64,000 bases of DNA from Flavihumibacter soli. GTDB lineage: Bacteria > Bacteroidota > Bacteroidia > Sphingobacteriales > Sphingobacteriaceae. The notes beneath the pieces are model-generated. The model searched no databases. It saw nothing but the letters and a program-made list of their open reading frames with translations, and was not told the origin of the DNA. Below, piece after piece: positions 1-64,000 of this stretch (its first letter is position 1; each line of letters opens with the position of its first letter). The stretch spans positions 1 through 64,000 of the forward strand of contig NZ_JAAFZB010000094.1 of assembly GCF_010692725.1 (NCBI RefSeq), given 5' to 3'. Position numbers and translations under genes: made by a program.

Positions 1-240
1 CCTTGCTTTGGTCCTTTTTTAACAGGATCAAGGATAAAGGATCAAAGAACAAGGATAAACCCCTTGCTTTGGTCCTTTTTTAAAGGATCAAGGATAAAGG
101 ATCAAAGAACAAGGATAAACCGCTTGCTTTGGTCCTTTTTTATTTTCCAGCATTCATCCAACTCTGTTGTTCCTTATTCTTTATTCCTTATTCTTTGTTC
201 CTTGCTCTTTGTTCTTTGTTCCTTGTTCTTTTACTCCTTG
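1..240. repeat. Tandem ~60-bp repeats followed by polypyrimidine word repeats
   Basis: Two nearly identical 60-bp units (1-60 and 61-120) and a partial third (121-144) begin with CTTGCTTTGGTCC. Each unit is a loose inverted repeat: CCTTG-CTTTGGTCCTTT at one end faces AAAGGATCAAAGAACAAGG at the other. From about 165 to 240 the plus strand is almost pure pyrimidine built from CCTTGTTC, CTTTGTTC and TTATTC words. No coding sequence is credible here. The tract runs to the 3' end of the helicase gene at 231, so it may act in 3' end formation, but no clear terminator is visible. Confidence 0.8.
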
Positions 241-1664
241 TTCCTAAAGAACTGATCGCTGAAATTAACGAGGAATAGTTCCTTTGAACTCCGGGTGATA
301 CCGGTATAGAGCCAGCGCAGGAATTCTGTATTCAGCATTTCTTCAGTCAGATAGCCCTGATCGATAAACACAGCTTCCCATTGCCCTCCCTGCGCTTTAT
401 GGCAGGTAACTGCAAAGGCAAATTTAATCTGCAGGGCATTATAATAAGGGTCTTTCTTGATCTCCTGCAGTCGCATCCGCTTATTCTGTATGTGCTGGTA
501 ATCCTCCATAACTGCCTCAAACAGGCGTTTGCTATCTGCCGATGACAGGCTGGGTGTATCAGCATACAGCGTATCAAGCAAAACCTTGCAGGTTAGAGGT
601 TCGTCATCCGGATAATCCACCAATTCAAGCACTATTTCTGCAAAACGAAATCCGTACTGCTCATGCATATTACGGACTTTTCGTATCCGGCCGATGTCTC
701 CATTAGCAATAAAAGAACTGCTGTTATCTTCATTCTGAAGCCAGAAATAATTGTTCCGAACCACCATAATATAGTCCCCTCCCGTCAGTTCTTCCTCACG
801 GTATAAAATGCGGTTACGGATATTCTGATTGTAAGCATTTGCATTTTTATTGGAACGGCATACTACAAGCGTATTATCCATTCCGAATTTGTTGTATGCG
901 TAATTTAATCCTTCAACGAGTTTCTCCCCTGTCATGCGATAGACATCTGAAAAGCCCTTTATATCTATCTGTGGAAAAACGTTATTCTCCTGCCGGATGA
1001 GCTCACGTATAGAAGTAGCGTTAAAGAGGATACCAGAGGCCTTTTCCTGGCGTACGACATCGGTTAATTCATAACTGAATACATCCATTGCGAAATGATC
1101 CTTCAGTACCGATACATTCAGCGCCGGACTATCAGGTGACCCAACCGGAGGAAGCTGTGCCGTATCACCCACCAGCATGAGCGTACAGTTTTTACCGTTG
1201 TAAACGTAGCTCACCAGATCATGCAGCAGGCTCTGGCGACTGAAATCCCCTGCCTCGTCTGAGATCATGGAAGCTTCATCAACGATAAAAAGGGTATTTT
1301 CGGCAAGGTTATCCGCTAACACAAAATTCATATCCGGACTTGCTGCTTCTTTCTTCCTGTATATTCTTTTGTGGATAGTAAAGGCCTTTTTCCCGGAATA
1401 ACTGCTTATTACTTTTGCCGCCCGGCCGGTGGGGGCCAGCAAAACAGATTTCCTGTTAATCCGCGGTAATACTTTAACAAGGGCACTGATCAGGGTAGTC
1501 TTTCCCGTGCCTGCATAGCCCTTTAGAAGAAAGCATTCATCGCCATTCCCTGACTTCAGGAACCGTTCAAGCAAGGCAAATACTTCCAGCTGCTGACTGG
1601 TAGGTGTTTTACCGAAATGTTGTTCCAACAGTATATGGACTGGCTGCATGCCGCAAATTTGCAC
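231..1664 (-). CDS. RecD-like ATP-dependent DNA helicase (SF1, UvrD_C_2 type)
   Basis: A 477-residue SF1 helicase related to the RecD/exonuclease V alpha family, expected to unwind DNA 5'-3' during repair or recombination. Walker A GYAGTGKT lies at residues 49-56, Walker B FIVDEAS near 126-132, the motif III-like LVGDTAQLPPV follows, and the C-terminal part carries TCHKAQGGQWEAVFID and YTGITRS, typical of the UvrD_C_2 half. It is shorter than true RecD and lacks the long N-terminal domain, as is common for stand-alone RecD-like helicases of Bacteroidota. No RecB or RecC gene is nearby, so a RecBCD role is not supported. Met1 is used here; Met6 (MQPVH) is an equally good start. Confidence 0.88.
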   Translation of the reverse strand: MQICGMQPVHILLEQHFGKTPTSQQLEVFALLERFLKSGNGDECFLLKGYAGTGKTTLISALVKVLPRINRKSVLLAPTGRAAKVISSYSGKKAFTIHKRIYRKKEAASPDMNFVLADNLAENTLFIVDEASMISDEAGDFSRQSLLHDLVSYVYNGKNCTLMLVGDTAQLPPVGSPDSPALNVSVLKDHFAMDVFSYELTDVVRQEKASGILFNATSIRELIRQENNVFPQIDIKGFSDVYRMTGEKLVEGLNYAYNKFGMDNTLVVCRSNKNANAYNQNIRNRILYREEELTGGDYIMVVRNNYFWLQNEDNSSSFIANGDIGRIRKVRNMHEQYGFRFAEIVLELVDYPDDEPLTCKVLLDTLYADTPSLSSADSKRLFEAVMEDYQHIQNKRMRLQEIKKDPYYNALQIKFAFAVTCHKAQGGQWEAVFIDQGYLTEEMLNTEFLRWLYTGITRSSKELFLVNFSDQFFRNKE

Positions 1665-1743
1665 AATCTGTATGAGCTAACCTATAATACCCAAAAGCGA
1701 TTTAACACGGAATTTTAAATCAGCTATATTAGCTCAGAAAGTT

Positions 1744-1751
1744 TATTTTTG
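1744..1751 (+). promoter_or_regulatory. Candidate -7 box (TATTTTTG) of the DUF3822-rsmD operon
   Basis: TATTTTTG matches the Bacteroidota sigma-ABfr -7 word TAnnTTTG and lies 8 bases before the first ATG at 1759, so the transcript would be almost leaderless. A convincing TTG at -33 was not found, which lowers confidence. Confidence 0.35.
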
Positions 1752-1758
1752 CCTGCAG

Positions 1759-2610
1759 ATGATGAATAGTCCGATCCACTTAACCGATGAGCATTTCAAC
1801 CTGGATGATGCAGGTAATTGCCATTTACTTATTCATTTAGCCCCTCACTCCTATTCTTACGCCATCGTCGACAAAGACCACGATCGCCTGGGCGTTCTGG
1901 TTAGAAAAACATTTCCTGCCCATGCTGATACAATAAGTAATGCAGAAAGACTCGAACTATTTCGGGCAGAAAATGAATATCTGAGACAGGAATTCCGGAA
2001 AGTAAAGATCAGCGTGGAAACAAAAGCCTTTACGTTCATTCCGGAAGAATTGTACTCCGGCAATGATGTATCGCAATACAGCAAGTACATAGCATCACCT
2101 CCGGAAGCAGCCCTTCTCAATTCAGATATCAAGCCTTACAAGGTCAGGACTGTTGCTGCAATCGAAGCAGATCTTGAAAGCAGTGTGAAAAATTCATTTC
2201 AGGATCCGCTTATCGTTAGTCAGGCAAATCCCTTTATTGCAGGAATTTATAACCTGATCATAAGCGGAAACCCAAGCGGTCTGTTCTTAAATTTTGGTGA
2301 AAATTGTTTTGAAGCAGCTTTTATACAGAGTGGAATATTTGAATTCTACAATATCTTTGAAATCCCTACAGCTGATGAGTTTAACTATTTCCTCCTGAAC
2401 CTCCTTAATCAGCTGTCTATCGACGACAGTACTTATGTGACTCTTTCCGGTGAGATACAAGAGGGAGATGAAAACTACCTCCGTATAACTAAATATTTCA
2501 CACAGGTATCGTTTACAGATGTTAAGCTAATGAATAGTGGAAACGGAGCATTTAAACGTGTTCCAACCCACGAATTTTTTTCCCTCTTAAGCCTGGATCT
2601 ATGCGAATAA
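1759..2610 (+). CDS. DUF3822 family protein
   Basis: A 283-residue protein of unknown biochemical function. I recognise it as DUF3822 by its general sequence and its position directly before rsmD and coaD, an arrangement familiar in Bacteroidota. The sequence has no signal peptide or membrane segment. Its central part (about 145-215, with GLFLNFGENCFEAAFIQSG) has the strand-rich feel of an actin/Hsp70-like ATPase fold, which is an inference only. The last bases overlap rsmD by 10 nt, so the two are probably translationally coupled. Two adjacent ATG codons (1759 and 1762) could each serve as start. Confidence 0.8.
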   Translation: MMNSPIHLTDEHFNLDDAGNCHLLIHLAPHSYSYAIVDKDHDRLGVLVRKTFPAHADTISNAERLELFRAENEYLRQEFRKVKISVETKAFTFIPEELYSGNDVSQYSKYIASPPEAALLNSDIKPYKVRTVAAIEADLESSVKNSFQDPLIVSQANPFIAGIYNLIISGNPSGLFLNFGENCFEAAFIQSGIFEFYNIFEIPTADEFNYFLLNLLNQLSIDDSTYVTLSGEIQEGDENYLRITKYFTQVSFTDVKLMNSGNGAFKRVPTHEFFSLLSLDLCE

Positions 2611-3137
2611 TCGGCGGGAGATTAAAAGGATTACGGATCAATCCACCGGCTAATTTACCCGTAAGACCCACGACCGATCTGGCAAAGGAAGCCCTTTTTA
2701 ATATCCTCTATAACCAGTTTGATTTCGAGGATATCCGGGTACTGGACCTATTCAGTGGCACAGGCAATATATCGCTTGAATTCGCATCCCGCGGTGTTCC
2801 GGAAGTGGTAGCTGTTGATCGTGACTTTGGATGCTTTAATTATCTGAAGAAAATCTCGAAGGAATTAAAAGTGGAAACAATCAAGCTCTATAAAGCGGAT
2901 GTCTTTAAATTTCTTGAACTGGAGACCGAACCTTTCGACCTGATCTTTGCAGATCCTCCTTACGACCTTACACGAATTCCTGAGATCGCAAAGGTGGTGT
3001 TTGACCGGGCACTGGTTAAAGAAGGGGGATATCTTATTATTGAGCATCCCAGCATGAAAAAACTGGACAATCATCCTAATTTTAAGGAACAAAGACTGTA
3101 TGGCTCTTCGTCATTTAGCTTTTTTGGAAAGGAATAG
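2601..3137 (+). CDS. rsmD: 16S rRNA (guanine(966)-N(2))-methyltransferase RsmD
   Basis: A 178-residue SAM-dependent methyltransferase that methylates G966 of 16S rRNA in the assembling 30S subunit. The N terminus RIIGGRLKGLRI is typical of RsmD. Motif I, VLDLFSGTGNISLE, is at about residues 48-61 and the N6/N2-methylase signature DPPYDL at about 120-125, the substrate-guanine site. Length fits the family. The start codon lies inside the end of the DUF3822 gene, and coaD follows 56 bases downstream, the familiar rsmD-coaD pairing. Confidence 0.95.
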   Translation: MRIIGGRLKGLRINPPANLPVRPTTDLAKEALFNILYNQFDFEDIRVLDLFSGTGNISLEFASRGVPEVVAVDRDFGCFNYLKKISKELKVETIKLYKADVFKFLELETEPFDLIFADPPYDLTRIPEIAKVVFDRALVKEGGYLIIEHPSMKKLDNHPNFKEQRLYGSSSFSFFGKE

Positions 3138-3193
3138 TCAGGCTGTACCTGCCAAATTTCAGATCATCAAATTAAATCTATTACCTTTAATCT

Positions 3194-3655
3194 ATGAAGA
3201 TAGCCCTGTTTCCCGGCTCATTTGACCCGGTCACCAAAGCACACGTTGATATCCTCAAACGCTCCGTCTCATTATTCGATAAAGTGATTGTGGGTATCGG
3301 ACTCAACAGCAGCAAGCCTTCTTTTTTAAGTTCTGATACGCGGAAGAGAATGCTGGAAGCAGTATTTGCCGACCAGCCTAAGGTCGAGGTAATGGTATAT
3401 GAAGGTTTAACGGTAGAATTCTGTAAAAAGATCAACGCGTCCTATATGATCAGAGGGATTCGTACGGTATCTGACTTTGAATATGAAAAGGCCATCGCAC
3501 AGATGAACCACGCACTGGTTCCGGAGATAGAAAGCATCTTTATCGTCAGCAAACCGGGTTACTCATCCATCAGTTCCACAATTGTTCGCGATATATTAAG
3601 AAACCACGGCGACGTCAGCCAGTTTATTCCGAAAGAAGCGAGGGAATTTTTATAA
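3194..3655 (+). CDS. coaD: Pantetheine-phosphate adenylyltransferase (CoaD)
   Basis: A 153-residue nucleotidyltransferase that joins ATP and 4'-phosphopantetheine to give dephospho-CoA, the penultimate step of CoA synthesis. The N terminus ALFPGSFDPVTKAHVDIL is the PPAT signature; the usual TxGH box reads TKAH here, keeping the catalytic His. YMIRGIRTVSDFEYE (about residues 87-101) and the ISSTIVRD segment near 128-135 complete the family pattern. Length is typical. It is probably transcribed with rsmD and converges on the Nudix gene, whose stop codon is 7 bases away. Confidence 0.96.
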   Translation: MKIALFPGSFDPVTKAHVDILKRSVSLFDKVIVGIGLNSSKPSFLSSDTRKRMLEAVFADQPKVEVMVYEGLTVEFCKKINASYMIRGIRTVSDFEYEKAIAQMNHALVPEIESIFIVSKPGYSSISSTIVRDILRNHGDVSQFIPKEAREFL

Positions 3656-3662
3656 ATGTTTC

Positions 3663-4265
3663 CTACACTTCAATCCGGCCGATGACGTCCCTGATCATCG
3701 GATAGGTGTTTTTCTTTACTAAATCAAAATCTGCCGGTGAAAGCCAGCGGGCTTCCGTTATGTCTTCTTCTAATTGAGGTACCAGGTTCGGCTGATCATT
3801 TGCTCTCATGCGGTACCAGGTCGTTTTCTTTAATACTGTTTGCCGCTCCATTTCATAGATATGGTATGTCTTGCACAGTTTTTCGTCGAGATGGGTCACT
3901 TTAATTCCGCATTCTTCTTCCACTTCCCGAACAGCTGCTATTTTGGTTTTTTCGCCATCGTCAATTTTGCCCTTTGGAAGATCCCACTTTCCCTTCCTGA
4001 AGATGAAAAGATATTTATTCTCTTCGTTGCGTACGAGACCACCGGCGGCTTTAATGAACCTTAAAGAAAGCTTGATCTTTTTAAACAGTTGCCTGGCATT
4101 AGGTGTAGTCATCAGGTAAACAGATGGATGAGGGACATCCCGGAAGCGGTTATAAAAACTAAAAAATTCAAATCCCTCATAATCAATTCGTTGGTAATTT
4201 GAGAACGACTGACTAGCAGTTTCTGTAATGATTAACTCGGTTTGGTTGATATATATTTGATACAT
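3663..4265 (-). CDS. Nudix hydrolase
   Basis: About 200 residues. The Nudix box G(x5)E(x7)REVEEECG sits near residues 97-119 after LPKGKIDDGE, so the protein should hydrolyse a nucleoside-diphosphate-linked substrate with a divalent metal; the substrate cannot be told from sequence. The first ~85 residues are an extra region seen in some Bacteroidota Nudix proteins. I start it at MYQIYINQ (4265). The longer open frame to 4352 would run into pyrE on the other strand. The two divergent start codons are only 7 bases apart, so the promoters of each gene must lie at or inside the other gene. Confidence 0.9.
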   Translation of the reverse strand: MYQIYINQTELIITETASQSFSNYQRIDYEGFEFFSFYNRFRDVPHPSVYLMTTPNARQLFKKIKLSLRFIKAAGGLVRNEENKYLFIFRKGKWDLPKGKIDDGEKTKIAAVREVEEECGIKVTHLDEKLCKTYHIYEMERQTVLKKTTWYRMRANDQPNLVPQLEEDITEARWLSPADFDLVKKNTYPMIRDVIGRIEV

Positions 4266-4268
4266 TTG
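4241..4268 (+). promoter_or_regulatory. Candidate pyrE promoter overlapping the Nudix start
   Basis: Two overlapping TAnnTTTG words, TATATTTG (4252-4259) and TACATTTG (4261-4268), lie directly before the pyrE ATG at 4273, with a TTTG at 4241-4244 upstream. The first would give a leader of only a few bases; the second would put the transcript start at the ATG. Both overlap the first codons of the divergent Nudix gene. Confidence 0.35.
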
Positions 4269-4272
4269 CGGT

Positions 4273-4935
4273 ATGAGTAACAAGAATGAGATTGAACAGA
4301 AAGTAGCGGAATTTTTGTTGCAAATTAAAGCAATTAAATTACAACCCAACAATCCATTTACCTGGGCGTCCGGCTGGAAATCTCCAATATATTGCGATAA
4401 TCGTATTACGCTTTCTCACCCTTCAATACGTACTTATATCCGCCAAAGACTTGCTTCCCTGGTACAGGAAGAGTATGGATCTGTCTCTGTTGTTGCGGGA
4501 GTAGCGACAGCAGGAATTCCACAGGGTGTTTTAGTCGCCCAGGAATTGGGACTTCCCTTTATCTATGTGCGTTCGGCGCCTAAAGGTCATGGCCGGGGGA
4601 ATTTGATTGAAGGTGAATATTCCGAAGGTCAGCGTGTTGTTGTCGTGGAGGATTTAATTTCAACGGGCAAAAGCAGCCTGCAGGCGGTCGAAGCCCTCCG
4701 GGAAGCTGGTCTGGAGGTAGCAGGATTAGTCGCTATTTTCAATTATGGTTTTGATGCCGCTACAGAGAATTTCAAAAATGCGAAATGCCGGTTTACAACC
4801 TTGTCTAATTACAGCGCGCTGATAGACTATGCGGCAAATCATAATTTTGTGTCAGAGGATGACCTTAACTTATTACGCCAATGGCGGGAGAATCCCTCAG
4901 AGTGGGGCGATTCGATTCATCAAACAACAGCCTGA
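4273..4935 (+). CDS. pyrE: Orotate phosphoribosyltransferase (PyrE)
   Basis: A 220-residue type I phosphoribosyltransferase of de novo pyrimidine synthesis: orotate plus PRPP gives OMP and pyrophosphate. The PRPP-binding loop VVVVEDLISTGKSS is at about residues 119-132 and the lysine-rich catalytic loop RSAPKGHGRGN at about 101-111. FTWASGWKSPIYCDNR near the N terminus is typical of OPRTases. Length fits. An SRPBCC protein starts 6 bases after its stop, so the two probably form an operon; divergent Nudix gene upstream. Confidence 0.96.
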   Translation: MSNKNEIEQKVAEFLLQIKAIKLQPNNPFTWASGWKSPIYCDNRITLSHPSIRTYIRQRLASLVQEEYGSVSVVAGVATAGIPQGVLVAQELGLPFIYVRSAPKGHGRGNLIEGEYSEGQRVVVVEDLISTGKSSLQAVEALREAGLEVAGLVAIFNYGFDAATENFKNAKCRFTTLSNYSALIDYAANHNFVSEDDLNLLRQWRENPSEWGDSIHQTTA

Positions 4936-4940
4936 TCCAA

Positions 4941-5345
4941 ATGACTATCATTCAAAGTAAGACAACTATCGATAAGCCAGCTTCTGAAGTTTATGCTTTT
5001 CTTGCTGATCTGAATAATCATCAGCAGTTAATGCCCGAAAATATCTACAATTGGTCTTCAACAACAGATGAAGCTCGTTTTACTATCCAAAACATGGCAA
5101 AACTGGCATTGAAGGTCGCGTCCCGTTCAGAGAACCAGGAAATTGTTATAGTTCCTTCAGAACAGGCGCCCTTTCCTGTTGAGTTAAAATGGACAGTGAA
5201 TGACCTTGGTAATGGAGCTACGGAAGCGATACACACCATTTCTGCTGAATTAAATATGATGATGAAAATGTTGGCAAGCGGTCCGCTGCAGAAACTGGCA
5301 GATCATCAGACAGAAAGATTAAAAATGGTCAATGATAAGCTCTGA
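4941..5345 (+). CDS. SRPBCC (START-like) family protein
   Basis: A 134-residue cytosolic protein with the SRPBCC pattern: TTIDKPASEVYAFLADLNNH at the N terminus (strand plus helix pair), a beta-rich middle and a long C-terminal helix ending LADHQTERLKMVNDKL. The fold forms a hydrophobic ligand cavity; no ligand can be named. Start chosen at MTIIQSK (4941), just after the pyrE stop; a longer frame starting at 4881 would overlap pyrE. A strong terminator overlaps its stop codon, so pyrE and this gene make a two-gene unit. Confidence 0.85.
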   Translation: MTIIQSKTTIDKPASEVYAFLADLNNHQQLMPENIYNWSSTTDEARFTIQNMAKLALKVASRSENQEIVIVPSEQAPFPVELKWTVNDLGNGATEAIHTISAELNMMMKMLASGPLQKLADHQTERLKMVNDKL

Positions 5346-5365
5346 GAAATCAGAGTTTTTTTTTT
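5340..5365 (+). terminator. Intrinsic terminator of pyrE-SRPBCC
   Basis: CTCTGA (5340-5345), loop GAAA, TCAGAG (5350-5355), then ten T residues. The stem uses the stop codon itself. Confidence 0.85.
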
Positions 5366-5491
5366 GCGGGCATTTCCAAACATCCTCCCTATCATCTCTT
5401 CCTACAACGAACAACTCATTAACGTTCGGAACTTCAGGATTTTCCTAAATTTTCCATAATCTTATTTGTATGTTGCTATAAATCCTTACTC

Positions 5492-6331
5492 ATGACTAAG
5501 AATTTGATACTAATTCAATGCAAAGATCAGATTGGACTTGTGGCAACCATTTCCCGCATACTCGCTGATCATACTTTGAACATCACTTCAATGCGCGAAT
5601 TTGTCGATGAACAGTCCGCTTCCTTTTTCACCAGGATAGAGTGTTCAGGCTTGTTGCCTTCTTTAAAGGCCCTTCAAATCGAGTTAGAGCGAGAACTTCC
5701 TTCGAAAGCCGCTGTAAGGATCAATCCTAACCAGGAGAAAAAGATCGCAATACTGGTTACAAAAGAATATCACTGTCTGGCGGATACCTTAAGCCGGCAT
5801 TTCTTTAAGTCCCTTGATGCCGAGGTGTGTTGTGTCATTGGAAATCATAGTAACCTTTCGGATTTTACCAGGCGATTCGAAATCCCCTTTCACCATGTTT
5901 CCCATGAAAATCTATCGAAAGCCGATTTTGAAAATGAGATTGCAGATATCCTTCAAAACTACAGTCCCGACTATATTGTACTATCCAAATTCATGCGAAT
6001 ACTTTCCCCGGAATTTATTAAGCAGTTTGAAAATCGCATCATCAATATCCACCACTCATTTTTGCCTGCTTTCATAGGAGCCAGTCCTTACAGGCAGGCC
6101 TATGAACGCGGTGTCAAGATCATCGGGGCAACTGCGCATTTCGTTACAAACGACCTGGATGAGGGACCGATCATCGTTCAACAGATCATCCCGGTGAATC
6201 ACGCCTTTAGCGTTAACGACATGGTGGTTGCCGGCAAAGAAGTGGAGACTGCTGTTCTTTCGAAAGCCCTCACATTGCTCCTGCAGGACCGGGTTTTTAT
6301 TGCCGGCAACAAAACAGTCATTTTTGAATAA
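5492..6331 (+). CDS. purU: Formyltetrahydrofolate deformylase (PurU)
   Basis: A 279-residue hydrolase of 10-formyl-THF to THF and formate, balancing one-carbon pools. Residues 1-80 form an ACT domain (LILIQCKDQIGLVATISRIL), and 88-279 a formyltransferase-type catalytic domain. NIHHSFLPAFIGASPYRQAY near 185-204 carries the catalytic His and DEGPIIVQQ near 222-230 the catalytic Asp. Length and domain order match PurU. It stands alone between a terminator upstream and clpB downstream. Confidence 0.95.
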   Translation: MTKNLILIQCKDQIGLVATISRILADHTLNITSMREFVDEQSASFFTRIECSGLLPSLKALQIELERELPSKAAVRINPNQEKKIAILVTKEYHCLADTLSRHFFKSLDAEVCCVIGNHSNLSDFTRRFEIPFHHVSHENLSKADFENEIADILQNYSPDYIVLSKFMRILSPEFIKQFENRIINIHHSFLPAFIGASPYRQAYERGVKIIGATAHFVTNDLDEGPIIVQQIIPVNHAFSVNDMVVAGKEVETAVLSKALTLLLQDRVFIAGNKTVIFE

Positions 6332-6463
6332 GGATGCTGTTAATATAACAGTCCAATTCTACTCTCAACCGACAATTAGTCATTGGAAATTTAGAAAATA
6401 CCGTCATTTTTTCCGAAATACCTGCTTTCATATACATGGTCATTGTTTTGATTATCAGGTGTT

Positions 6464-9070
6464 ATGAACTTCAATAACTTTACTATAAAAGCACAGGAAG
6501 CCATTCAGAAGGCTTCGGAAATAGCCTCGGGCAACCAGCAGCAGGCTATTGAGACCGCGCATATTTTAAAGGGTTTATTACTGGTAGACGAGAATGTGAT
6601 CAGCTACCTGCTGAAAAAGCTAAACGTCAATATCAGCCGTCTCGATTCGGTGTTAGACGCTCAGATCCAAAGCTTCCCTAAAGTGAGCGGTAGTGAGAGC
6701 TACCTGTCGTCATCTGCAAACACGGCCTTACAGAAGGCACAAAGCTACCTGAAGGAATTTAAAGACGAGTTTGTTTCCGTCGAACATATTCTGCTTGGGC
6801 TTTTGAGCTCGGGAGACAAGGTAAGCACCATATTAAAGGACTCAGGTGTTAACGAGAAAGACCTGAAAAAGGCGATCACTGAGCTCCGCGGCAACACCCG
6901 GGTAACTGATCCGAATGCCGAAGCAACTTACAATGCGCTTAATAAATATGCCCGCAATCTGAACGAATATGCGGAGTCCGGCAAGCTTGATCCCGTTATC
7001 GGCCGTGACGAAGAGATCAGGAGGGTGATCCAAATCCTGTCCCGCCGGACCAAGAACAATCCGATCCTGGTAGGTGAACCGGGTGTTGGTAAAACCGCCA
7101 TTGCCGAAGGCATCGCATTCCGTATTATCCAGGGCGATGTTCCTGAAAACCTGAAAAGCAAGACCGTTTATTCTCTTGATATGGGAGCCCTTATAGCAGG
7201 TGCTAAATACAAAGGTGAGTTCGAAGAGCGTTTGAAGGCCGTCATAAAGGAAGTAACGCAGAGTGACGGCGAGATCGTTATGTTTATCGATGAGATCCAT
7301 ACGCTGGTAGGTGCCGGCGGTGGCGAAGGGGCCATGGATGCCGCCAATATATTAAAACCGGCACTTGCACGTGGCGAGCTTCGTGCTATAGGAGCAACAA
7401 CACTCAATGAATATCAGAAATATATTGAGAAGGACAAGGCACTTGAACGGCGTTTCCAAAAAGTAATGGTCGATGAGCCTGATACGCAGGACGCGATCTC
7501 CATACTCCGGGGCTTGAAGGAACGATACGAAACCCATCATAAGGTCCGGATAAAAGATGAGGCTATCATTGCGGCGGTTGAATTATCGCAGCGATATATC
7601 TCTGATCGGTTTCTGCCAGATAAAGCGATAGACCTGATGGATGAAGCGGCATCGAAGTTAAGGCTGGAAATGGATTCTGTTCCTGAAGCAGTTGATGAGT
7701 TGAACCGAAAGATCATGCAGCTCGAAATTGAACGGGAAGCGATCAAACGGGAGAACGATCAGAAAAAAGTAGCTGAACTTAGCGAAGAGATCGCTAACCT
7801 CACACAGGAGCGTGATTCGCTGAAAGCAAAATGGCAGGGTGAAAAAGACCTGGTAGATGCCATCAACAGGAAACTTGAAGAAATTGAAAATTATAAACTG
7901 GAGGCCGACCAGGCTGAAAGGGCGGGCGACTATGGTAAGGTGGCCGAAATCCGTTATGGCAAGATCAAAGAAGCCCAGGATGAGGTTGACAGACTGAAAA
8001 AAGACCTGGAAGCAAACCAGGCTGACGGTCGCATGCTGAAGGAAGAGGTAACCACGGAGGATATCGCAGGCGTGGTTTCCCGGTGGACAGGTATTCCAGT
8101 CACCAAAATGGTTCAAAGTGAACGTGTGAAACTGTTACACCTTGAAGATGAACTTCATAAACGGGTGGCAGGTCAGCATGAAGCGATCGAAGCTATTTCC
8201 GATGCTATACGCAGATCACGTGCTGGATTACAGGACCAACGCAAACCCATCGGATCATTTATTTTCCTTGGAACTACCGGGGTCGGTAAAACCGAGCTGG
8301 CAAAAGCATTGGCAGAATTCCTGTTCAACGATGAGCACGCGATGGTCCGCATTGATATGAGTGAATACCAGGAACGGCACTCGGTGTCACGCCTGATCGG
8401 AGCTCCTCCGGGCTATGTGGGCTATGATGAAGGGGGACAACTTACGGAAGCTGTGCGCAGGAAACCTTATTCAGTGATACTGCTCGATGAAATTGAAAAA
8501 GCTCATCCGGATGTTTTCAATATCCTGCTCCAGGTACTTGACGATGGTCGTCTTACAGATAACAAAGGTCGTGTAGTGAATTTCAAAAACACTATTATAA
8601 TCATGACCTCCAATATCGGTTCACACCTTATCCAGGAAAACTTTAAGGGTCTGGATGAAGTCAACCGCGAGGAAGTGATCGCGAAAACAAAGAGCGAATT
8701 GTTTGAACTCCTAAAACAGACGATCCGTCCGGAGTTCCTGAACCGCATTGATGATCTCATTATGTTTACACCGCTTACACGGGATGAACTTCGGGATATT
8801 GTTGATCTGCAATTTAAAGGCGTTCAAAGAACACTGGCTGAGATGGGTATCGAGATCGAGGCTTCTGACGAGGCGCTGGACTGGCTGGCACAGCTGGGCT
8901 ATGATCCTCAGTTCGGGGCAAGGCCTTTGAAACGGGTAATTCAGAAAAAACTACTGAACGAATTGTCGAAAAGTATTCTTTCAGGAAAAGTCGATAAAGA
9001 CAGTAAGATCAAGCTGGATGTATTTGACAACCAGTTTGTGTTCATGAATATGACCGCGGAGGCGCAGTAA
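6464..9070 (+). CDS. clpB: ATP-dependent chaperone ClpB
   Basis: An 868-residue hexameric AAA+ disaggregase that works with DnaK/DnaJ to rescue aggregated protein in the cytosol. Clp_N repeats occupy about 1-145; AAA-1 has Walker A GEPGVGKT at about 204-211 and [13 protein letters not shown]; the coiled-coil middle domain (about 400-530, rich in E/K heptads) separates it from AAA-2 with GTTGVGKT at about 603-610 and [13 protein letters not shown]. The middle domain distinguishes it from ClpA and ClpC. Full length and intact. A flavoprotein gene starts 3 bases after the stop, suggesting cotranscription. Confidence 0.97.
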
Positions 9071-9073
9071 ACA

Positions 9074-10348
9074 ATGGCAAATTCATCAGAAAACAACATA
9101 TCCGCTCCATTGGTAAAAATAATTGGACGGCCGGGCTCTGCAGAGGCATATACTATCCGTGATTTTCTGCATAGGTGCGATATTCCGTATGAGTGGATTG
9201 AATGTAAATCGAATGAAGAAGCAAAGAAGCTTGCAGGTGTGGAGGGTCTGTTTGACCGTAACCTGCCTGTTTGTCTTTTTCCTGATGGGACCCGACAAGA
9301 AAACCCGAATATCAAGCAGATAATTGAGAAGCTTGGCTGGTTCCGCAATCCTTCACGTTCCGAATACGACCTGGCTATATATGGTGCAGGTCCGGCAGGT
9401 TTAAGTGCTGCTGTTTACGGTGCCTCTGAAGGATTGAAAACTATTTTAGTGGAACAATATGCCATTGGCGGCCAAACCGGCAGCACCTCTAAAATTGAAA
9501 ACTATCTTGGCTTTCCCCAAGGCATTAGTGGTTCGGAATTAGCCAAGCGGGCCTGGGAGCAGGCTGACCGTTTTGGTGCTGAAATTATTCTTGCCCGTCA
9601 AGGTGTCCGGGCAGAGTTTACTCCTGCTAAAGGCGTGGGTTATCTCGATGACGGAACTAAAATAATTGCACGCACTTCCATTTGTGCAACCGGGGTACAG
9701 TACAGGCGTCTTGGTTTGCCTAACGAGAACCAGTTCCTGGGTAAAGGATTATACTACGGTGCTGGGGCAAGTGAAGCAGCCTATACTAAAGGAAAGCATG
9801 TGTTTATCGTTGGTGGTGGAAATTCTGCCGGGCAGGCTTCCATGCATTTTGCTCCTTACGCCGATCGTGTAATCATCGTTATACGTAATAAATCTTTAAA
9901 GGAGACCCTTTCGCAATACCTCGTCGAACGCATACATAATACGAAAAATATAGAGGTGCTCACCGAAACCGAGGTTACCGCTTTACATGGCAATGAGTTC
10001 CTGGAAGAGATTACCGTGATGGATCGTAAAACTGGCGAAGAGCGAAAAGAGAAGACACATTCAGTGTTTGTTTGCATTGGTGGGGAACCGCACACCCAAT
10101 GGGCTGTTGAGGTAGGCATCATACGCGATGAGGCTGGGTATTTAGTTACAGGCCCCGACTTGCTTCAGCAGGGTAAGCCGCCTGAAAAATGGCCGCTCGA
10201 TCGTACTCCTTATTACCTCGAAACAAATATACCCGGTGTTTTTGCGGCAGGTGATGTCCGGCACAATTCAATAAAGCGATGTGCTTCTGCCGCAGGAGAG
10301 GGCGCCATGTCTGTTGCCTTCGTTCACAGGTATTTGTCCGAGGGCTAA
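9074..10348 (+). CDS. Thioredoxin-reductase-like FAD/NAD(P) oxidoreductase lacking the CxxC
   Basis: A 424-residue fusion. Residues ~10-95 look like a glutaredoxin/thioredoxin-fold domain (VKIIGRPGSAEAYTIRDFL, then LPVCLFPDG) in which the redox CxxC is also absent. Residues ~100-424 form a TrxR-like core: FAD motif AIYGAGPAGLSAA, GGQTGSTSKIENYLGFP, NAD(P) motif FIVGGGNSAGQA and FAAGDVRHNSIKR near the end. Where TrxR has CAxC after GKG, this protein has GKGLYYGAGASEA (about 222-234). It can bind flavin and NAD(P)H but cannot run a standard dithiol relay. Cotranscription with clpB suggests a stress link, which is inference. Confidence 0.85.
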   Translation: MANSSENNISAPLVKIIGRPGSAEAYTIRDFLHRCDIPYEWIECKSNEEAKKLAGVEGLFDRNLPVCLFPDGTRQENPNIKQIIEKLGWFRNPSRSEYDLAIYGAGPAGLSAAVYGASEGLKTILVEQYAIGGQTGSTSKIENYLGFPQGISGSELAKRAWEQADRFGAEIILARQGVRAEFTPAKGVGYLDDGTKIIARTSICATGVQYRRLGLPNENQFLGKGLYYGAGASEAAYTKGKHVFIVGGGNSAGQASMHFAPYADRVIIVIRNKSLKETLSQYLVERIHNTKNIEVLTETEVTALHGNEFLEEITVMDRKTGEERKEKTHSVFVCIGGEPHTQWAVEVGIIRDEAGYLVTGPDLLQQGKPPEKWPLDRTPYYLETNIPGVFAAGDVRHNSIKRCASAAGEGAMSVAFVHRYLSEG

Positions 10349-10486
10349 AATAAAATTCAAGACGGGAATGATAACCGCCCGTTCCGTCAGGTTCCAGCAG
10401 ATTATGTACTTTTCGTCCTGCCGGGGTTCCCTCCAAGGAATTGTGCGAGAGCGAGGGGTAGCTGATCACCTAAAAAACTTCTTAAG

Positions 10487-10520
10487 TTGACAGCTCACTA
10501 ATCAATAAAAAATATCTTTG
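10487..10520 (+). promoter_or_regulatory. Bacteroidota-type promoter for the ATP-grasp gene
   Basis: TTG (10487-10489), 23 bases, then TATCTTTG (10513-10520), a full TAnnTTTG match. It lies about 70 bases before the chosen start codon at 10592, so the mRNA would have a leader of roughly 65 bases. Confidence 0.5.
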
Positions 10521-10591
10521 CGGGGCATAAATCATTCGTGTGCATAGGTAGGGATTGCCTGAATGGAATACACATATTAAGATACTGTCAA

Positions 10592-11488
10592 ATGAAGATA
10601 GCTTACGTTTGTTACGAGGATAAAGGACAATACGCCTCGGGCGTAGAAAATGAGGATCTTATCCTACTCACCTTTTTAAAGAAAAACAACTTAGATATAA
10701 GCCTTGAGATCTGGACAGATCCGAACGTTGACTGGGCTCAGTATGATCTTGCCATCCTGAAATCGCCATGGGATTATTTCGATAAAATCAATCAGTTCTA
10801 TGAGTGGTTAGAGACCCTCGACCGGTTGAAGGTACGGCTGCTTAACCCGGTGGAAACAGTTAAATGGAACAGTGATAAGCATTATCTTCAGGAAATAGCA
10901 GATGCCGGGTTGTCGGTCACCCCTACCCTGTATTTTGAAAAGGACTCTAAACCAGAAATAGAGAAATGCTTCGAAAGCCTGCAATCCGATACCTTAATTG
11001 TGAAGCCGTGCATCAGCGGTGGTTCCAAAAATACAATAAAGATCAACCGTTCGAATTACCAGGAATCTATAGCAGTCATTAATAAATTTCTTACGGAAGA
11101 AGCCTATATGGTACAGCCCTTTCTCAAAGAGGTAGAGAGCACAGGTGAATGGTCTTTTTTATTTTTCAACGGGAAGTTCAGCCATAGCCTCCTCAAAAAA
11201 GCGAAGCCCGGCGATTTTCGTGTTCAGCATTACCTGGGCGGAAGCATTCATGCTGAGTCAGCTCCCGAGCATCTGTTGAAATCGGCATGTGAATATGTCG
11301 AGCGTTTTGCCAAAGGTTGTTTATATGCCCGGGTTGACGGACTGGAAATAGGCGGCAGGTTTACGCTTATGGAACTGGAACTGATTGAACCATTCCTGTT
11401 TATGTTTACAAATCCGGACAGTTACCAGCACTACTACGAGGCGCTGCTTCAGTTAACGGCAAAAACTCCGGAAGTTCAGCCATCCTGA
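10592..11488 (+). CDS. ATP-grasp domain protein
   Basis: About 298 residues of the RimK/glutathione-synthetase-like ATP-grasp group: an ATP-dependent carboxylate-amine ligase with unknown substrates. The central part holds the nucleotide-binding strands (DTLIVKPCISGGSKNT, about 153-168; AYMVQPFLKEVESTGEWSFLF, about 186-206) and the C-terminal metal-binding strand YARVDGL...LMELELIEPFLF. Start set at MKIAYVCYEDKGQ (10592), which begins the usual first beta strand; an upstream in-frame Met at 10538 would add 18 unrelated residues. The gene stands alone, with its own promoter and terminator. Confidence 0.85.
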   Translation: MKIAYVCYEDKGQYASGVENEDLILLTFLKKNNLDISLEIWTDPNVDWAQYDLAILKSPWDYFDKINQFYEWLETLDRLKVRLLNPVETVKWNSDKHYLQEIADAGLSVTPTLYFEKDSKPEIEKCFESLQSDTLIVKPCISGGSKNTIKINRSNYQESIAVINKFLTEEAYMVQPFLKEVESTGEWSFLFFNGKFSHSLLKKAKPGDFRVQHYLGGSIHAESAPEHLLKSACEYVERFAKGCLYARVDGLEIGGRFTLMELELIEPFLFMFTNPDSYQHYYEALLQLTAKTPEVQPS

Positions 11489-11493
11489 GACAC

Positions 11494-11537
11494 AAAAAAG
11501 CCAGGAATGAAAGTATTAAACTCTCAACCTGGCTTTT
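11494..11537. terminator. Bidirectional intrinsic terminator
   Basis: AAAAAAGCCAGG (11494-11505) pairs with CCTGGCTTTT (11528-11537). A tract on one side and T tract on the other serve both convergent genes, the ATP-grasp gene and the YtxH gene. Confidence 0.75.
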
Positions 11538-11550
11538 AAAAGGTAGATTA

Positions 11551-11793
11551 TTAGTATTGTGAAGTTTTGCTCTTCAGATTATCGATCACGTTCTTAGCCT
11601 GCTCGGTAACCTGGGCGAAACTGTCGGACGCACGGTCTTTAAAATTTGCGCTTAGGTCGTTAAACGAATTCATCAAATTGTTAGCAGTTTCCCTGCCTTT
11701 TTCGGTTTTTAGTAAATACCAGGCGGCTGCCCCTGCTGCAAGACCTACTAATAATACAGCTCCGATTGTTGATTTATTTCTGTCGTAGTTCAT
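11551..11793 (-). CDS. YtxH domain-containing protein
   Basis: An 80-residue protein with one N-terminal membrane or hydrophobic helix (VLLVGLAAGAAAWYLL, about 14-29) followed by an amphipathic helical tail rich in K, D, N and S. This is the YtxH/YtxJ-like small stress protein pattern, often induced with general stress regulons; the exact role is unknown. The next gene upstream on the same strand (11863-12273) encodes a very hydrophilic protein and may be in the same unit. Confidence 0.75.
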   Translation of the reverse strand: MNYDRNKSTIGAVLLVGLAAGAAAWYLLKTEKGRETANNLMNSFNDLSANFKDRASDSFAQVTEQAKNVIDNLKSKTSQY

Positions 11794-11862
11794 AAGGATA
11801 AATTTTTATTGTTTACTAATTAGAATAAATACCTTGCCAAAAGGAATATTCAACGGACTTTT

Positions 11863-12273
11863 CTAAGAATTATTTTCTTCATCGGTCAGGCCGGTTTTAC
11901 CCTTTGCCAGATCTTCCTGCGAAGTACCGCCGGCATTGGTGACGTGGTTCCGGCCGCTGTTCTGTTGTACCCCATCGGTCAGATTCTGGTCGCTGAAGTC
12001 GTCTGTATACCGGGAACCAGGACGGTTTGAACTTCGCTGACCATGATTGCCCACCCAATGATGTTCCTGATTTTCCCGGACGCCTTCTTCATTAGCCGGT
12101 TTCTCTTTATTACTATCATTCGAGATATCAATGAAACTGCCGTTAACCTCTTCTTCATTCCCTTCTTCGCGGCCTATATTTCCATTGTTGTTCTGAGTCT
12201 GGGAACGGCTTTCATTTTCCAGTGAATACTCCTGGTTCCTGTTAGGGTTATTGATGTTTTCGTTGGTTGACAT
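11863..12273 (-). CDS. Hypothetical hydrophilic low-complexity protein
   Basis: A 136-residue protein with no recognisable domain, signal peptide or membrane segment. It is extremely rich in N, E, Q, G, S and D and nearly lacks hydrophobic residues, so it should be intrinsically disordered, in the manner of hydrophilin or stress-protectant proteins. That role is a guess from composition and from the neighbouring YtxH stress-type gene. The ATG at 12273 is the only sensible start. Confidence 0.65.
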   Translation of the reverse strand: MSTNENINNPNRNQEYSLENESRSQTQNNNGNIGREEGNEEEVNGSFIDISNDSNKEKPANEEGVRENQEHHWVGNHGQRSSNRPGSRYTDDFSDQNLTDGVQQNSGRNHVTNAGGTSQEDLAKGKTGLTDEENNS

Positions 12274-12696
12274 AGTAGTAAGTTTTCCAATTTAACAAGC
12301 CGGCCGGGGCATTGTTCTTCAAAAAACAAATCAGCTTACCCTCCCTAATCGGATTCCGGAAAACGGTATTGATATAATCCTGCCATCTGATCCTTATATA
12401 ATAACAGGTTACTAACTATGTTGTGACCCTGTTATTATGTAGGGCGCATATAGTTAGTACATAGTTAGCATGTAGTTAGCCCGCTCGCTGACTGCACAAA
12501 TTTTGCCGGTTGACTCGTCCTTATGCAGCTGAAATTAGTTTACAGCAGGAATGGAGATTAAGCTATTGATTTACAATGAATCGGGGTGTTACGAACAGAC
12601 GTTTACAGTCCTTCTCATTCGTCCCCTCAACAAACATTGTTCGTAAAACTGATGTATAATAACATCCTGACCCAATCTTCGGAACAGGCTAAAACA
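12274..12696. repeat. Intergenic region with inverted repeat and phased TAGTTAG heptamers
   Basis: An 11-bp perfect inverted repeat, ATAATAACAGG (12398-12408) and CCTGTTATTAT (12428-12438), encloses CTAACTA (12412-12418). Downstream, TAGTTAG occurs at 12451, 12462 and 12473, an exact 11-bp spacing, and each is the reverse complement of the CTAACTA in the loop. No gene is credible in 12274-12585; 12586-12696 is an open upstream extension of the SemiSWEET frame that I do not accept as coding. Confidence 0.6.
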
Positions 12697-12972
12697 ATGA
12701 ATATGGATGAGAAAATGATCAAAGCTGTCGGTCTTGTGGCAGGAATTCTGACGGCATCGTCCTTACTGCCCCAGCTATTTAAGACCATCAAGACGAAAGA
12801 AGCCGAAGATGTTGCACCGTTCATGTTCTGGATGCTGGTTACCGGCACTGCTTTATGGACCTATTATGGAGTTTTGAGGGATGACCTGCCGATCATGATA
12901 ACCAATGCATTCTCACTCAGCTTAAATATCCTGATGCTGATCTTACGTAAACACTATAAGAAGGATGATTAA
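12697..12972 (+). CDS. SemiSWEET-family sugar transporter
   Basis: About 91 residues with three predicted membrane helices (VGLVAGILTASSLLPQLF, APFMFWMLVTGTALWTYYGVL, LPIMITNAFSLSLNILMLIL). The conserved Pro-Gln near the end of helix 1 (LLPQLFKTIKTK) marks the PQ-loop/SemiSWEET family, small bacterial facilitators that work as homodimers to pass mono- or disaccharides. Start placed at MNMDEKM (12697), which gives the usual family length; the open frame reaches back to 12586 but adds 37 unlike residues. The 3' end overlaps the convergent DUF1456 gene by 4 bases. Confidence 0.85.
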   Translation: MNMDEKMIKAVGLVAGILTASSLLPQLFKTIKTKEAEDVAPFMFWMLVTGTALWTYYGVLRDDLPIMITNAFSLSLNILMLILRKHYKKDD

Positions 12973-13217
12973 CTGTCCTGTTCTTTATTTTCAGGCTTAG
13001 GACGCGGTCCCCTCTTATAGATGATCAGGCCATTGAGAAAATTACGTAAGATCTGGTCGCCGCAGGGTTTGTAGTTGGGATGATCTTCTTTACGAAAGAT
13101 TGCGCCCAATTCGCTTTTCGTGATCTTAAAGTTCGCCAGCTGAAGGATCTTAACAATCTCATCGTCGTTCAACTGAAGCGCTACCCGAAGCTTCTTCATT
13201 ACATCGTTATTGCTCAT
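12969..13217 (-). CDS. DUF1456 (YehS-like) family protein
   Basis: An 82-residue protein of the DUF1456 family. Its pattern is a short helical repeat, with DVMKKLRVALQLNDDEIVKIL then KITKSELGAIFRKEDHPNY and LRNFLNGLIIYKRGPR. The family fold is helical and its function is unknown. Full family proteins such as YehS have two copies of this repeat over ~150 residues; this one has one to one and a half, so it is at the short end. It sits 26 bases downstream of the DbpA-like helicase gene on the same strand and is likely cotranscribed with it. Confidence 0.8.
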   Translation of the reverse strand: MSNNDVMKKLRVALQLNDDEIVKILQLANFKITKSELGAIFRKEDHPNYKPCGDQILRNFLNGLIIYKRGPRPKPENKEQDS

Positions 13218-13243
13218 AATTATATTTTTATCAGGCGATCGTC

Positions 13244-14545
13244 CTACCTGGAAATCTCAATTTTTACTTTCCTGTTTTTAATCTTTTCATTTTTGATCCG
13301 TGCCAATACTGCATGAACCTTGGATCGTTTGATCGCTGCGTATGCGGCAAAGTCCCACACCTCAATACGGCCGAGGTCTTCTTTCTGAATATCCCCTTTT
13401 TTTAATAACAAGCCGACGATATCAATTTTGTTGATCTTATCCTTCTTCCCCGCAGCGATATATAGCGTAACCCAGGGGGTGTTCTCAGGCAAAATATCCT
13501 CCTCCGGAACGCTTTCGGCTTCCGGCATCGTGTCAAGATAAGGCAGCTTATCATCTTCGGCAAGAATAAGATAAGCCGTACCGGAAGCATTCATACGTGC
13601 GGTACGACCGTTTCTGTGAGTGAAAGCCTCTTTAGTGTGCGGCAATTGATAGTGAATGACATATTCGATTTCCGGGATATCCAACCCCCGGGAGGCCAGG
13701 TCGGTCGTGATCAGCAGGCGGTGACTGCCATTCCGGAACTTCAATAAGGCAAGTTCCCGGTCCTCCTGCTCTAATCCGCCATGAAACACATCATGCTCAA
13801 GGCCGCTGTCCCATAAAGTCTGGCTGATTCGGTCCACAGCTTCCCGGTGATTACAAAAAACCAGGGTGGGCTTACTCCCAATCTTACAGATCAGTGAAAA
13901 AAGCGTCTCAAGTTTATCGGCAGCGGCAGGCGATTTTACTGCCTTTAATTGGAGATCCGGCAGCGTGTTTGTATCTCCGAGAAAATCGACCACTACATTA
14001 TTTTTGACACCCGTAAACGGAGGTATCTCCTGCATCCGGGTAGCGGAAGTAAGCACCCGCTTCTTGAGGGCTGTCAGGTTGCTGACGATAAACGCCATAT
14101 CCTCTTCAAAGCCAAACTCCAGCGATTTATCAAACTCGTCGAGCACCATCGTGGTGATGGTGCCGGGATCAAAACTATTGGCCCGGATGTGATATGCGAT
14201 ACGACCCGGTGTTCCGACCAGTACCGCGGGCAAGTGGCTTAGATTATTCTTTTCAACACGGGTTGAATGGCCGCCGTAAAAACAGTTAACCTTAAAGCCC
14301 GTTTGCATGCTTTTAAACACCTGCTCGATCTGCAGAGCCAGCTCGCGGGAAGGCACTAATATTAAGGACTGGATTCCCTGAGCACCAGGATTCAACTGCT
14401 TAAAGAGCGGCAGTAAAAAGGCCAGGGTCTTTCCGGAGCCTGTAGGAGAAAGCAGTACAATATCTTTTTCTACCGGTGCATCGATGGATGCCAGTTGCAT
14501 CTCATTCAACGCAGCTATTTTTAGGGCCTGCAATACTTTTTCCAT
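13244..14545 (-). CDS. DbpA-like DEAD-box RNA helicase
   Basis: A 433-residue SF2 RNA helicase, probably acting in 50S assembly. Motifs: Q-motif NEMQ (about 14-17), Walker A SPTGSGKT (about 33-40), PSRELALQ, GTPGR, VLDEFDKS (Walker B, about 132-139, DEFD rather than DEAD), TSATRM, and HRNGRTAR (motif VI). The last ~75 residues (WVTLYIAAGKKDKINKIDIV and onward) match the DbpA RNA-binding domain that recognises hairpin 92 of 23S rRNA. The N-terminal extension is short. The DUF1456 gene follows on the same strand. Confidence 0.9.
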   Translation of the reverse strand: MEKVLQALKIAALNEMQLASIDAPVEKDIVLLSPTGSGKTLAFLLPLFKQLNPGAQGIQSLILVPSRELALQIEQVFKSMQTGFKVNCFYGGHSTRVEKNNLSHLPAVLVGTPGRIAYHIRANSFDPGTITTMVLDEFDKSLEFGFEEDMAFIVSNLTALKKRVLTSATRMQEIPPFTGVKNNVVVDFLGDTNTLPDLQLKAVKSPAAADKLETLFSLICKIGSKPTLVFCNHREAVDRISQTLWDSGLEHDVFHGGLEQEDRELALLKFRNGSHRLLITTDLASRGLDIPEIEYVIHYQLPHTKEAFTHRNGRTARMNASGTAYLILAEDDKLPYLDTMPEAESVPEEDILPENTPWVTLYIAAGKKDKINKIDIVGLLLKKGDIQKEDLGRIEVWDFAAYAAIKRSKVHAVLARIKNEKIKNRKVKIEISR

Positions 14546-14735
14546 TTCACCGATTAATGGGCAAAGGTAATGTAATAATCAGTTTCTGCTCAAATCACCG
14601 GTTCAATTGCATGATCGTCAGAAAAACTAAATTAACCACCTGTTTAACTTATTATTTTTTTAAATACATCTATACCGATTACATATTTTCGCGACGTTTT
14701 ATCACTGTTTATCACCTTCAATTTCTAGTTTTTAT

Positions 14736-15635
14736 ATGAACAATCACATTTCATCCCTACTGAGAAACTCAATTCCCGTTCTTCTTTCAGCTATCCTGCT
14801 CCTAAACTCTTCCTGTCAATCTACCTCAGAAGCCCAGTCTATCCAGGACTCGCTACCTGCCTCGCAGGAGTCTGCAGCTAGCAAGGTTGAAGGTACAGCT
14901 GAAGTAAAGTCAAACACTAAAGTTGCCACTGCTGCTGAAATACTTGCGCGGCCACAGGTGCCGATCTTATGCTATCACCAGATCCGGAACTGGAAAGCCA
15001 CAGATTCAAAAGGCGCAAAGGATTACATCGTTCCTCTTGCTGAATTTAAGGCACAGATGAAGATGCTTGCAGACAGCGGATATCATACGATATTACCCGA
15101 TCAGCTTTTCAGTTACCTGAAATACGGTACTGAGCTTCCTTCCAAGCCGATCATGCTTACCTATGACGACACCGTAATTGACCAGTTTACCGTGGCAGAA
15201 ACCGAAATGAAAAAGTATGGCTTCAAGGGAGTATTTTTTATTATGACCGTCTCGCTGGGCCGTCCTAACTACATGAGCAGAGAACAAGTGAAAAGTCTTT
15301 CTGACGCAGGACATGAGATCGGCTCACATACCTGGGATCACCATAATGTGAAAAAATACCAGGGCGAGGATTGGGTAACTCAGATTGAGAAGCCCACAAA
15401 AACCTTAAAGGAGATCACAGGAAAAGACATTAAATACTTTGCCTATCCATTCGGATTATGGAATCCTGAGGCTATTCCGGAATTAAAAAAACGCGGATTT
15501 GACGGAGCATTCGTACTTGCAGAAAAACGTGATGAGCAAGATCCCCTTTTTACGATCAGAAGGATCATTGCCAGTGGTTACTGGAGCCCGCGAACACTGC
15601 ATAACAGTATTGTCAACAGTTTTGACGGTAAGTAA
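14736..15635 (+). CDS. Polysaccharide deacetylase (NodB-like) lipoprotein
   Basis: A 299-residue exported lipoprotein: an N-terminal hydrophobic stretch ends at LLLNSSC with Cys27. After a Ser/Ala/Lys-rich linker a NodB-homology carbohydrate esterase 4 domain starts with VPILCYHQI (about 78-86). Motif 1 reads LTYDDTVID (about 138-146); the metal-binding motif SHTWDHHN (about 194-201) is intact. The residue after the Asp pair is Thr where most family members have Gly. Likely substrate is an N-acetylated polysaccharide in the envelope. Stands alone on the plus strand. Confidence 0.88.
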   Translation: MNNHISSLLRNSIPVLLSAILLLNSSCQSTSEAQSIQDSLPASQESAASKVEGTAEVKSNTKVATAAEILARPQVPILCYHQIRNWKATDSKGAKDYIVPLAEFKAQMKMLADSGYHTILPDQLFSYLKYGTELPSKPIMLTYDDTVIDQFTVAETEMKKYGFKGVFFIMTVSLGRPNYMSREQVKSLSDAGHEIGSHTWDHHNVKKYQGEDWVTQIEKPTKTLKEITGKDIKYFAYPFGLWNPEAIPELKKRGFDGAFVLAEKRDEQDPLFTIRRIIASGYWSPRTLHNSIVNSFDGK

Positions 15636-15721
15636 CAAGATTGAAACTGAATAATCTATTCATTGTTAATTAATAATCTTTATTTTCAATCGATAAATGG
15701 TTATTATAAAAACTTAAAAAA

Positions 15722-16237
15722 ATGAAGAAGATTCTAATACTGACCCTGATCGCCGGCTTATTTACCGGGATAAACGCATCTGCCCAACAAGATAAAAGCA
15801 AACGGCCTAGTCCGCCGGCTAAAGTTTCCGAAACCATTGCATCGGGTGCAACAGTCTCCATTGATTATAGTCAGCCCTCAGTAAATGGCCGCACTATTGG
15901 AAAAGAAATTGCTCCCTATGGTGAAGTATGGCGTACCGGAGCTAACGAAGCTACAGTCTTCGAAACAAATAAAGATGTGAAGATCGAAGGCAAAACCCTT
16001 GCCGCCGGAAAGTACAGCTTATACAGCGTTCCCGGGGCCGATAAATGGACAATTATTTTTAACAAAACCTGGAAACAATGGGGAACAGACTACAACAAGG
16101 CTGATGATGCCTTACGTGTTGATGTAAAACCGTCAAAAGCTACGGCCAATACTGAAAAGATGACTTTTAACATCGCGAAAAATGGTAAGGTCTCCTTAAT
16201 GTGGGGAGATACCGCAGTAGGCTTCCAGGTAAAATAA
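15722..16237 (+). CDS. DUF2911 domain secreted protein
   Basis: A 171-residue protein with a clear signal peptide (KKILILTLIAGLFTG, cleavage near ASA/QQ at about 21). The mature part matches DUF2911: SIDYSQPSVNGRTIGKEIAP, GEVWRTGANEATVFETNKDV and ALAAGKYSLYSVPG-like blocks. The family is common in Bacteroidota and has no known activity; it is probably periplasmic. A strong terminator follows 17 bases after the stop, so it is likely monocistronic. Confidence 0.88.
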   Translation: MKKILILTLIAGLFTGINASAQQDKSKRPSPPAKVSETIASGATVSIDYSQPSVNGRTIGKEIAPYGEVWRTGANEATVFETNKDVKIEGKTLAAGKYSLYSVPGADKWTIIFNKTWKQWGTDYNKADDALRVDVKPSKATANTEKMTFNIAKNGKVSLMWGDTAVGFQVK

Positions 16238-16254
16238 TACGACGATTAACAATT

Positions 16255-16283
16255 AAAAACCCGGACATGTTCCGGGTTTTTTT
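16255..16283 (+). terminator. Intrinsic terminator of the DUF2911 gene
   Basis: AAACCCGGA (16257-16265) and TCCGGGTTT (16271-16279) with a 5-base loop, followed by more T. Confidence 0.85.
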
Positions 16284-16332
16284 ATGCCAATTGTTTTCCG
16301 CGGATTTGTTTATTTTACCGAAAAAAAAGAAT

Positions 16333-17220
16333 ATGCCGAAACCTTACTTAGCAGTTATCATCCTGCTGTCCTGCTCCTCTCTCGTAATCTCTTCCTGCAA
16401 AAATCAAACTTCACTTAAACTTGAAAAGAAAATTGACAAATCTTTCATATCAGAAGATGAAATGCCTGATTCTTTATCGCCGGCAGGAATAATTGAATTG
16501 AAAATTCCTTCTTCAGGTTCAAACATATATGGATTCAGTTATACGGCAAATGGCAAAAGGCTTCACCCTACCGTAGTCATGCTGCATGGCATGCCTGGAA
16601 ATGAGCGTAACCTTGATCTGGCTCAGAACCTGAGACGAGGCGGTTATAACGTCGTTTATTTCAATTACCGCGGCAGCTGGGGTTCTGAAGGAAAGTATAG
16701 TTATTCCAACAGTCTGCAGGATGTCAGCGCCGTGGTGGATTTTATTACGGATTCAAGTAATGTCGAACGCCTGAAGATAGATACAAGCCGTATTGCATTA
16801 GTTGGACATAGCATGGGCGCCGGGATAGCAATGATCAATGGTATCAAAAACCATAAAATAAAAGCGATAGCAGGCATTTCCGTATTCAATCCTTACACCT
16901 TACTTCAGGGAAAAGAGGCACAAAGCAACGTTTTGGGCCTTGAAGAATATATCTCAACTTTAGGCATGCTAAAAACAGATCCGGAGAGTTATTTAAATGA
17001 TCTGCTTGCGCACATTAAAGATTACAATATTGAATCAATGATTGCCTCAACGAAGAAACCTGTATTGGTGATCGATGAGCATACGAAGAATGATTATCTT
17101 GGCAGCATTAAGAAAAAGAAGCTTATCTATAAAGTATGGGATACTGACCATGCCTTTACAAACCGGCGAATCTTACTTAGTATAGAAATAAAAAGCTGGC
17201 TCGATAAAAATCTCAAATAA
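16333..17220 (+). CDS. Alpha/beta hydrolase lipoprotein
   Basis: A 295-residue serine hydrolase with lipoprotein signal (LVISSC, Cys22). The oxyanion-side HGMPG (about 85-89), nucleophile elbow GHSMGAG (Ser about 160), an acid-site stretch VLVIDEHTKND and a C-terminal DTDHAF supply a catalytic triad. Resembles prolyl-oligopeptidase/acyl-esterase type hydrolases; substrate unknown. Start set at MPKPYLAV (16333) since it gives the signal peptide; the open frame from 16201 overlaps the preceding gene and its terminator. Sits 16 bases before rluF, likely cotranscribed. Confidence 0.85.
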   Translation: MPKPYLAVIILLSCSSLVISSCKNQTSLKLEKKIDKSFISEDEMPDSLSPAGIIELKIPSSGSNIYGFSYTANGKRLHPTVVMLHGMPGNERNLDLAQNLRRGGYNVVYFNYRGSWGSEGKYSYSNSLQDVSAVVDFITDSSNVERLKIDTSRIALVGHSMGAGIAMINGIKNHKIKAIAGISVFNPYTLLQGKEAQSNVLGLEEYISTLGMLKTDPESYLNDLLAHIKDYNIESMIASTKKPVLVIDEHTKNDYLGSIKKKKLIYKVWDTDHAFTNRRILLSIEIKSWLDKNLK

Positions 17221-17236
17221 TCTCCCTGCATAACAA

Positions 17237-17995
17237 ATGTCCGAATCTGAAATAAAAAGTAAACGTCTGAATAAATTTATCAGTGAAACAGGGTTTTGCT
17301 CAAGGCGTGAAGCAGATAGACTGATAGAGCAGGGCCGGGTAACATTAAACGGAAACAAACCTGAAGTTGGCACCAAAGTTCTCGACGGCGATGAAGTTCT
17401 TATAGACGGAAAGCCGCTGAATGTTAAAAAAGCACCGATTTACATCGCTTTTAACAAGCCGGTAGGAATAACCTGTACCACCGAAAGGCATATTAAAGGC
17501 AACATTGTTGATTACATCAAACATCCGGAGAGAATTTTCCCGATAGGAAGATTGGATAAACCTTCGGAAGGATTGATTTTTTTAACAAGCGACGGAGATA
17601 TCGTAAACAAGATCTTGCGGGCCGGAAATAATCACGAAAAAGAATACCTGGTAACTGTTGACAAACCGATATCGCGGGACTTTATTAAAAAAATGGCTCA
17701 CGGCGTTTCGATATTAAATACCGTTACAAAGAAATGTAAAGTAAGCCAGGAGAACCGGCAACGATTCAGGATAATTCTTACACAGGGACTCAACCGCCAG
17801 ATAAGACGTATGTGCGAGGTTCTGGGTTATCATGTAGTTAAATTAAAAAGGATTCGGATCATGAACATCACCCTCGAAGGGCTTAATTCAGGCCAGTGGA
17901 GATACCTGACGGCTCTTGAAATAGACCAGATCAATTCCCTGGTAGCAGATTCAGTGAAAACTGAAGAAGCATCCTTAAATGACTTTTCTGAATAA
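17237..17995 (+). CDS. rluF: 23S rRNA pseudouridine(2604) synthase RluF
   Basis: A 252-residue pseudouridine synthase of the RsuA/RluF group. An N-terminal S4 RNA-binding domain ([20 protein letters not shown], about 10-70) precedes the catalytic domain with [18 protein letters not shown] (catalytic Asp about 107). The sequence around the active site and [15 protein letters not shown] fit RluF, which modifies U2604 (and nearby) of 23S rRNA; RluF versus another family member cannot be settled without alignment. Converges with the GreA/B-like gene, 1 base apart. Confidence 0.88.
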
Positions 17996-17996
17996 C

Positions 17997-18461
17997 TTAG
18001 GCGATAGACTGGATCTCATAATCCCTTCCATTAAAACTAACCCGCGCACCCGGGGGCTGATTTATTAATTGAGCGCCTATCGGCGAATTTCCGGAAATAA
18101 CGTAGTAGCTCTTGCCTTCAAGATCTACCTGCCCGATACTTATGGCCAGGTAAAATATGCCATGGTTTGTATAAACGAGACTGCCATTCTGCACGGTCTC
18201 ACTCTGATTCTCAGGCTCCATCCTCTCTAAAAAAACTTTAAGTTTCTGAGCCTCACCCAACTGCAGGGTTTGCCTGTCGATATCCTGCTGCATCATTGCC
18301 CTGCCAGTCTCGTACTTATCACCGGCGCTGCTTTTAGTATCGTCATTTGAGGAATCCCGGGCTGCCGCGATTGCCTCGCTGGCATTTGCGATTCGCTCAT
18401 CAACATAAGCCATGCACAAATTAAACAGGCGGTTTTTAATATCATTCATCCTGAGTTTCAA
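17997..18461 (-). CDS. GreA/GreB-like transcription factor-related protein
   Basis: A 154-residue cytosolic protein. The N-terminal half is helical (MNDIKNRLFNLCMAYVDERI, then a KYETGRAMMQQDIDRQTLQL helix), like the GreA coiled coil, and the C-terminal half (NGSLVYTNHGIFYLAISIGQ onward) is a small beta domain ending ISGNSPIGAQL, like the RNA-polymerase-binding FKBP-like domain of GreA/GreB. The acidic pair at the coiled-coil tip reads NDDTKSSAGDKYE. True GreA is of similar length, so this may be a polymerase secondary-channel factor; the activity is inferred. Start could also be Met5 (18449). Confidence 0.7.
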   Translation of the reverse strand: MKLRMNDIKNRLFNLCMAYVDERIANASEAIAAARDSSNDDTKSSAGDKYETGRAMMQQDIDRQTLQLGEAQKLKVFLERMEPENQSETVQNGSLVYTNHGIFYLAISIGQVDLEGKSYYVISGNSPIGAQLINQPPGARVSFNGRDYEIQSIA

Positions 18462-18545
18462 TTTAAGATTAAAACGCTACAAAAGGCATGCAACAAACAC
18501 AAAATATAAATGTATCCGGCGTCTTTTCCTATTTTCGCCGGCATA

Positions 18546-19115
18546 ATGGAGCAATTTAACATTTTTCTTGCACAAGGTTTCTTCCATATCCTGGATCTCC
18601 AGGGATATGACCATATTCTGTTCCTTTTTGTGATATGCGCAATCTACTCCTTAAAGGACTGGAAACAGCTATTATGGATCATTACATCATTTACTTTGGC
18701 GCATTCTATAACGCTGGCTTTAAGCGCTCTGAACCTGATAGTGATGGATGCCGGTCTGATAGAATTTATGATAGCCTTTACCATCTTCTTTACGTGTATT
18801 GAAAATATCTTCCTTACCAGGCTTCATCCTTACCGTATGGTTTTCTCCTTCATATTCGGCTTAATTCATGGTATGGGCTTTTCAAGATTATTGAAAGAGC
18901 TTTTTATGGGAATGGAATTAAATGTCTTAAACACCCTGCTGCCTTTTAACCTTGGACTCGAAGCCGGTCAGCTGATCATCCTAACGCTAATCATGACGGT
19001 CATTTATACCCTTCGAAATTTCGCCGGACTTAGCTCAAAAATCATCACTTATCTTATTTCTATTCCCGTAGCTATTCAATCTATAATCTGGATGATACAG
19101 CGCTGGCCGTTCTAG
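18546..19115 (+). CDS. HupE/UreJ-family membrane protein
   Basis: A 189-residue integral membrane protein with about six helices. FFHILDLQGYDHILFLFVIC and FIFGLIHGMGFSRLLKEL are family signatures; members are thought to move divalent metal (Ni/Co) or support hydrogenase or urease, but no such enzyme gene is nearby, so a general metal permease role is inferred. Start set at MEQFNIFLAQG (18546), a family-like N terminus; the open frame from 18510 adds 12 residues. A weak TATTTTCG word (18530-18537) precedes it. Divergent from the GreA/B-like gene. Confidence 0.8.
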   Translation: MEQFNIFLAQGFFHILDLQGYDHILFLFVICAIYSLKDWKQLLWIITSFTLAHSITLALSALNLIVMDAGLIEFMIAFTIFFTCIENIFLTRLHPYRMVFSFIFGLIHGMGFSRLLKELFMGMELNVLNTLLPFNLGLEAGQLIILTLIMTVIYTLRNFAGLSSKIITYLISIPVAIQSIIWMIQRWPF

Positions 19116-19130
19116 TTAATGCGCCGAAGA

Positions 19131-19679
19131 TTATTTGAGTTTTTTCAGAATGGCTTTACCCCTGCTTTGAACAGCTGGGCTGCCGTCATGCAGGAGAAAT
19201 AGTATCTGCGATCGTAGTTCCTCACCTATCCAGGAAGATCTGTTCCTCAGGTTAAAGAGAACATCCATACAGTTTACTTGAAGCGCGACCGGCGCTTTCT
19301 CGTCAATCAGCCACTCGAAGGTTTTCTCAATGATCGGTTCAACATTATAGTGTGGTACTAAATGCTGCATAGCTGACCACTTTGGATCGGTAATGCACGT
19401 TATGATCTTTGTGAAATGACGCTGGCAACTTTGGTTATTTTGCTCAATGTACCGATCTAAAAATTCCGGGATCAGGGATTCGAACCTTTCCGGATACTTA
19501 CGCACAACGCATTCCAATATCCACGCGGCCCGAAACGCTATATCAGGCTGGTTATAAAAGGTCAGCTCGAGGAGGTCAGATACCGAAACTTCCTTATTCG
19601 CCGTAAGAGCAGCCAATCTCTCGGCTTTTGCTTTAACGAGAGTTGTTGAAATGGCATGCAGTAACTCCGATTTGTTCAT
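19131..19679 (-). CDS. HEAT-like repeat protein of unknown function
   Basis: A 182-residue, all-helical cytosolic protein with alternating helix pairs typical of HEAT/armadillo-like repeats: DIAFRAAWILECVVRKYPER, then QRHFTKIITCI, then PVALQVNCMDVLFNL and SPAVQSRGKAILKKL. No catalytic motif is visible. Such proteins in Bacteroidota are conserved but uncharacterised; a protein-binding role is inferred. Stands alone, converging with the HupE-like gene and divergent from the ABC-F gene. Confidence 0.7.
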   Translation of the reverse strand: MNKSELLHAISTTLVKAKAERLAALTANKEVSVSDLLELTFYNQPDIAFRAAWILECVVRKYPERFESLIPEFLDRYIEQNNQSCQRHFTKIITCITDPKWSAMQHLVPHYNVEPIIEKTFEWLIDEKAPVALQVNCMDVLFNLRNRSSWIGEELRSQILFLLHDGSPAVQSRGKAILKKLK

Positions 19680-19750
19680 AGCTCAGGAGCCAAATTTAGT
19701 TATCAGATTGTCAAATCGCCAAAATACTTCTGTATCTGCCTGTAAATCCG

Positions 19751-19758
19751 TACTTTTG
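19751..19758 (+). promoter_or_regulatory. Candidate -7 box (TACTTTTG) of the ABC-F gene
   Basis: TACTTTTG matches TAnnTTTG and lies 18 bases before the ATG at 19777. No well-placed TTG at -33 was found. Confidence 0.35.
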
Positions 19759-19773
19759 CACCTCATTTAATAA

Positions 19774-21405
<1,632 letters not shown>

Positions 21406-21425
21406 GCCATCGTGTTTAAATAATA

Positions 21426-21462
21426 GCAAAAGGCCATTTTAATTAATAAAATGGCCTTTTGC
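21426..21462. terminator. Bidirectional intrinsic terminator after the ABC-F gene
   Basis: A 16-bp perfect stem, 21426-21441 with 21447-21462 around a 5-base loop; the stem carries A and T tracts at its ends so it serves both the ABC-F gene and the convergent sugar dehydrogenase gene. Confidence 0.85.
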
Positions 21463-21491
21463 CGTTTAACCCAAAGTATGATCTTCTTCTG

Positions 21492-22910
21492 CTACTCAAC
21501 CATAGCGAGCTGGTAAACTTTTCCTGTATTTCCGGATGGACCGAGCTGGGTAGAACCGGTTATATATATTTCCCCTTTCGAATCCTGTCCGAATCCTTTC
21601 AAAAACAATCCCAGGTTGTTTGGAAGATCTTTCAGAACTATTTCTTCCCAGGACCACAAACCGCTGCTTTTAGATTCCGAAACAAAGATCTTTCCGTCAG
21701 GTGCGGTGAAGCCTTGCGAGAATATTCCGAATATATACCGGCCCGCAAAATCTGGGATTGCAGTGCCCCTGTATACGTTTCCCCCAACGATGGTGGTCGC
21801 GATACCGCCAGCAGGGTTAGCCACATTGTTCACTTCGATTACCGGGTCAATCAGCTTACGGCCATCCGGATCGACGTCGGGACAGTTAGGCAGTGAAGTC
21901 GTATTGTCTGCTGCATTAAAGCAATGTGTACCTTCCTTTACGTTCCATCCATAATTACCGCCTCTTTTAACGATGCTGACTTCTTCATAAAGCCCCTGGC
22001 CTGCATCACCTGCAAATAGCTGATGTGAACCGCCCATGTCAAAAGAGAATCGGTAAGGATTCCGGAAACCAAAAGCAAAAATCTCATCCCTTCCGGTCTT
22101 GCCTACAAAGGGGTTGTCTTTTGGAATGAGATAGCCTGTAGCACAGTTAATATCGATGCGAAGTATATTACCTTGCAGGTTAGCTTCAAGTTCCTGGCCG
22201 TTACCTCCTTCATTTACTAAATACCAGTCAGGAACATGGCCCGGCCCCACGTCATCGGCACCGCCTCCATCTCCGATAGATATGTACAGGAAGCCGTCGG
22301 CGCAGAAAGCGATAGTACCGCCGTTGTGATTACCTTGTGGCTGGTCGATATCTAAAACAATTCTTTCAGAACCGGGCTCGGCTTTATCCGGGTTAGCAGA
22401 AACCGTGAATTCGGCTATACGGTTCACGTGGTCCCAATTTACACCTGGCTCAGGTCCGCCTGGTTTTGGTGGTGCAGTATAATAAACAAAGAATTTGCCA
22501 TTGCTCTTGTATTGCGGATGAAATGCTATACTCAGTAAACCCCTTTCATCATAGCCGGGCAAAAGTCCAATCAGCTTTGAGCTTATATCTAGAAAGGGTT
22601 CAGGCAGCTTGGCACCGTCTTCTTTAACGATCCAGATCTTGCCAACCTGGTCGACTATAAATAGCCGGTGGCTGTCGTCGGGAGCTTCGACTACCGATAA
22701 AGGTGAAACCAGACCATCAGCTATTAGTTCCAAACCAACGGAAGCAGCCGAAGGGGAAATGTTATCCGGCGTATTCTCTGAGATCTTGTCACAACCCGTC
22801 AGGATTAATGCGGTTGCAATCAGACACGATAATGGAATTCTCCAGACGGCTTTCCTGCCAGTGACCTTTTCAATGACCGGATTTTTTGAAGTTGTGATTT
22901 TCTTTTCCAT
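21492..22910 (-). CDS. PQQ-dependent sugar dehydrogenase-type lipoprotein
   Basis: A 472-residue exported protein, probable lipoprotein (LILTGC, Cys about 40) after a longer charged N terminus. The mature part is a six-bladed beta propeller of the glucose/sorbosone dehydrogenase family: SVVEAPDDSHRLFIVDQVGK, ISIAFHPQYKSNGKFFVYYT-like blade, NHNGGTIAFCADGFLYISIGDG and EIFAFGFRNPYRFSFD. It should oxidise a sugar or aldose in the periplasm with PQQ, or act as a HHIP-like propeller; no PQQ biosynthesis gene is in the window. Met1 used; a shorter start is possible. Confidence 0.88.
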   Translation of the reverse strand: MEKKITTSKNPVIEKVTGRKAVWRIPLSCLIATALILTGCDKISENTPDNISPSAASVGLELIADGLVSPLSVVEAPDDSHRLFIVDQVGKIWIVKEDGAKLPEPFLDISSKLIGLLPGYDERGLLSIAFHPQYKSNGKFFVYYTAPPKPGGPEPGVNWDHVNRIAEFTVSANPDKAEPGSERIVLDIDQPQGNHNGGTIAFCADGFLYISIGDGGGADDVGPGHVPDWYLVNEGGNGQELEANLQGNILRIDINCATGYLIPKDNPFVGKTGRDEIFAFGFRNPYRFSFDMGGSHQLFAGDAGQGLYEEVSIVKRGGNYGWNVKEGTHCFNAADNTTSLPNCPDVDPDGRKLIDPVIEVNNVANPAGGIATTIVGGNVYRGTAIPDFAGRYIFGIFSQGFTAPDGKIFVSESKSSGLWSWEEIVLKDLPNNLGLFLKGFGQDSKGEIYITGSTQLGPSGNTGKVYQLAMVE

Positions 22911-23184
22911 AACAGCATTGTTTAGTCAACACAAAAAATAGAGATGAAAAATTCACTTCGGAAGACTGGGAACAGGATCGGTTATTTAAGTAAGAATATA
23001 TTGTACTCCGTTAGCAACGGAAGATTATGGATAGGTAGACCGGCATCCAAAGCAAACTATACTATATCCTTGATACGGGTGATGATTTTCTGCGGTTGCT
23101 TACTCGTCAATTAAGATCTTTCGAGTACCCTGCCTTTTTGACCAGCGGAATCACCGTAAATCACTTGCGGAGATGCCCGAAAGC
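22911..23184. other. Intergenic region, no gene seen
   Basis: About 275 bases between the sugar dehydrogenase start and the FKBP terminator. I see no open frame of gene quality, no RNA gene and no repeat. The promoter of the dehydrogenase gene must be here, but no clear TAnnTTTG word in the right orientation was found. Confidence 0.5.
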
Positions 23185-23218
23185 AAAAAAAATCCCGGCA
23201 ACAGTGTGAGCCGGGATT
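23185..23218 (-). terminator. Intrinsic terminator of the FKBP gene
   Basis: AATCCCGGC (23191-23199) and GCCGGGATT (23210-23218); read on the minus strand the hairpin is followed by a T-rich run. Confidence 0.85.
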
Positions 23219-23247
23219 ATATTTATTATCGGAATCTCACCTACAGC

Positions 23248-23745
23248 CTAGTGACCTGCATGACCGTCGATACCGTGAGCATGTCCATGTGATAATTCAT
23301 CAGCGGTTGCTTCGCGAACCTCAAGGATCTTGCCCTTAAAATGCAGATCCTGGCCAGCCATCGGGTGATTCAAATCTACTGTTACAGAATTATCAGAAAT
23401 TTCGGCAACACGGGCTCTGAATTGATTGCCTTCGTTATCCTGCAGCGGAATAAAAGAATCAATTGCAGGATGCTCCATGTCCTTAAACATATCTAACGGA
23501 AGGTCCGCGATAGCTTTTTCGTCTTTATGACCATAAGCATCGCCGGCAACCAGATGAAAGTCATAGGTATCTCCCGGCTGAAGGCCCTTCAAATTCTCTT
23601 CGAACTTTGGCAACATCATTCCAACACCATATAAAAACACAAGCGGATTGCTGTCCTCTGCCTTTTCAACAAAAACCTCTTCGCCGTCTTTATTCGTGTA
23701 CAGATCGTAAGTCAGCGCAACTACGCTGTTCGGTTGAATATTCAT
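23248..23745 (-). CDS. SlyD-type FKBP peptidyl-prolyl isomerase
   Basis: A 165-residue cytosolic protein: FKBP core (VVALTYDLYTNKDGEEVFVE, LVFLYGVGMMLPKFEENLKG) with the inserted-in-flap chaperone domain of SlyD (GDTYDFHLVAGDAYG onward). The C-terminal tail is His-rich (SHGHAHGIDGHAGH), as in SlyD, where it binds nickel or other metals. It should speed prolyl isomerisation and act as a folding helper. Length is between E. coli SlyD and minimal forms. Own terminator downstream; a DUF255 gene lies upstream on the same strand, 71 bases away. Confidence 0.9.
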   Translation of the reverse strand: MNIQPNSVVALTYDLYTNKDGEEVFVEKAEDSNPLVFLYGVGMMLPKFEENLKGLQPGDTYDFHLVAGDAYGHKDEKAIADLPLDMFKDMEHPAIDSFIPLQDNEGNQFRARVAEISDNSVTVDLNHPMAGQDLHFKGKILEVREATADELSHGHAHGIDGHAGH

Positions 23746-23816
23746 TTTTTAAAAAATTTTGTGATTGAGAGAGCAGAAAACGATGCTGGTTAAATGGTTC
23801 TGCTTCCAAACCCGGG

Positions 23817-25832
23817 TTAAGTAATTTGTTTTAGCGCATCGTCTACATGTTCAACAGGCATTTGACAAGTTCTGTTTTGGCAGACAAATATCCTGGTTTT
23901 ATCACCCCATTTATCCTGCAACAAAGGTAAACTTCCTTCATTACCACCCAAAAGTATTTTGTTTGGAATATAATATTTCTCCAATTCCTCTCTCCTGGCC
24001 TCTGCCTTATCGCCGGTTATCGCAATCTCATATATGCCGAATACCTCGTTTAGAAGTAGGATCCCCCAATTTGAGTATCCTGAGCCATATGCCTTCATAA
24101 AAGGCTGAACATTCTTCAGCATCTGCGCAGCCTTATCAAGGTATTCACGATCATCAAAGAAATGACCCAATTTAAACAGGTTGTTTGCCATCGTCGAATT
24201 CGAAGAGGGCATCACGTTATCAAATATTTCCTGCTTGCGGGCTATCAACTGCTCACCCTTAATGCTCGTGTAAAACATCATAGCGCTCTCGTTGTCAAAG
24301 AAATTCATCAGCGCATGATCAGTGAACGCCTGTGCCTGCAGCAGCCATCTTTCATTGAAAGTAGCTTCATAGAGTGAGATCAGGCCTTCAATTACAAATG
24401 CGTAATCATCTAAAAAGGCACTTTCATAATCTTCGGACCCTGGATTACTATCAGTTTTATAAACCCGTACGAGCTGATCACCGCGCACCATATTCTTTAT
24501 TAGAAATTCAGCATTCCGCAGCGCTTCTTCCAGGAATTCCGGTTTATTAAAAACCCGGTAAGCGTCCGTATATGCTTTTAGCATCATCCCGTTCCACGAT
24601 GCCAGGATCTTGTTATCCAGGTTTGGCGGAACCCTTTGTGACCGATGTTCAAACAGGCGTTTGCTGGCGGACGAGATCTTATCCGTCAGTTCCTTGACAC
24701 TGAGACCCAGTTTGGCGGCAAGAGCCACATCATCAAACTTCCTCAGGAATATATTAGTTTGCTCTTCCTCCCAGTTACCATCTTCCGTCAGGTGAAAATA
24801 AATACTGAACAGTTCTTCATCATCGCCCAGTAAGGCCCTTAATTCTTCCTTCGTGTAAGTATAAAATTTCCCCTCCACTCCTTCGCTATCGGCATCTAAA
24901 GCCGAGTAAAAGCCACCCTGCGGTGATGTCAATTCACGCCTGACGAATTCCAGGGTCTCATAAACAACTTTCTTGTAGAGTTCATCCGGGTCGAACTGGT
25001 AAGCTTCCGCATATAAAGAAACCAGCTGAGCGTTATCGTACAACATCTTTTCGAAGTGCGGCACATGCCACCTGTCATCGACAGAGTAGCGTGCGAAGCC
25101 ACCCCCTATCTGGTCGTAGATGCCGCCCATGGCCATCTTCTCGAGCGTAAGCTTAGAGATAATGCGTGCTGCCTGGTCACTCATTAAATGAGCATAACGA
25201 AGCATAAAAACCCAGTTATTGGGTAAGGGAAACTTCGGTGCGCGGTTATACCCGCCCTCTGACATGTCGAAAGAGCGTTTCCAGACATCAAACATCTCTG
25301 TCAGCTGATCCTTCGAAAACGCTGAATCATCCTTGTTAATTACAAGCTGTTCGCTTTGCCGAATACCTTCAGTGAGTTTCTCTGCATACTGAATCGCCTC
25401 CTGGGGTTTCTCCCGCCAGAACTCGGCCAGATTCAAAAGCAGGTTCACCCAGTCCTTTTTCGGAAAATAAGTTCCCCCGTAAACGGGACGCTGGTCAGGC
25501 AGACAGAAGCAGTTTAGCGGCCAGCCGCCTCTTTCTGTCATCAACTGCACGGCATTCATGTAGATCTGGTCAATGTCAGGCCGCTCTTCCCGGTCGATCT
25601 TTATACAGACAAAATACCGGTTCATTACTTCCGCTACCTGCCCGTCTTCAAAACTTTCATGTTCCATAACATGACACCAGTGGCAGGCGGAATATCCTAT
25701 ACTGACCAGGATGAGCTTATTCTCCTTTTCTGCCTTCGCCAGCGCCTCTTGCCCCCATGGAAACCATTCAACAGGATTGTTTGCATGTTGTAATAGATAT
25801 GGTGATGATTCCCGGGCTAGTCTGTTAGGCAT
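23817..25832 (-). CDS. DUF255/YyaL-like thioredoxin-fold protein
   Basis: A 671-residue cytosolic protein of the YyaL/SSP411 family. Residues ~1-160 form a thioredoxin-like domain with the conserved [10 protein letters not shown] (about 48-57, a CxxC pair), followed by an alpha/alpha-barrel that resembles N-acylglucosamine 2-epimerases or cellobiose epimerases ([20 protein letters not shown], about 230-260). The reaction is unknown. [20 protein letters not shown]-type N terminus is typical. Complete; divergent from the dipeptide epimerase gene. Confidence 0.88.
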
Positions 25833-25907
25833 AAATCAAAGGTTTAATGTAAAGTTAAAAATATGGGTGGTGGAAAATTTGCTAGATTTAAATTTTATTC
25901 AACAATG

Positions 25908-27002
25908 CAGATAACACATACCGATATCTACCGGTTCAGTATTCCCATGGAGCCTTTTGCGATCGCAACCGGCACCATGACCTTTGCCCAGAACGTATTT
26001 ATTAGAGTCTTCACAGACGCCGGGATCTATGGAGTCGGGGAATGCTCGGCATTCCCGATGATCGTAGGGGAAACCCAGGAAACCTGCCTTGTCATGGCAA
26101 AAGAGTTTGCGCGATTATGGCAGGGAAAGGATCCGCTTCAGATAGAAGACCGCCTGAATGACCTCCATAGTTTTACCGCCGGAAACACCACCATTAAAAG
26201 CGCTTTTGATATGGCGCTATATGATATCGCTTCAAAAGCCGAGAATCTTCCACTGTATAAATATCTTAAAGGCGAGTCTAAGAAAGTAGAAACTGATATC
26301 ACAATAGGAATTGGTTCCGTGGATGAGATGGTCAGGACGGCGGGCATCCTGAAAGACCAGGGCGCTACCATGATCAAGGTGAAACTCGGGAAAAATGCAG
26401 CGGAGGATATAGAGCGGATTGAGGGAATTCGCAAAATAGTTGGTCCGGAGATGGTCCTTCGGATCGATGCCAATCAGGGCTGGACATTCGAGCAGGCTGC
26501 TGAAGCTTTAACGGGGATGGGCGACCTCAATATCCAGTTTTGCGAACAACCTATGCGAAGCTGGTTTGACGACCGCCTGCCGGAGCTAAGGACACTTTCC
26601 CCGGTGAAGATAATGGCCGATGAGAGCTGCTATAATCATCATGATGCGCGGAAGCTTATCATCTCCGGAGCCTGTGATTATATTAACATCAAGTTTTCAA
26701 AATCGGGAGGGATCAATGAAGCCATTAAGATCCACGATGTGGCTGAAAAAGCAGGTATCCCATGCATGATGGGTGGAATGCTGGAAAGCAGGATCGCTTT
26801 GAGTGCTAAACTCCACTTTGTTTACGCAAGTCCCAATATACACTTCTACGACATGGACACCTGTATGCTGGGTCATCTTGCCGATCCGGCGAGCAGCGGG
26901 GTTAGCTATAATGGCTTCCACCTGGAGTTGCCCGAACTTCCAGGTATCGGCGCGGACGCGGATGAAAGTTTTCTTAAAGATTGCGAAAAGTGGACGGTAT
27001 AA
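25908..27002 (+). CDS. Dipeptide epimerase (enolase superfamily, MLE group)
   Basis: About 364 residues. The capping domain (about 1-125) carries substrate loops; the barrel has the KxK pair (MIKVKLGKN, about 155-163), metal ligands in RIDANQGW, FCEQPM and MADES, and the second-base Lys in NIKFSKSGG. These match L-Ala-D/L-Glu and other dipeptide epimerases; the cell-wall peptide recycling role fits, but specificity within the family needs structure-based comparison. Start set at MQITHTDIYR (25908), which begins the family strand; the frame opens at 25863. The next convergent gene encodes a GH25 muramidase, a possible functional partner. Confidence 0.85.
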   Translation, partial: QITHTDIYRFSIPMEPFAIATGTMTFAQNVFIRVFTDAGIYGVGECSAFPMIVGETQETCLVMAKEFARLWQGKDPLQIEDRLNDLHSFTAGNTTIKSAFDMALYDIASKAENLPLYKYLKGESKKVETDITIGIGSVDEMVRTAGILKDQGATMIKVKLGKNAAEDIERIEGIRKIVGPEMVLRIDANQGWTFEQAAEALTGMGDLNIQFCEQPMRSWFDDRLPELRTLSPVKIMADESCYNHHDARKLIISGACDYINIKFSKSGGINEAIKIHDVAEKAGIPCMMGGMLESRIALSAKLHFVYASPNIHFYDMDTCMLGHLADPASSGVSYNGFHLELPELPGIGADADESFLKDCEKWTV

Positions 27003-27027
27003 ATTAGAAAAGGACAATATTGTGGCC

Positions 27028-27771
27028 TTATCTGAGCCTTAGTTGATCAAGATCTTCAGGCTGCCCGTTAAATACGTTCATATCCACCAGGTGCCTGATA
27101 CCATTTACCCGGGCTTTGTCAGAGTGCTGCCAGAATTCCCACATAGTGTTTCCGGAAAGCGGTTTGAGCCTGGGGCGATAATAATGGGCTATCCATAGAG
27201 GGTAACCATGAAAGTTGGCAGCAAGATTATCTTCATAAAATTTATAGCCGGAGTAGATGATCGGTTTTACCCCTAAGCTTTTCTCCACCTCGTCGACAAA
27301 TGACTTCAGGTTCGCGTTGAATTTCGCTTCAGACTCTTTGCCGCGTTCTTCCACATCAACAACCGGCAATAGATCGCCCTTCTCAAAATTGACCGTTTGC
27401 AGGAAGAAGCGAGCCTGCCAATATCCTGATTTACCGGGTTTGAAATAGTGATAGGCGCCGCGTATAATGCCGGCCCGGGCAGACTCCCGCCAGTTACGCT
27501 GAAATCGCGGATCGGCCAGAAGAACACCTTCCGTAGCTTTGATGAAAGAAAAGTGAATCTTCACATCATCATCTTCCATTGACGCTATCTTATCCCAATT
27601 AATTAGCCCCTGATACCAACTCACATCGATACCATGAATAATGAAACCACTGGGTATCCTGATCTTATACGAACTGTAATGCGGGTAATTCTCATCTGAC
27701 AGCGGGCTTGCCAGCCATTGCAGGGTAGCCACAGCACGCGAATAAATCTTACCGTAATAAAAAGGGATCAA
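27028..27771 (-). CDS. GH25 lysozyme family protein, membrane anchored, uncertain start
   Basis: A muramidase of glycoside hydrolase family 25 (cleaves the MurNAc-GlcNAc bond). The catalytic barrel starts at HGIDVSWYQG and has VVDVEERG, the Asp-x-Glu pair; IIYSGYKFYE and LWIAHYYRP complete the family. The coordinates use a TTG at 27771, the first standard start, giving 247 residues. However that TTG lies inside a hydrophobic run. The frame stays open upstream and reads as a basic, Lys/Ser-rich tail (KTSSTRKVKRSKKK) plus a WWW-LLLPLLLLI helix, a standard type II anchor. No ATG, GTG or TTG exists there; a CTG at 27870-27868 (CTG-GCC-ACA) is the best candidate, after a terminator. Confidence 0.85.
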   Translation of the reverse strand: MIPFYYGKIYSRAVATLQWLASPLSDENYPHYSSYKIRIPSGFIIHGIDVSWYQGLINWDKIASMEDDDVKIHFSFIKATEGVLLADPRFQRNWRESARAGIIRGAYHYFKPGKSGYWQARFFLQTVNFEKGDLLPVVDVEERGKESEAKFNANLKSFVDEVEKSLGVKPIIYSGYKFYEDNLAANFHGYPLWIAHYYRPRLKPLSGNTMWEFWQHSDKARVNGIRHLVDMNVFNGQPEDLDQLRLR

Positions 27772-27881
27772 TAATAATAATGGAAGTAATAACCACCACC
27801 ATGAAAACCTGTTAGCCGGCTTCTTTTTTGAGCGTTTGACTTTACGGGTAGAGCTTGTTTTTGTGGCCAGAAGAATAGAAT

Positions 27882-27914
27882 AAAAAATACCTGCAGACTT
27901 TAAGCCTGCAGGTA
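27882..27914 (-). terminator. Intrinsic terminator of the M20 peptidase gene
   Basis: ATACCTGCAG (27887-27896) pairs with CTGCAGGTAT (27905-27914); on the minus strand the hairpin ends in a run of T. It separates the M20 gene from the GH25 gene. Confidence 0.8.
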
Positions 27915-27930
27915 TCCGTAAGAAGATATA

Positions 27931-29301
27931 TTATTTACTTAGTTCTGCAAAATATTTGTGAAACAAGGGAATGGTTTCTATGCCCTTGTAAAAATTGGCG
28001 ATATCATATTTCTCGTTCGGTGAATGCAGATTATCGCTGTCGAGACCGAAGCCCATAAGGACGGTTTTAATACCTAACTCCTTCTCAAATAAAGCTACGA
28101 TCGGAATACTGCCTCCTCCCCTTGTCGGGATCGGATCTTTACCAAATGAGTCTGCAATTGCCTTTTGAGCAGCCCTATAGGCCACACTGTCTGTTGGCGT
28201 AACCACCGGTTCTCCACCATGGTGCGGGGTAACTTTCACTTTGACGTATTTAGGGGCGATCTTCTCGAAATGCTCGGTAAATAGCTTCGTGATCTTATCC
28301 GACTGTTGATTCGGCACAAGACGCATAGAGATTTTAGCGTTCGCTTTAGAAGGTAAAACTGTCTTTGCACCTTCTCCAATATAGCCGCCCCAGATACCAT
28401 TAACTTCTAATGTTGGGCGGGTTCCGGTGCGCTCCAGTGTAGTATAACCTTTCTCACCCCATAATTCTGTCACTCCCAGATCTTCTTTGTATTCCTCCTC
28501 AACAAAGGGCGCCATGTTCAGCGCATCGCGTTCCTCCTGCGTTAAAGCCAGAACATCATCATAGAATCCGGGAATCTGAATATGATTGTTTTCGTCATGC
28601 AGCGAAGCGATAAGCTTCGCAAGAATTGTAGCGGGATTGGCAACGGCACCTCCGTACACTCCCGAATGGAGGTCGCGATTCGGGCCGGTCACTTCAACTT
28701 CAAGGTAAGATAAGCCTCTCAACCCGGTTTCCAATGATGGATTCTCCAGGCTGATCATGGAAGTATCGGAAATAAGAACCACATCAGCCTGCAGCCGCTC
28801 CTTATTTTCCTTTACGAAAATACCCAGGTTGTTTGAACCAACTTCTTCTTCACCTTCGATCATGAACTTCACGTTACATGGTAAGGTGTTAGTTTTCATC
28901 ATCAGTTCGAATGCCTTTACATGCATATAGACCTGTCCCTTATCATCGCAGGCGCCTCTTGCATAGATTTTGCCATCACGAATTGTAGGTTCAAAAGGGG
29001 GCGTCTTCCATAGTTCCAGCGGATCTGGTGGCTGAACATCGTAATGTCCATAAACCAATACTGTAGGTTTGGAAGGATCTATAATTTTTTCAGCATATAC
29101 AATAGGATAACCAGCGGTCTGACAAACTTCGACTTTATCAGCGCCAGCCTCCTTTAGCTTCTCAGCAACGTAGTCAGCCGTTTTCAGAACATCGTCTTTA
29201 TATTTCGGGTCTGCACTAACAGAGGGAAACCTTAGCAATTCGAACAGTTCGTCTAAAAAGCGTTGCTTATTAGCATCTACATATTTTTTTATCTCTTGCA
29301 T
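27931..29301 (-). CDS. M20 family dipeptidase
   Basis: A 456-residue metallopeptidase of the M20 family (carnosinase/PepV-like). Zinc ligands and catalytic residues lie in VLVYGHYDVQPPD (about 83-95), GACDDKGQ, EGEEEVGS (about 154-161) and the late IRTRGGGSIPI-like strand. A lid domain separates them (about 195-310). It should hydrolyse small dipeptides in the cytosol; no signal peptide is present. Terminates at the hairpin at 27882-27914. Confidence 0.9.
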   Translation of the reverse strand: MQEIKKYVDANKQRFLDELFELLRFPSVSADPKYKDDVLKTADYVAEKLKEAGADKVEVCQTAGYPIVYAEKIIDPSKPTVLVYGHYDVQPPDPLELWKTPPFEPTIRDGKIYARGACDDKGQVYMHVKAFELMMKTNTLPCNVKFMIEGEEEVGSNNLGIFVKENKERLQADVVLISDTSMISLENPSLETGLRGLSYLEVEVTGPNRDLHSGVYGGAVANPATILAKLIASLHDENNHIQIPGFYDDVLALTQEERDALNMAPFVEEEYKEDLGVTELWGEKGYTTLERTGTRPTLEVNGIWGGYIGEGAKTVLPSKANAKISMRLVPNQQSDKITKLFTEHFEKIAPKYVKVKVTPHHGGEPVVTPTDSVAYRAAQKAIADSFGKDPIPTRGGGSIPIVALFEKELGIKTVLMGFGLDSDNLHSPNEKYDIANFYKGIETIPLFHKYFAELSK

Positions 29302-29750
29302 TTTTCAATGTTTTAAGCAAATATATAAATCTATTAACGGCAATTCAGTCTCACTGCTATTTATAGGCAATAATCTTTTAATACCCCATTACTGCAAAAA
29401 ACCTTTGACATAACGCCAAAAAATCAAAGGTCTGCAGAATCAGTATGCGGCTTTGTTCGGTGATTCTTCCGGTTTGCGAGTGTATTAATTCAGCCCGCGG
29501 AACTCCTAAGAATTTGTCACCTTCTGTTAAATGTTAATGTCTGTAGTCATATACGGATTTATTACCCTGGATATGCGCAAAGCCATTGATAGGACTCTCC
29601 ATTTGCCAGCCTGCGATTTACCGCAGAAAGGTATAACAGAAAGAAAAACCAAAAAGGCCTTCGCATCAGAATAAACAATTATATTCCTCTACAACTACTG
29701 AAAAATAAGGCGTTTATGTTAGTTTATGTATATTTTAAATTGAACTTGTT
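29302..29750. other. Intergenic region downstream of the lipoprotein array
   Basis: About 450 bases between the M20 gene start and the first array gene. It holds the probable array terminator near 29401-29431. A 47-codon plus-strand frame beginning at the ATG near 29531 has no supporting features and was not called. No RNA gene or mobile element was recognised. Confidence 0.5.
29395..29431 (-). terminator. Candidate terminator of the small lipoprotein array
   Basis: ACCTTTGA (29401-29408) pairs with TCAAAGGT (29424-29431). On the minus strand the stem is followed by TTTTTTGC. It is the first clear minus-strand hairpin with T run after gene A, about 320 bases beyond that gene's stop. Confidence 0.5.
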
Positions 29751-29885
29751 TTAGTCCCACTGGGTCGTGTCTTTCTTGTTAGATACCTTAACAGCGTTAG
29801 AATCAGGCTGAGCACCCTCTTCCTTCTTGCAGGAAGTAATACCTAAAACAGCAAATGCGATAACGGCTAATAATACTTTTTTCAT
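29751..29885 (-). CDS. Small array lipoprotein A (44 aa)
   Basis: Last (3') member of the tandem family. It reads MKKVLLAVIAFAV, then GITSCKKEEGAQPDSNAV, KVSNKKDTTQWD. Signal peptide with lipobox GITSC (Cys19), mature part 26 residues. It differs from copies B and C mainly by one residue less before AV. Function unknown; see the array finding. Gap to copy B is 64 bases and contains a partial duplicate of the gene end. Confidence 0.85.
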   Translation of the reverse strand: MKKVLLAVIAFAVLGITSCKKEEGAQPDSNAVKVSNKKDTTQWD

Positions 29886-29931
29886 AATGAATCTTATGTT
29901 TTGAGAGCTTGTTAATTGAGTTTATATGTTA

Positions 29932-29945
29932 TTAATCCCACTGGT
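29932..29945 (-). repeat. Partial duplicate of the array gene 3' end
   Basis: TTAATCCCACTGG copies the last codons of the array genes (complement of QWD-stop) 18 bases before the true end of gene B. It looks like a relic of unequal duplication. Confidence 0.55.
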
Positions 29946-29949
29946 CTTA

Positions 29950-30087
29950 TTAGTCCCACTGAGTAGTGTCCTTTTTGTTCGATACTTTAACAGTGTTCGT
30001 AGAGTCAGGTTGAGCACCTTCTTCTTTCTTGCAGGAAGTAATACCTAAAACAGCAAATGCGATAACGGCTAATAATACTTTTTTCAT
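29950..30087 (-). CDS. Small array lipoprotein B (45 aa)
   Basis: Second member from the 3' end. Signal peptide identical to copy A with lipobox GITSC; mature part runs CKKEEGAQPDSTNTV to KVSNKKDTTQWD. Codons differ from A by silent changes (for example Thr codons before QWD are ACT ACT rather than ACG ACC), showing the frame is under protein-level selection. 49 bases separate it from copy C. Confidence 0.85.
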   Translation of the reverse strand: MKKVLLAVIAFAVLGITSCKKEEGAQPDSTNTVKVSNKKDTTQWD

Positions 30088-30136
30088 AATAATCTTGAGT
30101 TTGAGAGTTTGTTAATTGAGAGTCTTTAATGCTTAA

Positions 30137-30274
30137 TTAGTCCCACTGAGTAGTGTCCTTTTTGTTCGATACTTTAACAGTGTTCGTAGAGTCCGGCTGA
30201 GCGCCCTCTTCCTTCTTGCAGGAAGTAATACCTAAAACAGCTAATGCGATAACGGCTAATAATACTTTTTTCAT
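30137..30274 (-). CDS. Small array lipoprotein C (45 aa)
   Basis: Third member. It encodes the same mature peptide as copy B; only a residue in the signal peptide differs (VIALAV instead of VIAFAV). Lipobox GITSC. Flanked by the conserved leader spacer on both sides. Confidence 0.85.
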   Translation of the reverse strand: MKKVLLAVIALAVLGITSCKKEEGAQPDSTNTVKVSNKKDTTQWD

Positions 30275-30320
30275 GTTTGATCTTAATGTTTGAGAGTTTG
30301 TTAATTTGATTTTTTAGTGA

Positions 30321-30452
30321 TTAGTCCCACTGGGTAGTATCTTTTTTGTTCATTACAGTGTTCTTAGAGTCGGGCTGAGCGCCTTCTTCTTTCTTACAGG
30401 AGGTCATTCCTATAATTACTAATGCAATTACAGATAGTAATACTTTTTTCAT
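30321..30452 (-). CDS. Small array lipoprotein D (43 aa)
   Basis: Fourth member. Signal peptide MKKVLLSVIALVIIGMTSC; mature part CKKEEGAQPDSKNTV, then MNKKDTTQWD. Compared with A-C and F-G it lacks the two residues KV after Val and has Met instead, so the mature peptide is 25 residues. Nearly identical to copy E in both gene and spacer. Confidence 0.85.
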   Translation of the reverse strand: MKKVLLSVIALVIIGMTSCKKEEGAQPDSKNTVMNKKDTTQWD

Positions 30453-30498
30453 GTTGAATCTTAATGTATGAGAGTTTGTTAATTTGATATTTTAGTGA

Positions 30499-30630
30499 TT
30501 AGTCCCACTGCGTAGTATCCTTTTTGTTCATTACAGTGTTCGTAGCGTCCGGCTGAGCACCTTCCTCTTTCTTACAGGATGTCATTCCAATAATCACCAA
30601 TGCGATTACAGATAGTAATACTTTTTTCAT
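30499..30630 (-). CDS. Small array lipoprotein E (43 aa)
   Basis: Fifth member, sister of D: same signal peptide and the same shortened core (TVMNKKDTTQWD). The variable segment reads PDATN. Silent differences from D include CTC for TTC and ACG for ACC complements. 53 bases to copy F. Confidence 0.85.
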   Translation of the reverse strand: MKKVLLSVIALVIIGMTSCKKEEGAQPDATNTVMNKKDTTQWD

Positions 30631-30683
30631 ATTGAATATTGTGTTTGAGAGATTGTTAATTTACTACAAGGTGGGGGACAGGA

Positions 30684-30824
30684 TTAATCCCACTGAGTTG
30701 TATCCTTTTTGTTCAATACTTTAACAGCATTGTTCTTAGAATCTGGTTGAGCGCCTTCTTCTTTCTTGCAGGAAGTGATACCTAAAACAGATAATACGAT
30801 AACGGCTAATAATACTTTTTTCAT
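30684..30824 (-). CDS. Small array lipoprotein F (46 aa)
   Basis: Sixth member. Signal peptide MKKVLLAVIVLSVLGITSC; mature CKKEEGAQPDSKNNAV, KVLNKKDTTQWD (28 residues). The KVL core instead of KVS groups it with copy G. Confidence 0.85.
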   Translation of the reverse strand: MKKVLLAVIVLSVLGITSCKKEEGAQPDSKNNAVKVLNKKDTTQWD

Positions 30825-30880
30825 GTTGGGTCTTGGCTTTTGAGTGTTGGTTGATTTTAAGTCTTTAATGATTTAGATTA

Positions 30881-31021
30881 CTAATCCCATTGGGTAGTAT
30901 CTTTCTTGTTCAATACTTTCACTGCACTGTTTTTAGTTTCAGGCTGAGCACCTTCTTCTTTCTTACAGGAACTCATTCCTATTACCACCATTGCGATTAC
31001 CGCTAATAATACTTTTTTCAT
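30881..31021 (-). CDS. Small array lipoprotein G (46 aa), first of the array
   Basis: First gene after the array promoter. Signal peptide MKKVLLAVIAMVVIGMSSC; mature CKKEEGAQPETKNSAV, KVLNKKDTTQWD. It ends with tandem stops (TAG then TAA). Its 5' leader has a version of the conserved spacer (CTCTCAAGCATTAAG). Function unknown; Cys-Lys-Lys-Glu-Glu after the lipobox resembles the surface-export signal of Bacteroidota lipoproteins. Confidence 0.85.
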   Translation of the reverse strand: MKKVLLAVIAMVVIGMSSCKKEEGAQPETKNSAVKVLNKKDTTQWD

Positions 31022-31090
31022 GTTTAGTTCTTAATGCTTGAGAGTTGCTAATTTGTTTAACTGCTTACTTATTTAGTAAATTCTGTTAAC

Positions 31091-31119
31091 CAAATATATA
31101 AGATTAACAATACATACAA
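31091..31119 (-). promoter_or_regulatory. Promoter of the lipoprotein array
   Basis: On the minus strand: TTG (complement of 31117-31119), 18 bases, TATATTTG (complement of 31091-31098), a full Bacteroidota -33/-7 match. It lies about 70 bases before the ATG of gene G. No equally good promoter was found inside the array, so the array is probably one transcript. Confidence 0.6.
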
Positions 31120-31135
31120 GAATTATTTTTATTTT

Positions 31136-31167
31136 TTGTTAACCATAAGGGAATTCGTTTATATTTG
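31136..31167 (+). promoter_or_regulatory. Promoter of the 31179 regulator-like gene
   Basis: TTG (31136-31138), 21 bases, TATATTTG (31160-31167), then ATG at 31179 only 12 bases on. Its -7 box is the mirror copy of the array promoter's. Confidence 0.55.
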
Positions 31168-31178
31168 GTTAGCAATTT

Positions 31179-31592
31179 ATGTCAATTAAGTTAACAGACA
31201 AACAACTACAATTATTAATTAACGCCCTTCATAACCGCGTTAATGAGCTTAATGACATACTTAACCCACTCTTAACCGAGTTAGCGGAACACGAAAAATT
31301 TCTTGCTGAATATAGTAATAAGACGCTAACCTCTTTTACATTAGGAGAAAAAAACCAATCATTTGAGTTTCTTTCATGGTCAAAAAAAATTGTCAAAGTA
31401 CTTTACGACCACGATAAATTCATGACAACAAACGAAATTGTTGCGGAAATTGTTAAACGGATTCCAGAGTTAGCAGAGGAGTACAGTACACGATCATCAA
31501 TAGCCTCTATCCTTAGCCGCCGCTCCGGTAAACTATTTAAGAAACTGGATGATAAATATGGCCTGATTGAATGGGCCGATAACAGGGGTTAA
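31179..31592 (+). CDS. Putative coiled-coil / winged-helix-like regulator
   Basis: A 137-residue protein I do not recognise as a named family. Residues ~8-45 look like a coiled coil (LINALHNRVNELNDILNPLL onward). Residues ~65-135 have the helix-helix-helix-strand pattern of a winged-helix or HARE-HTH-like domain: SKKIVKVLYDHDKFMTTNEI, then TRSSIASILSRRSGKLFKKL and a final YGLIEW strand. Basic residues cluster in the putative recognition helix. It is divergent from the lipoprotein array and shares the inverted repeat, so it is a candidate autoregulator of that array. DNA binding is inference. Confidence 0.7.
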   Translation: MSIKLTDKQLQLLINALHNRVNELNDILNPLLTELAEHEKFLAEYSNKTLTSFTLGEKNQSFEFLSWSKKIVKVLYDHDKFMTTNEIVAEIVKRIPELAEEYSTRSSIASILSRRSGKLFKKLDDKYGLIEWADNRG

Positions 31593-31681
31593 AACAGGTC
31601 CTCAATTGCTTAAACCTTTATTTGGCAAACTCACTCTTAATACGTAACCTTACGTCGCCATTTAAAATATTGTTTGAGCTG

Positions 31682-33124
31682 ATGAGGTATTTTGCGTTTG
31701 TAATTATTCTCCTTTCCGTCTTTAATCCAGCATTTTCCAAGGACCCGTCGTCCGCACTCATAGATACTTTAGAGATAATTAAGCTGAATCAGGCTGGTTA
31801 TGAACACCGTCTAATTGATCCGAATCAAACGCTGGCCTACGGAAAGAAGGCACTTCAATTATCTAAAAAAGCAAATTATTTAAATGGTATAGCGGAAGCT
31901 TACCGTATCATTGGGATAGGCAGTTCTTATCATAACCAGAATGAAATTGCTATTGAATCCTATCTTAACTCCCTGAGCTACTTTCAAAAAAATGGAAATA
32001 AAGAGGGAGAAGCAAAAGTCTACAACAACATCGGGAACCTTTACATCAGTGTCGATTTTGATAAAAGCCTGGAATATTTTCAAAAGTCGCTGAAGATAGC
32101 CCGGGAGCTTCAGATAAAGGGACTTATTGCCGGACTAAATCTCAATATCGGCACAGTGTACCAAAAGAAACATTTATTTAACCAGGCCCTAAAAAGTTAC
32201 CAGGAAAGTTTCGCCAATTTTTCAGAGATCGGCAATTCCACCGGCGTGACACAGTGCCTTCAAAATATTGGGGTCGCATATTTTAAGCTGAACCTGATTA
32301 AAGACTCTGAAAACTATTTGAAGCAGGCGATTAACAAAGCCAAGGAAAACGACCTGAACTTTGTGGTTGCCGGAAGTAACCTGACGTTGTCTTCCGTTTA
32401 CATTGCCAAGGGAGATTTTCAAGCTGCTCAGAAATCCATTGATGAAGGTATCGCCTATTCACGGATCATCCAGGATTCCAGGCTGGAATACGATTTCACT
32501 TTCACTCTTTTTGAACTTGAGAACCGAAAAAAGAATTATAAGGGAGCCCTGGGATATCTAAAGCAGATATACACCCAGGACAGCCTGACATATAAAAATA
32601 ACGAATCGACAAAGCTAACCTTAAGGGATAAACAGTATCGCCAGCAAGCCAAACAGTTGGAGAACGAACGAATCATCCTGGAACAAAAGTATACGAAGAC
32701 TTTATTCTGGGCAATCAGCGCGGTTACTGCCCTTGCATTTTTTGCCATCTTCCTTCTTATCAGAAACAACCGCAAATCAAATAAGACCAATAAACAATTG
32801 ATCAGACTTAACCAGGAGGTTCTTCAGCAAAAAGAAGATCTGGACAGGATTAATCAAAGCCTGGAAGAGATCATTGATGAACGTACGCGTGATCTGAAGA
32901 TTAAGAACAATAAACTTTCCGAATACTCCTCTCACCTATCCCACCAGATACGAGGTCCGGTGGCTACTATTAAAGGACTGTTAATTCTTGAAACGGATAA
33001 CCTGATTGAACACGAGGAACTGGTCGAACAACTGCAGGTATGTATACAGGACATTGATAACAAGATCCTGAATATTAATGAAACCCTGAATAACAGCTCT
33101 AAACACAGTTTGCATTCCGAATGA
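31682..33124 (+). CDS. TPR membrane protein with kinase-like phosphoacceptor but no ATPase domain
   Basis: About 480 residues. A signal peptide or anchor (YFAFVIILLSVFNPAFS) leads into TPR-like repeats (about 60-320; AKVYNNIGNLYISVDFDKSL is clear), a membrane helix (LFWAISAVTALAFFAIFLLI, about 340-360) and a coiled coil. The C-terminal part has HLSHQIRGPVATIKGLLIL, a HisKA-type H-box seen in Bacteroidota TPR kinases. The frame then ends after ~60 residues with no HATPase_c domain, and none follows in other frames. It may be a partner kinase scaffold or phosphoacceptor. Start set at the ATG at 31682; the TTG at 31622 would add 20 residues. Confidence 0.75.
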   Translation: MRYFAFVIILLSVFNPAFSKDPSSALIDTLEIIKLNQAGYEHRLIDPNQTLAYGKKALQLSKKANYLNGIAEAYRIIGIGSSYHNQNEIAIESYLNSLSYFQKNGNKEGEAKVYNNIGNLYISVDFDKSLEYFQKSLKIARELQIKGLIAGLNLNIGTVYQKKHLFNQALKSYQESFANFSEIGNSTGVTQCLQNIGVAYFKLNLIKDSENYLKQAINKAKENDLNFVVAGSNLTLSSVYIAKGDFQAAQKSIDEGIAYSRIIQDSRLEYDFTFTLFELENRKKNYKGALGYLKQIYTQDSLTYKNNESTKLTLRDKQYRQQAKQLENERIILEQKYTKTLFWAISAVTALAFFAIFLLIRNNRKSNKTNKQLIRLNQEVLQQKEDLDRINQSLEEIIDERTRDLKIKNNKLSEYSSHLSHQIRGPVATIKGLLILETDNLIEHEELVEQLQVCIQDIDNKILNINETLNNSSKHSLHSE

Positions 33125-33205
33125 TTTTCCCTTCCCGTTTTTACAAACTGGTTGAAAACTATCCCGACTCTTCTCAAATCTCTTTCTTAATTTAGCAGCC
33201 AAAAA

Positions 33206-33211
33206 AAGGAG
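33206..33211 (+). promoter_or_regulatory. Strong Shine-Dalgarno site deciding a TTG start
   Basis: AAGGAG lies 6 bases before TTG at 33218 of the uvrD-like gene. It is one of the few strong Shine-Dalgarno matches seen in the window and supports the TTG as the true start. Confidence 0.5.
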
Positions 33212-33217
33212 CGGATT

Positions 33218-35491
33218 TTGAATTATTTACAGGGATTAAATCCTTCGCAGCAGGCGGCAGTGAAACAGACAGAGGGACCAGTGATGATTGTGGCCGGTGC
33301 GGGCTCTGGTAAAACGCGGGTGATCACCTGCCGGGTGGCTTACCTGATTGAAAAGGGTGTCGACCCTTTCAATATTCTGGTACTCACCTTTACGAATAAG
33401 GCGGCCAAAGAAATGCGGGAGCGGATCACCAAGGTTGTCGGTTCGGAAGCCAAGAATATCTGGATGGGAACTTTCCACTCTGTATTTGCCAAAATATTGC
33501 GGGTGGAGGCTACAAAGATCGGATACCCGTCGAATTTCACCATTTATGATACTGACGACAGCAAAAGCCTGATCAGGGCGATCCTGAAAGAACAGCAGCT
33601 TGACGATAAATTATATAACGCCAATTTCGTTTACAACAGGATCTCGACTGCAAAGAACAATCTTATTTCACCTGCGGAATACCAGAAGAACGAGCATATC
33701 CAGGCTGAAGACTTTTCGACCGGCCGGGGGAAGCTTGGCGAGATCTACCAGATTTATACCCAGCGCTGTTTCAAGGCAGGCGCAATGGATTTTGATGATC
33801 TGCTGTTTAAAACAAACGTACTGTTAAGAGAACATGCTGATGTTCTTTATAAATACCAGAACAAGTTTAAGTTCCTGATGGTAGATGAGTACCAGGATAC
33901 AAATTTTTCCCAGTACCTGATCGTTAAGCGCCTGGCAGCCATTAATGAAAATATCTGTGTCGTGGGTGATGATGCGCAGAGCATTTATGCTTTCCGGGGG
34001 GCAAACATTCAGAACATCCTGAATTTTGAGAAGGATTATCCGGATCTGAAGGTTTTTAAACTTGAGCAGAACTACCGTTCTACCCAGAATATAGTGAATG
34101 TCGCCAACAGCATTATCGCCAACAATAAGAACCAGCTCAAGAAAAATGTATTCTCTGAAAATGAAACCGGCGATAAGATCAAGGTTTTACGTGCATTCAG
34201 CGATAATGAAGAAGGAAAGGTAATTGCCGAGGCAATTGTCCAGGAGCGGGGAAACAAGGGTTGCCCCTATCATGACTTTGCTATTCTGTACAGAACAAAT
34301 GCTCAGTCTAGATCTATGGAGGAGGCCCTGCGCAAACTCAATGTTCCATATAAGATCTACGGCGGTCTTTCTTTCTACCAGCGTAAGGAGATCAAGGACC
34401 TGATCGCCTACTTCCGCCTTACTTTTAATCCTAATGACGAGGAAGCAATCAAAAGGGTTATCAACTATCCGCGGCGGGGAATCGGCGACACGACGTTGGA
34501 ACGTATCATTATCGCGGCCGACCAGCATAACCTGACCATATGGGACATTATTTGCGAAGCTCCTAAATATCTGGACTCCAGAAGCTCTGGTGCCGTGAGC
34601 ATCTTCGCAACCCTCATCCAGAGCTTCCAGGTAATGGCGAAGACGCATTCAGCTTATGATACCGCACTTCACATTGCGCAGCATTCGACCTTATTAAAAG
34701 ACCTCTATGCTGACAAATCTGTAGAAGGCCTGAGCAGGTATGAAAACATACAGGAACTTTTAAATGGTATAAAAGAATTCAGTGAGCGGGAGGATATTGA
34801 AGAGCGCGGACTGGATATATTTATGCAGGACGTTGCTTTGCTCACAAACGACGATAATGACAAAAACCCGAATGCGGATACTGTCTCATTGATGACCATA
34901 CATTCGGCCAAGGGACTTGAGTTCGACAACGTGTTTGTGGTCGGTTTGGAAGAGAATTTATTTCCTTCACAAATGTCGTTGAGTTCACGCACCGATCTGG
35001 AGGAAGAAAGACGCCTGTTTTATGTAGCGACCACCAGGGCTGGTAAAAAACTAACCCTCTCCTACGCAACTTCACGATACCGCTGGGGAACACTGACCAG
35101 CTGTGAGCCGAGCCGTTTTCTGGATGAAATTGATGCGCAATACCTGGAGCTTGATTTCAAACCGCAGCAAAAAGCGACCGGAAATCCGTTCTTTGATAAT
35201 GAACGCTCGGCATGGCAAGAGAAGGAAACATTCAGCAGGCCCAAACCAGCGACCGTTCAAAAGACAACTGCTATGCTGCCAAAGGCACATGTACCGAGTG
35301 AAGGCTTTTCACCGAGCGATACCTCGAAGCTACAGGTAGGTATGGAAGTAGAACACGAAAGGTTCGGCTATGGCAAGGTTATCAATATGGAAGGTAATAA
35401 ACCCGACATTAAGGCAACCATCTTTTTTAAGGACCTCGGTCAGAAACAGCTCTTATTGAAATTCGCGAAACTCAGAATAGTTCCATCATAA
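33218..35491 (+). CDS. UvrD/PcrA/Rep-type ATP-dependent DNA helicase
   Basis: A 757-residue SF1A 3'-5' helicase for DNA repair and replication restart. Walker A VAGAGSGKTR (about 26-35), Q-motif LNPSQQAAV at the N terminus, Walker B VDEYQDTN (about 218-225), GDDAQSIYAFRGA, QNYRSTQNI, and motif V-VI LMTIHSAKGLEFDNVFVVGL and YVATTRA. The tail (about 660-757) ends in a domain with VGMEVEHERFGYGKVINMEG, a Tudor-like C-terminal part known in PcrA/UvrD that binds RNA polymerase. Starts with TTG preceded by AAGGAG. UvrD versus PcrA cannot be named with certainty. Confidence 0.95.
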   Translation: MNYLQGLNPSQQAAVKQTEGPVMIVAGAGSGKTRVITCRVAYLIEKGVDPFNILVLTFTNKAAKEMRERITKVVGSEAKNIWMGTFHSVFAKILRVEATKIGYPSNFTIYDTDDSKSLIRAILKEQQLDDKLYNANFVYNRISTAKNNLISPAEYQKNEHIQAEDFSTGRGKLGEIYQIYTQRCFKAGAMDFDDLLFKTNVLLREHADVLYKYQNKFKFLMVDEYQDTNFSQYLIVKRLAAINENICVVGDDAQSIYAFRGANIQNILNFEKDYPDLKVFKLEQNYRSTQNIVNVANSIIANNKNQLKKNVFSENETGDKIKVLRAFSDNEEGKVIAEAIVQERGNKGCPYHDFAILYRTNAQSRSMEEALRKLNVPYKIYGGLSFYQRKEIKDLIAYFRLTFNPNDEEAIKRVINYPRRGIGDTTLERIIIAADQHNLTIWDIICEAPKYLDSRSSGAVSIFATLIQSFQVMAKTHSAYDTALHIAQHSTLLKDLYADKSVEGLSRYENIQELLNGIKEFSEREDIEERGLDIFMQDVALLTNDDNDKNPNADTVSLMTIHSAKGLEFDNVFVVGLEENLFPSQMSLSSRTDLEEERRLFYVATTRAGKKLTLSYATSRYRWGTLTSCEPSRFLDEIDAQYLELDFKPQQKATGNPFFDNERSAWQEKETFSRPKPATVQKTTAMLPKAHVPSEGFSPSDTSKLQVGMEVEHERFGYGKVINMEGNKPDIKATIFFKDLGQKQLLLKFAKLRIVPS

Positions 35492-35566
35492 TCCGTTATG
35501 GGTATAATAATAAATTCTTATACCAGATAACCGGGAATTGGAAATTTCTCTTCAGTCTAATTGCCG

Positions 35567-35710
35567 TCAGAAACTTATTCTGCCCATGACCAGGTTTTCG
35601 ATCAGTCTGAATATGGTGTACACAATGAGCGAAGCCGGTATAGTCGCGATACCGTAGAAGATAACCTTTCTGGAAAAATGCGGGAAATGCGGGAGATGCA
35701 ACTGTGCCAT
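35567..35710 (-). CDS. Small single-pass membrane protein (47 aa)
   Basis: Hidden in the 530-base gap between uvrD and the DUF4290 gene. It reads MAQLHLPHFPHFSRK, then a single membrane helix (VIFYGIATIPASLIVYTIFR) and RLIENLVMGRISF. The ATG at 35710 is the first in frame, and stop at 35567. The His/Pro-rich N terminus (HLPHFPHF) is notable. Sequence length and hydrophobicity suit a small membrane protein, but there is no homology known to me. Confidence 0.45.
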   Translation of the reverse strand: MAQLHLPHFPHFSRKVIFYGIATIPASLIVYTIFRLIENLVMGRISF

Positions 35711-36022
35711 ATTATTCAAGTTTAAAAGACTATAAAACAATAAGTTAGTTAATATAAATTTACAAAAAGTTCATGTTAATTCATATGCACATTTTTAAAA
35801 GGATCTGTGAAAAAAATGTACAATTTGGCTGAGATAAGAGATTTTAAGTCTCTGATAATTTAAGTTATCTTTACGACCTTTATATTTGCGAACAACAGCG
35901 ATCAATATGACGCTATCAGTAGGATTGAATCACGCCAGATTAATCATTGCAATAAAAATTATTAATTTAAGCTCCGTTTTGATACATATTCTGTTCGCGC
36001 AACAGCCACATAAATTACAATA
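35711..36022. other. AT-rich intergenic region before the DUF4290 gene
   Basis: About 310 AT-rich bases. It holds the candidate -7 box at 35881 and otherwise no gene, RNA or repeat that I can support. Confidence 0.5.
35881..35888 (+). promoter_or_regulatory. Candidate -7 box (TATATTTG) of the DUF4290 gene
   Basis: TATATTTG matches TAnnTTTG; the start codon is ~135 bases on, so the leader would be about 120 bases. No clear TTG at -33. Confidence 0.35.
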
Positions 36023-36694
36023 ATGACATTTGATTATAATACCACCAGAAAAAAACTGATCCTGGCTGAATACGGCCGTAATGTGCAGAATATGGTGAAG
36101 TACATTGTTGAGCTGCCGACAAAGGAAGAGCGTAACCGGTACGCCCAGGTAGTAATCGATCTGATGGGCTTTTTAAATCCGCATCTGAGGGATGTAGCCG
36201 ATTTCAAACATAAACTCTGGGATCACTTACATATCATCTCTGACTTCAAGATTGATGTCGATTCTCCCTATCCGAAGCCATCGGAAGATGCCATCCGTTT
36301 CAAACCTGCCCCACTGGCATATCCGCAGCAGCGAATCCGATATAAACATTATGGTAAAACTGTGGAGCTAATGATCAGCAAGGCACGTGCTATAGAGGAG
36401 CCTGCCCGCAAGCAACACATGATACAGGCAATAGCCAATTTTATGAAAATGGCCTATGTTACCTGGAACAAAGACACTGTTGCCGATGAAACCATTATCA
36501 AAGACTTAAAGGACATGTCGAACGGCGATCTGCAATTGCAGGAAAACGTGAACTTAGCCCGTGTAGAGTTCCGTGCCCCTAGTCCTGTGAATCGTCAGCG
36601 AAACGCCAACCAGAACAAGAACCGGAACAGCAACCGAAATCAGGGTACCAATAACCGGCAACAACGAAATAATGGTGGTGGAAAACGTTATTAA
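36023..36694 (+). CDS. DUF4290 domain protein
   Basis: A 223-residue cytosolic protein of the Bacteroidota family DUF4290. The ~180-residue core (TTRKKLILAEYGRNVQNMVK, HLRDVADFKHKLWDHLHIIS) is helical. The last ~40 residues are a basic N/Q/R-rich tail (NQNKNRNSNRNQGTNN), probably disordered and possibly RNA-binding. Function unknown. It lies just before murA, a common pairing in this phylum; 104 bases apart, so one transcript is possible. Confidence 0.88.
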   Translation: MTFDYNTTRKKLILAEYGRNVQNMVKYIVELPTKEERNRYAQVVIDLMGFLNPHLRDVADFKHKLWDHLHIISDFKIDVDSPYPKPSEDAIRFKPAPLAYPQQRIRYKHYGKTVELMISKARAIEEPARKQHMIQAIANFMKMAYVTWNKDTVADETIIKDLKDMSNGDLQLQENVNLARVEFRAPSPVNRQRNANQNKNRNSNRNQGTNNRQQRNNGGGKRY

Positions 36695-36798
36695 TACCAT
36701 CTTATTTAACCAGCATCTTAGCTAATACCTGCTTATTTATATTGTTTATCGGCCTGAATATAATTCTGACTTTAAACAGTAAAACTTTTTACTGATAC

Positions 36799-38124
36799 AT
36801 GAACGCATTTGAAATTGTTGGCGGCAAGCCATTACAGGGTGAAATTATTCCGCAGGGAGCAAAGAACGAAGCCTTACAGGTTATCGCCGCTGTCCTTCTC
36901 ACCAAAGAAAAAGTAACGATCAGCAACATCCCGGATATAAAGGATGTAAATAAACTGATTGAACTGATCGGTGACCTTGGAGTAAAAGTAGAGCGCCTTG
37001 AAAAAGATACTTATAGTTTCGAGGCTAGCGAAATAAACCTTGACTTCTTCAGATCTGAGATTTTCAAATCTAAGGGTGGTAGTCTCCGCGGTTCAATTAT
37101 GATCGTAGGACCTTTGCTCGGAAGGTTTGGAAAGGCCGCTATTCCAAAACCAGGCGGTGATAAAATTGGCCGGCGAAGACTTGACACACATTTCCTCGGT
37201 TTTGAAAAATTAGGTGCACAGTTTAACTATGACAAGAAGACGAACTTCTTTAACGTAGATGCCAGTAACCTGCAGGGTGCCTATATCCTACTGGATGAGG
37301 CATCCGTAACGGGGACCGCCAACGTAGTGATGGCGGCTGTCCTGGCGAAAGGTATCACCACAATTTATAACGCGGCGTGTGAGCCTTATTTGCAGCAGCT
37401 TTGCAAGATGCTGAACCGGATGGGTGCAAAGATCTCCGGGATAGGTTCAAACCTGCTGACCATTGAAGGGGTAACGGAACTGGGCGGTACAGAGCATCGC
37501 TTGCTACCCGACATGATCGAGATCGGTTCTTTTATAGGCCTGGCCGCCATGACTGAATCGGAGATCACAATCAAGAATGTTCAATTCAATGAACTGGGTA
37601 TTATACCAGATGTCTTTCGCCGATTAGGAATTAAATTTGAACTGCGCGGGGACGATATCTATATTCCTTCCCAGAAACACTACGAAATTGAAACGTTTAT
37701 TGATGGCTCTATAATGACGCTTGCTGATGCGCCATGGCCGGGCTTTACCCCCGACTTGCTTAGCATCATGCTGGTGGTTGCAACACAGGCTAAAGGCAAC
37801 GTGCTTATCCACCAGAAGATGTTTGAAAGCCGCCTGTTCTTCGTTGATAAGCTGATAGACATGGGTGCCCAGATCATCCTGTGTGACCCGCATCGAGCTA
37901 CTGTGATTGGTTTAGACAAGAAGGTAAAGCTGCGCGGTATTGAAATGACCTCGCCTGATATCAGGGCCGGAGTATCATTGCTGATTGCGGCTTTATCGGC
38001 CAATGGCACATCCGTTATTCACAATATTGAACAAATAGAAAGAGGTTATCAGGACATCGATATCCGTTTAAGAGCCCTGGGCGCTGACATACGCCGCATA
38101 TCGGCATCCGCCCCAAGTCACTAA
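36799..38124 (+). CDS. murA: UDP-N-acetylglucosamine 1-carboxyvinyltransferase (MurA)
   Basis: A 441-residue enolpyruvyl transferase, first committed step of peptidoglycan synthesis: UDP-GlcNAc plus PEP. The two inverse alpha/beta domains are intact. The active-site loop reads PKPGGDKIGRRRLDTH (about 116-131): Asp121 replaces the catalytic Cys that fosfomycin alkylates in most bacteria (GGCxIG). The C-terminal motif FDLRAGVSLLIAALSANGTS-like stretch (DIRAGVSLLIAAL) and DQIERGYQDIDIRL-type end are normal. Ends before an intrinsic terminator. Confidence 0.95.
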   Translation: MNAFEIVGGKPLQGEIIPQGAKNEALQVIAAVLLTKEKVTISNIPDIKDVNKLIELIGDLGVKVERLEKDTYSFEASEINLDFFRSEIFKSKGGSLRGSIMIVGPLLGRFGKAAIPKPGGDKIGRRRLDTHFLGFEKLGAQFNYDKKTNFFNVDASNLQGAYILLDEASVTGTANVVMAAVLAKGITTIYNAACEPYLQQLCKMLNRMGAKISGIGSNLLTIEGVTELGGTEHRLLPDMIEIGSFIGLAAMTESEITIKNVQFNELGIIPDVFRRLGIKFELRGDDIYIPSQKHYEIETFIDGSIMTLADAPWPGFTPDLLSIMLVVATQAKGNVLIHQKMFESRLFFVDKLIDMGAQIILCDPHRATVIGLDKKVKLRGIEMTSPDIRAGVSLLIAALSANGTSVIHNIEQIERGYQDIDIRLRALGADIRRISASAPSH

Positions 38125-38133
38125 TACATCACG

Positions 38134-38158
38134 AGCCTTGCAATTGCAGGGCTTTTTT
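38134..38158 (+). terminator. Intrinsic terminator of murA
   Basis: AGCCTTGCA pairs with TGCAGGGCT (one mismatch) around AT, followed by six T residues. Confidence 0.75.
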
Positions 38159-38191
38159 GTGTAGTTTTAGTTAACCAAGCCTTACGCCTCC

Positions 38192-39736
38192 ATGTCGTTT
38201 TACAGACGAAACCGAAAAGAATTTCTATTCATCCTTCTCTTTACCTTACTAAAACTAGCAATACACTTTACAGCAAACAGCAATTTCGGATATCATCGCG
38301 ACGAATTTCTCTATAAAGCACTAGGCGAACATCCCGGCTGGGGATATAAAGAAGTTCCTCCTTTTATTGCCGGGGTTTCATGGCTTACGTCCAATCTCTT
38401 TGGTGACAGCGTATTTGCAGCCCGTCTGCTTTCTACCCTATGCGGTGCACTGATCGTTTATCTGACCGGGCTGACAGTGCTGGCAGCAGGAGGAAAACGC
38501 TTTGCCATTTCTATAGCCTGTCTCGCTGTGATCATCTCCCCCGCCTTTTTGGCTTCAGGCTACCTGCTGCAGCCTGTTGTTTTTGACCAGTTCTTTTGGG
38601 TTTTATCAGCATATCTTCTTATCCGGCATATCAGGACCCGGCAAAACAGGTTCCTGTATTTTCTTGGAATAGCAGCCGGCTTCGGAATGCTGAATAAGTA
38701 TTCCCTTGCATTTTACCTGTTAGCGCTGTTTATAGGACTGTTGTTGACTCCACAGCGAAGGATCCTTCTAAATAAAGCCTGGCTAGCGACCTTAGCTATT
38801 GCTTTCATCATTTTCCTGCCAAACCTGCTTTGGCAGATAAGTTATGACCTTCCGGTCATTAGGCATATGAAAGAGCTTCGGGAAACCCAGCTGAATTTCA
38901 TCGACCCGATCGATTTCATTTTACAGCAGCTTCTTGTACATGCGACCGCTTCCATCATCTGGATATGCGGGTTGGTTTACCTGTTCACCTCCCGTCCTTT
39001 AAAGCCGTTCCGATGCTTTGGCTATGCGTATTTCGCTGTTATTTTGCTATTGATCCTGCTGCAGGGAAAGTCATACTACAGCTTTGGTGCGTATCCTGTA
39101 CTGTTTGCATTCGGCGGGATGGCCCTCAGCCGGTTCTTGTTTCGATTTCAGAAAGGATGGAAATATACTGTCGTTGCTGCTCTTCTGGTCCCTTCCGCAG
39201 TTTTTCTCCCGATCGCTGTTCCGATACTGCCTTTTGATACAACCTTGAAGTTCTTCCGCTTCACAGCGGACAAACTGCAGATCAGGTTCCCTTTGAAATG
39301 GGAAGATCTGCAATTTCATGCCACCACCCAGGATTATGCCGACATGCTGGGCTGGGAAGAAATAGCTGTTGCCGCCTCCAGGGCCTTTGAGCGAATTCCC
39401 CAACATGAAAGGGGATCAGCAACCCTATTTGCAAGTAATTATGGCCAGGCTGGCGCTCTCGATCACTATCGCAAAAAATACAGGCTGCCGGAAACCGTTT
39501 GTTTGAACAGCAGCTATGCGTTGTGGTCGCCCGATAGTATCCGGACACAACACTTCATCTACGTCGACGACGAATATCCGGATGATCTGCAACCCCTGTT
39601 CAGAGAAATGGTCAAGATCGGCGAAGTACAAAATCCTTACGCCCGTGAGAAAGGTACGGATGTCTACCTGTTTTCATATCCCGTAAAGGACCTTAACCCG
39701 GTATATAAGGCACATCGGCGGGAAGCACTGGAATAA
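38192..39736 (+). CDS. GT39/ArnT-like membrane glycosyltransferase
   Basis: A 514-residue integral membrane protein with roughly ten helices. The first extracellular loop has YHRDEFLYKALGEHPGWGYK (about 35-54); the acidic residues there match the catalytic Asp/Glu of the protein O-mannosyltransferase/ArnT clan (GT-C fold). Such enzymes move a sugar from a polyprenyl-phosphate donor to an acceptor outside the membrane. The C-terminal ~170 residues form a soluble part (DYADMLGWEEIAVAASRAFE). Donor and acceptor are unknown; two GT2 enzymes 4 kb on may supply polyprenyl sugars. Confidence 0.82.
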   Translation: MSFYRRNRKEFLFILLFTLLKLAIHFTANSNFGYHRDEFLYKALGEHPGWGYKEVPPFIAGVSWLTSNLFGDSVFAARLLSTLCGALIVYLTGLTVLAAGGKRFAISIACLAVIISPAFLASGYLLQPVVFDQFFWVLSAYLLIRHIRTRQNRFLYFLGIAAGFGMLNKYSLAFYLLALFIGLLLTPQRRILLNKAWLATLAIAFIIFLPNLLWQISYDLPVIRHMKELRETQLNFIDPIDFILQQLLVHATASIIWICGLVYLFTSRPLKPFRCFGYAYFAVILLLILLQGKSYYSFGAYPVLFAFGGMALSRFLFRFQKGWKYTVVAALLVPSAVFLPIAVPILPFDTTLKFFRFTADKLQIRFPLKWEDLQFHATTQDYADMLGWEEIAVAASRAFERIPQHERGSATLFASNYGQAGALDHYRKKYRLPETVCLNSSYALWSPDSIRTQHFIYVDDEYPDDLQPLFREMVKIGEVQNPYAREKGTDVYLFSYPVKDLNPVYKAHRREALE

Positions 39737-39848
39737 GCGGTCCGGAAAACCGTACGAACATCGAAGTTCGTATCTACAGCAAATAGCAAATGATACTGCC
39801 ACATCGCGGCAAACGATCTTTTATTTAACTTAGAACTTTTCCAGCCTC

Positions 39849-41150
39849 ATGCATATCGTCATTATCGGAAACGGGATCACCGGAATAAGCTGCGCTCTTG
39901 GTATCAGAAAGAAAGATGCGACCGCTGAGGTTACGGTCATTTCTTCGGAATCCGAGCACTTCTTTTCACGAACTGCCTTGATGTATATATACATGGGGCA
40001 TATGAAATATGAACACACAAAACCTTATGAGGACTGGTTTTGGGCAAAAAATCGCATTAACCTGGTAAGAGGGTATGTATCCCGGGTTCATACCGAATCG
40101 GCATCAGTAAACCTTGAGAATGGCCGGATAATACAGTACGACAAACTTCTGATAGCCAGCGGTTCGAAACCCAATAAATTTGACTGGCCGGGACAGAATT
40201 TGCCGGGTGTCCAGGGCTTATATTCACTGCAGGATCTCCAGAATATGGAGTTGCACACCCGGGGAATTTCCGAGGCTGTGATAGTCGGTGGCGGTTTGAT
40301 CGGAATTGAAATGGCGGAAATGCTTTTAAGCAGGCAGATCAAAGTCCATTTCCTGGTGCGTGAGAAATATTACTGGTCAAACGCACTTCCGGAGGAAGAA
40401 GCCCGTATGATCAGCAGGCACATTCGAGAACATCATATCAACCTCCAGCCCGAAACCGAACTTAGAGAGATCATTGCCGGCGATAGTGGTAAGGTGCAGG
40501 GAGTCATTACGCAGGCAGGAGAAATTATCCCCTGCCAGTTTGTAGGCTTAACTGCAGGGGTAAGACCAAACATCAGCTTTATCGAAAGCAGCGGGATCAA
40601 AACAAATATGGGCATATTGGTGAATGAGTACCTTGAGACCAATGTAGCAAATGTTTATGCTGCCGGAGATTGTGCGGAGTTTGAAAGTCCGCGACCGGAT
40701 AACCCTGCGGTTGAACAGCTCTGGTATACCGGCCGACTGCAGGGGGAGACTTTAGCGAACACGCTTACCGGGAACCGTACTGCTTACCAGCGTGGCATTT
40801 GGTTCAACTCAGCTAAATTCCTGGATATCGAATACCAGACCTACGGGACCATGCTTCCTGAACTAAGTCCGGAGCAGGACAGTTTCTACTGGGAACATCC
40901 CGACGGAACGAAATCTTTCCGGGCGAGTTATCGCAGAAACGACCGCAGTATCGTTGGTTTCAACTTCCTTGGACTTCGATTCAGGCAGCTTATAGCTGAA
41001 GAGTGGATAAGGAACAGGAAACCCGTCGATCAATGTATCCGGGAACTCCAGCATGGCTGGTTTGATCCGGAGTTTTCAAGACCTTATTACAGGGATATAT
41101 TGAATGCATTCCTGGCCTGCACCGATTTTAAACCTGTATCAATAAATTAA
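39849..41150 (+). CDS. NAD(P)H-dependent FAD oxidoreductase (rubredoxin-reductase/nitrite-reductase type)
   Basis: A 433-residue pyridine nucleotide-disulfide-fold flavoprotein. FAD motif IVIIGNGITGISCAL (about 3-17), DKLLIASGSKPN, NAD(P) motif AVIVGGGLIGIEMAE (about 140-154) and VYAAGDCAEF (about 275-284). Two-dinucleotide fold without a CxxC active site; closest in style to NADH-rubredoxin reductases and the flavin subunit of assimilatory nitrite reductase. It is followed, 6 bases on, by a membrane Fe-S protein, so it may feed electrons from NADH to it. Confidence 0.85.
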   Translation: MHIVIIGNGITGISCALGIRKKDATAEVTVISSESEHFFSRTALMYIYMGHMKYEHTKPYEDWFWAKNRINLVRGYVSRVHTESASVNLENGRIIQYDKLLIASGSKPNKFDWPGQNLPGVQGLYSLQDLQNMELHTRGISEAVIVGGGLIGIEMAEMLLSRQIKVHFLVREKYYWSNALPEEEARMISRHIREHHINLQPETELREIIAGDSGKVQGVITQAGEIIPCQFVGLTAGVRPNISFIESSGIKTNMGILVNEYLETNVANVYAAGDCAEFESPRPDNPAVEQLWYTGRLQGETLANTLTGNRTAYQRGIWFNSAKFLDIEYQTYGTMLPELSPEQDSFYWEHPDGTKSFRASYRRNDRSIVGFNFLGLRFRQLIAEEWIRNRKPVDQCIRELQHGWFDPEFSRPYYRDILNAFLACTDFKPVSIN

Positions 41151-41156
41151 TACACC

Positions 41157-42485
41157 ATGACTGATCAGGTATCTTTATCGATAGCGCCCCCCGGCGAGAG
41201 TCATCCGCTACAGAAGACGGGTGCCGCATTGCTTGCCCTGGCACTCCTGACAATCCTGATTGCGCTATCCGGAATCGGGGCTAAATACCCGCTAACCATA
41301 TCGCTCCTCATCGGAGGCTTGATCACCGCCGGAGCGATCTTCTATTCACTCCCCTATTTCCGGGCGCTTCCGGGTATTCGTAATAACGGGATCATGCGCA
41401 ATCCCTCGACGGACCGTGGGGCTATAGCCTGGGGTGTTGCCATTTTCATTACCGGATTTTACATTGTGCTGTACTGGTTCCCGCACTTGCTGGAGGGACT
41501 GATCAGAACGGCTGATCCCTTGAGCTACCTTTTAAGGGACAAGGCAGCCAATCAATGGTTCATGTACAGCATTTTCTATACCCTGGCAGTCCTGGTAATG
41601 GGGATCCGCTTCATAGCCAAATACCGGCATGTACGCTACCAGGTTATTCGGACCATATCCGTCATGTTCTTCCAGCTGGGCTTTGCCTTTCTAATACCCG
41701 CTTTCCTTGAAAAGCTGAACCGGCCGGAATTTTACTTTTCCTATTTCTGGCCGCTTAAATATTCCTACCTCTTTCCGGATGATGTCGGCTACCTGGTCTC
41801 TTCCGGTAACCTGGGCATCTTCATGGTCTTCTGGGGCGCGGTAATGACCTTCATAGCCACACCGATCCTCACCTACAAGTACGGAAAACGCTGGTACTGC
41901 TCCTGGGTTTGCGGCTGTGGCGGCCTGGCAGAAACAGCGGGTGACCCTTACCGGCATCTTTCTGACAAGTCATTAAAAGCATGGAAGATCGAGCGAAAGC
42001 TGCTCTATCCTATATTAGTCCTGATAACGATTATTACTGTCCTGCTGTGGCTTAATTCATGGAAAGGCGGAACTATCCTTGGTGGCATCTCAGGAACGCT
42101 AGCCATGTGGTACGGCTTCTTCATAGGCTCCATATTCTCCGGGGTGATCGGCACAGGCTTTTACCCGATCATGGGAGCCCGGGTATGGTGCCGCTTCGGC
42201 TGTCCAATGGCTGCTATCCTGGGGATCATCCAGCGCTTTAAATCCCGCTTCCGAATTACGACAAACGGCGGACAATGTATTTCCTGCGGCAATTGTTCTA
42301 CTTATTGCGAAATGGGCATCGATGTCCGAGCCTATGCACAAAAAGGCGAAAATGTGATCAGGGCATCCTGCGTTGGCTGTGGCATTTGTGCATCAGTCTG
42401 CCCGCGGGGTGTATTGAAGCTCGAAAACCTTTCGGAAAAAGGCAGATTCGACAAGCAGGTAAGCAATGATCAAAATTCCCTCTAA
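41157..42485 (+). CDS. NapH/NosR-like membrane 4Fe-4S protein
   Basis: A 442-residue protein with about eight membrane helices and two iron-sulfur centres. Near 245-265 is WCSWVCGCGGLAE and near 345 VWCRFGCPMAAI, the NapH/NosR-type CxxxC boxes; the C-terminal domain has two ferredoxin clusters, CISCGNCSTYCEMG (about 380-393) and CVGCGICASVCPRG (about 408-421). Such proteins carry electrons across or along the membrane. No nitrate, N2O or quinol oxidase genes are near, so the electron acceptor is unknown. Tight spacing with the flavoprotein gene implies an operon. Confidence 0.85.
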   Translation: MTDQVSLSIAPPGESHPLQKTGAALLALALLTILIALSGIGAKYPLTISLLIGGLITAGAIFYSLPYFRALPGIRNNGIMRNPSTDRGAIAWGVAIFITGFYIVLYWFPHLLEGLIRTADPLSYLLRDKAANQWFMYSIFYTLAVLVMGIRFIAKYRHVRYQVIRTISVMFFQLGFAFLIPAFLEKLNRPEFYFSYFWPLKYSYLFPDDVGYLVSSGNLGIFMVFWGAVMTFIATPILTYKYGKRWYCSWVCGCGGLAETAGDPYRHLSDKSLKAWKIERKLLYPILVLITIITVLLWLNSWKGGTILGGISGTLAMWYGFFIGSIFSGVIGTGFYPIMGARVWCRFGCPMAAILGIIQRFKSRFRITTNGGQCISCGNCSTYCEMGIDVRAYAQKGENVIRASCVGCGICASVCPRGVLKLENLSEKGRFDKQVSNDQNSL

Positions 42486-42520
42486 GTCTAAATTCCATCC
42501 GCTCCTCCTTATTTATTACG

Positions 42521-43213
42521 ATGTCTCCTTCTCAAATCTATGTCATTATCCCTGCCTTTAACGAAAGTACCTCGGTGGGCAAGGTTATCCGTGATATCCC
42601 AAAGAACCTCGTTACTGAAATAATCGTTGTCAATAACGGCTCGACAGATGACACGGCGATGGTGGCAGAGGATGAAGGAGCCACGGTTTTGACAGAGCAT
42701 CGCAAAGGCTATGGACATGCATGCCTCAAAGGTATGGCTTACATTGCGCCGGTGGCACGTGATAACGACATCGTTGTTTTCCTCGATGGCGACTATTCTG
42801 ATTTCCCGCAGGAAATGGAGAAACTGGTAACACCGATATCTGAAGACCATGCCGACATGGTTATCGGTTCCAGGGCCAATGCGAACCGCGAGTCGGGTTC
42901 CATGCTCCCGCAACAGGTCTTCGGCAACTGGCTCTCAACGCGACTGATCAGGTTGCTCTATAATGTTGAGTTTTCCGATCTCGGACCTTTCAGAGCTATT
43001 CGATGGTCTGCACTGCAGCAGATCAATATGCAGGATAAAACCTTTGGCTGGACCGTGGAAATGCAGGTCAAGGCTGCCAGGCTGAAACTGCGCTGCCGGG
43101 AAGTTCCGGTAAGCTACCGCAAAAGGATCGGCATCAGTAAAGTGTCCGGGACATTTAAAGGAACGATACTTGCGGGTTATAAAATCCTGTTCACCATCTT
43201 CAAAAATCTTTAA
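42521..43213 (+). CDS. GT2 glycosyltransferase, DPM1/UDP-sugar: polyprenyl-P transferase-like
   Basis: A 230-residue soluble GT-A enzyme. YVIIPAFNESTSVGKVIRDI (about 7-26), NNGSTDDT, and VFLDGDYSDFPQEM (about 88-101) are the nucleotide-sugar and metal sites; the late segment GPFRAIRWSAL carries acceptor contacts. The type resembles dolichol-phosphate mannose synthase or DUF-like GT2 family members that load polyprenyl phosphate. Together with a second GT2 enzyme downstream and the GT39 enzyme upstream it could build a lipid-linked glycan. Confidence 0.82.
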   Translation: MSPSQIYVIIPAFNESTSVGKVIRDIPKNLVTEIIVVNNGSTDDTAMVAEDEGATVLTEHRKGYGHACLKGMAYIAPVARDNDIVVFLDGDYSDFPQEMEKLVTPISEDHADMVIGSRANANRESGSMLPQQVFGNWLSTRLIRLLYNVEFSDLGPFRAIRWSALQQINMQDKTFGWTVEMQVKAARLKLRCREVPVSYRKRIGISKVSGTFKGTILAGYKILFTIFKNL

Positions 43214-43220
43214 CATCGCT

Positions 43221-44723
43221 ATGTGGGAAACAATCGTGCTCATACTGTATTCTGTATCGATGTTTTTCATAGCACTTTTCAGCATCGGCCAGTTGGGATT
43301 GCTGATACTGTTTCTTCGTAACCGGAAAAAGAAGCATAGCCCTCTCATTGATATCACGCTGCCGCAGGTCACTGTACAGCTTCCCATCTATAATGAACGC
43401 TACGTTGTAAAAGGACTTCTGCAGGCCGTAGCAGGATTGAATTATCCCAGAGAAAAACTGCAGATCCAGGTCCTTGACGATTCGACGGATGAAACACGGG
43501 ATATTTGCCGGAAGCAGGTCGATTTGCTTGTTTCCCGGGGCTTTAACATCGAGTACCGGCATCGTCGTAACCGCACCGGCTATAAGGCAGGTGCATTGCA
43601 GGAAGGATTAGCTACAGCCCGGGGTGAATTCATTACGATCTTTGACGCCGACTTCATACCTGAATCGGATTTCCTGGTCAAAACCCTTCCCTATTTTACT
43701 AATGAAGATACTGGCCTGGTGCAAACCCGATGGGGACATATCAATGGCTCGCAATCATGGCTTACCCGGGTGCAGGAACTCGGACTGAACGGTCATTTCA
43801 TTATTGACCAGGAAGGCCGCGATAAATCCGGGCTATTCATCAATTTCAACGGCACCGCCGGCATCTGGCGTAAAAGCTGCATCCTCGACGCCGGGGGCTG
43901 GCATTACGATACGCTGACGGAAGATCTTGATCTTAGCTACCGGGCGCAGCTGAAAGGCTGGAAACTGCATTATTGCGCCGACATCGTCACTCCTGCCGAA
44001 CTGCCGTTTCTCCTGAGTTCCCTGCGCACCCAGCAATTCCGGTGGATCAAGGGCGGGATCGAAACCTCCAAAAAGATCATCGGGAATTTATGGAAAAGCA
44101 GCCATTCCTTACGGGTAAAACTCTTCGGCTCGTTCCACCTGCTGGGCAATTATGTCTATCTGTTCATTTTAGCCAGCAGCATACTCAGTGTTCCGGTCAT
44201 GTTCATCAAACATACCACACCGGGACTGGAGGTGTTCTTCACGCTGAACTCGCTCTTTTTTATTGTATTCATCATCAACTTTAGCTACTGCTTCACGACG
44301 ATATTTGTTATCCGTAACAATGTGAGTGAATCATTGCGCGAAGTTGCAGCAGTGTTCCCGATGGCTATGCTTGTCTCCCTGGGAATGTCATATCATAATT
44401 CTATAGCAGTACTGCAGGGTGTCAGTGGCCGGAAGACAGAATTTGTCCGCACCCCTAAACTTCAGCGATCTTCCGAATCAGAAGGATATAACGATGAACG
44501 GTCTTTACTATCCGAACTGCCGGAAACGATTCTATTTGTATACTTCCTGTGCGCGGTGATTGCAGGAATCTATTTCCGGGATATTGCCTTCATTCCTTAC
44601 CATCTTATCATGCTGTTTGGCTTCGGTGTGATCTTATACTATGCCTTTCAGCAATCGAGGAAGCTGTCAATTACTACCCTAAAAAAGAACAGCGACAGAA
44701 CTAAATCTATCGCTGTCGATTAA
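43221..44723 (+). CDS. Cellulose-synthase-like membrane GT2 glycosyltransferase
   Basis: About 500 residues: one N-terminal helix (IVLILYSVSMFFIALFSIG), a GT-A domain with PIYNERYVVKGLL, DDSTDET, FDADFIPE (DxD), TEDLDLSYR (catalytic Asp) and QQFRWIKG (QxxRW), then four or five C-terminal helices. This is the processive-type beta-glycosyltransferase family (glucomannan/cellulose-like or hyaluronan-like synthases). No BcsB or PilZ gene is present, so cellulose is unlikely; donor unknown. Start set at MWETIVLILYS (43221), 7 bases after the preceding stop; 17 upstream residues in the longer frame are not credible. Confidence 0.85.
   Translation: MWETIVLILYSVSMFFIALFSIGQLGLLILFLRNRKKKHSPLIDITLPQVTVQLPIYNERYVVKGLLQAVAGLNYPREKLQIQVLDDSTDETRDICRKQVDLLVSRGFNIEYRHRRNRTGYKAGALQEGLATARGEFITIFDADFIPESDFLVKTLPYFTNEDTGLVQTRWGHINGSQSWLTRVQELGLNGHFIIDQEGRDKSGLFINFNGTAGIWRKSCILDAGGWHYDTLTEDLDLSYRAQLKGWKLHYCADIVTPAELPFLLSSLRTQQFRWIKGGIETSKKIIGNLWKSSHSLRVKLFGSFHLLGNYVYLFILASSILSVPVMFIKHTTPGLEVFFTLNSLFFIVFIINFSYCFTTIFVIRNNVSESLREVAAVFPMAMLVSLGMSYHNSIAVLQGVSGRKTEFVRTPKLQRSSESEGYNDERSLLSELPETILFVYFLCAVIAGIYFRDIAFIPYHLIMLFGFGVILYYAFQQSRKLSITTLKKNSDRTKSIAVD
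44681..44716 (-). terminator. Candidate terminator of the CBS-like gene, inside the GT2 3' end
   Basis: ACAGCGA (44689-44695) and TCGCTGT (44710-44716) form a stem; on the minus strand it is followed by TTCTTTTTT. It lies in the last codons of the convergent GT2 gene. Confidence 0.4.
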
Positions 44724-44750
44724 TTGCTTATAATAACGCTTCTTAGCAGC

Positions 44751-46112
44751 TTACAGGGAAATTGCGCTGAGGATATCATACTGCGTGATGATCTCGATCT
44801 TTCCTTCCTGATCTTCAACCAGCACTGCCGTGTTGTCTTTATTGATCATGCCGGAGATCTTATCAATCGAGGTATTCAGGTCAACAAAGGGAAAGGATGG
44901 CGTCATGATCTCTTTCACGCTGCTTGCCTTTGCCGTAGGGTTTTCCATGACCGAATTCAAAATATCACTTTCAGTGATCTTGCCAACGATCATACCCTGC
45001 TGTGTAACCGGTATCTGGGAAATATTGAGTGTCTTAATTGAGGTAATCGCTTCCAGGATGGTCTTCTCACAGTCAATGGTCACCATCTCCTGGTGTTCCC
45101 TCTTAGCTAAAATAGAACCGGCAGTCAGCTTTTCATCCGTTAAAAATCCACGCTCACGCAGCCAGTCCTCGTTGAACATCTTACCCATATAGCGCGAACC
45201 ATGATCCGGAAAAATGATCACCACTACATCGCTCTCACTTAATTCATCCTTCAGCTGCAACAAGCCGGCTACCGCAGATCCCGAGGAGTTACCGGCAAAA
45301 ATGCCTTCCTTGAGACTGATATCCCGGGTCATCAGGGCAGCATCCTTATCGGTCACTTTTTCAAACCGGTCGATCAGGCTGAAGTCTACGTTAGCCGGCA
45401 GGAAATCTTCACCGATTCCTTCCGTGATGTAGGGATAGATCTCGTTCTTATCAAACACACCGGTTTCCTTGTATTTCTTGAATACAGATCCGTAGGTATC
45501 AATTCCCCATACCTTAATATTCGGGTTCTTCTCCTTCAGAAATCTCGCAGTACCTGAAACGGTCCCCCCGGTACCAACACCTACTACCAGGTGCGTGATC
45601 TTACCTTCAGTTTGTTCCCAGATCTCAGGACCCGTCGACTCGTAGTGAGCCTGCGAGTTGGAAAGGTTGTCATACTGGTTAGGCTTCCATGAATTCGGCA
45701 CTTCAGCTTCAAGGCGTGTCGATACGGAATAATAAGACCTTGGGTCTTCAGGATCTACGTTTGTCGGGCAAACAATGACTTCCGCTCCAAAGGCACGCAA
45801 TGCATCAGCTTTTTCTTTAGATTGCTTATCCGTAGTGGTGAAGATACATTTGTATCCTTTGATGATTGCAGTCATCGCCAGGCCCATCCCGGTATTACCA
45901 GAAGTCCCTTCAATGATGGTTCCTCCCGGTTTCAGCTTACCTGACTTCTCTGCGTCTTCAATCATCTTTACCGCCATCCGGTCCTTTATAGAATTACCAG
46001 GGTTGGTCGTTTCGATTTTCGCCAGGACTGTTGCTTTAACGTCCTTCGTAACGTTGTTTAGTTTTACCATTGGTGTATTACCGATGGTTTCAAGAATATT
46101 GTTATACCACAT
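44751..46112 (-). CDS. Cystathionine beta-synthase-like PLP enzyme with CBS pair
   Basis: A 453-residue fold-type II PLP enzyme of the cysteine synthase family. NPGNSIKDRMAVKMI (about 36-50) has the PLP Lys; GTSGNTGMGLA (about 69-79) binds the substrate carboxylate; GVGTGGTVSGTAR (about 178-190) holds the phosphate. Residues ~340-453 form two CBS domains (GMIVGKITESDILNS, DNTAVLVEDQEGKIEIITQ), a regulatory module that binds S-adenosylmethionine in animal CBS. It should make cystathionine from serine and homocysteine, or cysteine by sulfhydrylation. No sulfur pathway neighbours are in the window. Confidence 0.9.
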   Translation of the reverse strand: MWYNNILETIGNTPMVKLNNVTKDVKATVLAKIETTNPGNSIKDRMAVKMIEDAEKSGKLKPGGTIIEGTSGNTGMGLAMTAIIKGYKCIFTTTDKQSKEKADALRAFGAEVIVCPTNVDPEDPRSYYSVSTRLEAEVPNSWKPNQYDNLSNSQAHYESTGPEIWEQTEGKITHLVVGVGTGGTVSGTARFLKEKNPNIKVWGIDTYGSVFKKYKETGVFDKNEIYPYITEGIGEDFLPANVDFSLIDRFEKVTDKDAALMTRDISLKEGIFAGNSSGSAVAGLLQLKDELSESDVVVIIFPDHGSRYMGKMFNEDWLRERGFLTDEKLTAGSILAKREHQEMVTIDCEKTILEAITSIKTLNISQIPVTQQGMIVGKITESDILNSVMENPTAKASSVKEIMTPSFPFVDLNTSIDKISGMINKDNTAVLVEDQEGKIEIITQYDILSAISL

Positions 46113-46259
46113 GTTAGTATTGAGTAGTTAGTACTTAGTATTTAGATTTGAGACTTTAGATGTGAGATTTGAGACTTTAGATAAGAACTTAGTTTGAGAT
46201 ATAAGATAATTATGAATGATCTACCCTATATCTAAATACTTAGTACTAAGTACTGAGTA
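46113..46259. repeat. Intergenic repeat of TACTTAGTA words with a long inverted pair
   Basis: AGTACTTAGTATTTAGAT (46130-46147) and ATCTAAATACTTAGTACT (46230-46247) pair as an 18-bp inverted repeat with one mismatch. Between them GAGACTTTAGAT occurs twice. No gene. Belongs to the class of locus-specific word repeats described in the findings. Confidence 0.7.
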
Positions 46260-47123
46260 CTAAAATTTCAGATGCTTCACTGTTAGTCCGTTGTTAATTA
46301 ATTGCTTCAATGACTCTATTCCGACCCGAAGATGCGTCTCCACATACTTTTCAGTCACTTTTGAATCGCTCTCCGCGGTTTTAACTCCTTCAGGTATCAT
46401 TGGCTGATCTGACACCAGCAATAAGGCGCCTGTCGGGATCTTATTTGCAAAACCAGTTGTAAAGATAGTGGCTGTTTCCATATCAACAGCCATCGCCCTT
46501 AAACCTTTCAAATATTTTTTAAAGTTTTTGTCGTGCTCCCATACCCGGCGGTTAGTTGTATACACTGTCCCGGTCCAGTAATCACTTGACAGGTCACGAA
46601 TGGTTGTAGAGATCGCTTTCTGCAAGGCGAATGCCGGCAGTGCGGGTACCTCTGGCGGGAAATAATCATTCGACGTTCCCTCACCCCTGATCGCTGCGAT
46701 CGGCAGTATCAGGTCCCCGATCTTATTTTTCTTTTTTAGCCCGCCGCATTTACCTAAAAACAATACAGCTTTTGGTTTAATGGCGCTCAGCAGATCCATC
46801 ATGGTTGCAGCCATCGGGCTGCCCATGCCGAAATTGATGATCGTGATGCCGTTAGCAGTGACACTCTGCATCGGCTTGTTCAGGCCCATGATCGGAGCGT
46901 TGTCATGCCATTCTGAGAATAAAGTCAGATAACCCGAAAAATTAGTCAGCAGGATAAAACCAGTAAACTCATCAAGCGGCCTGCCGGTATAACGGGGAAG
47001 CCAGTTGTTGACGATGTCTTCCTTATTTTTAAGGCCTTTTCTAACGGCCGAGTTAACTTCCTTTACTTTTTTAGCTTGCCTGACAATTTCCGGATCCTGT
47101 TTTACCTCTTTTTCTTCGTTCAT
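46260..47123 (-). CDS. AMP nucleosidase
   Basis: A 287-residue enzyme that splits AMP to adenine and ribose-5-phosphate. GFILLTNFSGYL (about 55-66), FGMGSPMAATMMDL (about 98-111) and LFLGKCGGLKKKNKIGD are AMP nucleosidase signatures, and GMGS resembles the purine-nucleoside phosphorylase phosphate loop. It lacks the large N-terminal domain of E. coli Amn (484 residues), as in the Bacteroidota short form. Lies downstream of clpX but across a terminator. Confidence 0.88.
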   Translation of the reverse strand: MNEEKEVKQDPEIVRQAKKVKEVNSAVRKGLKNKEDIVNNWLPRYTGRPLDEFTGFILLTNFSGYLTLFSEWHDNAPIMGLNKPMQSVTANGITIINFGMGSPMAATMMDLLSAIKPKAVLFLGKCGGLKKKNKIGDLILPIAAIRGEGTSNDYFPPEVPALPAFALQKAISTTIRDLSSDYWTGTVYTTNRRVWEHDKNFKKYLKGLRAMAVDMETATIFTTGFANKIPTGALLLVSDQPMIPEGVKTAESDSKVTEKYVETHLRVGIESLKQLINNGLTVKHLKF

Positions 47124-47228
47124 ATATTAGTCTGATTAGTTAACAATTGCTATTTGTAATATAGGTATTTTGAATTCAGGGCAGTTCAAAATCCTGTTCT
47201 GATTGAATTTTATGATATTATAACAGAA

Positions 47229-47252
47229 CAAAAAACCCCGGTTTCCCGGGGC
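47229..47252 (-). terminator. Intrinsic terminator of clpX
   Basis: CCCCGG (47236-47241) and CCGGGG (47246-47251) with a 4-base loop; read on the minus strand it is followed by TTTTTT. Confidence 0.85.
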
Positions 47253-47256
47253 TTAT

Positions 47257-48492
47257 CTATGCTACTTTTAATTTTTTGATGTCTGATTTTTCAAATTTAT
47301 CCCTGGCGTAGTCGAGCGTTATGTACAGCTCCTTCGTACTTTTTCCCGAAGGTGTTTCGTACATGGCGTCGATCATAATGGCTTCGCAGATGGAACGCAG
47401 CCCACGGGCACCAAGCATAAACTCCATTGCCTTATCGACGATGAACTCCAAAACTTCGCTATCAAACTCAAGTTTCACACCCTCGTATTCAAACAGTTTT
47501 TGATACTGTTTAGTGAGCGAGTTTCTTGGCTCAGTCAGAATGCTCAGTAATGTAGCCCTGTCCAAAGGATTTAAGTGCGTAATAACAGGCAGACGACCGA
47601 TCAGTTCCGGGATCAAGCCGAATGCTTTCAGATCCTGTGGAGTAATGTATTTGTAGAGATTTTTAAGATCTACTTCTACACTATTGTTATCAAACTTATA
47701 ACCAACGGTCTGCGTTCTAAGACGGTTAGCTATCTTCTTTTCGATACCGTCAAAGGCGCCACCGGCGATAAACAGGATATTGCTTGTATTCACAGCGATC
47801 ATTTTCTGATCGGGATGCTTACGCCCTCCCTGTGGTGGAACGTTTACCAGGGTTCCTTCCAGTATCTTCAGCAAAGCCTGCTGAACACCCTCACCTGATA
47901 CATCACGCGTGATAGAAGGATTGTCGCTTTTCCGCGCAATCTTATCTACCTCGTCAATGTAAACGATACCGCGTTCGGCAGCAGCCACATCATAATCAGC
48001 AGCCTGCAGCAGGCGGGTCAGGATGCTTTCAACATCTTCACCCACATAACCGGCTTCTGTCAATACGGTGGCATCGCAGATACAAAAAGGAACATTCAGG
48101 ACTTTAGCGATCGTCTTTGCCAGCAGGGTCTTACCCGTACCAGTCTCGCCAACCATGATGATATTCGACTTCTCTATTTCAACCTCATCCTTTTCAATCT
48201 TCTGGCCTAGTCGCTTATAGTGATTATACACAGCAACCGAAAGCACCTTCTTAGCCTGATCCTGGCCTATTACATACTTGTCCAGGTGGTCCTTGATCTC
48301 AACCGGCTTCAGAAGTGTGACAGACGAATCTGTTTTATTCTTGCGAACGTTCAGCTCTTCCGCCAATATCTGATTTGCCTGGGCTACGCATTTATCACAG
48401 ATGTGTGCGTCAAGCCCGGCGATCAGCATCAGGGTATCCTGCTTGCCCGAACCGCAAAATGAACATTTTATATCTTTGTTATTCTTACTCAT
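47257..48492 (-). CDS. clpX: ATP-dependent Clp protease ATPase ClpX
   Basis: A 411-residue AAA+ unfoldase that feeds substrates to ClpP. N-terminal zinc-binding domain CSFCGSGKQDTLMLIAGL, then HICDKC (four Cys, about 10-36); Walker A GETGTGKTLLA (about 116-126), Walker B IVYIDEVDKIA, and the IGF-like loop for ClpP. Starts with an ATG that shares a base with the clpP stop (TAATG), strongly implying translational coupling. clpP is upstream, tig further up. Confidence 0.97.
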   Translation of the reverse strand: MSKNNKDIKCSFCGSGKQDTLMLIAGLDAHICDKCVAQANQILAEELNVRKNKTDSSVTLLKPVEIKDHLDKYVIGQDQAKKVLSVAVYNHYKRLGQKIEKDEVEIEKSNIIMVGETGTGKTLLAKTIAKVLNVPFCICDATVLTEAGYVGEDVESILTRLLQAADYDVAAAERGIVYIDEVDKIARKSDNPSITRDVSGEGVQQALLKILEGTLVNVPPQGGRKHPDQKMIAVNTSNILFIAGGAFDGIEKKIANRLRTQTVGYKFDNNSVEVDLKNLYKYITPQDLKAFGLIPELIGRLPVITHLNPLDRATLLSILTEPRNSLTKQYQKLFEYEGVKLEFDSEVLEFIVDKAMEFMLGARGLRSICEAIMIDAMYETPSGKSTKELYITLDYARDKFEKSDIKKLKVA

Positions 48493-49193
48493 TATTTCTT
48501 CTCTGCAGTACTTGTCAGTACTTCATCAATCATACCATATTCTTTAGCCTCATGCGCTTTCATCCAGTAATCGCGATCTGAAGCCTTTTCCACCCACTCG
48601 TAACTTTGACCTGAATGGTTTGCAATAATGTCGTAAAGCTCTTTTTTCAATTTAAGCATTTCCCGCAGGTTGATCTCCATATCAGAAGCCACACCCTGCG
48701 CACCGCCTGAAGGCTGATGGATCATCACTCTTGAATGAGGTAACGCAGCTCTTTTGCCTTTAGTACCTGCACATAATAATACAGCAGCCATGGAAGCGGC
48801 CATACCGGTACAAATGGTGGCAACATCAGGAGTTATATACTGCATCGTATCGTAGATACCCAAGCCGGCATATACCGACCCACCCGGTGAGTTGATATAG
48901 ATCTGAATATCGCGCTTGTTATCCGCCGATTGCAAAAACAGCAACTGGGCCTGGATAATGTTTGCGATACCCTCACCTACTGCATCCCCAAGGAAGATGA
49001 TCCGGTCCATCATTAAGCGCGAGAACACGTCCATCTGGGCCACGTTCAGCTGACGCTCTTCAATGATATAAGGTGTCATCGAAACAGGAATGGACGCGGT
49101 GTTAACACGTCCAATAAAACTGTCTACATGCTGACTACCAATTCTGTGGTGTTTTACAGCGTATTTACGGAATTCGTTTTTATCAATGTTCAT
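48492..49193 (-). CDS. clpP: ATP-dependent Clp protease proteolytic subunit ClpP
   Basis: A 233-residue serine protease; forms the degradation chamber of ClpXP. Catalytic Ser in CTGMAASMAA (about 128-137), His in RVMIHQPSGGAQG (about 151-163), Asp in the later EINLREM region. INSPGGSVYAG and the N-terminal axial-loop segment are normal. The N terminus extends ~30 residues before the core, with MTPYIIEERQLN probably the processed start region. Between tig and clpX. Confidence 0.96.
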   Translation of the reverse strand: MNIDKNEFRKYAVKHHRIGSQHVDSFIGRVNTASIPVSMTPYIIEERQLNVAQMDVFSRLMMDRIIFLGDAVGEGIANIIQAQLLFLQSADNKRDIQIYINSPGGSVYAGLGIYDTMQYITPDVATICTGMAASMAAVLLCAGTKGKRAALPHSRVMIHQPSGGAQGVASDMEINLREMLKLKKELYDIIANHSGQSYEWVEKASDRDYWMKAHEAKEYGMIDEVLTSTAEKK

Positions 49194-49347
49194 AGTGTCT
49201 TGCTTGTATATTTAATGGTTAAAATTTGCTTTCTGATCTGAACCTGTTCAACTTCAAGGGCAATTTAACCAATTATACAGGAAATAAAATCGAAGAATTG
49301 CAAGATTTTCCTGCAATACCTATCCCGCTTTCCGCTGCCGCGGCAGC

Positions 49348-50694
49348 TTATCCTAATTCGTTAAACTCTTTATACCCTATTTCTTTTTCCTGAAGTGTTA
49401 CAACAGTTTTCAGATGGTCGAATACATGTTTAGCTTTTACTTCTTCAAAGATCCTGTTCGCGTTTTCTTTTTCCTGCAGAAACTGTACCGTATACTGGCC
49501 CAACTGCTCTTCTGAAACAGGCTGAGGGCTGTACATACGGAACTGTGCATCTAAACGGGCTTTTGCCGCCTGGAAAACCTCTTCGTACTTGATCTCAATC
49601 TTATTATCTTTTATGATCTTATTCTCAATCAGCGTCCATCTCAGGTTGCGGGCGAAATCATCATAACCTTTTTCCAGCTCATCGTCCGTCAGCTTCTCGT
49701 TAGTCGCTTTCAACCATCTTTTCAAAAACTCATCCGGTAAAGGAAGAGTCACCTTATTCAGGCTGAACTCAAAAATATCGTTCTGCAACTTCTGATCAGA
49801 ATTCTGAACCATCATTGATTCCAGTTCTTCCGTGATCTTAGCCCTGAACTCATCTTCTGTCTTAACAACATCTGCTCCAAAAAGCTTATCGTAAAACTCC
49901 TGGTTCAAGTCCCCTTCTTCCAGACGGTTAATATTGCTAACTGTCAGGCGGAAAGAAGATTTTAAATCCTGCGCATCTTCTTCACTGATATTTAATGCCT
50001 TTGCAACCAGTGCAGCATCATTACCCAATGCTTTCTGAATATCAAAAACTACCTCATCATCCTTTTTCAAACCGATTAGAGATTTTTTGATCTCTTCATC
50101 CTTAACCTGGTCTAAACGAATAGTCGCCTTGTTGGTGATTCCGCCTTCAAAAACAGAACCATCAGCAGAAAGTTGCTGCAATTCGGCATAAAGTACGTCA
50201 TTGTCTGCCGATACGTCAGGGTTGGTCATTTTGCCATAGCTCTTACGCAGGTTCGTGATGCGGGAAGCAAGCGTTTCCTCATCAACTTTGATCTTGTAAT
50301 GAGTCAGGGAATCTTTAGAAGAAAAGTCAAGTTCGAAGTCCGGTGCCAGACCAAGTTCATACATGAACTCGAACTCATCGCTGTAATCCCAGTTAAATAC
50401 CTTGGTCTCATCCACTTTCGGAAGCGGCTGACCTAATACTTCCAGGTTGTGCTCTTTGATATAGTTGGTCAATGTATCGTTAAGCATATTGTTGATCTCA
50501 TCAACAAGAATATTTTTACCGTACATCTTTTTAATATGTGAAGCAGGGACCATTCCCGGGCGAAATCCCGGAAGCTTGGCTTTCTTAGCCTGATCTTTAA
50601 TCGCTTTCTCTACACGTGTCTTGTAGTCTTCAGGGTTGATCTTAACCGTAACCACCGAGTTCAGGTTGTCAATTTTGTCCTGTGTGATGTTCAT
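49348..50694 (-). CDS. tig: Trigger factor
   Basis: About 448 residues. Ribosome-associated chaperone with ribosome-binding domain (MNITQDKIDNLNSVVTVKI, then PGFRPGMVP-type signature), a PPIase-like middle domain that in Bacteroidota lacks a clear FKBP active site, and the C-terminal claw. First gene of the tig-clpP-clpX group. Start set at MNITQDKID (50694), directly matching family N termini; the open frame to 50727 adds 11 residues. Confidence 0.93.
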   Translation of the reverse strand: MNITQDKIDNLNSVVTVKINPEDYKTRVEKAIKDQAKKAKLPGFRPGMVPASHIKKMYGKNILVDEINNMLNDTLTNYIKEHNLEVLGQPLPKVDETKVFNWDYSDEFEFMYELGLAPDFELDFSSKDSLTHYKIKVDEETLASRITNLRKSYGKMTNPDVSADNDVLYAELQQLSADGSVFEGGITNKATIRLDQVKDEEIKKSLIGLKKDDEVVFDIQKALGNDAALVAKALNISEEDAQDLKSSFRLTVSNINRLEEGDLNQEFYDKLFGADVVKTEDEFRAKITEELESMMVQNSDQKLQNDIFEFSLNKVTLPLPDEFLKRWLKATNEKLTDDELEKGYDDFARNLRWTLIENKIIKDNKIEIKYEEVFQAAKARLDAQFRMYSPQPVSEEQLGQYTVQFLQEKENANRIFEEVKAKHVFDHLKTVVTLQEKEIGYKEFNELG

Positions 50695-50762
50695 TTTCTG
50701 AGTTTTATGTCGTTTGTGTTTATACAAAAATTCCCCGGGTTATGTAGCCGGGGAATCGATTA

Positions 50763-50847
50763 TGGTGCGGATGGAGGGACTCGAACCCACACGCCGTGAA
50801 GCGCCAGATCCTAAGTCTGGTGCGGCTACCAATTACGCCACATCCGC
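50763..50847 (-). tRNA. tRNA-Leu (TAG anticodon)
   Basis: An 85-base cloverleaf with a long variable arm. Acceptor GCGGATG pairs with CATCCGC, anticodon loop CTTAGGA has anticodon TAG (reads CUN leucine codons), T-loop GGTTCGAGTCC and an encoded CCA end at 50763-50765. It is read from the minus strand, 69 bases before tig. Confidence 0.93.
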
Positions 50848-50977
50848 ATATTTAGGATTATTTTAGGTCGGCAAAACTAAGGTTTTTCTATATTAACGCC
50901 AAATGTTATTCAGTATTAATTTAAAAAAAACTTGCGGCCCACTTTTCACCGCTGACACCCCGCTCAGAATGAACTTA

Positions 50978-51220
50978 TTACGATTTAGCCTCGTTCGCCC
51001 GGTACTTGGCAACAACGGATAAGGCGTGTTTCGAATCAGCCTCCGCGACCATTACCTTAACGGCACCCGTTCCCCCTTCCGTTATATCAAAAGGGAAAAC
51101 CGTACCCGCTTCATTGATCAGGTAGCCTGTGATCCCCTCGTTCTCCAAAAGTGATTTAACCATTTCTGCTTCCCAGCTGGTACCGGAAAATATTTCAACG
51201 GGTTCTTTTTCTTTAGCCAT
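50978..51220 (-). CDS. DUF2007 putative signal-transducing protein
   Basis: An 80-residue cytosolic protein of the DUF2007 family, a small ferredoxin-like fold also found as accessory domains. EIFSGTSWEAEMVKSLLENE (about 9-28) and AVKVMVAEADSKHALSVVA (about 58-76) are typical. Proposed roles in signalling are not proven. Start set at MAKEKEP (51220); the open frame to 51286 overlaps the neighbouring gene. Confidence 0.75.
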   Translation of the reverse strand: MAKEKEPVEIFSGTSWEAEMVKSLLENEGITGYLINEAGTVFPFDITEGGTGAVKVMVAEADSKHALSVVAKYRANEAKS

Positions 51221-51267
51221 GATGCTGTTCTTAGTGATGTTAGTGCAATTCGTGTTTTTAAATATTA

Positions 51268-52062
51268 TTAACCCCCATCTGCGCATAAGGTTTGTAGATA
51301 AGCGGGCGCGTGCAGCAGCCGGCTGCCATACCAGGAAAACATTTCGCCGTCAACAATGCGGATGCTGGCATCCGGGCATATCGCCTTAAATTCCGCTATG
51401 TGTTTCTCTTTAAAAGGGTAAGGCTCAGACGACAGGAAGATGATATCAGGATTAGCGGCCGCAATTTCCGCTGCCTCCAACTCGGGGTACCTGCTTGCTG
51501 TGAACGCATTTTCCCAGCCTGCCTTATTTAAAATATTATTGATAAAAGTATCTGTGCCGGCCGCCATGTAGGGGTTCTTCCAGATAAAATAGGCAACCCG
51601 TCGAGCGGTATCGCGGTTCTGCTGCGACAGCAGGCTGAATTCCTCCCCGATCCGCCTCGCCATCCCTGCGGCTTTTTCTGGTTGCCCGGTTATCGCGCCC
51701 ACGTCGGCGATCATGTCTAGGGAGTCGTCCAGGTCTTTAATATCGCTCATCCAGACCGGAAACTCTGCCATCAGGATTTCCAACTGCTCCTGTTCATTCT
51801 CTTCCTTATTGCCGATGATCAGGTCAGGCTTCAGGCTTCGGATCAACTCCAGGTCCAGTTTCTTCGTCCCACCCACCTTTGTCTTCAGCCGAACCTGCTC
51901 GCCCGGGTGGATACAGAATTTCGTCAACCCAACGATCTTATCCTGCAGACCGAGATCGAATAAGAGTTCTGTCTGTGATGGAACCAGTGAGATAATCCGC
52001 TCCGGCGGATATGAAAGGTTTACCTGCCTGCCCATCTGGTCTGTAAATGTCCGGTTTTGCAT
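51268..52062 (-). CDS. BtuF-like helical backbone metal receptor / substrate-binding protein
   Basis: A 264-residue type III periplasmic binding protein. ERIISLVPSQTELLFDLGL (about 20-38), VGLTKFCIHPGEQV and PDLIIGNKEENEQEQLEIL are typical of corrinoid/iron-siderophore ABC receptors. No clear N-terminal signal peptide is visible in this frame (starts MQNRTFTDQMGRQVNL), so either export uses another start or it acts in the cytosol. No ABC permease or ATPase is beside it. DUF2007 gene downstream. Confidence 0.8.
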   Translation of the reverse strand: MQNRTFTDQMGRQVNLSYPPERIISLVPSQTELLFDLGLQDKIVGLTKFCIHPGEQVRLKTKVGGTKKLDLELIRSLKPDLIIGNKEENEQEQLEILMAEFPVWMSDIKDLDDSLDMIADVGAITGQPEKAAGMARRIGEEFSLLSQQNRDTARRVAYFIWKNPYMAAGTDTFINNILNKAGWENAFTASRYPELEAAEIAAANPDIIFLSSEPYPFKEKHIAEFKAICPDASIRIVDGEMFSWYGSRLLHAPAYLQTLCADGG

Positions 52063-52091
52063 ACTTTTACAAAACTAACCGAAAATAGCCA

Positions 52092-53420
52092 ATGCCCCGA
52101 AAGCTTGTATACCTGCTTTTATGTTTATCCCTCGCAGGCTACCTGGTCACCTGCTATTTTATTCAGCGGGAGAATTTCGCCCTGCTCATTTCGGTGTACA
52201 GCAGCCTGTTTATTCTATATTTTTGGCTCCTGGCCTTAAAGCAGGAGATCAGCCTGCGTACAGCCATCACAACGGGATTGATATTCCGGTTCGTACTGCT
52301 GTTTTCCTTCCCGGCCTTATCTGATGATATCTACCGCTTTCTTTGGGATGGCAGGCTTTATCAAACCGGGATCAACCCCTTCGATTTCAAACCTGCGGAA
52401 TTGATCTCACAAAGTACAGATGCCTATCTCAAACAACTTTACCCCTACCTAAACTCCCCCGATTACTACAGCGTTTACCCGCAGCTGCTCCAATATATTT
52501 TCCGCCTGGCCACCGAAGCCGGGGGCGATAGTATTATCAAGGCAACGATCATTTTAAAAAGCGTCATTTTCCTGTTCGAATGCGGAAGTGTCTACCTGGT
52601 GATCAGGTTACTACGCTTGAAGAAACTGGATGAGCGCGGCGTATTTATTTACCTGTTCAACCCGCTTGTCATCATCGAGCTGACCGGAAATATTCACTTT
52701 GAAGCCGTAATGATATTTTTTGTGCTGTTGACAGCCCTGTTGGTGCATAATAAACAGTTTCTTGCGGCTGCTTTCCCCCTGGCAATGGCCATACAGGCTA
52801 AACTTCTGCCGCTCATTACTATCCCATTGCTCATAAAAAAGTTTGGAATTGCGAAGACCGCCCTTTTCGGAAGTCTCTGTCTTTTCATTCTCTGGCTAAG
52901 CAGCCCCCTGCTGTGGACAAATACCGGGCGATACTTTCACTTCTTCAGCAGCCTGCAATTATATTACGGTAAGTTCGAGTTTAACGGGAGTATCTATTCC
53001 CTCTTCAGCGCAATCGGCTGGTGGTTCGCAGGCTACAACCCCATCTGGTGGGTCAGTAAGATCATGCTGCTGATAACCCTTGCTCCCTTCGCAATCATCT
53101 ACAAAAGGAGACCCGGATTTTTAAAGGGTTTTTTCTGGCTGATGACCGCCTACCTCCTGTGCTCGGCGGTAGTCCATCCCTGGTACCTGGCCATTCTTAT
53201 CGCCCTGAGTCCTTTTGTGAATTACCGCTTTCCGCTGGCCTGGACAGCGCTTGCACCCCTAACTTATATAACGTATTCGGTGCTGCCTTACCAGCAAAAT
53301 TATTGGTTTGTGGCGCTTGAATACCTCACCGTTGCAGCCGTGCTATTGTACGAAATGCGAACAAATCTCATCGGCTCAGTTCTGCCAGTACGCGTAGCGG
53401 GAAACCTTAAGGATGCTTAG
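52092..53420 (+). CDS. Multi-pass mannosyltransferase-like membrane protein (GT-C)
   Basis: A 442-residue protein with about ten membrane helices. FPALSDDIYRFLWDGRLYQT (about 75-94) is the GT-C acidic loop seen in alpha-mannosyltransferases of the DUF2029/GT87-like group, with the catalytic Asp pair. Other parts match FKAGNIHFEAVMIFFVLL-like helices. It probably uses a polyprenyl-phosphate sugar donor in the inner membrane; specificity unknown. The 3' end overlaps the convergent lipoprotein gene by 45 bases. Confidence 0.75.
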   Translation: MPRKLVYLLLCLSLAGYLVTCYFIQRENFALLISVYSSLFILYFWLLALKQEISLRTAITTGLIFRFVLLFSFPALSDDIYRFLWDGRLYQTGINPFDFKPAELISQSTDAYLKQLYPYLNSPDYYSVYPQLLQYIFRLATEAGGDSIIKATIILKSVIFLFECGSVYLVIRLLRLKKLDERGVFIYLFNPLVIIELTGNIHFEAVMIFFVLLTALLVHNKQFLAAAFPLAMAIQAKLLPLITIPLLIKKFGIAKTALFGSLCLFILWLSSPLLWTNTGRYFHFFSSLQLYYGKFEFNGSIYSLFSAIGWWFAGYNPIWWVSKIMLLITLAPFAIIYKRRPGFLKGFFWLMTAYLLCSAVVHPWYLAILIALSPFVNYRFPLAWTALAPLTYITYSVLPYQQNYWFVALEYLTVAAVLLYEMRTNLIGSVLPVRVAGNLKDA

Positions 53421-54221
53421 ATTGCGACCATCCCAGGTAGTCTGCCGGATCAGTATGTTTGGATACGCCTTCCTGAATTCGTAGCGGTTCTCCTTATTTT
53501 TATCCAATGACACCGTTAAAATAAATGTGCTGTCGCTTTCGGAAACTGCGAAATCCGCATTGTAATACGCAGGCGTGCCCACCTTATTGCTGACCTGAGT
53601 ATTCAGCACTTTTGCTTGAAAACGCAGGCCGCTCTTAAAGCGCAGGCTTCGCAGCGTGTAGCCCAGCTGGTCTTCAAAGAGCGCATCCGGTTCGAGTTCC
53701 CTGCTGCCGCTGCCTTCATTATCCCAGTAGGAACTGAACTGAAGGCTTAGCGAGCCGCCTTTATTGTTAAACTCCTTAAATGTATTTCCGCACCATTCCT
53801 GTGAACTGCTGGTCATTTTATGCAGCGAAAGAGGGTTCTCCCGCTTTAAAAATATGCTGGTCGAAAAGTGATAGGGGTAATTGTCCGTAGGTATCCGCGC
53901 AAAAGCATGGTATTTTATCACGCGGAAAAGATCCTTTCGCGAATAATCATCGGTCTTTACATTACTGCGGATGTTGAACTCTTCCGCAACAGTTACCAGC
54001 GTAGCTTCAAAACTGCGGTCCTTTTTATAGATCCTCCGGCTGGCATTATAGACAGCAACCTCCGCTTTACCATCATCCCAGTAAGAACTGTCTGCCCAGC
54101 CAAGATCAAAGTGCTTTTCAATATGTTCGAAGGTGTTTTCCGAAGCAGCCTTTCTTTCGGATGTATTACAGGCTGCAAAGATCAGAAGCATGAATATCCA
54201 TGCGACCGCATTACTCTTCAT
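53376..54221 (-). CDS. Hypothetical lipoprotein
   Basis: A 281-residue protein with a lipoprotein signal (WIFMLLIFAACN, lipobox FAAC). The mature part has no family I can name; it has an Asp/Glu-rich block (DLGWADSSYWDDGKAEVAVY) and beta-rich C-terminal half (LSLQFSSYWDNEGSGSRELE, DSTFILTVSLDKNKEN). Start set at MKSNAVAWIFML (54221). It overlaps the preceding START-like gene by 11 bases, and its 3' end overlaps the convergent mannosyltransferase gene. Confidence 0.65.
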   Translation of the reverse strand: MKSNAVAWIFMLLIFAACNTSERKAASENTFEHIEKHFDLGWADSSYWDDGKAEVAVYNASRRIYKKDRSFEATLVTVAEEFNIRSNVKTDDYSRKDLFRVIKYHAFARIPTDNYPYHFSTSIFLKRENPLSLHKMTSSSQEWCGNTFKEFNNKGGSLSLQFSSYWDNEGSGSRELEPDALFEDQLGYTLRSLRFKSGLRFQAKVLNTQVSNKVGTPAYYNADFAVSESDSTFILTVSLDKNKENRYEFRKAYPNILIRQTTWDGRNLSILKVSRYAYWQN

Positions 54222-54591
54222 AGAATTCCTGCAGGGCGCCAAAGTAGCTGTCGTTCCAGCCTTCAACGATATCTTCATAATCCGCATCGGGGATATTGGT
54301 ATGCCGCAACTCAACGGATGTTCCCTTCTTATCGGGATGCAGGGTGATCGTTACGATGGAGTCTTCCGGCTGATCGCCGAAATGCCATTTCTGAACGATC
54401 TTCCTGTTCTCTTCAAATTCGATGTTCTTACCGGAAATGCTGTCATCCCATAAAGAAAATTCAGATCCGGGTTCAGTACTCATTACCGCCTCGGCGCCGG
54501 TCCATAGATGCAGCGTAAGGGGATTCGTAAGAGCCAGGTAAATTTCTTCAGGACTAGCAGAGATCAGGTAATACTTCTTGTAATCTTTCAT
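54211..54591 (-). CDS. START-like (AHSA1/SRPBCC) domain protein
   Basis: A 126-residue cytosolic protein. KKYYLISASPEEIYLALTNP (about 5-24) and LTLHLWTGAEAVM are the AHSA1-type opening; KVVQKWHFGDQPEDSIVTITL-like strand and a C-terminal helix (DIVEGWNDSYFGALQEFYEE) close the cavity. Ligand unknown. It precedes the lipoprotein gene with an 11-base overlap, so the two are likely translated together. Confidence 0.8.
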   Translation of the reverse strand: MKDYKKYYLISASPEEIYLALTNPLTLHLWTGAEAVMSTEPGSEFSLWDDSISGKNIEFEENRKIVQKWHFGDQPEDSIVTITLHPDKKGTSVELRHTNIPDADYEDIVEGWNDSYFGALQEFYEE

Positions 54592-54747
54592 TGAAGACGG
54601 ATTGAGTGGGAAATGTGAATATTTTCTAAATAGCTTCGCCGGTACAATGATGCTATTTTTTCATGTTTATCTGAAGTGTAATTTACAAAAAACAAAATTC
54701 CCTGTAATCCGGGAGTAAGAATTATTCAGGATGTCTACAGGTAATGC

Positions 54748-55317
54748 TTAGAGCGGGCAGCCAATGCCGCTGATGAGGATCGTACCGCTTCCTGTCAGTT
54801 TGCCGGACTTAAATACCGCTTTTACTTTATCATCGGTACTGAAACTCCGGGTAACAAGAAGCTTATAATAACTCTTCTGATTTTTAACAGTTCCCTGTTC
54901 AAACATCAGTGCCTTGCCGGATCCGCCCGGGATGCCTTCCACTGTTTTAATCTCCGGGTTGAAATTATGCCAGCTAACACCGTCGGGACTAAAGGAGCCG
55001 CTTATGACCTGCCCCAGGTCCGCACAGCTACCTAAACTAAAACCCCAGCTCTGAAGGTCCTGGACCGTACCACTGCCCGGCGTACCATCACCGGGTTTGG
55101 TATTGATCACCGACCAGATCCAGGTATAGGTACCGTTCTTATTCCGGATTTTATTTTCAAGCTTGATATCATACGCCGGCTTGCCTGTTCCGGTTGGGGA
55201 ATTTTCTACCCACATCAGGCCTGCAGGCTCCATATCGGGCTCTTTTTCACAGGAAGAAAGCAGCAGACTAAAAACAGTTGAAACTAATAAAAAGGCTTTG
55301 AGAGCGTTATGGTTCAT
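54748..55317 (-). CDS. Hypothetical lipoprotein
   Basis: A 189-residue lipoprotein with lipobox LLLSSC (Cys23) after FLLVSTVFSLL. The mature part (EKEPDMEPAGLMWVENS) is polar with aromatic-rich strands (TYTWIWSVINTKPGDGTPG) and no known domain. Function unknown; single gene. Confidence 0.65.
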   Translation of the reverse strand: MNHNALKAFLLVSTVFSLLLSSCEKEPDMEPAGLMWVENSPTGTGKPAYDIKLENKIRNKNGTYTWIWSVINTKPGDGTPGSGTVQDLQSWGFSLGSCADLGQVISGSFSPDGVSWHNFNPEIKTVEGIPGGSGKALMFEQGTVKNQKSYYKLLVTRSFSTDDKVKAVFKSGKLTGSGTILISGIGCPL

Positions 55318-55411
55318 ATATCCGGGTATTCACAAGCGAATTGATACGCTTATATGTGTACCCGTAATCCAAACATCATACCCGGGTTCCGGGGGAGGCC
55401 GATACCAGTCC

Positions 55412-55498
55412 GCCGGGCTTAAGCCCGGCTTAGGTAGCCATCTCGTCAGGAAGGCCGGTGATGCCCGCTGCACATGACCCCGGGCTTAAGCCCGGGGT
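55412..55498. repeat. Two GC-rich palindromes around CCGGGCTTAAGCCCGG
   Basis: GCCGGGCTTAAGCCCGGC (55412-55429) and a longer 22-bp version (55477-55498) with the same 16-bp core lie between the lipoprotein gene and the MBL gene. Each can form a strong hairpin. They resemble REP-type elements. Confidence 0.7.
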
Positions 55499-55520
55499 TA
55501 CGGACCTGACTAATCAGGTG

Positions 55521-56519
55521 TCATTCGATATCCCACCAGGTCTTCATGGGGTAGTCTCTACCAACTATAACCGGTTCGCCAATGAGCGGCGTTGTTATCT
55601 TGACTCCCAGATCCAGCGCGCTCTTAGAAGCGCGTTTCGCCGGTTCGTTCCATACATGGTTGGCCAGCGCGAATTTCCCCCAATGGACGGGCATATAAAC
55701 TGCTGCCCCTAAGTCGATGCTTGCCTGCACTGCTTCTTCAGGCATCATGTGGATCAGAGGCCACATGGTGTTATACTGCCCGCTATCCAGAATAGCCAGG
55801 TCGAATGGCCCGAACTTGCTGCCGATGGCCTTGAAATGCTCGCCATATCCCGAGTCGCCGCCCAGGTACAGCTTGTGGCCGAAGATCTCGAGTACAAAGG
55901 AGCACCATAAAGACCCACCCCTCTTGATACCTCTTCCCGAAAAATGCCGGGCGGGAGTTGCAGTGAGATGGATATCCTCCGATATGTGTGTCTCCTCCCA
56001 CCAGTCGAGTTCCGTAATACGGTCGGCCGCAATACCGAAGGACTCCAGGCTCTCTCCCACTCCCAGGCTGGAGTAGAACTTTACGCCGCCATCCATCTTT
56101 TTAACAGTCTTCTTATCCAGGTGGTCATAATGGTTATGCGTAATGAAAACCATATCGATCTTCGGCATATCTGCCAGGGTGTAAACGTCGCTCCCGGGAA
56201 ACGCCTTAACCATAAAGCGAAGCGGCGAAGCATGACCGCTGAAGACCGGGTCCACCAGGATGTTAATGCCCCTGCAATGGATCAGGTAGGATGAATGCCC
56301 GAACCATACCACTACCGGCACTTCGGAACGCAATGACTTCAGATCTGTTTTTACAGAAGGCAGTGTCCCTGAGGGTCTGACCAGGGAAGGCCTGCTCAGC
56401 ATATCCCTGACAAGCTTGAAATAAGAAGCTTCCGGTGACATGACCGGCGTATCGGCCAGGTTATGGAAGGTGCCATTATTATAATTCGGCGAGTTGACTA
56501 ATCTATCTTTCTGAGACAT
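55521..56519 (-). CDS. MBL-fold metallo-hydrolase (UlaG/NAPE-PLD-like)
   Basis: A 332-residue metallo-beta-lactamase-fold protein with an N-terminal ~95-residue extra region. The metal motif THNHYDHLDKK (about 138-148) is the HxHxDH pattern, followed by ARHFSGRG (His), LGGDSGYG (Asp) and a C-terminal MPVHWGKF (His). Matches L-ascorbate-6-phosphate lactonase/NAPE-PLD-like hydrolases. Cytosolic; substrate unknown. Confidence 0.82.
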   Translation of the reverse strand: MSQKDRLVNSPNYNNGTFHNLADTPVMSPEASYFKLVRDMLSRPSLVRPSGTLPSVKTDLKSLRSEVPVVVWFGHSSYLIHCRGINILVDPVFSGHASPLRFMVKAFPGSDVYTLADMPKIDMVFITHNHYDHLDKKTVKKMDGGVKFYSSLGVGESLESFGIAADRITELDWWEETHISEDIHLTATPARHFSGRGIKRGGSLWCSFVLEIFGHKLYLGGDSGYGEHFKAIGSKFGPFDLAILDSGQYNTMWPLIHMMPEEAVQASIDLGAAVYMPVHWGKFALANHVWNEPAKRASKSALDLGVKITTPLIGEPVIVGRDYPMKTWWDIE

Positions 56520-56607
56520 GATGATCTGATGTTTCTAATTTTCTGACAAACTTTACCAAAGCATCAGTATTTTTAACAGAGCTCTGTTAATAAATATCTG
56601 AATTCCC

Positions 56608-58131
56608 TTACTTGCTACCTGCCGCACTCAGCATAAGCTTTTCGGCCTCCGTATCTTCGTACTGCCTGATCAGGTCATTAAGCTTCGCTTTCAGCTCAGA
56701 CGTAATTTCCGCCGTTCCCCTGCGGCCGTAAATGTTTTTCATTTCCTGCGGATCTTTCTTAAGATCGAATAATTCCCAGCCTTCTACTTTTTTATAAAAC
56801 CGGATCAGCTTATAACGTTCCGTACGAATACCAAAATGAGGCGAGACACTGTGCTCACCGTTCTCATAGTAATGGTAATACATAGCATCCCGGCCCTTGC
56901 CATTAGGGTCCTTTAACAGGGGAAGAAATGAGCGGCCCTGAACCTCCGAAGGTACCGGTAAGCCTGCAGCATCAAGAATGGTCGGTGCGATGTCCAGGTT
57001 CATCACCATAGCCTCTGATTGGGTACCCGGTTTGATAACGCCCGGATAACGCATTACCATGGGGGTCCGGAATGATTCCTCATACATAAACCGCTTATCG
57101 AACCAGCCATGTTCGCCCGTGTAAAATCCCTGGTCAGACAGGTAGATCACAATAGTATTTTTACTCAGGCCTTTCTTATCCAGGTAGTCTAAGGTCCGGC
57201 CGATATTACGGTCTAAAGATTCGGCGGTGCTGAGGTAGTCGCTCATATAGCGCTGGAATTTCCACTCAACGAGCGCCTTACCGCTCAGGTTCTTTGCTTT
57301 CAGGTCTTTCTCAATCGGTCCGTAGTAGGCATCAAAGCGGGCCCGCTGATCCGGGTTCATCCGGTTGACGGCGGGTTCACCTTTCGGACTATACGACAGC
57401 ATCTTCAGGTCGTAACCCATCAGCATGGTCTTATCAATGCTCATATCCTGCAGGCTCGCAGCTTCACGCGTCTTGTAAGCGTCGTAAAAATTCTTGGGAA
57501 GCGGAAATTTGACCTTGTCATAACGGCCATAATCAGGCATGTCGGGCAGCCAGGTCCTGTGCGTCGACTTATGACCAATCACCAGGCAGAAAGGTTTTGT
57601 AGTGTCCCTGCGATCGAGCCATTCCTCGCTCAAGTCTTCCACTATATTTGTTGCATAACCCTCTATGCGTTTCCGGCCGCCGTCCATCGTCAGAAAATCC
57701 GGGTTGTAATACTGACCCTGACCGGGCACTATCTGCCAGTAATCAAAGCCCTGGGGCTGGGTTCCCAAATGCCATTTGCCGATCCATGCGGTCTGATAAC
57801 CAGCGGTTTTTAGTCGCTTCACAAAAACATCCTGGCTCCCGTCAAAATTTGGGTTTGTGTTATCTTTAAAACCATTCTTATGACTGTACTTGCCGGTGAG
57901 GATAACCGCCCGGCTCGGTCCGCATATGGAATTGGTAACATAGGCCTTTTTAAAAATAGCACCCTCATTGGCGATCCGGTCAATGTTGGGCGTCTGCATC
58001 AGTTTGCCGCCGTAGGCGCTGATGGACTGGTAAGCATGATCATCTGAAAGAATGATCACAATATTCGGTTTCTGCTGGGCGAATAAGGGAGCGGAAAAGA
58101 GAAAGACAAGTACCGTAAGAAGATTCTTCAT
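56608..58131 (-). CDS. Secreted sulfatase (type I, formylglycine)
   Basis: About 507 residues. Signal peptide KNLLTVLVFLFSAPLFAQ. Alkaline-phosphatase-like sulfatase: ILSDDHAYQSISAYGG (metal Asp pair, about 28-43), SICGPSRAVILTGKYSHKNG (C-x-P-x-R, about 74-93; Cys becomes formylglycine), and IVIYLSDQGFYTGEHGW. Removes sulfate esters from sugars or lipids; substrate class cannot be set. Start set at MKNLLTVL (58131), which gives the signal peptide; the frame opens at 58203. An FGly-generating enzyme gene is not in the window. Confidence 0.88.
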   Translation of the reverse strand: MKNLLTVLVFLFSAPLFAQQKPNIVIILSDDHAYQSISAYGGKLMQTPNIDRIANEGAIFKKAYVTNSICGPSRAVILTGKYSHKNGFKDNTNPNFDGSQDVFVKRLKTAGYQTAWIGKWHLGTQPQGFDYWQIVPGQGQYYNPDFLTMDGGRKRIEGYATNIVEDLSEEWLDRRDTTKPFCLVIGHKSTHRTWLPDMPDYGRYDKVKFPLPKNFYDAYKTREAASLQDMSIDKTMLMGYDLKMLSYSPKGEPAVNRMNPDQRARFDAYYGPIEKDLKAKNLSGKALVEWKFQRYMSDYLSTAESLDRNIGRTLDYLDKKGLSKNTIVIYLSDQGFYTGEHGWFDKRFMYEESFRTPMVMRYPGVIKPGTQSEAMVMNLDIAPTILDAAGLPVPSEVQGRSFLPLLKDPNGKGRDAMYYHYYENGEHSVSPHFGIRTERYKLIRFYKKVEGWELFDLKKDPQEMKNIYGRRGTAEITSELKAKLNDLIRQYEDTEAEKLMLSAAGSK

Positions 58132-58178
58132 ACCGCTAAAAATAGCATTTTGCGGAACATTTCTACTCCCTGTTAGGG

Positions 58179-58302
58179 CACGCAAAGGAAAATAAGAAAA
58201 CACAAAGCCCGCAAAGCCTATCCCTCTACCCTCGGTCTAAAATCAATAAGTTTGATACTAAACTTTGCGACCTCTGCGTCTAAGCTTCGTGACCTTTGCG
58301 TG
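58179..58302. repeat. Inverted CACGCAAAGG pair among TTTGCG words
   Basis: CACGCAAAGG (58179-58188) and CCTTTGCGTG (58293-58302) are perfect inverted copies; more GCAAAG and TTTGCG words lie between. Region between the sulfatase and the beta-helix lipoprotein. Confidence 0.55.
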
Positions 58303-58353
58303 AAATAAATAGATTCTTTTATTCAGTGAAATTCCGCCGGGTGGGACTTAAAC

Positions 58354-58382
58354 AAAAAAAGACTGGCTAAAGGCCAGTCTTT
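58354..58382 (-). terminator. Intrinsic terminator of the beta-helix lipoprotein gene
   Basis: AAAGACTGGC (58358-58367) and GCCAGTCTTT (58373-58382) around TAAAG; read on the minus strand it ends in TTTTTTTG. Confidence 0.8.
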
Positions 58383-58403
58383 CCGTACTTAAATACTCTT
58401 TTA

Positions 58404-60236
58404 CTACTTTTTCACGACATGAAAGGCTGACACCGCAGCGCCGTTAACATCGGTATTGAACCTTAAGTTCAGCATACCGTCAGTGACGACTACGGTCTTT
58501 ACAACATCGTAGGCTGTATTGCTTCCGGCCTGTTTAAAAATATCCAGGTTCGAAACCAGTAAATTATTTCCGGCTAAAATATCGAACTGTCTTTTACCCG
58601 CGCCCTTAATCACGGTTTCAGCTAATCTGAACGTTATTGTATAAGTGCCGGAAGCTAAGGGAATTGAATAAGTGAAGTTACCATACCGTGCACTTTGATA
58701 TAAAACATCGTCCGTGGTTTTGTCTATTGCTTTGCTCGATTTACCAACCGTACCGCCGCTAAAACCATTATCGGCCAGGTAAGTAATGCCGTTCGAGGCT
58801 TTGAAACTATTGCCGCCCGCATTTACAGCAAAGAACGAAGGTGCTGGAATTGGCGTTGGAGTGGGAATCGGCTCCGGAGTGAGAATCGGGGGAGTAACAA
58901 TAATCGGATCGGGCGCAGGGACTACTACCGGATCGGGTTCAGGAACCACTACCGGATCGGGCTCGGGAACCACTACCGGATCGGGTTCGGGAACCACTAC
59001 CGGATCGGGCTCAGGAACCACTACCGGACCGGGTTCTACCACCGGAACAGTTTCACCCTGAGTGACAGTGATATCACCGCCGGTTGCCGCTTTCATAATC
59101 AAATTGTAAGTGTCTGTCCACGGAAGTATCGCTCCGGCAACATTCATAATTTCCGGAGAGGACACGGTCGTTTTTAAATTCGTCAGGCTGGTGCCTAACC
59201 ATAGATACAGGTTGGTTTCCAGGGCAGTTTTGTGCCAGTCAGGGTTAACAATGTCAATCTGCCCATATATCTTCCCGGTCAGCTCTGCGGGAGCGCAGGA
59301 TATTTTGAAAGGAAATCTCGGTGAACCGATATCCTTATGGTTTACAATGGAGACATCGATAAATTTATCAGTACTCCCCATCATGTTGCTTATGCTAAAC
59401 TGAATACCATTCTTCCCGTTATTCTCAGTAACCGGATTAATAATACGTACATTTTTGATCTCAGAAAATGCATTATTAGGCTCGAAATTTATCCCGGTCA
59501 TTGGCAGTGTACCATCGGTATAGCCGGCATATATATTTTCCATCAAAAGCCCGTCAACACCAATTACTGTAATGCCATCGCGCCTGTTCTTATACAGGTA
59601 AGCATCTTTAATAACGATGTTTTTGCAATCGATCTGGTTATTTTGCTGACCAATGTAAATTCCATCACCCCAGCATTTACTAATTTTTGCATTATAAATT
59701 GATATGTCGCTGGATCCATAGATGCCAATGCCCATGCCCCATTCGCCGGTGGTACCGATGTGGCTGTCACGGTCTCCAATAATGACGGGATTATAGAGCG
59801 CTACTTTACTTGCTCCGTAGATTCGAAAAATTGAATAACCGCCCTGATCTGTTCCTTTTAAGCGTATTTCAGAGCCTTCCTCAAAGCTAATAGTCTTGTT
59901 GGAGCCGACGGTAATACCGGTATTGTTTACCAGGATAGGAAAGCCCGGAAACACGATGTTACTATACTTGGTAACGGCCGCCTGAACATACGAGGTGTAA
60001 TCGACAGAGCCATCCCGTACATACCCAGCTGGAAGCGAGTTCACCAGGTAGTAGCTGTCGGCGGTAATCCCGGTAGCCATGACTGATAACATGTTGTCTT
60101 TCAATGCCAGGCCTGGAGGGGATTTAAGAGAAGTTTCTACCAAATTATCCTTTTTACAGCCGCTAATGGAAAATGCTAAGGACGAAAAAACTAAGAGAGT
60201 GCTAATCCGATTTTTGAAGTTGTTCTTTACGTTCAT
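58404..60236 (-). CDS. Right-handed beta-helix lipoprotein with VVPEPDPV repeats and malectin-like C terminus
   Basis: A 610-residue exported lipoprotein (lipobox FSISGC). Residues ~55-390 form a right-handed parallel beta helix (NKTISFEEGSEIRLKG, WGDGIYIGQQNNQIDCKNIV and similar rungs), often carbohydrate-degrading or -binding. Then a Pro/Glu/Asp/Val tract (about 390-465) built from VVPEPDPV units and rigid linker PTPTPIPAPS. The last ~140 residues (AVNAGGNSFKASNGITYLAD onward) look like a malectin/CBM-type domain. The tract comes from a 24-bp tandem repeat (58924-59043). Role probably glycan binding at the surface. Confidence 0.82.
   Translation of the reverse strand: MNVKNNFKNRISTLLVFSSLAFSISGCKKDNLVETSLKSPPGLALKDNMLSVMATGITADSYYLVNSLPAGYVRDGSVDYTSYVQAAVTKYSNIVFPGFPILVNNTGITVGSNKTISFEEGSEIRLKGTDQGGYSIFRIYGASKVALYNPVIIGDRDSHIGTTGEWGMGIGIYGSSDISIYNAKISKCWGDGIYIGQQNNQIDCKNIVIKDAYLYKNRRDGITVIGVDGLLMENIYAGYTDGTLPMTGINFEPNNAFSEIKNVRIINPVTENNGKNGIQFSISNMMGSTDKFIDVSIVNHKDIGSPRFPFKISCAPAELTGKIYGQIDIVNPDWHKTALETNLYLWLGTSLTNLKTTVSSPEIMNVAGAILPWTDTYNLIMKAATGGDITVTQGETVPVVEPGPVVVPEPDPVVVPEPDPVVVPEPDPVVVPEPDPVVVPAPDPIIVTPPILTPEPIPTPTPIPAPSFFAVNAGGNSFKASNGITYLADNGFSGGTVGKSSKAIDKTTDDVLYQSARYGNFTYSIPLASGTYTITFRLAETVIKGAGKRQFDILAGNNLLVSNLDIFKQAGSNTAYDVVKTVVVTDGMLNLRFNTDVNGAAVSAFHVVKK
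58924..59043. repeat. 24-bp tandem repeat encoding VVPEPDPV
   Basis: Five copies of a 24-bp unit (ACTACCGGATCGGG + TC.GGAACC), the first four nearly identical and the fifth degenerate. It is in frame with the beta-helix gene, so copy-number change would alter linker length without a frameshift. Confidence 0.85.
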
Positions 60237-60859
60237 TTATCAGGATTTTTTCATGATCCTACGAACGAAAAAATATTTTGTTACAGGAAAAAAGATAAAG
60301 TAATCTACTATCTAAGAGCAGCGGAGGAAATATTAATGAAAACGTAATACGTTTATATAAAACAGTATAAACAAGAAATTTTCAAGAAAATTTAATTCTT
60401 AAAAGTAGCTTTTTGAGCACAACGTTCAAGTGAGAAAATTATTATTTTTTATTTTTTTCAACTCCAAAAACTATAAAATACTATTTCAAAAAAGTTAAAA
60501 ACCGGCATTCTATAAGAAAAGTCGCAGCGTCAAAAAGATGACTGATTATAAAATTTAACTTAATGATAACAGTTTTCAATGTTACTCTCCCGTAAGCACT
60601 GCCTATCTGCAGTGATCTGCGCTTTTATCAGCGTCGATCTGCGGGAAACCTATTATAAATACTCCCGCGGATTTTCGCAGAAAAAGACCGCGGATTTTCG
60701 CAGAATAAGCATTTCAGCCAGCAAGCCTGTCTGCGATGATCTGCGCTCTTATCAGCGTCGATCTGCGGGGGAAACCAACCCAACCATGATATTCTCAGCT
60801 CCAGGCCATAGAATAGCAATTTGATTCGTATCTTTTGTTAGATATCAAATCCCGGCGAT
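60237..60859. repeat. AT-rich gap followed by TCTGCG-type repeats
   Basis: The first ~350 bases are AT-rich with no gene. From 60601 a ~50-bp element (GATCTGCGCTTTTATCAGCG core) is repeated at 60725-60776, and CGCGGATTTTCGCAGAA occurs at 60666-60682 and 60689-60705. The words ATCTGCG and CGCAGA are inverted copies of one another. No coding sequence or RNA gene was recognised. Confidence 0.7.
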
Positions 60860-61351
60860 ATGAAATACTTCCCAAAAACTAGCTCCGCATTCATTATCTG
60901 CGGACTGTTCACCCTGATCAGCGCATTAGCAGTGGCACAGAACGATCCCAAAGTATATGTCTATAAGCCCGATTCACAGGAACTGCACGATAGGATCGTG
61001 AAGCTGGATAGTATCTTTTTCCATGCCTATAACACCTGCGACATAAACAAGCAGGTCAGTATGTTTGCGGACAGCATTGAATTTTATCACGACCGGGGCG
61101 GACTGACCACCTCCAAGGCGGAGATCATGAAGTCCATCAAAAACAATATCTGCGGCAAGGTTACCCGCGAGCTCATCAAAGGAAGTATCGAAGTATACCC
61201 CATCAAAGGCTTTGGCGCTATTGAGATGGGTCTGCACCGGTTTCACAATAAACAGGAGCCCAACGCCCCTTCAGAACCCGGGAAATTTATCATCATCTGG
61301 AAGCAGACCGGCGAGAAATGGCAGATCAGCAGGGTGGTGAGTTTGCATTAG
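60860..61351 (+). CDS. NTF2-like (DUF4440-type) secreted protein
   Basis: A 163-residue protein with a signal peptide (FIICGLFTLISALAVA, cleavage near AQN). The mature part has the NTF2-like cone: LHDRIVKLDSIFFHAYNTCD (helix, about 40-60), VSMFADSIEFYHDRGGLTTS, and IIWKQTGEKWQISRVVSLH at the end. NTF2-like domains bind small ligands or act as steroid-delta-isomerase-like folds; activity unknown. Only plus-strand gene in this part. Confidence 0.8.
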   Translation: MKYFPKTSSAFIICGLFTLISALAVAQNDPKVYVYKPDSQELHDRIVKLDSIFFHAYNTCDINKQVSMFADSIEFYHDRGGLTTSKAEIMKSIKNNICGKVTRELIKGSIEVYPIKGFGAIEMGLHRFHNKQEPNAPSEPGKFIIIWKQTGEKWQISRVVSLH

Positions 61352-61430
61352 GGAGTTGGGAGTTGGGAGTAAGGAGTTGGGAGTAAGGAGTTGGGAGTTG
61401 GGAGTTGGGAGTTTAGAGTTGAGAGTAAAT
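61351..61430. repeat. GGGAGTT/AAGGAGTT word repeats
   Basis: About 80 bases of GGGAGTTGGGAGTAAGGAG-type words after the NTF2-like gene. Short-period and purine-rich; no coding function. Confidence 0.7.
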
Positions 61431-61452
61431 TTCAGAGCCGGGGCCAGATCCC

Positions 61453-62397
61453 TCAAACCCGTTCTAAAAAAACAGGGTATAATTTGCCCGAATTCCACTG
61501 CGGTATATACAGATTTTCATCGGCATCGACACAAACGTCATGTGGATGAATGAAGGTATTACCACTTTGCTTTTGTGGCTGTAAAACATCATTAATATAA
61601 ACGGGTTCGGTACCTCCCGGAGTGGAAACAATACGATCAGATCGATCTAATATCGTAATGTACCCTGACCCGTTATTCTGGTTATGCTCCGATCGAAACA
61701 CGGCAGCATAGATATTTTCGCCGTTTATAACAGGCCTGCAAACATAAGAGCCCGGAAGGGAAATAGATTCAAGGTATACCCCAGCCATTGTGAAACGTTT
61801 TAGCGCATTGTGATTGCGGGAAGTAACCAGCAAAGAAGGCTCGCCGCGGCGATTATCGATTGCAATACCGTGTGCACAATCGAACTGCTCATCCCCTGAT
61901 CCTTTGCCACCCCAGTGCCTGATGTACTTTCCAGCATGATCATATTGAATGACGAACTGCTGACCGTAGCCATCGGTTACATATACGTCTCCATTTGCAG
62001 CCACAACCGTTTCGGTAGGCTTATAGTCATCTGCAGATTTATAATCCGGAATTTCCTTTGGATAATCAAATACGGAAACTACCCGGCCATCAAGCGAGGT
62101 TTTTATCACCTGGTGACGTATAGTGTCTGTAATATACAGGAACTCCGTACCATTTTCGTCACTGATAGACAAGCCATGTGCCCCGGGATAGTCGGTTCCC
62201 CATGACGATATTACTTCTCCATCTTTTGAGTAGACAAGTATATTGTTTCTGATGTCATTGTTTAACAGGTATAGAAGTCCATTTTTCGCAACGACCATTT
62301 CATGGCAATCATTAACGGGAAATTTTTCGGCATCCGCCCGGCTCCAGGTCATGTTAACACGATATCGAAAGTCGCCGTGTCCTATTACTTCATTCAT
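61453..62397 (-). CDS. NHL-repeat beta-propeller protein (PAL-like)
   Basis: A 314-residue protein without an obvious signal peptide. Repeats of the NHL type: NGLLYLLNNDIRNNILVYSK, GEVYVTDGYGQQFVIQYD, and CVDADENLYIPQWNSGKLYP. Peptidyl-alpha-hydroxyglycine alpha-amidating lyases and bacterial 6-bladed NHL proteins share this layout. Binding role only, no catalytic assignment. It lies before the PhyH gene on the same strand, possibly one unit. Confidence 0.75.
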   Translation of the reverse strand: MNEVIGHGDFRYRVNMTWSRADAEKFPVNDCHEMVVAKNGLLYLLNNDIRNNILVYSKDGEVISSWGTDYPGAHGLSISDENGTEFLYITDTIRHQVIKTSLDGRVVSVFDYPKEIPDYKSADDYKPTETVVAANGDVYVTDGYGQQFVIQYDHAGKYIRHWGGKGSGDEQFDCAHGIAIDNRRGEPSLLVTSRNHNALKRFTMAGVYLESISLPGSYVCRPVINGENIYAAVFRSEHNQNNGSGYITILDRSDRIVSTPGGTEPVYINDVLQPQKQSGNTFIHPHDVCVDADENLYIPQWNSGKLYPVFLERV

Positions 62398-62522
62398 TAT
62401 GGTGCTTTTTGATTTGAGTATTGATGAACTTGCCCAGAGGCAGCAGCATAAGCAAGTTCATTCTTTGCAGGTAGCAGACAGGCTTATATCTGCCGTCTAA
62501 TTCGCATCGCTAAGTTTATCCT

Positions 62523-63302
62523 CTAAATATCTCCTTCAAACTCCCGGACTTCATCAAACCGGGTAGTACCCTTCACCAGGCGGCCAAGCCTCGGCTTTTG
62601 ATCATTATAAACTTCCACAGCGTCGGCATCAGCGTATCGCAGAAAAAGAATGCGCCGGTCCCGGTCCGACGAATAATTACCATCCGACTTATGAAGCATC
62701 CAGCAATTAAAGATCAGCGCATCGCCTGCCTGCATTTCCATCGCTACGGCAAGACTATCGTCAGCATCGACAATAATTTCAGACTGCGTTTGTTTCTGCT
62801 CCGCATCCTGGTGAACCTTGATCTGCCCTTGTTTGTGGCTGCCAGGGATAAGCCATAAACACCCGTTACCACGATCCGTGTTGTCAAGTGCAGTAAGTGT
62901 TGTCAATGCATTGTATGGATCCAGCTCGCCATACCCATTATCCTGATGCCAGCCAAAAGGCTTTGTATTACCACGCATTTTAAAGGTTAGTTGTGATGTA
63001 GCCCCTTTGATATTCGGTCCTATCAGTTGAGATGCGATATCAACCAGTGGTCCCTCAAAGTAGTAATCGCGAACAGTTGGCGACTGATGATGAATATTGA
63101 CCAGTAAGGAATTCTGCAGCCAGCTTTTACCAGGATCAAATGATTCCTTTTCCCGGCCCCATGCAGCCATGCTTTCCGATTGCATTTTATCAACCCCTTC
63201 CGCTGTCAAAATGCCTTTAATAACCAAAAAACCGTTTTCATTGAAGGATTTTAATTCATCCTCGGTCAATTTCCTGTAGTTAAAAAACTCCGTATGTTTC
63301 AT
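62523..63302 (-). CDS. Phytanoyl-CoA dioxygenase (PhyH) family protein
   Basis: A 259-residue Fe(II)/2-oxoglutarate oxygenase of the PhyH group. KPFGWHQDNGYGELDPYNAL carries the His-x-Asp of the facial triad (about 117-119), and LHKSDGNYSSDRDRRILFLR gives the distal His and the 2-oxoglutarate Arg. NALTTLTALDNTDRGNGCLW is also characteristic. Hydroxylates an unknown small molecule. Between the NHL gene and the sialidase gene. Confidence 0.88.
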   Translation of the reverse strand: MKHTEFFNYRKLTEDELKSFNENGFLVIKGILTAEGVDKMQSESMAAWGREKESFDPGKSWLQNSLLVNIHHQSPTVRDYYFEGPLVDIASQLIGPNIKGATSQLTFKMRGNTKPFGWHQDNGYGELDPYNALTTLTALDNTDRGNGCLWLIPGSHKQGQIKVHQDAEQKQTQSEIIVDADDSLAVAMEMQAGDALIFNCWMLHKSDGNYSSDRDRRILFLRYADADAVEVYNDQKPRLGRLVKGTTRFDEVREFEGDI

Positions 63303-63368
63303 CTTATATTTTATTTTTAGGTTTTGAGTATAACTTCGCTTTAATGGCTGGATACACCAGCTTTTGAT

Positions 63369-64000
63369 CTATTTGCCTTCTGTTTTTGCGAAAGATTTTA
63401 CCGGCACAAGTTTAAAAGCAATGCCTTCATAAGGCATTTTAACGCCGGATTCATATAATATTCCGATACTTTTTCTTTTATAAATTGTAATATCTGAATA
63501 GGCTGACGGACCGGGATAGATCTGTTTTGAGACAGCCCAGGTTTGTCCGTCATCATAACTCATTCGCAGTGTCAGGTTAATGCGCTTCTCCCTGCTCGCA
63601 GGGTTAATAAACAAAAGTGCTGGCTTCCTGCCCATTTTGAAATTCAGGAGACTCCCCTGGCAAATAGGCTCGATGAGGGTGCTGTCGCCTCTTACATCAG
63701 CCCATGTCGCACCGCCATTACTGCTGATGCTGGTGTTCCTGGTACGGTTGGTCCGATTAGCATTGCGCATATTAAGCATCAGACGATTACCACTGATCTC
63801 TGCAACCGTCGTTTCATTCATCCCATCCTGCGGCGTGTTATTACCCAGGCTCCAGGTTTCACCATGATCATCAGAGTAGATCGTGTGGGAAAAATTTTTG
63901 TTCAATGGAGCTTCAATATGATTAACCGGAACTACAAGCCTGCCCTTATGATCGCCATTTTCAATTTGCAAACCATGGCCCGGACCGGTTGCATACCAGG
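63369..64000 (-). CDS. Sialidase (GH33-like, partial at window edge)
   Basis: C-terminal part of an exo-alpha-sialidase; the gene runs past base 64000. The frame stays open up to the edge and there reads WYATGPGHGLQIENG, the GPGHG-type signature of bacterial sialidases, so the apparent start at 63971 is only an internal TTG. Asp boxes SDDHGETW, SSNGGATW and SYDDGQTW mark propeller blades. It would release terminal sialic acid (or a related nonulosonate) from glycans. Neighbouring PhyH and NHL genes share its orientation. Confidence 0.85.
   Translation of the reverse strand, partial: WYATGPGHGLQIENGDHKGRLVVPVNHIEAPLNKNFSHTIYSDDHGETWSLGNNTPQDGMNETTVAEISGNRLMLNMRNANRTNRTRNTSISSNGGATWADVRGDSTLIEPICQGSLLNFKMGRKPALLFINPASREKRINLTLRMSYDDGQTWAVSKQIYPGPSAYSDITIYKRKSIGILYESGVKMPYEGIAFKLVPVKSFAKTEGK

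Follow-up and report, generated by a model that had tools for sequence, protein, structure and literature searches.

Organization of the lipoprotein array and the divergent TPR gene

The analysed DNA, referred to as the window, is a stretch of 64,000 nucleotides from Flavihumibacter soli. Reading out its open reading frames recovered the seven minus-strand ORFs of 43-46 aa which the initial annotation had placed at 29751-31021. Starting from the promoter-proximal end, these candidate precursor lipoproteins are located at 30881-31021 (copy 1; 46 aa, with the tail NKKDTTQWD), 30684-30824 (copy 2; 46 aa), 30499-30630 (copy 3; 43 aa), 30321-30452 (copy 4; 43 aa), 30137-30274 (copy 5; 45 aa), 29950-30087 (copy 6; 45 aa) and 29751-29885 (copy 7; 44 aa). 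MKKVLL, the lipobox G(I/M)(T/S)SC, CKKEEGAQP and NKKDTTQWD were each present in all seven ORFs, and the three linker subtypes of the copies matched the earlier description. The tandem period determined with TRF was 178 bp. A genome-wide search revealed no further array copies in the same genome; five other matches had E values of 0.06-3.4 and were located within open frames of 279-572 aa. After the stop codon of copy 6, at 29932-29944 on the minus strand, a second tail-end fragment (CCAGTGGGATTAA) was noticed, which may have been left behind by unequal crossing-over between copies.

A promoter-like site precedes the array at 31091-31119 on the minus strand (TTG-18-TATATTTG; a relaxed pattern of the Bacteroidota promoter consensus). 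In a scan of positions 29501-33200 with this consensus, no promoter-like sites were detected between the copies, and one extra relaxed minus-strand match was located at 32714, inside the TPR gene described below. As a single promoter-like site lies ahead of the array and none between its copies, the seven genes probably form one operon. A divergent promoter-like site on the plus strand (31135-31167; TTTG-21-TATATTTG) lies ahead of the genes for an HTH-like protein and the TPR protein. An RNA element was rejected as a candidate, no Rfam family reaching its gathering score in 27500-33500.

Substitutions among the seven copies were counted by the Nei-Gojobori method. Pooled over the 21 pairs, which are non-independent, pS was 0.476 and pN was 0.074 (pN/pS 0.16), and the selection at the protein level that had been claimed for the array was thus corroborated. 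For the tail NKKDTTQWD, none of 483 nonsynonymous site-comparisons differed as compared to 76 of 84 synonymous ones; for KKEEGAQP the respective values were 0 of 406 and 65 of 98. The linker between these two elements was relaxed (pS 0.236, pN 0.178). The tail of the array is under extreme purifying selection and the head is also strongly selected, a substitution pattern which excludes non-coding drift.

The TPR protein, our proposed receptor, is encoded on the plus strand at 31682-33124. As read from its sequence, it consists of a signal peptide, a periplasmic TPR superhelix (residues ~22-300), one transmembrane helix, a coiled coil and a HisKA-like hairpin; the periplasmic placement of the TPR part is predicted from the signal peptide, the later transmembrane helix and the basic residues behind the latter. 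Pfam searches of the protein yielded a match to TPR_12 (1e-20), a weak C-terminal match to HisKA under the gathering score (E 3e-4) and no match to a HATPase domain. The 110 TPR orthologues are 458-514 aa long and stop shortly past the HisKA-like hairpin, and H421 of the H-box is invariant among 46 diverse orthologues. The AF2 model of the protein had a pLDDT of 86.8, with values mostly above 90 in the TPR superhelix. Its nearest solved folds were LGN complexes, Rap with and without peptide, NprR-NprX and KLC1 with cargo peptides; TPR proteins of other function (APC/C, Tom70) were also on the list. The Rap- and NprR-type folds were matched with VIA-align Z values of 23-25 over 273-289 residues, and sequence profiles likewise matched the protein to Rap, NprR and KLC, although a fold shared with Rap and NprR does not by itself establish function. 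Four conserved residues of the A helices, R75, N116, N155 and N195 (0.93-1.00), are read by us, on the basis of the TPR register, as a ladder lining the groove; conserved groove asparagines are also TPR-consensus residues.

The HTH-like protein of 137 aa (31179-31592, plus strand) is encoded in the divergent region and gave a sub-threshold HARE-HTH match. Of the other 110 TPR loci, just two share this protein, L042 (genome G006) and L045 (genome G015). Longer TPR paralogues resembling full kinases occur in Daejeonella and, as judged by eye, adjoin genes for LytTR-like response regulators in all but one of three stretches (LytTR-like neighbours at L287:2007-4609, plus strand, and L288:1648-4577, minus strand; absent at L291). 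Given these kinase-like paralogues next to LytTR-like genes, the TPR protein is probably derived from a full TPR kinase, and regulators of the LytTR-like type are possible partners for the ATPase-less protein. Genome G232 contains three TPR-DHp gene copies, two of them in tandem (L290:113-3212, minus strand; L289:46-1500, plus strand); precursors were not seen in the stretches read, and a Mu-type-transposase-like ORF (by eye) is located near two copies. In genome G509, an ORF with a Cas9-like start (by eye; L312:3-2117, minus strand) lies ~1.5 kb from a TPR paralogue. A phage origin was discarded, as viral contigs gave 40 pattern matches but none of these was confirmed to be a relative of the TPR protein.

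Precursors and TPR genes in related genomes

In a whole-genome search of 60 relatives, tandem homologues were found in several of them, in line with the proposed conservation of the array in Sphingobacteriaceae. Their tails comprise DKRDLGSYD, DQKDNGNWD, AAKTLGSFD, DKKDTTQWD and others. Nine of 12 stretches around the matches place the homologues between an M20 peptidase gene and the divergent TPR gene; of the remaining stretches, L046 and L048 reach one flank only (contig end) and L051 is a different locus. The flanks common to the window and its relatives include the M20 peptidase, the UvrD helicase, the TPR gene and other conserved genes. The syntenic spot holds 1-10 secreted precursors in Daejeonella, Mucilaginibacter, Hufsiella, Arcticibacter and other Sphingobacteriaceae. 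In many relatives, the precursors are Sec-signal proteins of ~60-550 aa which are not lipoproteins and contain head-to-tail nonapeptides similar to the tail, such as (DKHNTGSSDL)n, (DKRTVGTGDLN)n, (AKQDVGQADL)n and (GDKNNLGTADR)n; another example is a 490-aa precursor with a single hexamer present 36 times. The nonapeptides of these non-lipidated multi-unit precursors end in AD or GD in many relatives. Lipoproteins and multi-unit precursors coexist in many Mucilaginibacter operons of up to ten genes, and at L118, L129, L130, L133, L136, L153, L154 and L183 the only precursors are non-lipidated Sec proteins. Since several loci have only non-lipidated precursors, lipidation is optional and not the conserved feature. 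The notion of a functional tail following a lipidated head was therefore upheld in part: lipidation and the WD ending represent one local version only.

Internal repeats were present at 51 of the 106 TPR loci that could be evaluated (see below) and at 44 of 70 named loci, the two sets overlapping; at least two precursors were found at 65 of the 106 loci. Repeat counts are lower bounds in L094, L135 and L208, where masked N stretches inside precursors were read as X, and so are copy numbers where a contig ends within the array (e.g., G006, G014, G020). Concerted evolution was modest: for 29 of 46 loci, within-locus identity was higher than the identity to the closest locus elsewhere. A structural repeat such as a beta-roll was rejected: the AF2 model of a 158-aa precursor, computed from only four sequences, had a mean pLDDT of 48.8 and no strands. 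The motif C-X-K-(D/E)2, described in PMC5080379 as a surface-export signal of Bacteroidota lipoproteins, is present by sequence in all seven window copies (CKKEE) and in its strict form in just 31 of 123 lipoprotein starts across all loci. In genome G018, a further single lipoprotein, whose tail (CRKCTETWDIIEPAPPANP) is related, is encoded at a distance from the TPR locus (L051:6226-6396, plus strand); its gene adjoins patatin-like and HTH-like ORFs (names assigned by eye).

The correspondence between the tail and the repeated unit was assessed with a motif that was trained on 38 units from multi-unit precursors only, which avoided circularity. With the final position omitted, it was then applied to 57 distinct D-ending single-unit lipoproteins from 32 loci devoid of multi-unit precursors. 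The C-terminal 9-mer was the top-scoring mature 9-mer in 45 of the 57 lipoproteins (median 24 windows of nine residues; Mann-Whitney p 2e-27), and the score of NKKDTTQWD equalled the median of the tested set. Loci lacking the module supplied 178 secreted-like ORFs as a control; not one of them scored up to the cut-off when the full motif was applied, none contained at least three repeats and one contained two. At the position of the tryptophan, 145 distinct units had A in 101, W in 18 and G in 15 cases.

The TPR protein was searched in 301 genomes of the family. Matches (E at most 1e-30) were obtained in 121 of them, with only a longer paralogue in G001, G002 and G011. One hundred further stretches were taken on the upstream side of the TPR gene; G095, G113, G114, G116, G122, G208 and G271 were excluded because their TPR match lies at the edge of a contig. 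Precursors were scored by a strict test (motif score of at least 9 or a repeated hexamer) and by a lax test which additionally accepts small lipoproteins. Together with the window there were 111 TPR loci. Five were truncated (three of these still contained precursors), leaving 106 for evaluation. Precursors were detected at 103 of the 106 loci by the lax test and at 84 by the strict test. The three loci without precursor were L158 (contig edge), L169 and L182, and the 19 loci that were positive by the lax test only contain small lipoproteins whose tails are off the motif, for example CRGCGDWDITEPQP or TTTYGE. Among 80 named loci, all 70 with at least 1.2 kb of upstream sequence had a precursor by the lax test; many of these loci resemble assemblies of the main set and so provide names, not independent support. 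The scans of the relatives' stretches and of the named loci covered the divergent strand; a check of both strands located 359 strict precursors in divergent orientation (85 of 111 loci) and two on the TPR strand, the latter among 80 secreted-like ORFs (a 166-aa ORF at L142 and a repeat-like 70-aa ORF at L183). Precursor genes are thus nearly always divergent from the TPR gene, which is a rule but not an absolute one.

Genomes without the TPR gene were represented by 23 genomes, i.e., 20 listed among the 180 no-match genomes plus the three with only a paralogue. The M20 gene was present in 22 of the 23, and its start together with ~1.49 kb of upstream sequence was visible at 20 loci. Strict precursors were found at none of these 20 loci, which indicates that precursor and TPR genes are absent together; the lipobox test alone gave spurious ORFs in three of the 20. 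UvrD was located within 1.1 kb upstream of M20 in nine of the 20 loci, namely at less than 0.5 kb in L265, L266, L268, L272, L280, L283 and L286 and at ~1 kb, with another ORF of ~200 aa in between, in L278 and L279. With distant TPR relatives, none of eight stretches from seven genomes contained a strict precursor (six TPR ORFs of 493-544 aa and two full-length kinases of 659-670 aa; ~0.4 kb upstream in L310), and the same was true for 12 loci of FimS-like kinases. In the samples searched, the peptide half of the module therefore looks confined to Sphingobacteriaceae, and the receptor fold, being found in distant relatives without precursors, is probably older than the peptides.

Correlated divergence and a putative peptide-receptor module

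The TPR protein is 37-75% identical to its orthologues as compared to 81-93% for UvrD and 83-91% for M20 at shared loci. Distance correlations were calculated over 89 loci, since no unit could be assigned at 22 of the 111. The distance between peptides correlated with that between periplasmic domains once the cytoplasmic domain had been removed (partial r 0.42, p 0.0005, n=89), and with that between A helices once the B helices and the cytoplasmic part had been removed (0.28, p 0.001), as opposed to 0.075 (p 0.098) for the B helices. Hence, divergence of the peptide tracks that of the A helices, i.e., the groove helices of the TPR domain. The cytoplasmic part retained a partial correlation with the peptide (0.19, p 0.015), which implies that shared ancestry was incompletely controlled.

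We consider it rather probable that the locus constitutes a module of a peptide ligand and its receptor, pheromone-like and similar to RRNPP systems but acting in the periplasm. We infer export route, processing, binding, signalling and output of this module as follows. The seven lipoproteins would serve as precursors of, or carriers for, the nonapeptide NKKDTTQWD, which once exported would either be released by a protease or be presented on its lipid anchor. It may then bind to the periplasmic TPR domain in its concave groove, and binding would be relayed via the transmembrane helix and the coiled coil into the cytoplasm, where the HisKA-like hairpin carries the invariant histidine. As the protein has no ATPase of its own, the hairpin, a putative phospho-acceptor, would need a kinase or a response regulator as its partner. 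Seven nearly redundant genes would raise the peptide dose, and many relatives would do so by placing 2 to ~36 peptide repeats within one Sec-secreted precursor. Gene amplification and internal repeats, as two routes to a higher dose, would be expected of a signal more than of a scaffold or an enzyme. Because peptide and groove co-diverge from species to species, what the module reports is most likely the state of kin or population, in a pheromone-like manner. Several observations weigh against this proposal. TPR proteins bind many things, and APC/C and Tom70 on the fold list serve other functions. If active, the C-X-K-(D/E)2 signal would place the lipoproteins outside the outer membrane, far from a periplasmic receptor. 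A gene for a processing protease or for secretion was not seen in the interval. Also on the negative side are the TPR loci with no precursor or with a lax-only one, the precursor-free loci of distant TPR relatives and FimS-like kinases, and the ancestry left by the cytoplasmic correlation.

In the initial annotation, the tail was suggested to be displayed on the cell envelope. We judge this less likely than a peptide which is released or presented to the TPR protein, on account of the non-lipidated repeats in relatives and the divergent TPR gene. A broader version of display would be that the precursors are surface or extracellular repeat proteins with tails of adhesive, matrix or decoy function, shown on lipid anchors or within long repeat chains, and that the role of the TPR protein is limited to their regulation or assembly. 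Many repeat proteins have a structural role, divergent pairs often consist of a regulator and its target, and CKKEE in all seven copies fits the export signal. However, many species manage with single copies of 43-46 aa, the repeats were modelled without a confident fold (pLDDT ~41-57, no strands; AF2 from four sequences only), the strict export signal is infrequent among lipoprotein starts, and divergence of the peptide follows the A helices of the TPR protein, which makes this explanation fairly unlikely. The coincidental neighbourhood of a TPR gene and precursors with an unrelated envelope function, both carried between M20 and UvrD, could result from linkage, since one conserved interval holds both; we regard it as improbable in view of the nearly constant divergent orientation, the concentration of the correlated divergence in the A helices, and the nine of 20 loci where M20 and UvrD remain close and both genes are missing.

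Two further explanations assign other roles to the secreted products. The small lipoproteins might alert the TPR sensor when lipidation or sorting fails, in the manner of NlpE or RcsF. Such a trafficking sentinel would agree with the lipobox in all seven copies and with the adjacent sensor-like protein and its periplasmic domain, but is decidedly improbable considering that several loci have only non-lipidated Sec precursors of a like peptide. The layout of a leader followed by a repeated core is reminiscent of modified or antimicrobial peptides (RiPP or bacteriocin-like), for which the TPR protein would be a regulator or immunity factor, and a sub-threshold match to the NCBIfam family NF050125 of chryseobasin-related, MNIO-class RiPPs was obtained (18.7 bits; cut-off 40). 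This possibility is highly improbable: no maturase or exporter was seen by synteny and by eye at the window or at the loci of relatives (Pfam was run for three window flanks and the HTH-like ORF only, the other flanks being judged by eye), the leaders are of the Sec or lipoprotein type, and the units are short and hydrophilic.

Relation to known systems

The precursors had no match above cut-off in Pfam, NCBIfam, PHROGs or PADLOC, consistent with the previous view that they belong to no described family; assignment to a family was abandoned, as the only matches concerned signal peptides or low complexity and were below the cut-off where a library sets one. The PG1828 family (NF050142) likewise consists of short lipoproteins with a similar signal peptide and similar first mature residues. 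Its match of 30.8 bits is below the cut-off of 50 and covers residues 1-32 only, with the conserved tail outside. No paper describing such a peptide-TPR system was found among the open-access papers listed in literature searches.

Peptide pheromones with TPR receptors are not known outside Gram-positive bacteria. In the RRNPP systems of Firmicutes and phages (Rap-Phr, NprR-NprX, AimR-AimP), a small gene for a secreted propeptide lies beside that of a TPR receptor, and the same arrangement of a putative propeptide gene adjoining a TPR gene was found here at 103 (lax) or 84 (strict) of 106 loci, together with a TPR superhelix of the Rap/NprR type (Z 23-25). While RRNPP receptors are cytoplasmic and bind re-imported peptide, the proposed receptor is predicted to be periplasmic, membrane-spanning and equipped with a HisKA-like output; moreover, the host is Gram-negative and the precursors are lipoproteins or long head-to-tail repeats. 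The compartment differs from that of RRNPP and every family cut-off is missed, but the mode of action may resemble that of RRNPP. A large survey of RRNPP systems covered, according to PMC10075063, only complete genomes of Firmicutes.

In layout only, the precursors resemble those of yeast alpha-factor and of animal neuropeptides, which also contain many copies of a short peptide per secreted protein; dibasic spacers are absent here. In kinesin light chain, the TPR groove binds short peptides with Trp or Tyr and Asp or Glu (Z ~21 for the fold); these W-acidic and Y-acidic cargo motifs are described in PMC6214655. That recognition is performed by a eukaryotic cytoplasmic adaptor, whereas the W position of the units described here is mostly A (101 of 145).

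The best named family of the TPR protein was FimS of Porphyromonas gingivalis (NF053520; 53.9 bits, E 9e-15, below the cut-off of 600). FimS likewise combines a periplasmic TPR domain, a transmembrane helix and a kinase-type cytoplasmic part. It is a sensor kinase acting with FimR, in contrast to the TPR protein of the window, which ends after the HisKA-like hairpin and thus lacks the catalytic HATPase domain of canonical sensor kinases. PMC11053733 states that the signal of FimS is unknown and suggests a polypeptide ligand. With a probability that we put slightly below even, Gram-negative Bacteroidota communicate by linear peptides, using pheromones that are lipid-anchored or made in up to ~36 repeats and periplasmic TPR receptors that retain the phospho-acceptor hairpin after loss of the kinase ATPase; groove and peptide would then form species-specific dialects, and FimS-like TPR sensors may be peptide receptors. 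If true, such a periplasmic counterpart of RRNPP would bring signalling by linear peptides to a phylum that ranks among the largest of the Gram-negative bacteria, and the question of the ligand of TPR sensors such as FimS would become directly testable with short, synthesizable peptides encoded adjacent to the receptor gene.
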